Source: an uncultured Lentisphaeria bacterium (GTDB lineage: Bacteria > Verrucomicrobiota > Lentisphaeria > Victivallales > Victivallaceae). Taken from it: 34,492 nt of DNA. Shown here piece by piece: positions 1-34,492 of the stretch. The notes under the pieces are model-generated. The model saw only the letters and a program-made list of their open reading frames with translations. It did no database searches and was not told where the DNA came from. A program made the translations under genes and the position numbers. Position 1 is the stretch's first letter; the number at the start of each line of letters is the position of its first letter. The stretch spans positions 1 to 34,492 of the forward strand of contig CASFVA010000018.1 in NCBI GenBank assembly GCA_949298075.1, written 5' to 3'.

Positions 1-2052
1 GGAGAGACCGCCGGTCACTGAACTCAGCAGCACCGCGCCGCCGGTCACGGTGCCGATATTCGCACCGGAGGCCACTTCGACATTGACGTTGCCGGTCACA
101 TTACCCCGCCCCGCTCCGTAAATGAGACTGGCGGAGGCCGCCTCGCCGCCGCCCGCCAGCAGATTGACGTTCTGCGCCGTGCCGCCGTCGGCTCCGCCCA
201 GCAGCGCCCCCACCGTGCCGTTGGTCAGCTTCAGATTGGTCGTGCCGTCAAACTCTCCGCCCACAATATAGGCCCCGGAGGCGGCGACCGCCGTGTCAAT
301 CTCCAGGTACAGGTTGCCCGCACCGCTCATTCCAGCACCGGCAGTGATGAAGCCTGTAGCACCGGCCATGGCGGCATCTCCCCACTTCGCACCCTGATCC
401 GACGTGTTCAACGTCACCGTCGTCAGCGTCGTCTGTTCCGCCAGCGTTGCGCTGGAAATCGAAATGTAGAGACGCATGAATTTGCTGGTCGTCGTGCTTT
501 CCCGGATCGAATAGGACAGATTGTGGAAATAATCAATGTAATTTTCATTGAGGATCAGATCCGCGCTGATGCCGGTGTCGACATTTTCAAAGGCAACCGT
601 TCCGGTGAAATCGGTGACCGTGTCGCCGCTGATCCGGTAATAACCGGTATCAGTCTGCTCCGACACCAACAATGTGATTGAAGTCCGGGCCAGGTCGAGG
701 TCCATGACATTTTCAATGGCAATAATCTGGCCGACCGAAGTGGTATCACACTCGGCAACCCCGGTCAGATCAACCGTGATGGCACCGTCGATAACGCTGC
801 CGGCGACATTGTTGACCCGTCCGCCGTAAACAATGAAAAGACCGTCCAGTTCACTGCCGGCGTACAGAACGGCGCTGCCGCCGCTGCTTACCTTGGTATC
901 CGCAAGCACACTGCCACTGGAAACATAAACCAGACCATCGCTTTCAATTACCACCGCCCCGCCGGAGGCGTTCCGAAGCGTCATCTCACCAGCCACCCCG
1001 GCCCCGGTCACGCTGCCGGAGACCAGACAGCTGCCGCCGACGGAAACGGTGACGTTTTGCGCTGTGCAGCCGCCGGACACCTGCAGGGTCCCGCCGTTGA
1101 GCACGGTGACGCCGTCCGCCGATCCGGCCGTCCGCAGATGCAGAATTCCGCCCGAAACCACCAGCCCGCTGCCGCCGCCCCAGATGTAGGCCGTCGCACC
1201 GTCAAAAGTGGTGAGTCCGGTGACATGGCCGCCCGCGCTGACGTGAAACGCATTGAGTCCAGACACCCGGACCTGATCCGCCGATCCCCAGATGTAGGTG
1301 CGTCCGGACACCGCGTTGACTCCGGAAACCAGCGCTCCGGCGGAAACCCGCAACACGCCGCCATCCATGATGTCAAAGCCTGAACCGTACGCGCCCTCGT
1401 TCAGAGTCAGCGCACTGCCGTACACCGTGGTATCCAGCGCTGAGCCGCCCGACGACACCGTGCCCGTACCGTAAAGCACAGTTCCGGAATACACTCCGCC
1501 GCTGGAGACCGTCATCACGCCGCCGGCCTCAACTGTGGTGCCGGTCGCCACGCCGGTGGAACGGACATTCATGGAACCGCCGGACTCCACTGTGGTTTCC
1601 GCAGTTTCACCCCAGACGTAAAGGGTGCCGGAGTTGTGCAGAATCGTGCCGACGGCGCTGCCGCCCGCCGAAACATGGAGTCCGTTGCCGCCGGTGTTGT
1701 TCAAAACTTCAACCGCAACCGCAACGCCGCGCACCACCAGCCGCCCGGTTCCGGAGGCCTCCGCACTCTCAACCAGAGCGCCTTTGGAGACGATCACCCG
1801 GCCGGAATCCGACACCCCGGTGTTGAAGCCCGAAGCCCCGCTCAGCAGCGTCAGACTGCCGCCGGCGGAAACCACCGTATCCCAGGCCGCGCCGTCATTG
1901 CCGAGCACAGCCTCGCCGCCGGTACCGATCCCGGTTCCGGAAACCACCCCGCCGTTGCTGACGTACAGCAGACTGTACTGCACGTCGGAACTGCTCTGAA
2001 TCAGGGCTCCGGTATAAGTACTGCCGACCACATCCAATGTTTCAAAAGCCAT
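1..2052 (-). CDS. AIDA-type strand-loop-strand repeat adhesin (C-terminus beyond window)
   Basis: The minus-strand frame is open from an ATG at 2052 to the left edge: 684 codons without a stop, so the C-terminus is missing. The start is set by an AGGAAAGG ribosome site just upstream. The translation is a long run of degenerate repeats of about 18-22 residues with turns such as VSSGG, VSAGG and VESGG (for example TVSSGGSALDTTVYGSAL), rich in Gly, Ser, Thr and Val and nearly free of Lys and Cys. This is the pattern of AIDA-like autotransporter passenger repeats, which stack into a beta-helix on the cell surface. From about residue 480 the repeats loosen into a less regular Gly/Ala-rich stretch. 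There is no hydrophobic signal peptide at the N-terminus (MAFETLDVVGSTYTG), which is odd for an exported protein. Its start lies 26 bases past the cupin gene stop, so it may be co-transcribed. Partners and ligand are unknown. Confidence 0.82.
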   Translation of the reverse strand, partial: MAFETLDVVGSTYTGALIQSSSDVQYSLLYVSNGGVVSGTGIGTGGEAVLGNDGAAWDTVVSAGGSLTLLSGASGFNTGVSDSGRVIVSKGALVESAEASGTGRLVVRGVAVAVEVLNNTGGNGLHVSAGGSAVGTILHNSGTLYVWGETAETTVESGGSMNVRSTGVATGTTVEAGGVMTVSSGGVYSGTVLYGTGTVSSGGSALDTTVYGSALTLNEGAYGSGFDIMDGGVLRVSAGALVSGVNAVSGRTYIWGSADQVRVSGLNAFHVSAGGHVTGLTTFDGATAYIWGGGSGLVVSGGILHLRTAGSADGVTVLNGGTLQVSGGCTAQNVTVSVGGSCLVSGSVTGAGVAGEMTLRNASGGAVVIESDGLVYVSSGSVLADTKVSSGGSAVLYAGSELDGLFIVYGGRVNNVAGSVIDGAITVDLTGVAECDTTSVGQIIAIENVMDLDLARTSITLLVSEQTDTGYYRISGDTVTDFTGTVAFENVDTGISADLILNENYIDYFHNLSYSIRESTTTSKFMRLYISISSATLAEQTTLTTVTLNTSDQGAKWGDAAMAGATGFITAGAGMSGAGNLYLEIDTAVAASGAYIVGGEFDGTTNLKLTNGTVGALLGGADGGTAQNVNLLAGGGEAASASLIYGAGRGNVTGNVNVEVASGANIGTVTGGAVLLSSVTGGLS

Positions 2053-2078
2053 GGTGATTTCCTTTCCTGCGTTGTAAT

Positions 2079-2846
2079 TCAGAAGCTGCGCATAACACCG
2101 GTGGGTTTGTGACTGCGGTCAAGCCGGTCCAGTCCGGCCTGACCCAGAAAGAAATCGATCCATACGTAGTGCATGTGCCGGTCGCCGGTCACTTCCACGC
2201 CGTGGTTGGACCCCAGCGGAATGTGCAGCAGGGTGTTGCCCTTCATCGGCACCCGGATGTCGTCGATCAGCACCTCGACGTCATTTTCGGGAAAGCTGAA
2301 GAAAAACTGGTCAAGCATCGGATGCGGATGCTGCGCCACCTTGTCGTAGCCGTAGGACTCCACCGTGCCCATGCAGAAACCGGGCACAATGCGCTGACGC
2401 ACCAGTTCGCGGCTGATGGTTTTATCGCTCTTGTTGGCGTCGCGATACTGCACCGCCCGGAGATACTCGCAGACGTAGGGGAACTCCCGTTCGGGACTGC
2501 GCCACTGCTCCCGGCCGTCCTCCGGAATCCGCCACCGGATTTCCAGCATCCGGAGCTGGCTGCCGGCGGTGAACTCCGCCGTTTCGCCGCAGCCTGGAAT
2601 AAAAACCCAGCGGCCGTTCCCCGGCTGCCCCACCGCCCCCGACCGGAACTGGAAATCGCCGGAAACCGTCATGAAAATCAAGGCGGTTTCCGGAGTCGCG
2701 GCAAAGGAGCGGCTCTCTCCGGACTTGAAATCGTGCAGAAAGACCTCGGCTCCGGGAATTTCGCCCGGCAGCATCGGCACGACGCCGGAACCGGCGTTGC
2801 TGTCGTCCAATACCACGGTTTTCACATCACAAATCTTCATTTTCAT
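2079..2846 (-). CDS. Cupin-fold protein, function unknown
   Basis: A 255-residue soluble protein. The C-terminal half carries a cupin-like pattern: HPHPMLDQFFFSFPEN (paired histidines, then an acidic or amide residue) followed by a second strand motif PLGSNHGVEV and MHYVWIDFF, which could bind one metal. The N-terminal half looks like a degenerate second barrel (ALIFMTVSGDFQF, WVFIPGCGE), giving a bicupin of the size seen in sugar isomerases such as KduI or IolB; I cannot assign it to either. Its ATG overlaps the TGA of the upstream radical enzyme by 4 bases (2843-2846), so the two are translationally coupled; an alternative ATG lies two codons downstream. The context suggests a role in handling the substrate or product of the sugar pathway encoded upstream, which is inference. 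Confidence 0.75.
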   Translation of the reverse strand: MKMKICDVKTVVLDDSNAGSGVVPMLPGEIPGAEVFLHDFKSGESRSFAATPETALIFMTVSGDFQFRSGAVGQPGNGRWVFIPGCGETAEFTAGSQLRMLEIRWRIPEDGREQWRSPEREFPYVCEYLRAVQYRDANKSDKTISRELVRQRIVPGFCMGTVESYGYDKVAQHPHPMLDQFFFSFPENDVEVLIDDIRVPMKGNTLLHIPLGSNHGVEVTGDRHMHYVWIDFFLGQAGLDRLDRSHKPTGVMRSF

Positions 2847-4538
2847 CCCTTTTTGGTTAAAATCCGGTCTACAACCAGTTGACGGAAATCCTTGGACAGC
2901 ATTGAAAAATAGGCGGTGAACCCCGTAACCCGCACCACCAGGTCCGGATAACGTTCCGGATGCTCGTGCGCCTCCAGCACCTTGTCGGCATCGATGATGT
3001 TGATGTTGAGCAGGGTGTTGCCGGAAGCCAGCAGCGTACGGACCATGCTTACGAGTTTATCCAGCGCCTCCGGCGTGTCGCCCAGCGCCGGATCCAGTTC
3101 CAGCTGCACCGGCGCCGTGTTGCCGTAGCCCGGCTGAATCGCCGCAATCGAATTGGCCATGGCCGTCACCGCCCCATCCGTCCGGAAGCCCGGATGCGGA
3201 TTGGCGCCGTGATTGATCGCCGCGCCGGCCTTGCGGCCGTTGGGAGTGGCGCCGACCTGACGGCCGAAAAATATCGTGTTCGACCAGGAGAACCAGCCGG
3301 GAATGAAATTGAGTCCCGGATAGCGCCGATTCTGCGCCCGCACCAGTTCAGAGTATTCCCGCGACACCCGCACCGCCCAGGCGTCGCCGAGCGAATCTCC
3401 CTGACAGTAGCGCTCGGAGCGCTGGAGCATCTGCCGGACGTATTCGCCTTCGGTTCCGGCGAAGTCCGACTTCAGCCAGCCATCCAGCTCGGCGAATGTC
3501 AGGCGTTTTTCCCGCACGACCCGCTGCTCCACCGCCGCGAAACTGTCCGCCACGGTCGCCAGTGCGGCGCCGTCCATGCACAAATTGAAGTACGTGGCGC
3601 CCCTGGTGACGTCGCAGCCCCGCTCGATCGGTCCGTGGGAGAGCAGATTGAGAATCAGCTCCGGCTCGTTCTGGTCCTGATAGGTCAGATGAAATTTAAT
3701 GCCGTCCGCCGTCGCCTCCACCGCCCGGCGCAGGTGTTCGAGAAAAAGCCGGTGCAGACGCTCCAGGCCGAGTTCGCCCTCCGACATCATCTCCTGCCAT
3801 GCCACTTCAAACACTTTGGCGGCGTTGATCTTGACGATGTCGTTGAGGGTGTATTCCTTGCCGGGAATGCTCATCCAGTGGCAGCCGGAGGAGATCCGGC
3901 TGATCGCCTCGGCGCGCGGGAATCCGCACCGCATGAAGCCGTCAACCAGTGCCCTGTCGCCGGAAAACCGCGGCCAGCCGTTCCGGTTGGTGAAGAGATA
4001 GCCGACCGCCTTGCGCAGAAATTCCGGGTCGGTCCGGTCATGGACCCGCACCGTGAGGTTGCAGGCGATGTTCACCGCGTCCGCCGCCTCCAGAATCAGA
4101 TAGGACAAATGGTTGACGGTGTCGTTGCCGTCGAGATCCGGCCCTCCGAGCTGGTAGTAACGCGAATCGTTGAAAAAGAGGCAGCCGAGATAGAATTTCG
4201 CCTCCTCGTCGGTCAGCCGTCCGGCCCGGATGTCGTTCTCGTAATAGGGCAGCAGCAGCCGGTCGAGCTGACCGCCAGCCGAACCGCGGTTGTAGAGCCG
4301 CGAAAAGAAGCTGAACCAGCACATCCACTGAATCGCTTCGCGCATGGTCTGCGGAACGCCGTCGGCCAGGCGCAAATTGATGTCCGCCATGGCCGCGAGA
4401 TTTTCCCGGAGCACGGGATTGCGTTCGATCAGGGCGAATTCCGCGAGCTGGTGGGAAATCCGCCGCAGAAAGGAGATAATCGCCCGCACCACCGCGATTT
4501 CGCTGTCGTAAAACTCCCGGGTCTCGGGTCCGTTCTGC

Positions 4539-4561
4539 GCCCGGTAATGCTCCAGCCGGGC
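4539..4561 (-). other. Hairpin 12 bases downstream of the in-frame TGA
   Basis: On the minus strand GCCCGG (4561-4556) pairs perfectly with CCGGGC (4544-4539) around an 11-base loop CTGGAGCATTA. The TGA-to-loop distance is 18 bases, within the range reported for bacterial SECIS elements, but the loop does not start with G unless three weak extra pairs form. Chance structure in GC-rich coding DNA is the default reading. Confidence 0.3.
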
Positions 4562-4573
4562 GAGAATGCCGCC

Positions 4574-4576
4574 TCA
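4574..4576 (-). other. In-frame TGA inside the glycyl radical enzyme
   Basis: This codon is read TGA on the minus strand between MKMGLELG and GGILARLEHYRA. The downstream fragment has no good start nearby: the next in-frame initiation codon is a GTG at 4492, 27 codons later, inside a helix expected in the family. TGA is a routine stop elsewhere in the window (cupin, activase, fusion, folC, aroB) and TGG encodes Trp throughout, so a global reassignment is unlikely. Twelve bases after the TGA is a perfect 6-bp hairpin. Confidence 0.9.
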
Positions 4577-5066
4577 GCCCAGCTCCAACCCCATTTTCAT
4601 GTCGGGGTTGAAATGATGGTCGCGCCCGATGCCGCAGATGATGTTGTATTGCGCAAACACCTTTTTGAGGTCGTCATAGGGATGGTCCGGATTCCACGGA
4701 TAGGGATTGGCGGGGTCTCCGGTCATGCCGCGCAGCCGGATCAGAAAAAAGAAGCCGCGCCCGACAAAAGCGTCCAGCGGATCCACGTAAAGCGGATGCT
4801 CCGCCAGCAGCCGGACGTAGTTTTCAGTCCAGCCGGAGTAGCCGTAGAAATGACCATCCGGATGATTGGGAGTGATCTTGAACTTGAAGTACTCGGGCGC
4901 CACCACCCGGCCGTAGTCATCCTCGTTGAGACCGCCCTCCTTTTCGACCTTTTCAGCGGTCTGCGCCAGCTTGCGCTCCCGGAGCAGGCGCAGACGCGCG
5001 GCATAATCCAGCTGCATGGTTTCCGGATACTGGTTGATATACTGAATCATCATCGGACCACCCCTT

Positions 5067-5968
5067 TCAACCGAGCCGCACTTCCCGGCCGGACGCGTTT
5101 TCCGCCGCCGCCCGCAGCTCTGCCAGCGCCGCCGGTTCCAGCGGACGGGCCGACTTCAACGGATTCGGCCGGCCCAGCGCCCGGTATTTGGACGCCCCCA
5201 GCGGATTGAAGTTCAGCAATTCGTAGTAACGCAAATTCCGGAATTCCCGCAGGAATCCCGCAATGCCCGACACGTTCTCCCGGGTCGCGGTCATGCCCGG
5301 AATCAGCGGAGTCCGGGCAATGAGCGGAATCCCCAATTCATCGAGCCGGCGGGCGTTGTCCAGAATCCGCGTATTGCCGGCGCCGGTGAACTGCCGGTGC
5401 GCCGCCGGATCCAGCAGCTTGAGATCGAACATGACCAGATCCAGCCGCCGGAACACCGGCTCCATGTGTTCAAACTCCCAGTCCAGATTGGTTTCCACCG
5501 CCACCGGAACCGCCGCCGCCGCACAGGCTTCGACCAGTTCCAGGGCGAAACCGGCCTGGCAGAACACCTCCCCACCGACAGCGTGACCCCGCCGCCGGAA
5601 TCGCGGTAATAGGCGGCATCCTGAATAATTTCCCGCATTACCTGTCCGACCGACACCTGCCGGGCCGGATTCTTCAGCGCGCCGGGGAAGCAGACTTCCG
5701 CACAGCGGCCGCATCTGACGCATTCACCGGGCTCAAACTCCAGACCGGACACCGCAATCCGGCGCGCTCCGGACACGCAGACCGCTGCACAGTGGCCGCA
5801 ACCGATGCACTTATCCGGAAACACCATCAATTCGCCGCCCGGCGCAAGGCTTTCCGGATTGTGGCACCAGGCGCAGCGCAGATTGCAGCCCTTGAAAAAA
5901 ACCGTGGTCCGGATTCCGGGTCCGTCGTTGAGCGAAAAACGCTGAATGTCGGTAATTACGCCGCTCAT
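5067..5968 (-). pseudogene. Glycyl radical enzyme activating enzyme, frameshifted
   Basis: A radical SAM activase that would install the glycyl radical on the neighbouring enzyme. From the ATG at 5968: FKGCNLRCAWCHNPES gives the CxxxCxxC motif for the SAM-binding 4Fe-4S cluster, then two ferredoxin-like clusters, CIGCGHCAAVC and CVRCGRCAEVC, as in activases of non-PFL glycyl radical enzymes. After Ser131 in GGGVTLS the frame is lost: the expected TLSGGE motif needs one more G in TCGGTGGGGAG near 5570-5576. The second half (GGEVFCQAGFALELVEAC ... VMFDLKLLDPAAHRQF ... LLNFNPLGASKY) continues in the -1 frame to a TGA at 5067. Joined, it would be about 300 residues, a normal family length. Its ATG overlaps the fusion gene's stop (ATGA). 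The deletion hits the SAM-binding GGE motif and removes the rest of the barrel, so the product should be inactive. Confidence 0.88.
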
Positions 5969-7860
5969 GACCGCAGCTCCACCCAGGCGCCCTGCCGCTC
6001 GTAAGCCGATTCATACATAGAGGACAGCACCCGGATGGTGTTCAGTCCCTCCTTTGCCGTCGCCAGCAGCGGAGCGCCGCCGCGCAGCGCTCCGGCAAAA
6101 TTGTCCATGCTGTTGATCCATTCGCTGGTCTCGGGGAAAGGAGCGCGGTCGCTCCAGGCCCGGTTGGCAAACCACCGGGTCACCGGCGCCGTCTCAATGC
6201 CGCCCTCGCGGTGGAGATAGGCACCGGCGGTGCCGTGAGCTTCCATCTGGTAATTCCACGAAGCGTGGGGGTGACAGGTGGTGGCGTAGACGTTGACCAC
6301 CGCACCGTCGGCGTAGCGCCAGACCGCCAGGGCCAGGTCTTCCATTTCAATCTGATGGTTCTGAGTCCAGGCGTCACAGCGGACCGCCTCGGGCATCCCG
6401 AGGGCGAAAATGATTTCATCCAGGTGGTGAATCGTCTGATTGCTCAGCACTCCGCCATCCAGCGCCCGGGTGCCGCGCCAGCCGCCGTCGGCGGCGAAAT
6501 AGCCGTCGGTGCGGTTGATCCGCAGCGCCACCGACAAACTCAGCAGCCGCCCGAAGAAGCCATTGCGCACTGCGGCGCGGAGCGACAGCACCGACGGCCG
6601 CACCCGGCGGCAGAAATCCACCCCGAGCAGCCGGCGATTGCGTTCAGCGGCGGCAATCATGCGTTCGCACTCCGAGGGCAGTATTTCCATCGGTTTGGTG
6701 ACCAGCACATGCTTGCCGGCCTCCAGCGCCCGGCAGGCGAGTTCGGCGTGACGGCCGGTCTCATTCATCACCATCACGGCTTCGACTTCCGGATTTCCAA
6801 GCATTTCATCGTAATCAGCAACGGCGGGCACTCCGCAGGCTTCGGCGGTCCGTTCGCGGCGCTCCGACCGCAGGTCGCAGACCTCAACCAGCCGGACGCC
6901 GGGCGTTTTGGTGATTTCCAGCGCCCGGTTGTGGCCCATGCCCAGCCCGACCACGCCGAAACGCACCGGGTCGTCCTTCCAGGCGCGCTGCACCGCCGCC
7001 GCCGTCAGCCCGACCTCCTGCTGGGCTCCGGCGGCCGCCGCCGGCCACGCCTTGTCAATGACGGCCAAAACCTTGCGGCAGGCCTCCACTCCGGAAAGCG
7101 CAGAATCGTAATTATGGGTCTCAATGCTGACCGGGCCGTCAAAGCCGGCCTCCGCCAGCGCCTGAAACACCTTGTCATAGGGAATCGGATCAAACCGGCC
7201 CTCATCAAACCAGGTGGCCCCGGTCGATTTGACATGGGCGCAAATGGTGCGGGCTGCCAGTCTCCGGAGATAGCCGTCGAGGTCGCGTTCGCGTTCGGCG
7301 CGGTCGGTCATCCAGCTGTTTTTGGGATCCCAGGCGAATCCCCATCCGGGCACGTCGAGCGCGTCGATCATCCGGAAGCACTCCTCCTTGGTACAGCCGC
7401 AGTTTTCAAAGGCGAAAATCAATCCGGACCGCCGGGCTTTTTCAGCAAAGGGCAGAAACAGCTCCATTACCTGCGCCAGTACGTCGGGACGGACGGCGAG
7501 TTCACCCACGCTCTGCTCCTGACCGTGCGGGGGCTGCCAGAAAAAGAAAGTCCGCACCAGTTTGCAGTCAAAAATCTCCGAAGCACGGATCAACCGGTCG
7601 AGCTTGTGCATTTCCTTTTCCAGCCGGGCGGTATCAGGCAGATGCACTTTGGCCAGGGAGCTTTGCAGGCAGCCCACCTTGAAACCATGGGCATCGAGCA
7701 ATTTTTTGGCCTCCAGCATCTCCGCGTCGCCAAGCGCATCGAGCGGACGCTGAAAAATCCGGGCCCGGAGGTCGCAGTGAGTCAGTCCCCATTCCTTGAG
7801 ATACGGTAACGCGGCGGCCAGATCCAGCCCCATTTCATCGGTAAAAATTGATTTGTACAT
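5965..7860 (-). CDS. Fusion of sugar isomerase/epimerase barrel and Gfo/Idh/MocA dehydrogenase
   Basis: A 631-residue two-domain enzyme. Residues about 1-270 are a xylose-isomerase-like TIM barrel (AP endonuclease 2 family) with the expected metal ligands Glu152 (FAFEN), Asp178 (WDPKNSW), His209 (HVKSTG) and Glu247 (IETH). A linker rich in Ala (270-298) leads to a Gfo/Idh/MocA oxidoreductase: Rossmann motif FGVVGLGMGHNRA at 301-313, VLVTKP at 385-390 (the catalytic Lys of the usual EKP motif is Lys389), and the C-terminal substrate sheet with GGVLSNQTIHHLDEI. It probably epimerises or isomerises a sugar or inositol-like compound and oxidises or reduces it with NAD(P). These activities are usually on separate polypeptides. 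The frame has no stop or repeat at the junction, so the fusion looks genuine. It is the first gene of the leftward operon and overlaps the activase by 4 bases. The substrate is not deducible. Confidence 0.88.
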   Translation of the reverse strand: MYKSIFTDEMGLDLAAALPYLKEWGLTHCDLRARIFQRPLDALGDAEMLEAKKLLDAHGFKVGCLQSSLAKVHLPDTARLEKEMHKLDRLIRASEIFDCKLVRTFFFWQPPHGQEQSVGELAVRPDVLAQVMELFLPFAEKARRSGLIFAFENCGCTKEECFRMIDALDVPGWGFAWDPKNSWMTDRAERERDLDGYLRRLAARTICAHVKSTGATWFDEGRFDPIPYDKVFQALAEAGFDGPVSIETHNYDSALSGVEACRKVLAVIDKAWPAAAAGAQQEVGLTAAAVQRAWKDDPVRFGVVGLGMGHNRALEITKTPGVRLVEVCDLRSERRERTAEACGVPAVADYDEMLGNPEVEAVMVMNETGRHAELACRALEAGKHVLVTKPMEILPSECERMIAAAERNRRLLGVDFCRRVRPSVLSLRAAVRNGFFGRLLSLSVALRINRTDGYFAADGGWRGTRALDGGVLSNQTIHHLDEIIFALGMPEAVRCDAWTQNHQIEMEDLALAVWRYADGAVVNVYATTCHPHASWNYQMEAHGTAGAYLHREGGIETAPVTRWFANRAWSDRAPFPETSEWINSMDNFAGALRGGAPLLATAKEGLNTIRVLSSMYESAYERQGAWVELRS

Positions 7861-7908
7861 GATGGCTCTGTCTGAAAAATTGATTTTTTATTTTATAAAT
7901 TGATTTTT
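7845..7908. repeat. Three direct repeats of AAATTGATTTTT in the operon control region
   Basis: On the plus strand AAATTGATTTTT occurs at 7877-7888 and again, identical, at 7897-7908, 20 bases apart start to start. A third copy with one mismatch (AAATTGATTTGT) lies at 7845-7856, 32 bases further left and already inside codons 2-6 of the fusion gene. Spacings near two and three helical turns put all copies on one face of the DNA, as in the half-sites of AraC-type activators. The adjacent AraC-type regulator is the natural candidate to bind them. Confidence 0.5.
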
Positions 7909-7971
7909 ATATCTAAATCAGAAAATACACTATAAAAATCCAAATACAAGCATTGCCTGCAAATTTTTTTG
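7861..7971 (-). promoter_or_regulatory. AT-rich promoter region of the radical-enzyme operon
   Basis: This stretch is about 80% A+T in a window that is otherwise mostly G+C. On the minus strand a TATAAA (7897-7892) sits 17 bases after a poor -35 (TGATTT), and another pair, TTGTAT and TATTTT 16 bases apart, lies slightly upstream. The direct repeats flank the first of these. A weak -35 with adjacent direct repeats suits activation by an AraC-type protein. Which start is used cannot be decided from sequence. Confidence 0.45.
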
Positions 7972-8020
7972 AAAAAAATCGGCATTGCGGCGACGGAAGC
8001 GGACCAGCCACCGCAATCCG
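7972..8020 (-). terminator. Intrinsic terminator after the AraC-type gene
   Basis: On the minus strand ATTGCGG (8017-8011) pairs with CCGCAAT (7990-7984). The stem is extended by CGG/CCG across one bulged G and followed by a run of seven T (7978-7972). It lies just past the regulator's stop and before the operon's control region, so the regulator is probably transcribed separately from the fusion-activase-radical enzyme operon. Confidence 0.75.
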
Positions 8021-8053
8021 GACGGAATGCGGCTGAATTAAATCCACCCGGAA

Positions 8054-8881
8054 TCAGTTCACCCCGGAATTCCGGCGGTAATCGGAGGGAGTCATGCCGG
8101 TGCGTTCCCGGATCATCCGGCAGAAATAGCTGACGTGAGACAGGCCGCAGCGGAAAGCGACCTCCTTGAGAGGCAGCGTTGTTTCGCGTAGCAGCGACAT
8201 GGCGTGCTGAATGCGCAGCTGTCCGAGATAGTCCCCCGGATAAACTGCGGTTTTGCGATGAAAAATCCGGTTGAGGGTGGTGCGATGGACCCGAAGCTCC
8301 GCGGCAAGCAACTGCACGGAGCACTCCGGATCGGCAAACCGTTCATGTGCCAGTTCAATGAACCTGCGTACCAGATCGCTGTCCGCCGCCGCAATCCGGG
8401 TGCCGCCCAGGCGCGCCAGCAGTTCCAACGCCACGGCAAGCGCATGCCGCTGGGCGTAGGGAGTCCGCTCCCAAAGCTGGATTTCCAGCTCATGAAACAA
8501 CTCGACCGGAGCCTCGCCGGCGTACCAGGGACGGTCGGGATAACCGTAGGCGTCGAACAGCGCCTCGGCTCCTCCGCCGTCAATGGTGAACCAGTAATAG
8601 CGCCACAATTCCCGCCCGGCGGTCAACGAACGGTGAAAGTGCTCTTCGAGCGGCCGGCGGTAAAACACCTCGCCCGGCCCGGTGCTGACGGAACCGCCCG
8701 GACGCACAAATTCACCCCGTCCGTCAGTCGTCCAGAAAATCTGCATGAATCGCTTGTCCTCGCCCGGCACCCGCTCAAACCAGCCGGCCGGAGCCTCGTT
8801 GTAACCAACTGAACGCACATGAAAAGGCAGCGACAGTGATGGTATTTCATTGGGAAAGGGGCGGCTGACAATTTTCCTCAC
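8054..8881 (-). CDS. AraC-family transcriptional regulator
   Basis: A 275-residue regulator. Residues about 20-130 form an AraC-type ligand-binding cupin (RFMQIFWTTDGRGEF, GPGEVFYRRPLEEH). The last 100 residues are the paired helix-turn-helix DNA-binding domain: CSVQLLAAELRVHRTTLNRI (188-207) and LPLKEVAFRCGLSHVSYFCR (236-255), ending in the family's MTPSDYRR. The start is a GTG at 8881 behind GAGGTGG. It lies upstream of and in the same direction as the fusion/radical-enzyme operon, separated from it by a terminator, and is divergent from the NagB-like gene, so it could control both by sensing a sugar. Confidence 0.92.
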   Translation of the reverse strand: MRKIVSRPFPNEIPSLSLPFHVRSVGYNEAPAGWFERVPGEDKRFMQIFWTTDGRGEFVRPGGSVSTGPGEVFYRRPLEEHFHRSLTAGRELWRYYWFTIDGGGAEALFDAYGYPDRPWYAGEAPVELFHELEIQLWERTPYAQRHALAVALELLARLGGTRIAAADSDLVRRFIELAHERFADPECSVQLLAAELRVHRTTLNRIFHRKTAVYPGDYLGQLRIQHAMSLLRETTLPLKEVAFRCGLSHVSYFCRMIRERTGMTPSDYRRNSGVN

Positions 8882-8930
8882 GATTCCACCTCAACGCATC
8901 AAATTCATAATAAATACATCAAAAATTTCA

Positions 8931-8959
8931 TTGTTCCCGCCACAGATTCAAGATATAAT
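8931..8959 (+). promoter_or_regulatory. Sigma70-like promoter of the NagB-like gene
   Basis: TTGTTC (8931-8936) and a perfect TATAAT (8954-8959) are 17 bases apart in the AT-rich gap between the divergent AraC-type and NagB-like genes. This places the transcript start near 8966, giving a leader of about 45 bases before the ATG at 9010. Confidence 0.65.
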
Positions 8960-9009
8960 ATATCCATCATGCTTCGTAAATGCAATTAAATTCAATCGGA
9001 GTCCTGAAA

Positions 9010-9861
9010 ATGAAACGCTCGGATGAAGTCCGCCGCCTGCTCTCGCTCTCCAACGCCGCCGTGCACGCCGCCGCCGGTCCGCGGCTCAAAATCACCCGAA
9101 CTCTCGATGAACTCTACGAATACCTGGCCGGGGAAATGGTCGCCGAATTCCGGCGGGCGGCCGCCGGAGACCGGATTGTCTCGTTCATCATGCCGGTCGG
9201 TCCGACCCAGCCCTACCGGATCATGGCTGAAAAAATCAATTACGAGGGTATCAGTCTGCGCAACGTGCGCTTCTTTTTCATGGACGAATACTGCACCGAC
9301 GACGACCATCTGATTCCAGCCACCCATCCGCTGAGTTTCCGGGGTCAGGCCGGACGGCTCTTTTTCGACCGGATCCGGCCCGAACTGCTCATGCCGCCGG
9401 AGCAGGTTGTCTTTCCCGCCCCCGAACTGCTGGACCGTCTGCCGCAGATGATTGAAGAGGCCGGCGGCATCGAGGTATGTTTCGGCGGCATCGGCATTCA
9501 CGGGCACGTCGCCTTCAACGAACCCGAACCGGGCGTGGCCCGGAGCGATCCGCGCATACTCACCATCAACGCCTACACCCGCACCATCGACGCGGTCCGG
9601 CACCGGGAAATCGGCGGCAATCTCGAAAACTTTCCGCGCCGGGCCATCACCCTCGGCATGCGGCAGTGTCTCGGCGCCCGCCGGGCGCTGCTGATGACGC
9701 GCAACGAATCTCCGGAAATCAACTGGGCCAACACCATTCTGCGCATTGCGACGCTCGGCGAACCCGGCGATGATTACCCGGTAACTCATTTCAGATCCCA
9801 TCCCAACTGCGTCATCGCCTCTGACGCCGGAACCCTGACCGCGCCGGACTTCAACCTCTGA
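9010..9861 (+). CDS. Glucosamine-6-phosphate deaminase-like protein (NagB/isomerase family)
   Basis: A 283-residue NagB-like protein. The ATG at 9010 is preferred to the in-frame ATG at 8980 because GGAG lies correctly before it and nothing before the other. Motifs match the deaminase fold: MPVGPTQPY (phosphate-binding loop), FFFMDEY with Asp92 (the proton-shuttling Asp72 of E. coli NagB), and GIGIHGHVAFNEP with His166 and Glu171 (His143 and Glu148). The residue equal to Asp141 of E. coli NagB is His164, a change in the ring-opening relay, so the substrate may not be glucosamine 6-phosphate. It is 10 bases upstream of the amidohydrolase, with which it probably forms an operon, and divergent from the AraC-type gene. 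Confidence 0.85.
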   Translation: MKRSDEVRRLLSLSNAAVHAAAGPRLKITRTLDELYEYLAGEMVAEFRRAAAGDRIVSFIMPVGPTQPYRIMAEKINYEGISLRNVRFFFMDEYCTDDDHLIPATHPLSFRGQAGRLFFDRIRPELLMPPEQVVFPAPELLDRLPQMIEEAGGIEVCFGGIGIHGHVAFNEPEPGVARSDPRILTINAYTRTIDAVRHREIGGNLENFPRRAITLGMRQCLGARRALLMTRNESPEINWANTILRIATLGEPGDDYPVTHFRSHPNCVIASDAGTLTAPDFNL

Positions 9862-9871
9862 GGCCCCGGGA

Positions 9872-10720
9872 ATGTTCACGATCGACGCCCATGCGCATCT
9901 GCTGCACAATGCGGAGGGATTCGACGTGCTCGCGGACTCCGGGCCGTTCGCTGAAATCTGGCTGATGGATCTCTCCGGAATCCGGCTGAACGGCCGGGAC
10001 CTGGCAACCCGGTCGGAAGTTCTGGCGGCGGCGCGCCGCCATCCGGGGCGGGTGCGCGCATTCGGCTTTCTCGATCTGGAACTGGGAGCCGGCGAAGTGG
10101 ATCGCCTGGCCGGCCTCGGCTTTGAGGGACTCAAACCCTACAAACCGGCCTACCCCTGGAATTCGGAACGCTATTATCCCTGCTACCGGCGGGCGGAGGA
10201 GCTGGGTCTGCCCATTCTCTTCCACACCGGACTGGTCGCTCCCGGTCCCCGCTGGAGCGGATCCCCCGCCGGCCCGGGCTTCGGCCCCGACGCCATGCGG
10301 CCCGGACTGCTGGCCGGAATCGCCGAAGCATTTCCGGATTTGACCATTCTGGGCGGCCACCTCGGCTGGCCGTACCTGGAGGAAACCGTTCAGAACCTTT
10401 ATTTCTATCCGAACATCTGGCACGACCTGAGCGGCTGCCGCTGCTGCCTCAACGCCCTGCCGGAACTGCTGGACCGGCGCTGCCAGGACGGTACCGGACG
10501 CTGTTTCAACTCCAAGCTGCTCTTCGCCACCGATGCCTTTTACGGAAGCCGCGACGAGAACCGCCGGGCGCTGGAACTCTTCGATTTCTGGCGGTTGTGG
10601 TTCAAATTCATCGGCGAAACCTACTACCGCTGGGGTGCGCCGGAGGAACAGGAAAAGATTTTCGGCGGCAACGCCGCCGAAGTGAGCCGGCGCTTCGGAA
10701 TCGGAACAAAAACCGCGTAG
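9872..10720 (+). CDS. Amidohydrolase family metal-dependent hydrolase (PF04909-like)
   Basis: A 282-residue TIM-barrel hydrolase. Metal ligands can be followed along the chain: DAHAH with His7 and His9 at the N-terminus, FHTG with His118, GGHLGW with His163 and ATDAFYG with Asp221. This is the layout of amidohydrolase-2 enzymes, which include lactonases and decarboxylases of sugar and aromatic breakdown. No signal peptide is seen, so it is cytoplasmic. It follows the NagB-like gene by 10 bases, and a role in opening or hydrolysing a related sugar derivative is inferred from this. Confidence 0.82.
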   Translation: MFTIDAHAHLLHNAEGFDVLADSGPFAEIWLMDLSGIRLNGRDLATRSEVLAAARRHPGRVRAFGFLDLELGAGEVDRLAGLGFEGLKPYKPAYPWNSERYYPCYRRAEELGLPILFHTGLVAPGPRWSGSPAGPGFGPDAMRPGLLAGIAEAFPDLTILGGHLGWPYLEETVQNLYFYPNIWHDLSGCRCCLNALPELLDRRCQDGTGRCFNSKLLFATDAFYGSRDENRRALELFDFWRLWFKFIGETYYRWGAPEEQEKIFGGNAAEVSRRFGIGTKTA

Positions 10721-10744
10721 AAAAACAAATCTGCCAAAGACGGC

Positions 10745-10773
10745 TTGCAGCACCGCCCGGAAAGGATTATATT
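10745..10773 (+). promoter_or_regulatory. Promoter of the metallophosphoesterase gene
   Basis: TTGCAG (10745-10750) and TATATT (10768-10773) are 17 bases apart in the 140-base gap after the amidohydrolase. The transcript would begin near 10780, 80 bases before the next ATG. Confidence 0.55.
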
Positions 10774-10793
10774 TTACCGGCTTGAGGGAAACA

Positions 10794-10807
10794 GCCCGGC
10801 GCCGGGC
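10794..10807. repeat. 14-base perfect palindrome in the leader
   Basis: GCCCGGCGCCGGGC reads identically on both strands. It lies about 15 bases after the expected transcript start of the metallophosphoesterase gene, a position suited to a repressor site. As RNA it could fold only a short stem. Confidence 0.4.
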
Positions 10808-10860
10808 TTCCGCATGCTCCGGGAGCCGTTAAACCCACTTTCTGAAACCGCGGAATCATC

Positions 10861-11688
10861 ATGGACTACCAACGGATTGTTATGAAAGCCGGCGCCACCC
10901 GCCCGTTCCGGGCGCTGGCGATCGCTGACGTGCACCTGCTCTTCGCCGACGGCCGGGACAACCGGACCAAGTACGACATCGCCCTGCGCCGCTACGGCGA
11001 ATATGTTTACAGCAACATCGGCCGGAACGTGCCGTATTTTCTGGATGCGCTGCTCTACGCCAGGGAACATTGCGACATGCTTTGGATCAGCGGCGATCTG
11101 ATTGATTTTGTCTCAGAGCAGAATCTTGAAGTCGCGGAAAAGCTGCTGGCGCTCTCCGGAGTTGACTACTTCATGTGCGCCGGCAATCACGAATACACGC
11201 ATTATTCCGGACAGCACCCGGAGACACCGGAGGAAATCCGCACCGCACGCGAGGTCGTCCCGCCGCATTTCAGAAACGACATCAACTTTTCATCACGGGT
11301 GGTAAACGGCATCAATCTTCTGGCCATCTACAACGGCGGCCTGACTTTCGGACCGGAATTGCTGGAAAAGTTCGACGCCGAAACCGCCAAGGGACTGCCG
11401 CTGATGATACTGCTGCACTGCCCGCTCTACACGCCTGGACTGCGCCGCTTCCTCAAGGACGCCGAGGCGGAAGAAGGCTTTCTCCCCGGAGATCCCGCCA
11501 CCCCCTCCGACGCAGCCACCGAAGCTTTTATCAGGCGACTGAAAGCGGAGCCGCTGCTGCGGGGAATCATCGCGGGACACATGCACGCCCACCGCAATTA
11601 CACCGATGAACTGGCGCCCGGCACCACCCAGATTGTTCTCGGGGGGAGCTACTACGGCTGCGGAGCGGTCATCGAAATCACCCCGTAG
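10861..11688 (+). CDS. Calcineurin-like metallophosphoesterase
   Basis: A 275-residue dimetal phosphoesterase. The family motifs are all present in order: ADVH (Asp23, His25), GDLID (Asp79), GNHE (108-111), LLHCP (His186) and GHMHAH (His240, His242). No signal peptide or membrane segment is seen. The motifs fit phosphodiesterases and protein or sugar phosphatases alike, so the substrate is open. The gene has its own promoter and is followed on the opposite strand by an L-serine ammonia-lyase remnant. Confidence 0.85.
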   Translation: MDYQRIVMKAGATRPFRALAIADVHLLFADGRDNRTKYDIALRRYGEYVYSNIGRNVPYFLDALLYAREHCDMLWISGDLIDFVSEQNLEVAEKLLALSGVDYFMCAGNHEYTHYSGQHPETPEEIRTAREVVPPHFRNDINFSSRVVNGINLLAIYNGGLTFGPELLEKFDAETAKGLPLMILLHCPLYTPGLRRFLKDAEAEEGFLPGDPATPSDAATEAFIRRLKAEPLLRGIIAGHMHAHRNYTDELAPGTTQIVLGGSYYGCGAVIEITP

Positions 11689-11702
11689 CTGACCGCATCC
11701 GG

Positions 11703-11828
11703 TCAGAGCGGAGCCACTACTGCCGAAAGACCGCCGGCGGCGGTTTCCCGGTACAGCGGCGGCAGATCGTGTCCCGTATTAAGCATGGCCCTGACCACGT
11801 CGTCGAAGGAAACCAGATGAGTTCCATC
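11703..11828 (-). pseudogene. C-terminal remnant of an iron-sulfur L-serine ammonia-lyase (SdaA type)
   Basis: Forty-one codons ending in TGA (11705-11703) translate to DGTHLVSFDDVVRAM ... YRETAAGGLSAVV. This matches the conserved C-terminal tail of bacterial L-serine dehydratases (VSLDxVIxTM..TG.DM..KYKETxxGGLAV), including the GGL turn near the end. The codon just before it is TGA, there is no start, and the rest of the enzyme, including the cluster cysteines, is absent: upstream lies the lipoprotein stop at 11862. It is therefore a non-functional scar of a lost gene. Confidence 0.7.
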
Positions 11829-11861
11829 TCACGGACGGTCCTGTCCGGCCCGGCACACCGG

Positions 11862-12245
11862 CTACTGGCGTTCGCCGTCCGGAACTTTGCGCAGACTCTC
11901 GATAATCCGGTTCCGGAACTCGGTCACGGAGATCTTTTCGCGCTCCATGTCCCGCCGGTAGCGTTCGATGGCGTCGGTGACCGCCTGAGCATCGGCTTCA
12001 CGGGCCAGTTCGACCACTCCGGAGGCGGAAAGACGGTGCAGCCGCTCATCCAGATTTCCCTCATACTTGTAATACAGCACCTGAATGGCGGCGATGAATT
12101 CCAGAAAATCATCATCTTCGAGCTTTTCCATGACCCTGATCACGGAGTCCCTGCGCTTTTCAGCGGTGGAGGTGTCAATCCGGGAACAGCCGCACACGAC
12201 CGTCAGCATCAACGCCAGCACCGGAAGCATCAACAAGAATTTCAT
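11862..12245 (-). CDS. Small lipoprotein, function unknown
   Basis: A 127-residue protein with a lipoprotein signal: MKFLL, a hydrophobic stretch and the lipobox VCGC with the modified Cys at residue 20. The mature part is charged and mostly helical (ISVTEFRNRIIESLRKV), with Glu/Arg-rich segments, and no recognised domain. AGGAG lies before the ATG. It follows the heparinase-like gene by 31 bases in the same direction and may be co-transcribed with it. Confidence 0.78.
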   Translation of the reverse strand: MKFLLMLPVLALMLTVVCGCSRIDTSTAEKRRDSVIRVMEKLEDDDFLEFIAAIQVLYYKYEGNLDERLHRLSASGVVELAREADAQAVTDAIERYRRDMEREKISVTEFRNRIIESLRKVPDGERQ

Positions 12246-12276
12246 GTTCTCAACTCCTCTTGAAAGTGACAGTCAT

Positions 12277-14235
12277 TCACTGAAGCGGAACCATGGTGAA
12301 CCGCAGGAAGGGTTCCGCCGTCGGCTCGCTCAATTTCACCGCGATTCTGGTGACCGGTTCGCGCTGGCGCAAGGTGTGGTTCTCGATGCGCTGCGGGGTG
12401 ATTTCAAAAGCCCGGCCGCCCGCGTCGACGGTCACTCCGAGGCGCACCCCCCGGTAGGCGATCTCCAGTTTCCCGGGAGCCGGCGAAGTCACCTCGCCGA
12501 AAGTCACCAGCGCCGATTCAAAATTCACCGGCTTCTCGAATTTGCCGGCGTCGGTCACGATCAGCCGGCCCGCGTCCAGCCGGCTGTAATCAAAGGTGCG
12601 CAGGAGCGATTTCACCCCCGGCACACCGGAATAGGCGGGCGCAATGTCAAACGTAACCACCACCTGATCCCGGAATACCTTGCGGTGTTCCAGCCTGGCG
12701 TCGGTGTTTTGGCCGTCAACCTGCCCGCGTCCGTCGATGAGCGGCACACTGTGCCCGTAGGAGCCGATGAATTGATTCTGATAGCGTTTGGAGCTGAACG
12801 TGTCACGGGTGTACTGGGACACCCCCGGATCGACCAGTACCGGAATCCCGTCCACCGCCACCACAAAGCTGCCGACGTCGTTGTGGTTGTGGAATTCATG
12901 ATTGCTGCCGCCCTTGAACGCCACCGCCAGCCGGCAATCCCGGAATCTCGTCCCGGGACGGCAGACGAAAACCCCCGCCGAGGGAAAGTCGGAAAGCGGT
13001 GTCAGTTTCATGGTCGCTTCCGGCGGCGGCTGATCCGGCGCCGGAAGGTTAAGCAGCATGAGCTGGCGCGCCAGTTCGTTGTAAGTGGTGAATCCGAGTC
13101 CGGCGGCCCAGGCGCTGTCGACTCCGGCGAGATAATCGCGGATGCCGAGGCTGGACTTCGAAAACCGGGCCGTAACCGCGCAGTCGGAAAACGCCGGAAC
13201 CAGCTCCGGAGCCAGCTGAATGCGTTCCGGATATTCCGCCGGCTGCCGGTTCTGCGGACGTTCATAGAAGTCGATTCGTCCATTGCTGGCCAGCCGGACG
13301 GCCAGGCAGAAATCCAGATAATGGCCGAAACCGTAATTCCAATATCCGACCCCTTCGCTGCAGTAGCCGTCCTCGGGATTGAAGCCTCTGAGGAAATTGC
13401 GTGATTTGGCAAACAAATCCCGCAGAATGAAGTAGCGGCGCTCGGGCTCAAGTTCGGACATCAGCACCACCATGGTGACATTGGCGACGCACACCGCGTT
13501 CCAGTTGTTGGTGGTGTTGATCCACCAGTCGGGCGTCTGCCGGCCGGTTCTCATGCGGTCATACGGATTGATGATAAAGTGTTCAAGCCGTTCGGCAATC
13601 CGGCGGCGCAATTCAGGATCAAGCCGGGGACCGGCCACCCGGTTGACAGCGGCCAGCCGGCAGGCGGTTGTCGAGGAGCCCAGATCAATGGTGACGCCTT
13701 CGCCCCGGAAATTAATCAGTTTGCCGTCATGGGCGGGCAGCACCCAGGACTTCAGCCGGAGCTGCAGATCAATGGCCTGCTCCAGCCTGCTGATGTACTT
13801 CTGCTCCCCGGTCAGGCAGGCGGCCAGGGTCAGATTGCGGACCGCGGAAGCGAGTTGGTTGAACACCTTTTCATAGTTGACCCGGGTGCCGTTGCGGGTG
13901 AATTCGAGATACAGGTCGTCGCCGGGGGCGACCAGTTCCTCTTTCAGCAGACGATCGGCTCCGGCGATGGTGCGGGCGGCAAAAGGCAGACGCCGCTTGC
14001 TCTCCCAGAACGCCCGGTCCGTAATGTCGGGCGCGATCTGCCAGGGCTCGGCGGACAGACAGCCGCGGATAACCCGATTGGGGTCGTTGTCAGCGGCCGG
14101 CTCCGGCGTTCCGGACGGGGCCGCCGTTCCGGCGCCGGTTTGCGCGGCCGGTCCGGATGTTCCGGATGAATCCGCCACGGCCGGCAAAGTGAGCAGCAGA
14201 CCGGCGGCAAGCGACATAAGCAGCAATTTTTTCAT
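12277..14235 (-). CDS. Secreted heparinase II/III-like polysaccharide lyase
   Basis: A 652-residue protein with a Sec signal peptide (MKKLLLMSLAAGLLLTLPAVA, probable cut after about residue 22) and then a Ser/Gly/Pro/Ala-rich linker to about residue 50. Next come a helical toroid domain (WINTTNNWNAVCVAN, GYCSEGVGYWNYGFGHYLDF) and a C-terminal beta-sandwich with NHNDVGSFVVAVDG near residue 447, the metal-binding signature of heparinase II/III enzymes. Family members cleave uronate-containing glycans such as heparin or alginate by beta-elimination; the substrate here is not readable. I prefer the ATG at 14235, behind AGGG, to the in-frame TTG two codons earlier. A lipoprotein gene follows 31 bases on; DUF493 lies 66 bases upstream. 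Confidence 0.88.
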   Translation of the reverse strand: MKKLLLMSLAAGLLLTLPAVADSSGTSGPAAQTGAGTAAPSGTPEPAADNDPNRVIRGCLSAEPWQIAPDITDRAFWESKRRLPFAARTIAGADRLLKEELVAPGDDLYLEFTRNGTRVNYEKVFNQLASAVRNLTLAACLTGEQKYISRLEQAIDLQLRLKSWVLPAHDGKLINFRGEGVTIDLGSSTTACRLAAVNRVAGPRLDPELRRRIAERLEHFIINPYDRMRTGRQTPDWWINTTNNWNAVCVANVTMVVLMSELEPERRYFILRDLFAKSRNFLRGFNPEDGYCSEGVGYWNYGFGHYLDFCLAVRLASNGRIDFYERPQNRQPAEYPERIQLAPELVPAFSDCAVTARFSKSSLGIRDYLAGVDSAWAAGLGFTTYNELARQLMLLNLPAPDQPPPEATMKLTPLSDFPSAGVFVCRPGTRFRDCRLAVAFKGGSNHEFHNHNDVGSFVVAVDGIPVLVDPGVSQYTRDTFSSKRYQNQFIGSYGHSVPLIDGRGQVDGQNTDARLEHRKVFRDQVVVTFDIAPAYSGVPGVKSLLRTFDYSRLDAGRLIVTDAGKFEKPVNFESALVTFGEVTSPAPGKLEIAYRGVRLGVTVDAGGRAFEITPQRIENHTLRQREPVTRIAVKLSEPTAEPFLRFTMVPLQ

Positions 14236-14301
14236 AATCAATTCCCTGAGGTAACACCGGCGCTCCGCAGCATACTCTGCAGCGCAGTCACAAAGTCCGG
14301 T

Positions 14302-14613
14302 TCAGATCAACATTTTCACTCCGTCAATCCGCCGCAATCCGTCGGAGAGCGAGTTGAGGTCGTCGCGGTCGAACACGACCGCCTTGCCCCGCAGCGCAAG
14401 ATATTTACCGCCGCTGGAAGCGCCGCCGTCGGTGAGTTCGGCCGCCGGGTCATGCTCCAGAAGCAGGGCAAGACAGGCCTCGCGGGCCGCGGCGGCCCGG
14501 TCGTGCTCCAGAATGATCCGGAACTCCCAGTCGGTCGGGAATTCAATCGCCGGAGCGGCGGCGGGATCCGGTTCCGAAGCCGGAACGTTTCCGGAAGAGC
14601 GGTGGTCTGTCAT
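14302..14613 (-). CDS. DUF493 / YbeD-like protein
   Basis: A 103-residue protein. After a Pro/Ala-rich N-terminal tail of about 20 residues, FPTDWEFRIILEHD, GGKYLALRGKAVVFDRDDL and LRRIDGVKMLI match the three strands and helices of the YbeD fold (an ACT-like ferredoxin fold). E. coli YbeD is a small protein proposed to be an allosteric or binding module. The ATG overlaps the stop of the cysteine desulfurase gene by 4 bases, so the two are coupled; a regulatory role in sulfur transfer would be an inference. Confidence 0.82.
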   Translation of the reverse strand: MTDHRSSGNVPASEPDPAAAPAIEFPTDWEFRIILEHDRAAAAREACLALLLEHDPAAELTDGGASSGGKYLALRGKAVVFDRDDLNSLSDGLRRIDGVKMLI

Positions 14614-15803
14614 TTCTGTTCCTCCCAGTATGGCGATATGGAGCGCAGCCGGGCGATAATCGGCGGCAGGGTGGCCGCGACGAAATCCACTTCTTCCTCG
14701 GTGTTGAATTTGGAGAGGCTGAACCGGATGGTCCCGTGCGCTGCGTGATAGGGGATTCCCATGGCGGTCAGCACATGCGAGGGCTCCAGGCTGCCGGTGG
14801 TGCAGGCCGAGCCCGACGAGGCGCAGATGCCGAACTGATCGAGCAGCATGAGAATCGATTCACCCTCAATGCACTCAAAACTGACCGAGGAGGTGTTGGG
14901 CAGACGGTTGTCGAGATCGCCGTTGATCCGGATCCGGGGGATTTCCGCCAGCAGAGCCGCTTCAAAACGGTCGCGGATCCGGGCGAGTTCCCGGGTTTCA
15001 TCCGGCAGGGCAAGCCGGGCCATTTCGCAGGCCCTGCCCAAGGCGATGATCGAGGCGACGTTCTCGGTGCCGCCGCGACGCATGCGCTCCTGATGTCCGC
15101 CGTAGATCAGGGGGGTGAATCGGATTCCCCGGCGCACGAACAGCACGCCGATTCCTTTGGGAGCGTGCAGCTTATGGCCGGAAATCGACAGAAAATCGAT
15201 CTCGGTTCCGTCGAGATTGATCGGAACTTTGCCGGCCGCCTGCACCGCATCGGTGTGAAACAGTGCGCCGCGGGCATGCGCCATCCGGGCGGCCTCGGCC
15301 ACCGGAAAAATCGTGCCGGTCTCGTTATTGGCCCACATGAGCGACACCACCGCGGTGTTGTCGTCGATGGCGGCGGCCAGCTTCTCCAGGTCGAGCCGCC
15401 CGCAGTGATCGACCGGAATGAACTCAACCTGGCGGCCTCTCCGGATCAGTTCGCGGGCGTAGGCGAGCACGCCGGGATGTTCCACCGCTGAAGTAACCAG
15501 CTTGTTCCGGCCGGGCCGGGCGGCGAATGCGGCGTTGATGGCGGCGTTGTCACCCTCGGTTCCGCAGCTGGTGAAGATGATTTCAGTGGCAATGCCGTCC
15601 CGGTCGCGGAATCCGGCGCCGAGCAGTTCAGCCACCCGGCAGCGGGCCGCCTCAATGTCGCCGGCCACTTCACCGCCGAACCGGTGAATGCTGGACGGGT
15701 TGCCGTAACGTTCGCAGAAAAATGGCTCCATCGCCCGAAACACCTCGGGATCGACCCGGGTGGTGGCGTTGTTGTCCAAGTAGATGATCCGATGATTTTC
15801 CAT
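14610..15803 (-). CDS. nifS: Cysteine desulfurase (NifS/IscS family)
   Basis: A 397-residue PLP enzyme that takes sulfur from cysteine for iron-sulfur clusters and thio-modified tRNA. Visible features: YLDNNATT at the N-terminus, His109 in SAVEHPGV (stacks on the cofactor), DAVQAAGK, the PLP lysine Lys211 in SISGHKLHAPKG, GGTEN near 244 and the sulfur-accepting Cys334 in SSGSACTTGS. The length and the compact active loop fit the NifS/IscS group rather than SufS. The symbol marks the family; no nif genes or iscU are in the window. It has its own promoter and is divergent from a degenerate paralogue. Confidence 0.93.
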   Translation of the reverse strand: MENHRIIYLDNNATTRVDPEVFRAMEPFFCERYGNPSSIHRFGGEVAGDIEAARCRVAELLGAGFRDRDGIATEIIFTSCGTEGDNAAINAAFAARPGRNKLVTSAVEHPGVLAYARELIRRGRQVEFIPVDHCGRLDLEKLAAAIDDNTAVVSLMWANNETGTIFPVAEAARMAHARGALFHTDAVQAAGKVPINLDGTEIDFLSISGHKLHAPKGIGVLFVRRGIRFTPLIYGGHQERMRRGGTENVASIIALGRACEMARLALPDETRELARIRDRFEAALLAEIPRIRINGDLDNRLPNTSSVSFECIEGESILMLLDQFGICASSGSACTTGSLEPSHVLTAMGIPYHAAHGTIRFSLSKFNTEEEVDFVAATLPPIIARLRSISPYWEEQK

Positions 15804-15844
15804 GATTGAAACCGCACCTCCGGAAAACGTGACAATGCATCACT

Positions 15845-15874
15845 TAAATAGAACATCTTTTTCCGAAAAGTCAA
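15845..15874 (-). promoter_or_regulatory. Promoter of the cysteine desulfurase-DUF493 operon
   Basis: On the minus strand TTGACT (15874-15869) and TATTTA (15850-15845) are 18 bases apart, leading to the ATG at 15803 through a GGAGGT site. It lies back to back with the rightward promoter of the paralogue. Confidence 0.6.
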
Positions 15875-15884
15875 TGTCGCGGGA

Positions 15885-15913
15885 TTGATTTCACGGCGAT
15901 ATTTGTGTAAATT
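15885..15913 (+). promoter_or_regulatory. Promoter of the second desulfurase-like gene
   Basis: TTGATT (15885-15890) and TAAATT (15908-15913) are 17 bases apart. The transcript would start near 15920, about 75 bases before the chosen ATG at 15995. A distal in-frame start at 15923 would leave essentially no leader. Confidence 0.5.
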
Positions 15914-15994
15914 AGATGGGACGTGTCCGGAGAACTCTCCGGCACCCGGCGGCGGGGCGGCAGGCGCCCGGGCGCGCCGGCAACCGGAACGAAA

Positions 15995-17092
15995 ATGATC
16001 ATGACATACTGCGATTGCGCGGCGGCGATGCCGTCCGATCCGGAAACCATCGCCTTTCTGGCCGAAGCTGTGCGGGAGACCGGCGGCGTCAATCAGGAAG
16101 CCGGGCACCGGTGGGCCTATGAACTGCGCCGGCGGCTCGATGCGGCCGCGGCGGAACTGGCCGCCGATCTGACCGGCGAACCGGGCTGGCGGGCGGTCTG
16201 GGGCGACTGCGGCACCGGGGTGCTGGCCATGTTCGGAGAACTGGTCTGCCGGAACCGCCGGGTGGTGAGTTCGCGTCTGGAGCATCCGGCGCTGGCGGCG
16301 GCCCTGGAGCGCACTGCCGCCGCGGCGACATATTGGCGTCCGGATCCGGCGGGGCGGCTGTGTCCGGACCCGGAAACCGCCCGAAGCGCTGAAATCGCCG
16401 CTTTTCACTGGATTCAGAGCGAACTGGGAACCGTACAGGATCCGGACCGCCTGTTTGCCGCCGTGCCGCCGGGGTGTGTGCGTTTTCTCGACGCCATTCA
16501 GGGCGCTGGCAAGCTGCCGTTTCCGCGTTCAGCCGACGTGGCGGCGGTTTCCGGCGCCAAATTCGGGGCGCCGGGCGGAGCGGCGCTGCTGATTTCTCCG
16601 CGCTGGAGCGGTGGCGACGCCCTGATCGAAGCGGCCGCGCGGTTCCGGAACACCCATCTCGGCTGCCGGCCGCAGCCGGCGGTCATGCTGACGCTGGCCT
16701 TTGCCGCCCGGCGGCGGCGGGAACGGCTGGAATCCGACCTGGCCGCCATGCGGAAATTCAATTGCGAACTGCGCCGCGAAATTGCCGGAATTTCCGGGGT
16801 GGAGTTCACCATTCCGGAAGCGGCGGCTTCGCCTTATATCCTGCACCTGCGCCTGCCCGGACGGCAGGGCGCGGTGGCGGTGCGGATTCTCTCCGAACTC
16901 GGAGTGGCCGCCGCCTCCGGCAGCGCCTGTGCTTCCGAGAGCCGGCGTCCCTCGGAGGCGCTGACCGCGCTGGGGCTCCGGAGCGCCGACGCCTTTTCCG
17001 GAGTCCGGCTGAGTTTCAGCTGGCGGACCATCGGCGAAGTCCGTCCCGAAACTTTGGCCGAACGCCTGCAAACCATGTTGAAAAAATACTGA
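15995..17092 (+). CDS. Divergent cysteine desulfurase-like PLP enzyme
   Basis: A 365-residue paralogue of NifS. The ATG at 15995 is chosen because it follows GGA by 6 bases and begins the family alignment (MIMTYCDCAAAMPSDPET); the longer frame adds only an Arg/Pro-rich tail. Kept residues: His97 (SRLEHPAL), Gln in DAIQGAGK, the PLP lysine Lys189 in VSGAKFGAPGG, and the loop Cys312 in AASGSACASESRRP. Changed: LDNNATT is CDCAAAM, WANNETGT is IQSELGT, the His before the lysine is Ala, and the GGTEN substrate motif is lost. It may still bind PLP and carry sulfur on Cys312, but activity or substrate is probably altered. It is divergent from the normal desulfurase. Confidence 0.8.
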   Translation: MIMTYCDCAAAMPSDPETIAFLAEAVRETGGVNQEAGHRWAYELRRRLDAAAAELAADLTGEPGWRAVWGDCGTGVLAMFGELVCRNRRVVSSRLEHPALAAALERTAAAATYWRPDPAGRLCPDPETARSAEIAAFHWIQSELGTVQDPDRLFAAVPPGCVRFLDAIQGAGKLPFPRSADVAAVSGAKFGAPGGAALLISPRWSGGDALIEAAARFRNTHLGCRPQPAVMLTLAFAARRRRERLESDLAAMRKFNCELRREIAGISGVEFTIPEAAASPYILHLRLPGRQGAVAVRILSELGVAAASGSACASESRRPSEALTALGLRSADAFSGVRLSFSWRTIGEVRPETLAERLQTMLKKY

Positions 17093-17105
17093 AAGGTGTT
17101 ATTTT
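17078..17105 (+). promoter_or_regulatory. Putative tolB promoter
   Basis: TTGAAA (17078-17083) and TATTTT (17100-17105) are 16 bases apart and straddle the stop codon of the preceding gene. This would give tolB-folC a leader of about 110 bases that contains a strong hairpin. Confidence 0.45.
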
Positions 17106-17157
17106 ATTAAAACAGTCGACGAAGCCCCGCCGACGGTGTTTCATGACTTAATCAGCC

Positions 17158-17190
17158 CCGGGACGGCGGCCGCTGCCGGCCGCTGCCCGG
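17158..17190 (+). other. Strong hairpin in the tolB leader
   Basis: GCGGCCG (17166-17172) pairs perfectly with CGGCCGC (17177-17183) around a CTGC loop. CCGGG (17158-17162) pairs with CCCGG (17186-17190) outside a small internal loop, for 12 base pairs in all. No T-run follows, so it is not a typical intrinsic terminator; it could stabilise or regulate the tolB message. Confidence 0.55.
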
Positions 17191-17223
17191 ATACCGAATC
17201 AGGACTTCCGGAGGAAATTGAAT

Positions 17224-18438
17224 ATGAAGAATCTGTTTCGCGCCGCCGCCGTATGCTCACTGCTGATTTCCGGCGCCGCGGCCCTGACCGCGGCGCCGAT
17301 GGAGCCGGTGATCATCAGCAAAACCACGGTTTACAATCCGACCATCGCCGTCTCCGGCCCGGAAAGCTATCCGGATCTGGCCCGGGAACTCAGGAATTTT
17401 CTCAACATCTGCGGCTGGTTTGATCTGACTTCCGGTTCGCGCCCGAACTATCAGCTTGACGCCCGGATCGAGGGCGGCCGGCTGCGGCTGGAACTCACCC
17501 AGGGCGGCGCTCCGGTCGGAGTCTGGAGCGTGGCGACCACCGGCATCGCTCCCCGCGAAATTGCCAAAAGCGCCGTGGACGCCATCATTGAAAACACCTT
17601 CAAGGATCTTAAAGTCCGCGGATTCTGCCGTTCCAAAATCGCCTTCTGCGCCGAAACCCGGCCCGGAATCCGCAACATCTTCACCTGCGACATCGACGGC
17701 GGAAACATTGAACAGATCACCAACTACCGAACCATGTGCGTGGAACCGGCCTGGCGGCCCGACGGCAAGTCCATCTGCTATTCCAAGTACGGCAAAACCA
17801 CCATCGACATCGCCGAAACCACGGTGGCCAAACCCCGGCGCAGCCGGATAATTTCGGCCTACCGGGGCATTAACGCCGGAGCGGCGATCAGTCCGGACTG
17901 CTCCAAAATGGCCATGATCCTCAGTCCGGACCACAAGGTTGATCTCTACGTGCTCGACCTCGCCTCGCGCCGGCTGACCCGGCTGACCCGCGGCATCGCG
18001 GTGGAGGCCTCACCGTGCTGGAGTCCCGACGGCCGTCGAATCGCCTACGTCAGCGATGAAATCGGCGCACCGCGCATTTTCACCATTTCCGCCGACGGGC
18101 GCGACCGCCAGCTGGTGCCGACCATCGGCGTCGACGCGGTCACGCCCGACTGGTCCGATGACGGCAAAATCGTCTACGCCACCCGGCTCGGCGGCAGCTA
18201 CACGCTGGCAGTCTACGACCCGGCGACCGGCAAGAACACCCGGGTTCTGGAAAAACCCGGCACCTGGGAATCGCCGGCCTGGGCGGCGGACAACCGTCAG
18301 GTGGTGTGCAAACGTTCCGACGGCCCCAAGGGGGCGTTGTATGTCGTGGACACCCTCACCGGCAACGTCCGGCTGCTGATTTCCACGCCGCATCCGCTGT
18401 CGATGCCGGTGTGGTCCCCCTGCGAGAAGGCGCGATAG
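17224..18438 (+). CDS. tolB: TolB, periplasmic beta-propeller of the Tol system
   Basis: A 404-residue periplasmic protein. The ATG at 17224 follows GGAGG at the right distance and begins a signal peptide (MKNLFRAAAVCSLLISGAAALTAAP). Residues about 30-140 are the TolB N-terminal domain (NICGWFDLTSGSRPNYQLDA). From about 145 on, six WD40-like blades repeat the family's motif: AWRPDGKSICYS, SPDCSKMAMIL, CWSPDGRRIAYVS, DWSDDGKIVYAT and AWAADNRQVVC. TolB works with TolA, TolQ, TolR and Pal to hold the outer membrane to the cell wall during division. Its neighbour is folC, 1 base away, and not tolA or pal; TolR/TolA-like genes occur at the right edge of the window. Confidence 0.9.
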   Translation: MKNLFRAAAVCSLLISGAAALTAAPMEPVIISKTTVYNPTIAVSGPESYPDLARELRNFLNICGWFDLTSGSRPNYQLDARIEGGRLRLELTQGGAPVGVWSVATTGIAPREIAKSAVDAIIENTFKDLKVRGFCRSKIAFCAETRPGIRNIFTCDIDGGNIEQITNYRTMCVEPAWRPDGKSICYSKYGKTTIDIAETTVAKPRRSRIISAYRGINAGAAISPDCSKMAMILSPDHKVDLYVLDLASRRLTRLTRGIAVEASPCWSPDGRRIAYVSDEIGAPRIFTISADGRDRQLVPTIGVDAVTPDWSDDGKIVYATRLGGSYTLAVYDPATGKNTRVLEKPGTWESPAWAADNRQVVCKRSDGPKGALYVVDTLTGNVRLLISTPHPLSMPVWSPCEKAR

Positions 18439-18439
18439 C

Positions 18440-19711
18440 ATGAACTCCCCGGCGGAAAAATATTTCTCCGGTCTGAACATGTTCGGCATCCGGCTCGGTC
18501 TGGATGCCACCCGGGAGCTGCTGCGCCGGGCCGGCTCCCCGGAGCAGGACCTGCGCTTCATCCACCTGGCCGGAACCAACGGCAAAGGCTCCACCGGGGC
18601 CATGCTGGAGCGGGCGCTGCGCAGCGCCGGACTGACCACCGGATTCTATACGTCGCCCCATCTGATTTACACCCGCGAGCGCTTCCGGGTCAACGGCCGG
18701 GCGGTGAGCGCGGACGATTTCGACCGCTGCACCGCCGAACTGGCGGAGTGCGCCGGAAACGGCGAATTCTCCTATTTTGAATTCGCCACCGTGCTGGCGG
18801 CCCTGATCTTCTGCCGGGCCGGAGTGGATGTCGTGATCTGGGAAACCGGCATGGGCGGCCGCCTCGACGCCACCAACGCGGTGCTCAGTGAGGCGGCGGT
18901 GATCACCAATATCGCATTCGATCACGAAAACCATCTCGGGCACACTCTCGCGGCAATCGCCGGCGAAAAAGCCGGAATCATCAAACCCGGCCGGCCGGTG
19001 TTCTACGGTTTTCTGGCTCCGGAGGCGGCGGATGTGATCCGCGACCGGGCCGCGGCGGCGGGGTCACCGTCACTCACGCCGGAACCGCCGCCGGAGACGG
19101 CGCGGTATTTTGAGCGCAACGGCCGGCTGCTCCAGCGGTTTGATTACGATGGCGAAAGCGTCGAACTCGCCCTGCCGGGGCGGATGCAGCGACGCAATTT
19201 CGCCCTGGCCCGGATCGTGCTCCGGCATTTCGCCGCGCCCTGGCATTTTGACCTGGGTGCCGCTCTCAAAGGACTCGCCGAAGTGAACTGGCCGGCCCGC
19301 TGCCAGCGGCTGTCGCCGCGGCTCATCGTCGACGGCGGTCACAATCCCGATGGAATCGCCGCGCTGGTTGAAGCGGTGGCCGAAGTTTATCCGGGGGAAA
19401 AGTTCACGGTGGTTTACGGAGCGTTCCGCGACAAGGATTATCAGACTTGCCTGCGCCGGCTGGCCGGAGTGGCTTCACAATTCATTTTCACGCCGATCGC
19501 CGCTGAAGGCCGTCCGAGCCTGAGCGCCGCCGAGCTCTCCCGGATCGCCGCTCCGCTGGGAGTGCCCTGCCGGGGTGCTGATTGCGCAGTCGAGGCGGTC
19601 AACCTGGCGCTGGCCGGCACTCCGGGACAGGTGCTGGCGGCCGGATCGCTCTATCTGGCCGGAGAAATTCTCCAGGCCTTTGCCCCCCCCGAAGCGGTGC
19701 TGGACCTCTGA
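18440..19711 (+). CDS. folC: Folylpolyglutamate synthase / dihydrofolate synthase
   Basis: A 423-residue Mur-ligase-type enzyme that adds glutamate to folates (and to dihydropteroate in bifunctional members). Motifs: LAGTNGKGST (ATP loop, residues 43-52), YTSPHL, ERFRVNG, WETGMGGRLDATN and AFDHENHLGHTLAAIAGEKAGI; the C-terminal domain shows VDGGHNPDG and VYGAFRDKD. The ATG follows the tolB stop by a single base, so both are on one transcript. A hairpin terminator follows, between folC and the convergent aroC. Confidence 0.93.
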   Translation: MNSPAEKYFSGLNMFGIRLGLDATRELLRRAGSPEQDLRFIHLAGTNGKGSTGAMLERALRSAGLTTGFYTSPHLIYTRERFRVNGRAVSADDFDRCTAELAECAGNGEFSYFEFATVLAALIFCRAGVDVVIWETGMGGRLDATNAVLSEAAVITNIAFDHENHLGHTLAAIAGEKAGIIKPGRPVFYGFLAPEAADVIRDRAAAAGSPSLTPEPPPETARYFERNGRLLQRFDYDGESVELALPGRMQRRNFALARIVLRHFAAPWHFDLGAALKGLAEVNWPARCQRLSPRLIVDGGHNPDGIAALVEAVAEVYPGEKFTVVYGAFRDKDYQTCLRRLAGVASQFIFTPIAAEGRPSLSAAELSRIAAPLGVPCRGADCAVEAVNLALAGTPGQVLAAGSLYLAGEILQAFAPPEAVLDL

Positions 19712-19772
19712 GAACGAAAAACTGCCGCCGGCACGGAACAGAAAACTGCCGTATTGCGGAGGGAAGTTTGGT

Positions 19773-19792
19773 TGTTGCCGGGCGCGGCAACA
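19773..19792. terminator. Hairpin between convergent folC and aroC
   Basis: TGTTGCCG (19773-19780) pairs perfectly with CGGCAACA (19785-19792) around GGCG. It lies 61 bases past folC and 28 bases past the aroC stop on the other strand, so it could end both transcripts. No clear T-run follows on either side. Confidence 0.5.
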
Positions 19793-19820
19793 CTCCGGCC
19801 CGGCGGAAAACGGACCTGAA

Positions 19821-20876
19821 TCAGAGCTGTGCCGTGCGCTGCAGCAGCGCGAGATCGGCGAGCACCAGCGCCGTCATCGCTTCAACTACCGGCACAATGC
19901 GCGGCACGATGCAGGGATCATGCCGTCCGGCAATGGCGATGACCCGGCTCCCGCCGGACTGGTCCACCGTATTCTGCTCCCGGCTGATCGACGGGGTCGG
20001 TTTGACCGCAATCCGGAATACCAGCGGCTGCCCGGTGGAAATGCCGCCCAGTACGCCGCCGGCGTGGTTGGTGAGAAATCCGCCGGCCGTCATGGCGTCG
20101 TTGTTCTCGCTGCCGAGCCGCCGGGCCGCCTCAAAGCCGTCCCCGAATTCGACCCCCTTGACCGCGCCGAGCGAAAACATCGCCTGCGCCAGCCGGGCGT
20201 CGAGCTTGTCGAACACCGGTTCACCCCAGCCCGCCGGCAGTCCTTCAGCCACGCACTCCACCACTCCGCCGGTGCTGTCGCCGGAATTCCGGGCCGCCCG
20301 CACCGCCGCGAGCTGCTCCCGGGCCGCGTCGGCATCCGGAGAACGCAGCGGATTGCGTTCAATCTCCTCCCTGTCGAAACTCCGACAGCGGATTCCGGCG
20401 ATTTCCAGCGCATACGCGGTGATTTTCACTCCCAGCGTCGCCAGCAGCTGGCGGGCGACGGCTCCGGCGGCCACCCGGGCGGCAGTCTCCCGCCCCGAGG
20501 AACGACCGCCGCCGCGGTAGTCCCGGCGGCCGTATTTCATGAAATAGCCGTAGTCGGCGTGTCCCGGCCGGAACACCTCGGCCAGGGCGCCGTAGTCCCG
20601 GCTGCGCTGATCGCAGTTGCGGATGAGTATCGCCAGCGGCGTTCCGGTGGCCACCCCTTCGAACACGCCGGAAAGAATCTCCGCAGTGTCCGACTCGCGG
20701 CGCGCCGTGGTCACCTCGGACTGCCCGGGACGGCGACGGTCAAGCTCGCGCTGAATGGCCGCCGCGTCAACGGGCAGTCCGGCCGGAACGCCGTCGATGA
20801 CGCAGCCCAGCGCCGGGCCGTGGGATTCGCCGAAAGTGGTGACTTTAAAACAGATTCCGAAGGTATTGCGGCTCAT
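19821..20876 (-). CDS. aroC: Chorismate synthase
   Basis: A 351-residue enzyme making chorismate from EPSP with reduced FMN, the last step of the shikimate pathway. Diagnostic segments: FGESHGPALGCVIDGVPAGL, RRRPGQS, RPGHADYGYFMKYGRRDYRG, GGGRSSGRETAARVAAGA and GRHDPC near the C-terminus. The length is normal. Its ATG overlaps the stop of the M16 peptidase gene (20873-20876), making aroC the last gene of the long ffh-mla run. The pathway partner aroB lies on the opposite strand at 29461. Confidence 0.96.
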   Translation of the reverse strand: MSRNTFGICFKVTTFGESHGPALGCVIDGVPAGLPVDAAAIQRELDRRRPGQSEVTTARRESDTAEILSGVFEGVATGTPLAILIRNCDQRSRDYGALAEVFRPGHADYGYFMKYGRRDYRGGGRSSGRETAARVAAGAVARQLLATLGVKITAYALEIAGIRCRSFDREEIERNPLRSPDADAAREQLAAVRAARNSGDSTGGVVECVAEGLPAGWGEPVFDKLDARLAQAMFSLGAVKGVEFGDGFEAARRLGSENNDAMTAGGFLTNHAGGVLGGISTGQPLVFRIAVKPTPSISREQNTVDQSGGSRVIAIAGRHDPCIVPRIVPVVEAMTALVLADLALLQRTAQL

Positions 20877-23419
20877 TTTCGACTCCCTTTGTCTTGCACA
20901 TCAAGCTTGCCGGCCCGTATCAGCACTCCCCGTCCGGACTCCCGGCAATAGCCGGCAATGGCGGCATTGACCTCTTCCCGGCTGAGTTCATTGAGCTTAT
21001 CCGCGGTCCGGTCCGCCTCGGCGGCCTCGAAGCCGTAATGCAGATTGAGCAGCGCCGCCCCGAGGCGGCGGTGGCATGATTCGGTTTCCCGCAGAGCGTT
21101 GAACCGGGCGCCGGAACGGGCCATGCTGAACTCCGCCTCGTCCAGCCCGGTTCCGGCCAGCCGCTGCAATTCCTCGTCAATCAGCGCCTCTGCCCGGGCG
21201 ATGCCATCCGGCGCCGTCGCCACATGAAAGGCAAAACAGCCCCGGCGGAAACCGCCCAGCATTTCCATGCCGACGGAGTAAGCCAGCGCATTGTCTTCGC
21301 GCACCCGTTTGAACAACCGGGCGGACAGGCCGTTTTCCGCCTGGGCAAAAACTTCCATCGCCAACCGGTCCGGAGCAATCCCCAGCGCCGCGCCGGGCAC
21401 CAGGCGCATCACCACGCTCTGCTCCCGCTCCAGCGGCACGCAGTCGCGGATCAGGTGATCCGGGAACCGGGGTTCCGGCGCGGCGGTCACGCGGTCCGGT
21501 CCCCAAGCCAGTTCTGCGGCCAGCCGCCCGCTCCATCCGGCGGCCTCCTCCGGCGTACAGTCGCCGGCAAATCCGGCGATGGCCCGTCCGGCCACCAGCC
21601 TGGAAAAATAAAACTCCCGCACCCGTTCCGGAGTGAGCCGCGTCACACTTTCCACCGTGCCGCTGCGACCGATGCCGTAGGGATGATCCGCGCCGAAGAG
21701 CAATGCCCGACCGCGGTCAAACGCCGCCTGGGGCGCCGACATCGCCCGGCTGCGCAGCAACTCAACCATGCGCTGCTGTTCCCGCGCAAACGCGACAGTG
21801 TCAAACCGCGGACCGGCCAGAATTTCCATCAGCAGCCGGAAAGCCGCCTCGAAACCACGCCGGGGAGCGGAAAGTTCCACCACTCCGGAATTGAATCCCA
21901 CCGTGGTGTTCACCTCCGCCCCCAGGGCATCCAGGCGGGTCAGCAGCGCTGATTCGCTCCGTTTCCGGGTGCCGGCGGTCAGCAGCGCGGCGGCGAGCGC
22001 CGACGCTCCGGCACATTCCGCCGGCTCAAACAGCGCTCCCAACGGCAGCAGCAGACTGAACTCAACCAACGGCAGCCGCCGGTCGACAACGGCGACCGTC
22101 CGCAACCCGGAAGCCGATTTCATCACAGTCAGATCCCCGGCACCGGCCGCCGCAGTCCGGCGTCGGGACCGCCGCGGCGCGGTCAGCTGACGCACCGTAA
22201 GCCGCAGCTCCCGGGCCAATACGCCCGCCGCCCGGCGCACTTCCGCCGGAGCGACAGCGGCAATCCGGTCGTTGTAAATGTCGGCAAAAGCCGGAGTTCC
22301 GCTCTCAAACACCGCATTGCCAAGGTCAGCGGCCACGGTGCCGGGATCCCGGAGCCGCCGGAGCCGGTCGGCATACTGCTGGCGCTTTTCGCGTTCAATT
22401 TCAGCTTCGGGCAGCGCACCCGAGGCAACGGAATCCAACTCGGCGTGAAGACTCCGGAGCAGCTCGGCAAACCGTCCCGGCGCCGCCGCCCCCGAAACTC
22501 CGCCCAATCCGCCCCCAGGCACCGCAAAGCAGAAACTACGCAAATCAATGGCCAGACGCCGTTTGAGCTCCAGCGACCTCACCAGCCGGCCGCCGGATCC
22601 CGCGCCCAGGGCACTGAAGAGAACGTCGCAGGCGGGAAACTCGGGAGCGGAAATTTCAGGCAGCCGCACCCCGACCGCAATCCGTTCGAGCGCGTCCGGA
22701 AACACAAAATCCCGCTCCCGGGGCAGTGTCACCGCAGTCCGGCGCGGCGCGACGGCCGGCTCGTCCAGCCCGTCCCGCTCCCAGTCGCCGAAATATCTTT
22801 CCACCAGCCGGTTGAACTGCCCGGACTCCACCGCCCCCACCGCAACCAGGAAACAACGCTGGGGCCGGTAACGCCGTTCATAGTAATCCAGCATCACGGC
22901 GCGGTCGACCTTGCGCAGCAGCTCGGGATAGCCGATTACCGGAATCCGCACCGGATCATCCGGAAACAGGCCGGCGGCCAGCTCCTCGAACAACCGGCCG
23001 GACACCTGATCGCGGCCGCGGTCGCACTCGCGCAGAATCACCTGCTTTTCAGCCTCAAACCGCTCCGCGGTCAGCGCCGGATGCCGCACCATTGCCGCCA
23101 GCAGCGCCACCGCCGTTTCCAGGTGTTCGGCGGCCATGCTCATATGATAAACCGTGCGGTCCAGCCAGGTGTAGGCGTTGCAGCTGCCGCCCAGCGCCGC
23201 CACCGTGTCGGCCACCGCGGTGCCGGGATAGCCCTCGGATCCCTGAAACAGCATGTGCTCCAGAAAATGCGACAATCCCCAGCCGAGCCGCCCGCCCTCG
23301 TCAATGCTGCCGGTGGCGACAAAACATTGAACTTCAACCGCGCCGCCGCCCAGTTCCATGGCGTAGGACCGCAGGCCGTTGTCCAGCATGTGACCGGCAG
23401 CGTTGGCAAAAAATTTCAT
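20873..23419 (-). CDS. M16 family zinc metallopeptidase (two-domain)
   Basis: An 848-residue insulinase/pitrilysin-family peptidase made of two M16 halves in one chain. The N-terminal half has the inverted zinc site HFLEH (His51, Glu54, His55) with the distal Glu131 exactly 76 residues later, so it should be active. The second half (from about 430, LTVMKSASGLRTVAVVDRRL) keeps the fold but not HxxEH, the usual inactive partner. No signal peptide is evident, so it is probably cytoplasmic or exported by an unknown route. It overlaps the Minf_1886-type gene by 4 bases upstream and aroC by 4 downstream. Substrates are unknown; family members degrade small peptides. Confidence 0.9.
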   Translation of the reverse strand: MKFFANAAGHMLDNGLRSYAMELGGGAVEVQCFVATGSIDEGGRLGWGLSHFLEHMLFQGSEGYPGTAVADTVAALGGSCNAYTWLDRTVYHMSMAAEHLETAVALLAAMVRHPALTAERFEAEKQVILRECDRGRDQVSGRLFEELAAGLFPDDPVRIPVIGYPELLRKVDRAVMLDYYERRYRPQRCFLVAVGAVESGQFNRLVERYFGDWERDGLDEPAVAPRRTAVTLPRERDFVFPDALERIAVGVRLPEISAPEFPACDVLFSALGAGSGGRLVRSLELKRRLAIDLRSFCFAVPGGGLGGVSGAAAPGRFAELLRSLHAELDSVASGALPEAEIEREKRQQYADRLRRLRDPGTVAADLGNAVFESGTPAFADIYNDRIAAVAPAEVRRAAGVLARELRLTVRQLTAPRRSRRRTAAAGAGDLTVMKSASGLRTVAVVDRRLPLVEFSLLLPLGALFEPAECAGASALAAALLTAGTRKRSESALLTRLDALGAEVNTTVGFNSGVVELSAPRRGFEAAFRLLMEILAGPRFDTVAFAREQQRMVELLRSRAMSAPQAAFDRGRALLFGADHPYGIGRSGTVESVTRLTPERVREFYFSRLVAGRAIAGFAGDCTPEEAAGWSGRLAAELAWGPDRVTAAPEPRFPDHLIRDCVPLEREQSVVMRLVPGAALGIAPDRLAMEVFAQAENGLSARLFKRVREDNALAYSVGMEMLGGFRRGCFAFHVATAPDGIARAEALIDEELQRLAGTGLDEAEFSMARSGARFNALRETESCHRRLGAALLNLHYGFEAAEADRTADKLNELSREEVNAAIAGYCRESGRGVLIRAGKLDVQDKGSRK

Positions 23420-23832
23420 GACCGCCGCCTCCTCCTCCGCGCCGGCGCATCCAGCTGCGGCAGCGGTTCCGCCGGCGACGGAGCCGGTTCGGGCTCGGCA
23501 AACAAATCAAAGCTGATGAGAAAATCCTCCGGACGGTCCCCGGGCGACGCCGACAGAATCCCCTCGCCAATGAGCAGATAAACGACTTCTCCGACGTCGG
23601 TGCCGGACCGGATGCCCCAGAAATTGAGCACCGGACGCCGCATCACACCGAATTCCTGCCGGGAAAAGTCCACCACCCCGGCCAGCAGCTCGGCGGCCGA
23701 AACGTGGCGGCGCTCGTTCAACCGGCCCACCGTGAAATTCACCGCCGCCGCCACAAAACGGTAGGCCTCCTCCCGGTAGCGCGGCTCACGGCCGACCAGC
23801 GCGGACAGTTTGCGTTCAATATCGTTTTCCAC
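23416..23832 (-). CDS. Minf_1886 family conserved protein
   Basis: A 138-residue protein of a conserved family known mainly from Planctomycetes and Verrucomicrobia. Visible hallmarks: YREEAYRFVAAAVNFTVGRL, RRHVSAAELLAGVVDFSRQ, RPVLNFWGIRSGTDVGEVVY and PEDF near the end. The last 30 residues are a Pro/Glu-rich linker and an Arg-rich end (ARRRRRRS), which could bind nucleic acid. The function is unknown. The start lies 2 bases after the MlaD-like gene and the end overlaps the M16 peptidase gene by 4. The family name is my recognition of the motif pattern. Confidence 0.78.
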   Translation of the reverse strand: MENDIERKLSALVGREPRYREEAYRFVAAAVNFTVGRLNERRHVSAAELLAGVVDFSRQEFGVMRRPVLNFWGIRSGTDVGEVVYLLIGEGILSASPGDRPEDFLISFDLFAEPEPAPSPAEPLPQLDAPARRRRRRS

Positions 23833-23834
23833 GC

Positions 23835-24821
23835 CTACCTCCGCCAGTCGAACAGTATCGGCTTCTTTTTGCCGTTCACTATGGAATTGGGATCGGTGCC
23901 GAGGTAATCAACCAGCATCCGAACCGCATCCAGCATCTGGTTGAACTTGAACATCGTATTGTCAACATCGTCGCGCATTTCAGTGAAGGCTCCGGCCGCA
24001 CTCCGGATCGCCGCCGCGCTCCGGGCCAGCTCCATGGCGGAGGTCTCGGCGGAAATCTGCTCCATCAGGGCGTTCAGGCGGTCCAGATTGGTTCTGACCA
24101 GGCCGACAATGTCGTTGAGTTTATCCTCCCTGAACACCTGTTTGAACGTGGTACTGCTCGCTTCAATGTTTTCGGCCGTGGCATTGATGCGGTGAATCGC
24201 CGAAATCAGCGCGGGATCTCCCAGAATCCGTGAAATGTCGTCCAGCGAGCGGGTGACGCCGTCGGCGATCTCCTCAAAGGGAATCCGTCCCAGGCGTTCA
24301 AGCGCAATCCCCACGGTCGAGGAAATGTCCTGAAAGGTCGATGGCACCGACGGCACATAGAGTGCGTCGGGCACGTTGATTCCGGCGGGTTCCGGAGGCA
24401 GATCCGTCGAGGATTTGGCGAAGTAGTCGAAATCGATGAATTTGAGTCCGGTGATGCCGGCGAACTCCATCCGGCAGCGCATGCCCTCGCGGATTTCCCG
24501 GATCAGCAGTTCCCGGAACGCGGCAGCTTCGGCATCATGTCCGCCGGCGTTGAAGCTCTCCAGCGACACCTCCATCTCAACGCACACCGCCCGCTCGTTG
24601 ATCAGCACTGAAATCTTTGACACCGCTCCCACCGGAGCGCCCCGGTATTTGACCGCCGCTCCGGTGGAAAGTCCCTGAACCGACTCCGGAAACACCGTGT
24701 AAAGCCGCACTTTGCGCGTAAACAGATCGGAGGCTCCGAAATAGTAGAGCATCACCACCAGCAGCGCAAAACCGGCAAACACAAACAATCCGAGCCGGAA
24801 TCTGATTTTGTTTTCATTCAT
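23835..24821 (-). CDS. MlaD-like MCE-domain lipid transport protein
   Basis: A 328-residue inner-membrane-anchored protein. One membrane segment (residues about 9-27, LGLFVFAGFALLVVMLYYFG) is followed by the MCE domain at about 38-130 (YTVFPESVQGLSTGAAVKYRGAPVG, GITGLKFIDF) and a long helical tail to the C-terminus. MCE proteins form hexameric rings that pass phospholipids across the periplasm with the MlaE permease and MlaF ATPase, both encoded just upstream; it overlaps the ATPase gene by 8 bases. The helical tail, longer than in E. coli MlaD, may form a needle-like channel; that is inference. Confidence 0.9.
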   Translation of the reverse strand: MNENKIRFRLGLFVFAGFALLVVMLYYFGASDLFTRKVRLYTVFPESVQGLSTGAAVKYRGAPVGAVSKISVLINERAVCVEMEVSLESFNAGGHDAEAAAFRELLIREIREGMRCRMEFAGITGLKFIDFDYFAKSSTDLPPEPAGINVPDALYVPSVPSTFQDISSTVGIALERLGRIPFEEIADGVTRSLDDISRILGDPALISAIHRINATAENIEASSTTFKQVFREDKLNDIVGLVRTNLDRLNALMEQISAETSAMELARSAAAIRSAAGAFTEMRDDVDNTMFKFNQMLDAVRMLVDYLGTDPNSIVNGKKKPILFDWRR

Positions 24822-25593
24822 TTACCCCAACTCCTTCCCGGCGCATGCCGTCACGATTCAGAAAATCCCGCACCCAGGCCACGCCGCAGTCGGTGCGCAG
24901 CTTCCGGGGATCTCCGACCGCGGCGATTGAACGCGTCGCCTTGTCCAGCATCACCACCCGGTCGGCAATGGTGAAAACGCTGTCCAGTTCATGGGTCACC
25001 ACTACGATGGTCGCCCCGTATTTTTCCCGCAGACTGAGAATCAGCCGGTCCAGTTCCGCCGAAGTGATCGGATCCAGCCCCGCCGACGGTTCGTCGAAAA
25101 ACAGCAGTTCCGGATCAAGAGCCATGGCCCGGGCCACCGCCGCCCGCTTGCGCATGCCTCCGGAAAGTTCCGACGGCATGCGGTCACCGCAGTCGGCCAG
25201 ATCGACCAGTTCCAGCTTGCGCCGCACCACGCCGGCAATCTCCCGGTTCCCCAAGGCGGTGTACTCCCGCAGCGGCATGGCGATGTTATCCGCCACCGAC
25301 ATCCAGCTGAACAACGCTCCGCCCTGATAAGTAACGCCGAAGTTCCGCATGATTTCGCGCCGCTGCGCGGCGTCGGCGCTGACGATGCTGCGTCCGGACA
25401 GCCGGATGTCGCCTTTCAGCGGCGCATACAAGCCGATCAGGTGCTTGAGCAGCGTGCTCTTGCCGCAGCCCGAACCGCCCATGATGCAGAAAATCTCCCC
25501 CTGTCTCACCTCAAAGTCGAGGTCCTCCAGCACCACTTCGGTGCCGTAACCGATGGTAAGATTCCGCACTTCAATGGCAGCTGCCGCATCCAT
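24814..25593 (-). CDS. MlaF-like ABC transporter ATPase
   Basis: A 259-residue ATPase of the Mla-type lipid transporter. All nucleotide-binding motifs are intact: Walker A GGSGCGKS, Q-loop TYQGGALFSWMSV (the Gln-Gly-Gly-Ala-Leu-Phe form typical of MlaF), signature LSGGMRKR, Walker B LLFFDEPSAGLDP and the switch His in VVTHELDSV. The ATG lies 3 bases after the MlaE-like stop, and the end overlaps the MlaD-like gene by 8 bases. Confidence 0.93.
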   Translation of the reverse strand: MDAAAAIEVRNLTIGYGTEVVLEDLDFEVRQGEIFCIMGGSGCGKSTLLKHLIGLYAPLKGDIRLSGRSIVSADAAQRREIMRNFGVTYQGGALFSWMSVADNIAMPLREYTALGNREIAGVVRRKLELVDLADCGDRMPSELSGGMRKRAAVARAMALDPELLFFDEPSAGLDPITSAELDRLILSLREKYGATIVVVTHELDSVFTIADRVVMLDKATRSIAAVGDPRKLRTDCGVAWVRDFLNRDGMRREGVGVNE

Positions 25594-25596
25594 GAT

Positions 25597-26397
25597 TCAG
25601 TATCCGATAAAAGAGTACAATATGGTGATGACGGCATCGGCCACCACCACCAGAAATACCGACATCACCACCGCCCGGGTGGCTCCGCGGCCCACCCCGA
25701 GCGCATCCCCTGACGTGGAAAACCCGCAGTAACATCCGGCAAAGGTGATCAGCACCGCAAAAGGTACGCACTTCAGAATCCCCAGCAGCAAGGTAGTGCA
25801 ATCCAGCACTTCGAGCAACCGTCCCCAGCAGGCCGAAAACGGCAGACCCAGTTCAAACACTCCGACCGCCATTCCACCGGCAATGCCGGCGGCGTCGGCG
25901 AACACCGCCAGCACCGGCATGGCGATCAGCATGGCGATCAGCTTGGGCAGCACCAGATAGGATTCCGGAACAATTCCGAGCGTTTCCAGAGCGCTGATCT
26001 GCTCATCCGCCCGCATTGAACCGATTTCAGCGGCAAACGCCGATCCCGCCCGCCCGGTGGCGATGACCGCCACCATCAGCGGACCGAATTCCTTGAGTAC
26101 CGAAAACCCCACCAGGTCCACGATGAAAATTTCCGTGCCGACCTTGCGCATCTGCACCGCGGCCTGATACCCGACCACCAGCCCCATGAGCAGACTGATC
26201 ATGATGACAATCGGCAAACTGCGCACTCCGCAGAGATCGAGATAATAAAAGATCTCCCGCCGCCGCAAACCGCGCCGCCGGAACAGCGAAGGCACCTCCG
26301 CCGCCACCGCGCCGGTGAAGATCATCGGTCCGGCCACCGCCTCGGCCAGCCGCCGCCGCCACGACCGCCATCCGGAGTTGTCCGCTTTCACCGCCAT
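25597..26397 (-). CDS. MlaE-like permease
   Basis: A 266-residue integral membrane protein with five or so hydrophobic segments. Family signatures: VGYQAAVQMRKVGTE, GPLMVAVIATGRAGSAFAAE, ISALETLGI and PESYLVLPKL, ending with ILYSFIGY. It is the permease of the phospholipid transporter. The frame is open far upstream, but the ATG at 26397 (MAVKADNSG) is chosen because the upstream part is the antisense-type shadow of the preceding gene and is not family-like. It lies 16 bases past the preceding gene's stop. Confidence 0.9.
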   Translation of the reverse strand: MAVKADNSGWRSWRRRLAEAVAGPMIFTGAVAAEVPSLFRRRGLRRREIFYYLDLCGVRSLPIVIMISLLMGLVVGYQAAVQMRKVGTEIFIVDLVGFSVLKEFGPLMVAVIATGRAGSAFAAEIGSMRADEQISALETLGIVPESYLVLPKLIAMLIAMPVLAVFADAAGIAGGMAVGVFELGLPFSACWGRLLEVLDCTTLLLGILKCVPFAVLITFAGCYCGFSTSGDALGVGRGATRAVVMSVFLVVVADAVITILYSFIGY

Positions 26398-26413
26398 GCC
26401 GCGGATCCCCGGC

Positions 26414-27214
26414 TCAGAACGGGCGCCCCATGCGCTGGCGCTGCGGCTTGATCTTGAGTTCTTCCAGACCGAGCGCGTACCAGATGTCGCCGAATCCGGC
26501 GTTGCTGAAGTGGCGGGTCTTGCCGTTGAGCAGCCGGTCACAGTTGTCGAGCAGCACCTGATGGTCGGAGAACTTCCGGGCGGTAACCAGGGCGTCCAGC
26601 GCACCGGCCTGATCATCCTGGCGCAACTTGATCCAGGCATAGACCGAGGCCAGAAACGCCCCGGCGTCTCCTTTGGCCCGGCGGCATTTGCGCCGATAGA
26701 ACTTGTCGAGTCCCGGATCTGAGTTGCGGTACATCCGCGCCAGCTTGATCGCCAGCGACTGGGGGTCGGCCAGCAGACACTTCGGCAGCAGTTCATCAAC
26801 CTTGCGGTAATCACGCAGCTGGTAGTATATCTGCATCTGCATGGCGGCAATCTGCCGACGCAGCAACGGACTCCATTTGTAATAAGGCGCAAAACCGGCG
26901 GTGGCCTCCAGACCGGATTTCAGCGCTTCACGCTGCAATTTCTCGGCCAGCTGCTGCGCCGAGCGCAGGTTCCCCGGCTGACGCTGCTGAAACAGGGTCA
27001 GCTGGCGTTCGGCTTTGGCCTGGGCGTTCTGCATGATCTCCTGCACCTCCCGCTGCCGGACACCAACCACCCGGCGCAGCACCAGGCCGATGATCAGCTG
27101 AACCAGCATCACTCCGGCCACACCGCAGACCACTCCCCAGGCCGGACCGAGATCGCGGCTGGTCACCCAGCCGATGAAAACCCCGATGACAGCGGCAATA
27201 ATCAGGCTCAACAT
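26414..27214 (-). CDS. Membrane-anchored helical repeat protein, function unknown
   Basis: A 266-residue protein. Two adjacent hydrophobic segments at the N-terminus (MLSLIIAAVIGVFIGWV, then VVCGVAGVMLVQLIIGLVL) anchor it. The rest is cytoplasmic or periplasmic and helical, with an Arg/Gln-rich coiled stretch (VRQREVQEIMQNAQAKAERQ) and TPR-like pairs (YYQLRDYRKVDELLPKCLLA, ALDALVTARKFSDHQVLLD). The ATG at 27214 follows AGAGG; the longer frame is ffh overlap. It sits 4 bases after ffh and before the Mla-like genes. It could be a scaffold or assembly factor, which I cannot show. Confidence 0.75.
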   Translation of the reverse strand: MLSLIIAAVIGVFIGWVTSRDLGPAWGVVCGVAGVMLVQLIIGLVLRRVVGVRQREVQEIMQNAQAKAERQLTLFQQRQPGNLRSAQQLAEKLQREALKSGLEATAGFAPYYKWSPLLRRQIAAMQMQIYYQLRDYRKVDELLPKCLLADPQSLAIKLARMYRNSDPGLDKFYRRKCRRAKGDAGAFLASVYAWIKLRQDDQAGALDALVTARKFSDHQVLLDNCDRLLNGKTRHFSNAGFGDIWYALGLEELKIKPQRQRMGRPF

Positions 27215-27218
27215 TGAA

Positions 27219-28676
27219 CTACCTCTTGTTGCGTTTCCGTTGTTTCTGGCGCTCCTTGCGGGCGAGTTTGGCCAGCTTCTTCCTGTGCTCCTGCTCCCGG
27301 CGGCTGATCGGCGCAGGTCCGCCGAACAGCGCGGGAGCTCCGGGCGCGCCGGCATTATCGGGCAGCCGGCCGCCAGCCATAAGACGGCCCAGCGCCCCGT
27401 TCTGCCGCATCATTTTGCGCATGGTTTCAAACTGCTTGACCAGCCCGCTGACCATTTCCACCGGCACTCCGGCGCCCCGGGCGATGCGCTTGCTACGGTG
27501 AAAATCCACCAGATCGGGATTGGCCCGCTCGGCCCTGGTCATTGACAGCACGATCGCCTCCAGGCGCTTGAAGTGCCGGGGATCAACTCCGGAAAGCGCC
27601 TTGGAAATCTGACGGCCGCCGGGCAGAAAACGCAGAATCCCCTCCATGCCGCCCATTTTGGAAATCATCCGCAGCTGCGACAGGAAGTCGTCGTAATCAA
27701 ATTTGTTTTTGCGCAGTTTTTCCTGAAGCGCCTTCGCCTCGGCCTCGTCGATCTCGGCCGCGGCACGTTCGACCAGCGACACCACATCGCCCATGCCGAG
27801 AATGCGTCCGGCCATCCGTTCAGGGAAGAACTCCTCCAGCGCATCGAGCTTTTCGCCCGTACCGACAAACTTGACCGGCACCCCGGTAACCCGCCGGATC
27901 GACAGGGCCGCACCGCCCCGGGCGTCGCCGTCGAGCTTGGTGAGAATGAAGCCCGACAATTCCAGCGCCGCATGGAAATGCTCCGCCACCGAAACCGCCT
28001 CCTGCCCCAGCGCGGCGTCGGCCACCAGGAGAATCTCATCGGGCTGAACCGCCTGCCGGATCCGGACCAGCTCCTGCACCATGGTCTCATCAATCTGAAG
28101 CCGGCCGGCCGTGTCGATAATCACGGTGTCGGCGCCGTCTTTCCGGGCCGCCGCCACCGCGTTCACCGCAATGGCGGCGACGTTGACGCTGGTACGCTCC
28201 ACATAAACCGGCACCCCGACCTCCCGGCCCACCGTTTCAAGCTGGTCAATCGCCGCCGGACGGTAGACGTCGCCGGCGGCCAGCAGCACCCGGCGGCCGT
28301 CGCGGCACAGTTTCGCCGCCAGCTTGCCGGCGGTGGTGGTTTTTCCGCTGCCGTGAAGTCCGACCAGCATGATCACCGACGGACTGTGTTCAAACCGGAG
28401 TCCGGCGGCCTCGCCGCCCAGCAATTCAACCAGGCGGTCGTGAACGATTTTCACCACCTGCTGGCCGGGGGTAACGCTGGCCAGCACATCACCGCCGATG
28501 CAGTCGCTTTTCACCGATTCGATGAACCGGGTCGCCACGTCGATGTTGACGTCGGCCTCAAGCAGCGCCAGCCGGATCTCGCGCATCGCCTCGGCGATGT
28601 TGGACTCGGTAAGACGGCTCTCTCCGCGGAGCCGTTTGAATACTCCGTGGAGTTTATCACTCAGTGATTCGAACAT
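27219..28676 (-). CDS. ffh: Signal recognition particle GTPase Ffh
   Basis: A 485-residue SRP54 homologue that, with 4.5S RNA, brings membrane proteins to the membrane. The ATG at 28676 (MFESLSDKLHGVFKRLRG) is the family's usual start and follows GGAGG at some distance; the longer frame is unlikely. The N-domain runs to about residue 90. The GTPase has the P-loop GLHGSGKTT (106-114), DTAGR and TKLDGDARGG. The M-domain has RFLPGGRQISKAL and a Met/Gly-rich C-terminus (MRKMMRQNG). It opens the long leftward run ending in aroC. Confidence 0.95.
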   Translation of the reverse strand: MFESLSDKLHGVFKRLRGESRLTESNIAEAMREIRLALLEADVNIDVATRFIESVKSDCIGGDVLASVTPGQQVVKIVHDRLVELLGGEAAGLRFEHSPSVIMLVGLHGSGKTTTAGKLAAKLCRDGRRVLLAAGDVYRPAAIDQLETVGREVGVPVYVERTSVNVAAIAVNAVAAARKDGADTVIIDTAGRLQIDETMVQELVRIRQAVQPDEILLVADAALGQEAVSVAEHFHAALELSGFILTKLDGDARGGAALSIRRVTGVPVKFVGTGEKLDALEEFFPERMAGRILGMGDVVSLVERAAAEIDEAEAKALQEKLRKNKFDYDDFLSQLRMISKMGGMEGILRFLPGGRQISKALSGVDPRHFKRLEAIVLSMTRAERANPDLVDFHRSKRIARGAGVPVEMVSGLVKQFETMRKMMRQNGALGRLMAGGRLPDNAGAPGAPALFGGPAPISRREQEHRKKLAKLARKERQKQRKRNKR

Positions 28677-28701
28677 ACCTGAACTTTTTCCTCCGAATAA
28701 A

Positions 28702-28729
28702 TATTTAACTGTCACAGATTTTGACACAA
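28702..28729 (-). promoter_or_regulatory. Putative ffh operon promoter with a dyad in the spacer
   Basis: On the minus strand TTGTGT (28729-28724) and TAAATA (28707-28702) are 16 bases apart. TGTCA (28710-28714) and TGACA (28722-28726) on the plus strand form an inverted repeat with a 7-base centre that fills the spacer, a position suited to a repressor or other regulator. Confidence 0.45.
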
Positions 28730-28810
28730 TTTCGTTATAATATACCGTTCCCGGCGGCGTTCTTCAAGAAATCCCCGCCAAAAAAGCCGAAAATAGAAAA
28801 CCCCGGCGGC

Positions 28811-28838
28811 TTGAAAAAAACCGGATTTTGTGTATAGT
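28811..28838 (+). promoter_or_regulatory. Promoter of ilvN-aroB-dprA
   Basis: TTGAAA (28811-28816) and TATAGT (28833-28838) are 16 bases apart. The transcript would begin near 28845, leaving a 110-base leader before the ilvN ATG, which argues for the ATG at 28956 and against the in-frame GTG at 28830. Confidence 0.6.
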
Positions 28839-28896
28839 ATTGCGGTATCGCGACAGCCGGCCGGCGCGCCATCCGGACGGCCGCCCGAAACGGGAA

Positions 28897-28937
28897 ATTC
28901 CGGAATGACTCCGGAATCCCGGAGTCAACTTCTTTTT
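28897..28937 (+). promoter_or_regulatory. Attenuator-like leader with two exclusive hairpins
   Basis: Hairpin A pairs ATTCCGGA (28897-28904) with TCCGGAAT (28910-28917) around 5 bases. Hairpin B pairs GACTCCGG (28907-28914) with CCGGAGTC (28919-28926) around AATC. They share bases 28907-28917, so only one can form at a time. B is followed by TTCTTTTT (28930-28937), the form of an intrinsic terminator; A would prevent it. No leader peptide rich in Ile, Val or Leu precedes them, so any control need not be classical ribosome stalling. Confidence 0.55.
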
Positions 28938-28955
28938 ACTGCGGAGAGCGCCAAC

Positions 28956-29474
28956 ATGCCGGATCATCCCCGAACCCATACCATTTCCGTCTTAGTTGAA
29001 AACCGTTTCGGCGTCCTGGCCCGGGTCGCGGGACTGTTCAGCGGGCGCGGCTACAACATCGCCTCGCTCACGGTCCACGAAACCGCCGACGCCCGCTACT
29101 CCAAGATGACCATCGTCACCACCGGTGAACCCGAAGTGCTCGAGCAGATCGACAAGCAGCTCAGCAAACTGGTCGATGTCATCCGGGTCGACGACCTCAC
29201 CGGCAGCCGGTTCGTCGAACGCGAAATCGCCCTGATCAAGGTGCGCACCGCCTCGCGGGAGGAGCAGTCACAGCTCATTCAGCTGGGCGAAATTTTCGAC
29301 GGCAAGATCGTCTCGGTCAACCGGGAGGAAATGGTGATTGAACTTTTCGGCCGCGCCGACCGCATCGACAACTTTATTGAACTGGTCCGCGACTTCGGCA
29401 TCATTGACATGGCGCGTTCCGGACGGGTCGCCATTCCCAAGTGTGAACGGATAACCGATCATGCAGAAAATTGA
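28956..29474 (+). CDS. ilvN: Acetolactate synthase small (regulatory) subunit
   Basis: A 172-residue regulatory subunit of acetohydroxyacid synthase, which binds valine and activates the large subunit in branched-chain amino acid synthesis. The N-terminal ACT domain shows HTISVLVENRFGVLARVAGLF and GRGYNIASLTV; DDLTGSRFVEREIALIKV starts the second domain, which continues to about residue 165. The start at 28956 follows GGAGAG. The catalytic large subunit gene normally next to it is not here. It overlaps aroB by 14 bases. Confidence 0.93.
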   Translation: MPDHPRTHTISVLVENRFGVLARVAGLFSGRGYNIASLTVHETADARYSKMTIVTTGEPEVLEQIDKQLSKLVDVIRVDDLTGSRFVEREIALIKVRTASREEQSQLIQLGEIFDGKIVSVNREEMVIELFGRADRIDNFIELVRDFGIIDMARSGRVAIPKCERITDHAEN

Positions 29475-30513
29475 GATCGCCCTCGGTGAACGCTCCTACG
29501 AAGTGACGGTCGGCTCCGGAGTCCGGGAACTCGCCGCCCGCATTCCGGGTCGACGGCTGCTCGCGGCGGATTCCACCGTGGCCCGGCTCTACGGCAACTG
29601 GGCCGAGTCCGTCATCGCTCCCGAAGTTTTCGCCACGTTTCCGGCCGGAGAGGAGAGCAAAACGTTCGCCACCGTTGCCGGTTTCTGCTCCCGGGCGGCC
29701 GCCGCCCGGCTCGACCGCCGCAGCGTATTCATCGCCATGGGCGGGGGGGTCACCGGCGACCTCGTCGGCTTTGCCGCCGCCATTTACATGCGCGGCGTGG
29801 ATTTCTATCAGATTCCGACCACGCTGCTGGCGATGGTGGATTCCAGCGTCGGCGGCAAAACCGGAGCCGACCTGCCCGAGGGCAAAAACCTCATCGGCGC
29901 GTTTCACCAGCCCCGCGGAGTCTTCATCGACCCGGACTTTCTCGCCACTCTCGACGCCGCCACGCTGGCTGACGGCCTGGCCGAGGTGGTCAAAACGGCG
30001 GTCATCCTTGACGGCGGCCTGTTCAGCGAACTGGAACATGCCCCGGAGGAGCTGCTGGCCGCCTCGCCCCGTTACGCCGGCATCATCGCCCGCTGCTGCG
30101 AACTCAAGGGCGCGGTGGTCGCCGACGACGAGCGCGAAGCCGGACGCCGGGCCATTCTCAATTACGGCCACACCGTCGGCCACGCCGTGGAACTGCTGAG
30201 CAACTTCACGCTGCCCCACGGCGCTGCGGTGGCCATCGGGATGGCCGCAGCCGGACGCATGGCGGTGCTGACCGGACGACTGACCGAACGCCAGCTGGAA
30301 CGTCAGAACGCGCTGCTCAGCGCTTTCGGCCTGCCTCTGCGGGTGCCCGGCGGCATCACCGCGGCGGCAATCATCGACGCTATGCGCGGAGACAAAAAGG
30401 CCGCGGCCGGCCGGCCGGCGTTCGTACTGCCCCGGACGATCGGACAGGCTGAAGTTGTCCGGGAACTGCCCGACGCGGTGGTCGCCGCCGGACTCCAGGC
30501 GGTGGGCGCATGA
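29461..30513 (+). CDS. aroB: 3-dehydroquinate synthase
   Basis: A 350-residue enzyme converting DAHP to 3-dehydroquinate (second shikimate step) with NAD and a metal. Signatures: PAGEESKTF, GGGVTGDLVGFAAAIYMRG, QIPTTLLAMVDSSVGGKTGADL, KNLIGAFHQP, the Glu and His metal ligands in LAEVVKTAVI and NYGHTVGHAVE, and LPHGAAVAIGM. It starts inside the end of ilvN and its TGA overlaps the dprA ATG by 4 bases, so the three genes are one translational unit. Confidence 0.96.
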   Translation: MQKIEIALGERSYEVTVGSGVRELAARIPGRRLLAADSTVARLYGNWAESVIAPEVFATFPAGEESKTFATVAGFCSRAAAARLDRRSVFIAMGGGVTGDLVGFAAAIYMRGVDFYQIPTTLLAMVDSSVGGKTGADLPEGKNLIGAFHQPRGVFIDPDFLATLDAATLADGLAEVVKTAVILDGGLFSELEHAPEELLAASPRYAGIIARCCELKGAVVADDEREAGRRAILNYGHTVGHAVELLSNFTLPHGAAVAIGMAAAGRMAVLTGRLTERQLERQNALLSAFGLPLRVPGGITAAAIIDAMRGDKKAAAGRPAFVLPRTIGQAEVVRELPDAVVAAGLQAVGA

Positions 30514-31643
30514 CCGATCGCGAAAGCTGCATCGGCTTCAATTTGATTCCCGGGGTGGGTTATGTGAAATTTTCCGCCCTGACCCGGACCTTCGGCTCAC
30601 CCGCCGTCGCCGCCGCCGCCCCCCGGGAAGAACTCATGACCGTGCCCGGCATCGGCGAGCAGCTCGCCGACCGCATTGCCGGCTTTGACTGGAACAGCGA
30701 ACTGGAGCGCGAGCTCGCCGTGGCTGAACGCGGCGGCGTACGGATCATCACACTGTTTGACGAAGCGTATCCGGAGGTATTGCGCCAGCTTTACGATCCG
30801 CCGCTCTGCCTCTATGTTCGCGGCGTCCTGCCGGAGTTTCCCGAGCGCGCCGTGGCCGTGGTCGGCAGCCGCCGGATGTCAGCCTACGGCGAACGCATGG
30901 CCCGCGCCATTGCCGCCGATGCGGCGGCCGCCGGTTTCACGGTGGTTTCCGGCCTGGCTTTCGGCATTGACACCGCCGCCCACTCCGCTGTGGTCGAGGC
31001 CGCCGGAATCACGGTGGCGGTGCTGGGCGGCGGCCTGAAACACATCCATCCCCGGGAGAACATTCCGCTCGCCCGCCGGATCATTGCCGCCGGAGGGGCG
31101 GTAATCAGCGAATTTCCGCTTGATTTCCCGGTGAGCCGCACCAGCTTTCCCCGCCGCAACCGGATTGTGGCCGGCCTCTGCCGGAGCACCATCGTCGTCG
31201 AGGCCGGAGTCGCCAGCGGAGCGCTGATCACCGCCCGGCTCGCGCTCGAAAACGGCCGGGAAGTATTCGCGGTACCGGGCCACGCCGACAATCCGCAGGC
31301 TCAGGGATGCCATCGGCTCATCAAGGAGGGCGCCCAGCTGATTGAAAATTTCGACGACGTCGTCAGCGCCCTCGAAACCGGCAGACTGCCGGGGCTGGAA
31401 CCGGCGGATTCCACCGCCGCCTCCGTGCCATATCACGCCGGAGCCGCCACCGATCTCGCCCCGGGTGAACGACGGCTGCTGGAACTGATCGGCAACGGGG
31501 AATGGACCCTGGACCAACTCCGCGAAGCCTCCGAAACCGACACCGGAGCACTGCTGGCCGACCTCATGCGCCTGGAATTCAAACTGCTGGTCGAACGCGG
31601 ACCCGACCAGCTTTACCGCCTCCGGAATCAGCGCACCCGGTAA
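30510..31643 (+). CDS. dprA: DNA processing protein DprA
   Basis: A 377-residue protein that loads RecA onto incoming single-stranded DNA during natural transformation. Residues about 5-70 carry a helix-hairpin-helix (LMTVPGIGEQLADRIAG). The central Rossmann domain shows VAVVGSRRMSAYG, VVSGLAFGIDTAAH, VLGGGLKHIHPRENIPL, SEFPLDFPVSRTSFPRRNRI and ALITARLALENGREVFAVPG. The last 70 residues are the winged-helix domain (ERRLLELIGNGEWTLDQL). The end overlaps the convergent glycosyltransferase gene by 16 bases. No other competence gene is in the window. Confidence 0.94.
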   Translation: MTDRESCIGFNLIPGVGYVKFSALTRTFGSPAVAAAAPREELMTVPGIGEQLADRIAGFDWNSELERELAVAERGGVRIITLFDEAYPEVLRQLYDPPLCLYVRGVLPEFPERAVAVVGSRRMSAYGERMARAIAADAAAAGFTVVSGLAFGIDTAAHSAVVEAAGITVAVLGGGLKHIHPRENIPLARRIIAAGGAVISEFPLDFPVSRTSFPRRNRIVAGLCRSTIVVEAGVASGALITARLALENGREVFAVPGHADNPQAQGCHRLIKEGAQLIENFDDVVSALETGRLPGLEPADSTAASVPYHAGAATDLAPGERRLLELIGNGEWTLDQLREASETDTGALLADLMRLEFKLLVERGPDQLYRLRNQRTR

Positions 31644-33283
31644 AGCGAACACTGCCGGCGGGCCAGCCGTCCGGAAGTCAGCATTTCGCAGCGCAGACGG
31701 AACTCCTCCGGCAGCAGTTTCTCAAATTTTTCCCGCCGGGCCACCACCAGAGTGCCGGATGGAATCCGCGCCAGCCCGGCGGGATCTTCCGGAAGATACT
31801 CCGGAATGAACTGCCGGGAACGCTCCACATGCACCATATACTTGTTCTCGTCGCCGTCGGATCCCAGCGCAAAAAACCACAACGCGACGCCATCCGGCCG
31901 GCGCTCCTCGCAGGCCGCGACAAAGGCTTTTGAACTCAGCGTCGCCTGATCAACCGGCTCGGCCACCGCCACCCGGCCGCACCAGACCACCGCCGCCGCC
32001 GCCAGGGTCAGCACCAAGGCGCGCACCGGCTCCGGACGTTTCCGGACCACCGCCACCGCTGCCGTAAGCAGGAGCAGAACCACACTGCCGCCGGTCAGCG
32101 GCAGTTCGACCCGGCTGCCGATCCGATCCGCCACCGCCGGCAGTCGCAGAATCAGTCCGGCCGCCAGCAGGCCAACCAGTCCGGCGGGTGGCAGCCAGAA
32201 TGCGGCAGTGAAAAAAATCCGCCGCAGTCGCTGCAATCCCCGCCAGGCCGGTCCGGCAGGCTCCACCAGCCGTGCCGCCAGCAGCGCTGCCGCCGGAATC
32301 ACCGGAGTGATGTAGCGCAGATGCTTGGTTCCGGGAATGCTCAGCCCCAGCAGCACAATCAGCAGCCAGCCGCCCAGCAGACGCACCTGGCGCAGGTCGG
32401 AATCCGGCGAACTCCACAGCTGTTTTCCTCCCGCTCCGATCCAATACAGCGCCAGCACCAGCAGACCGGTCGGATAGGTGAACGCGAAAGAACCGGCCGC
32501 GTTGGTGAAGTAGTACCATACCGGCTTGGTGCTCCCGATCCGGCCGGTAATCTGCATTTCCCAGAACTTCGCCAGAAATTCATCCCCGCCCCAGTCGCGG
32601 GCCAGTCCGGCGTATAAAAAAAGCAAAATCAACAGCAGTGCGGCGCCTGCCGTTCCAGTGGCCACCGCCCTCAGCCAGCGGCGCTCAAGCAGGTCAAATG
32701 CGAACACCACCGCCGCCGGAACGACCAGTCCGATCGGCCCGCGCATCAGAAAACTGAAGGCCAGCAGCGCAAAAATCCAGATCCGCCAACGCCAGTCCCG
32801 GAGCGTTCCGGAATCCCCCAGCAGGCAGAGCAGAAAGCAGAGCGCCGTTGCCAGCGCGACGTAGAGGTCAAGTGATACAATCCGGCCGATTGAAACAAAT
32901 TCAAACGCACCGAACAGCAATCCAGCCGCCGCCACACCGTAATACAAGCCGCGCATCCGGTCTCCGATGGCGGCGGTAACAACCACCACCAGCGCCCCGG
33001 CAACGGCACTGGGTAACACAATGGCGAGCTGGTTGACCTCGCCGAACCAGCGGGCGCACCAGGCGGTCAGCAGCATCGGCCAGGAGGTATAATCCGGATA
33101 AAGCTGGCCGTACAGCCAGGGGAAAGGCGCGCCGCCGCGCTCCAGCAGCTCATGGCAGAACAGTGCGAACCGGGTGTCAATCATCAGGATCTCCCGGTTG
33201 CGCAGACCGAGAGTGAAAGCGGCCAGGGCGATGACGAACAACGCCGGATAAACCACTCCGCGCGAAGTAATAATTTTTTTCAC
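31628..33283 (-). CDS. ArnT-like membrane glycosyltransferase (GT-C fold)
   Basis: A 551-residue polytopic protein with about ten hydrophobic segments up to residue 430, then a soluble domain of about 110 residues. The first periplasmic loop has MIDTRFALFCHELLERGG and LYPDYTSWPMLLTAW, the place of the catalytic acid in ArnT/PMT-type enzymes, which move sugars from polyprenyl phosphate to lipid A or proteins. GPIGLVVPA and IPGTKHLRYITPVIPA fit the family. The start is a GTG (MKKIITSRG) at 33283. It lies 51 bases after the TolA/TonB-like gene. The acceptor cannot be told. Confidence 0.85.
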   Translation of the reverse strand: MKKIITSRGVVYPALFVIALAAFTLGLRNREILMIDTRFALFCHELLERGGAPFPWLYGQLYPDYTSWPMLLTAWCARWFGEVNQLAIVLPSAVAGALVVVVTAAIGDRMRGLYYGVAAAGLLFGAFEFVSIGRIVSLDLYVALATALCFLLCLLGDSGTLRDWRWRIWIFALLAFSFLMRGPIGLVVPAAVVFAFDLLERRWLRAVATGTAGAALLLILLFLYAGLARDWGGDEFLAKFWEMQITGRIGSTKPVWYYFTNAAGSFAFTYPTGLLVLALYWIGAGGKQLWSSPDSDLRQVRLLGGWLLIVLLGLSIPGTKHLRYITPVIPAAALLAARLVEPAGPAWRGLQRLRRIFFTAAFWLPPAGLVGLLAAGLILRLPAVADRIGSRVELPLTGGSVVLLLLTAAVAVVRKRPEPVRALVLTLAAAAVVWCGRVAVAEPVDQATLSSKAFVAACEERRPDGVALWFFALGSDGDENKYMVHVERSRQFIPEYLPEDPAGLARIPSGTLVVARREKFEKLLPEEFRLRCEMLTSGRLARRQCSLYRVR

Positions 33284-33334
33284 AATCAGACGTTCTTTCC
33301 TTTGACCGGCCGTCCAGCCGGAAGCCTTGCGGAT

Positions 33335-34228
33335 TTATTCGGTGCGCATCAGAAACAGCACCGTCACCCGCCCCGAGGGTGGTGCCGGCACCCGGTCCAG
33401 CACCGCAAAAAGCCGGCGGATAGACTCATCCATGGCGGCAACGCCGCTGGGACGGACAATCCGGGAGCCGGAAACCCGGCCGTCGGCCTCGACATCAATT
33501 TCTATCAGCGTTTCCGGGAGCTCTCCGCCGAGCAGTGACTTGGGCGGCTGGTTCCAGCGGCTCTTGATATAGCGTCCGGCTCCGGCCAGGTAGCGCTCCA
33601 TGGCCGGGGTCCGCCCGCCCTGGGGAGTACGGTTGTCCTGGGGACCGCGAGCCTGCCCGGTGTTGCGCTGCCCGATACGGACGTTGGGATTGAAGTTGTT
33701 GACCCCGCCGCTGTAAACCTGACGCTGCGCCTCCTCGACAGTGGAAGGCCGGCGCGGCGCAGTTCTCCGGGGCGCGGTTTTCCGCGGCGCCGGTTTCTGC
33801 GAAGCGGTTTTGCGAGGAGTGGTTTTCCGTGGTGCGGTTTTCCGCGGCACGGTTTTGCGGGGCGCGGGTTTACGGGGAGCGGGTTGAACCGGCGGCTTCT
33901 CCACCGGCCGGGGTTCCGGGCGGGAAACCGGCGGCTCCGGGCGGGAAACCGGCGGCTCCGGACGGGAAACCGGCGGCTCCGGACGGGGCCGGGTCCGTTC
34001 CGGCTCCCCCACTTCCGGCGCATGCGACGGCGCGTCACCGCCGAGCTTCACGGTGAAGGCCACCTCCCGCGGCGGCGAAATCCAGCGAAACAGCGACGCC
34101 AGCAGCAGCGGACCGAAAACAAAGACACAGTGCAGAATCAGCACATTGCAGAAAATAACGCCCCGCCGGCCCCGGCCGGACGCCGGCGGAGTCCGCGGCT
34201 GAAAGCTGTGAATGGGAGGCGAATACAT
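33335..34228 (-). CDS. TolA/TonB-like energy-transducing protein
   Basis: A 297-residue protein. One membrane segment (residues about 23-47, GVIFCNVLILHCVFVFGPLLLA) is followed by a long Pro-rich and Arg/Lys-rich linker (about 65-165), containing PEPPVSR three times and then PRKTx repeats. The last 100 residues form a TonB-type C-terminal fold: YLAGAGRYIKSRWNQPP, LIEIDVEADGRVSGSRIVRPSG and SIRRLFAVLDRVPAPP. This layout fits TolA or TonB, which couple the proton motive force from ExbB/TolQ and ExbD/TolR to the outer membrane; the ExbD/TolR gene lies 19 bases upstream. With tolB elsewhere in the window, TolA is the likelier role. Confidence 0.85.
   Translation of the reverse strand: MYSPPIHSFQPRTPPASGRGRRGVIFCNVLILHCVFVFGPLLLASLFRWISPPREVAFTVKLGGDAPSHAPEVGEPERTRPRPEPPVSRPEPPVSRPEPPVSRPEPRPVEKPPVQPAPRKPAPRKTVPRKTAPRKTTPRKTASQKPAPRKTAPRRTAPRRPSTVEEAQRQVYSGGVNNFNPNVRIGQRNTGQARGPQDNRTPQGGRTPAMERYLAGAGRYIKSRWNQPPKSLLGGELPETLIEIDVEADGRVSGSRIVRPSGVAAMDESIRRLFAVLDRVPAPPSGRVTVLFLMRTE
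33921..33983. repeat. Three 21-base tandem repeats in the TolA/TonB-like gene
   Basis: CGGGAAACCGGCGGCTCCGG plus G or A recurs at 33921, 33942 and 33963, differing at one position. It encodes PEPPVSR three times. Whole-unit changes would keep the frame and alter the linker length. Confidence 0.85.
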
Positions 34229-34247
34229 CTTCAGTTCTGCTTGCCCT

Positions 34248-34492
34248 TCACTTGTGTTCCGCCTGCGTCACCAGCGTGACATCCTCGAAACCGCTCCGGC
34301 GCAATTCCGCCATCAGACCGATCACCTCCTCATACTGCCGGCTTCCGTCGGCCCGCAGCAGCAGCGTCAGTTTGGGATTGGCGGCCCGCATGGCGCGCAG
34401 CCGGTCCGCCAGCGCTTCCCGGCCGACCGGCTCCCGGTCAAGCATGATGGTGCCGGTTTTGGTAATGGTCACGGCGGCGAAGTTGTCTTCCG
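34248..34492 (-). CDS. ExbD/TolR family protein (N-terminus beyond window)
   Basis: The C-terminal 80 or so residues of a biopolymer-transport protein, cut by the right edge; a GTG at 34472 is an internal Val codon, not the start, since EDNFAAVTITKTG reads through it. The periplasmic domain shows ITKTGTIMLDREPV, LTLLLRADGSRQYEEVIGLMAELRRSGFEDVTLVT, the typical ExbD/TolR ending. The membrane helix with its proton-handling Asp lies outside the window. It is followed by the TolA/TonB-like gene after 19 bases. Confidence 0.9.
   Translation of the reverse strand, partial: EDNFAAVTITKTGTIMLDREPVGREALADRLRAMRAANPKLTLLLRADGSRQYEEVIGLMAELRRSGFEDVTLVTQAEHK

Follow-up and report, generated by a model that had tools for sequence, protein, structure and literature searches.

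Nonsense codon in a glycyl radical enzyme gene and frameshift in its activase gene suggest recent loss of an anaerobic operon in a Lentisphaeria draft genome

Introduction

The glycyl radical enzymes (GREs) of the PFL2/glycerol-dehydratase type, including PflD, CutC, and the B12-independent glycerol dehydratase, are the closest described systems to the operon analyzed here. They share with it the fold, the radical-Gly motif, the active-site Cys, and a neighboring activase of the TIGR02494 kind, but they carry Cys-x-Glu where this operon encodes Cys-[HSN]-Trp, and the sequence identity is about 17–22%. The Glu of Cys-x-Glu has a role in the GRE dehydratases, and a GRE without its activase cannot receive the glycyl radical. 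Unbroken copies of the operon are found in Lentisphaeria, Clostridia, and Spirochaetia (loci L041–L095), with GREs 46–86% identical in the best segment. In recent bacterial pseudogenes with paired partner loss, coupled neighboring genes are hit, the relatives are unbroken, and there is little decay; the locus described here, as read from a draft assembly, has the same features and nothing unusual by comparison.

The window, i.e., the whole stretch of DNA that was analyzed, corresponds to contig C18 in its entirety (34,492 bases). The draft genome of this gut-type bacterium totals 2.33 Mb, is split into 75 contigs, and is 87% complete. Among named genomes, those closest at this locus are metagenome genomes of Lentisphaeria, Victivallales, and Lentisphaerae, with ruminant gut named for L041 and L043.

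Interrupted GRE gene and frameshifted activase gene

The operon genes and the other features of the window are collected in Table 1. The AraC-type regulator would belong to the operon, judging by its position. Some of the 55 relative loci end inside the operon; a near full-length homologue of the fusion gene stands ahead of the activase gene in 5/55, the activase halves lie near the GRE gene in 52/55, and a homologue of the cupin-like gene lies 3' of it in 20/55 (the L055 homologue has a sub-threshold Cupin_2 match only). The open frame antisense to the entire GRE gene probably results from high G+C and codon bias. The autotransporter-like gene extends past the contig end, probably a point at which repeats broke the assembly.

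Table 1. Features of the window, with coordinates in the window numbering
Feature	Position	Strand	Basis or remark
AraC-type regulator	8054-8881	minus	Pfam HTH_18; upstream of operon
Fusion gene, sugar-isomerase-like TIM barrel and Gfo/Idh/MocA dehydrogenase, unbroken	5965-7860	minus	Pfam
GRE activase gene (radical SAM), frameshifted	5067-5968	minus	TIGR02494 matches in two frames
Activase frameshift	~5561-5576		Within motif reading TLSGGE in nearest relatives
GRE gene with premature TGA	2843-5053 (ATG at 5053)	minus	Pfam and frame analysis
GRE N-terminal fragment, 159 codons and premature stop	4574-5053	minus	Frame and homology
Premature TGA, GRE codon 160	4574-4576	minus	Frame analysis and alignment column of relatives
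GRE C-terminal part, 576 codons and natural stop	2843-4573	minus	PF02901, PF01228
Cys-[HSN]-Trp site	3875-3883	minus	Alignment with relatives
Active-site Cys391	3881-3883	minus	
Gly711 in RVTGFTAYF	2921-2923	minus	
Cupin-like gene, unbroken	2079-2846	minus	Homologues in relatives; directly 3' of GRE gene, start overlaps GRE stop
Antisense open frame, 749 codons	2960-5209	plus	
Autotransporter-like repetitive protein	1-2052	minus	PF16168, AIDA stalk

We detected two stops in the GRE frame, the TGA at codon 160 and the natural stop at codon 737, with no others. The 576 codons past the TGA match PF02901 (PFL-like, E 7.3e-82) and PF01228 (Gly_radical, E 1.3e-14) and contain Cys391 and Gly711, while no Pfam or NCBIfam model matched codons 1–159 at E 0.001. 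The frame read through the TGA aligns with an unbroken relative over residues 1–735 of 736 at 86% identity, and a coding-potential scan, for which other parts of this genome served as the training set, finds both flanks of the TGA coding in the same frame; the GRE gene is therefore a single gene interrupted by a stop, neither two genes nor a chance open frame. According to the original prediction, an in-frame TGA splits a GRE that keeps both catalytic sites, and the frame, Cys391, and the RVTGFTAYF motif are all present as described. The prediction was incomplete in one respect, as it missed the frameshift in the adjoining activase gene. A search of the 87%-complete draft with the GRE query found no second GRE, the sole match being the broken copy.

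The activase gene is spread over two frames, corresponding to TIGR02494 positions 1–135 and 131–291. A dedicated radical-SAM activase is a trait of the GRE superfamily, and here the gene is present by homology and frameshifted. Both halves could be placed in 52 of the 55 relatives, and in all 52 they share a frame uninterrupted by stops; the exceptions are L046 (C half only) and L067 and L080 (no pair found). The genome has 13 activase-family matches, of which the best two are the broken halves, neither over the 174-bit cut-off. No other activase exceeds the cut-off in the 87%-complete draft, where the next match scores 25.7 bits. We also observed a stop inside 2 of the 13 matches, both weak, one of them read as lying at the end of a ferredoxin-like gene.

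To obtain the relatives, six peptide patterns were run against a contig collection, in which they matched 83 stretches; 55 of these are relatives, and one genome per species was compared. Codon 160 is covered by 54 of the 55 (L067 falls short), and the column holds Trp in 49 and Phe in 5, with Cys and a stop in none. The alignment of homologues proposed with the original prediction thus points to mutation and not to selenocysteine. The disabling lesions are absent from the unbroken copies, unlike in the window (stop at codon 160 in 0/54, activase shift in 0/52). Among 60 related genomes searched with the read-through GRE, unbroken orthologues were found in G045 (86% identity) and G033 (80%). 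A close orthologue was present in just one (G033) of the 33 congeners searched, many of them incomplete, suggesting that the operon is accessory and dispensable. When plasmids were searched with the operon DNA, two matches were obtained, both short and distant.

A second damaged copy of the operon was observed in the draft genome of Clostridia bacterium UC5.1-2E3 (L062:8001-11092). Its activase gene is unshifted, its GRE gene has three in-frame stops (codons 230, 256, and 287) in a shifted-looking stretch, and its cupin-like gene has a frame break; these breaks represent either a second case of loss or sequencing error.

Selection on the operon genes

The codon evolution of the GRE gene on the window branch is strongly purifying. 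The codon model of ten sequences estimated omega at 0.057 for the window branch, against 0.043 for the other branches (2dlnL 1.85); values of 0.04 and 0.08 stayed within a drop of 3.84, values of 0.09 and above fell outside it, and 1.0 was rejected (drop 104). Several unbroken GRE branches deviate more (L043, 0.026, 2dlnL 9.0; L045, 0.082, 7.6; L046, 0.0025, 11.9), and L041 and L042 show no such departure. Across the other 53 GRE sequences compared (L062 and L067 excluded), 121 columns are invariant, and the window departs from them at a single one, by a conservative Lys to Arg change. Either the lesions are young, the loss being too recent to leave a trace in GRE omega, or they are not real. 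By arithmetic from the codon fit, neutral evolution since the loss would occupy at most about 4% of the branch, if any; short neutral phases are undetectable because the synonymous sites are far diverged between the compared species.

The activase halves, fitted apart, gave 0.017 on the window branch vs 0.021 (2dlnL 0.01) and 0.146 vs 0.089 (0.62), and the cupin-like gene gave 0.031 vs 0.048 (0.29). For the fusion gene, the window branch had omega 0.089 vs 0.043, which is borderline (2dlnL 3.81, six sequences) and may reflect incipient relaxation in how the operon is used.

Consensus error, read-through, and split enzyme

The main alternative is that the operon works and two sites were miscalled in the consensus or assembly of a metagenome draft, for example, in a thinly covered stretch 3–6 kb from the contig end or by strain mixing. 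The state of the draft (75 contigs at 87% completeness) and the GRE and activase genes, without decay beyond the two sites, are in line with such an error, and the L062 draft, also frame-broken in the operon, could be in error there too. We scanned twenty 20-kb stretches of this genome, 400 kb in total, for broken genes. The scan recovered 279 of 300 planted stops (75 of 300 if no start codon was allowed to follow within 60 nt). For planted one-base deletions, recovery was 97 of 300, or 37 of 300 when a score of at least 20 was required on both sides. The 30 raw hits comprised 27 in-frame stops and 3 shifts, all of which were read as gene boundaries or noise, leaving no broken genes. A possible start codon lies within 39 nt in 26 of the 27 stop hits, which were classed collectively as gene boundaries on that ground, and at the remaining one (L142, at 12347) a GroEL-like gene was read as ending ahead of a TruB-like gene. 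The shift hit in L137 was provisionally read as a gene boundary, and those in L147 and L151 as boundary or noise; none of the three reaches a score of 20 on both sides, whereas the activase shift has a signal of 24 and 60. Further in-frame-stop hits in the window (33337, 25599, and 14304) were also read as gene boundaries, the one at 14304 meeting the 60-nt rule as well.

In addition, none of the 33 ABC-domain matches in the same genome has an internal stop. Together with the reading of the 400 kb as free of broken genes, this suggests that the assembly is not generally error-ridden, although the indel error rate is poorly bounded because just 97 of 300 planted deletions were found. Consensus error would require two disabling errors less than 1 kb apart in two coupled genes, which is improbable given that the sampled genome otherwise reads as clean, within the limited power of the scan for indels. 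We therefore consider consensus error a possible but unlikely explanation.

A more exotic explanation, that UGA is read through as selenocysteine, by a suppressor or in a changed code to give the full-length enzyme, appears very improbable, even though purifying selection acts on the frame past the stop and neither catalytic site is lost. The codon-160 column, Trp or Phe and never Cys in the 54 relatives, speaks against recoding, which the original prediction had left open. The proposed search for selA, selB, selC, and selD supported none of them in the 87%-complete draft. The genome contained no selA match (among 14 controls, 4 matched, one over the cut-off); for selB, none of 6 matches passed the cut-off (2 of 14 controls did); and for selD, the single match scored 30 bits vs 125 (2 of 14 controls over the cut-off), its 290-residue frame looking like ThiL. 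One of 12 selC matches was barely above the gathering score (47.5 vs 47) and was rejected, ARAGORN identifying it as tRNA-Ser with the anticodon TGA. A changed code is disfavored because TGA is the common stop of the window, ending 18 of the 25 listed frames (TAG 5, TAA 2), a list that includes the GRE frame itself among the TGA cases and two pieces of broken genes. No UCA anticodon occurs among the 40 tRNA matches, all placed by ARAGORN, the sole tRNA-Trp having CCA. Read-through would also gain nothing with a frameshifted activase.

Two GRE fragments made separately and acting together, as the family-like sequence kept in both halves might suggest, are hardly credible, since the frame is open at codon 160 in all 54 relatives, where naturally split homologues were sought and none was found, the first possible restart is a GTG at 4492, 81 nt past the stop, the GGGAG about 21 nt ahead of it was read as beyond the usual ribosome-site distance, and the activase is broken as well.

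Active site and enzyme group

Cys391 of the PFL-like barrel is kept in all 56 aligned rows, window included, and all 56 have Cys-[HSN]-Trp at the active site. Five of 30 solved chains were compared: PflD, 8id0, 2f3o, and glycerol dehydratase have Cys-Val-Glu, and CutC has Val-Glu after the Cys too, but its alignment is gapped with an insert there and is less certain. The dehydratase-type Glu two residues after the active-site Cys is absent from the 56 rows, all of which have Trp at this position. Among solved structures, the closest matches are PflD, CutC, glycerol dehydratase, and similar enzymes. The predicted model of an unbroken relative, L042 (mean pLDDT 85.9, pTM 0.88), has the GRE fold, with TM 0.80, normalized by query, against PflD 8yjo.

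No score over the cut-off was obtained with the curated NCBIfam GRE families (PFL2-3, HpsG, CutC, HypD, and others); the best scores of four relatives were 218–251 bits, vs 678 for TIGR01774, and the C-terminal part of the window GRE reached 257 bits. A description of the group was not found in the titles and abstract openings of the papers listed by literature searches; unlabeled GRE clusters exist, so this silence does not mean that the group is undescribed. Judging from its active-site sequence, the Cys-[HSN]-Trp group may catalyze a different reaction.

In 15 of the 20 relatives that have the cupin-like gene, the next gene is phosphomannose-isomerase-like (e.g., L046:3453-4499, L047:10957-12030 of Oligosphaera ethanolica, and L055:11036-12157), and a TRAP transporter lies near the operon in L055; both hint at a sugar or sugar-acid substrate. 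The window and L041, L042, and L043 have no phosphomannose-isomerase-like gene beside the operon. Its absence from the window was considered as further decay and dropped, since these near relatives are also without it.

Discussion

Taken together, the frame analysis, the comparison with relatives, and the genome scan indicate that an accessory anaerobic operon has probably undergone pseudogenisation very recently, with both the GRE, an oxygen-sensitive enzyme, and its activase hit. The GRE gene would have acquired a nonsense codon and the dedicated activase gene a frameshift within its radical-SAM part, at the TLSGGE motif. Once either of them failed, the partner would be free to fail, because the GRE needs its activase for the glycyl radical. 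The knock-out considered in the original prediction is favored by the Trp/Phe column, by the lack of other decay in the GRE gene, and by the second lesion in the partner activase. The lack of further decay fits assembly error equally well. The two lesions lie less than 1 kb apart in mutually dependent genes, and we infer that they are present in the organism and not in the assembly alone.

The strongest indication that the pathway has ceased to operate is the broken activase, and the GRE pathway is probably off. Since neither the fusion gene nor the cupin-like gene is broken, the operon may remain partly in use. We tentatively suggest that the unbroken relatives encode uncharacterized Cys-x-Trp GREs acting on a sugar-derived substrate, as the isomerase-, dehydrogenase-, and cupin-like neighbors hint, in a reaction unassigned to any GRE, and that this genome is losing it.

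The GRE pathway would otherwise be counted as present by an annotator, and the lesion pair illustrates clearly, in a small case, how a radical enzyme can be lost together with its activase, the comparison with relatives removing the selenocysteine reading. The unbroken relatives may merit biochemical study, as their active-site pattern differs from that of the aligned solved dehydratases.
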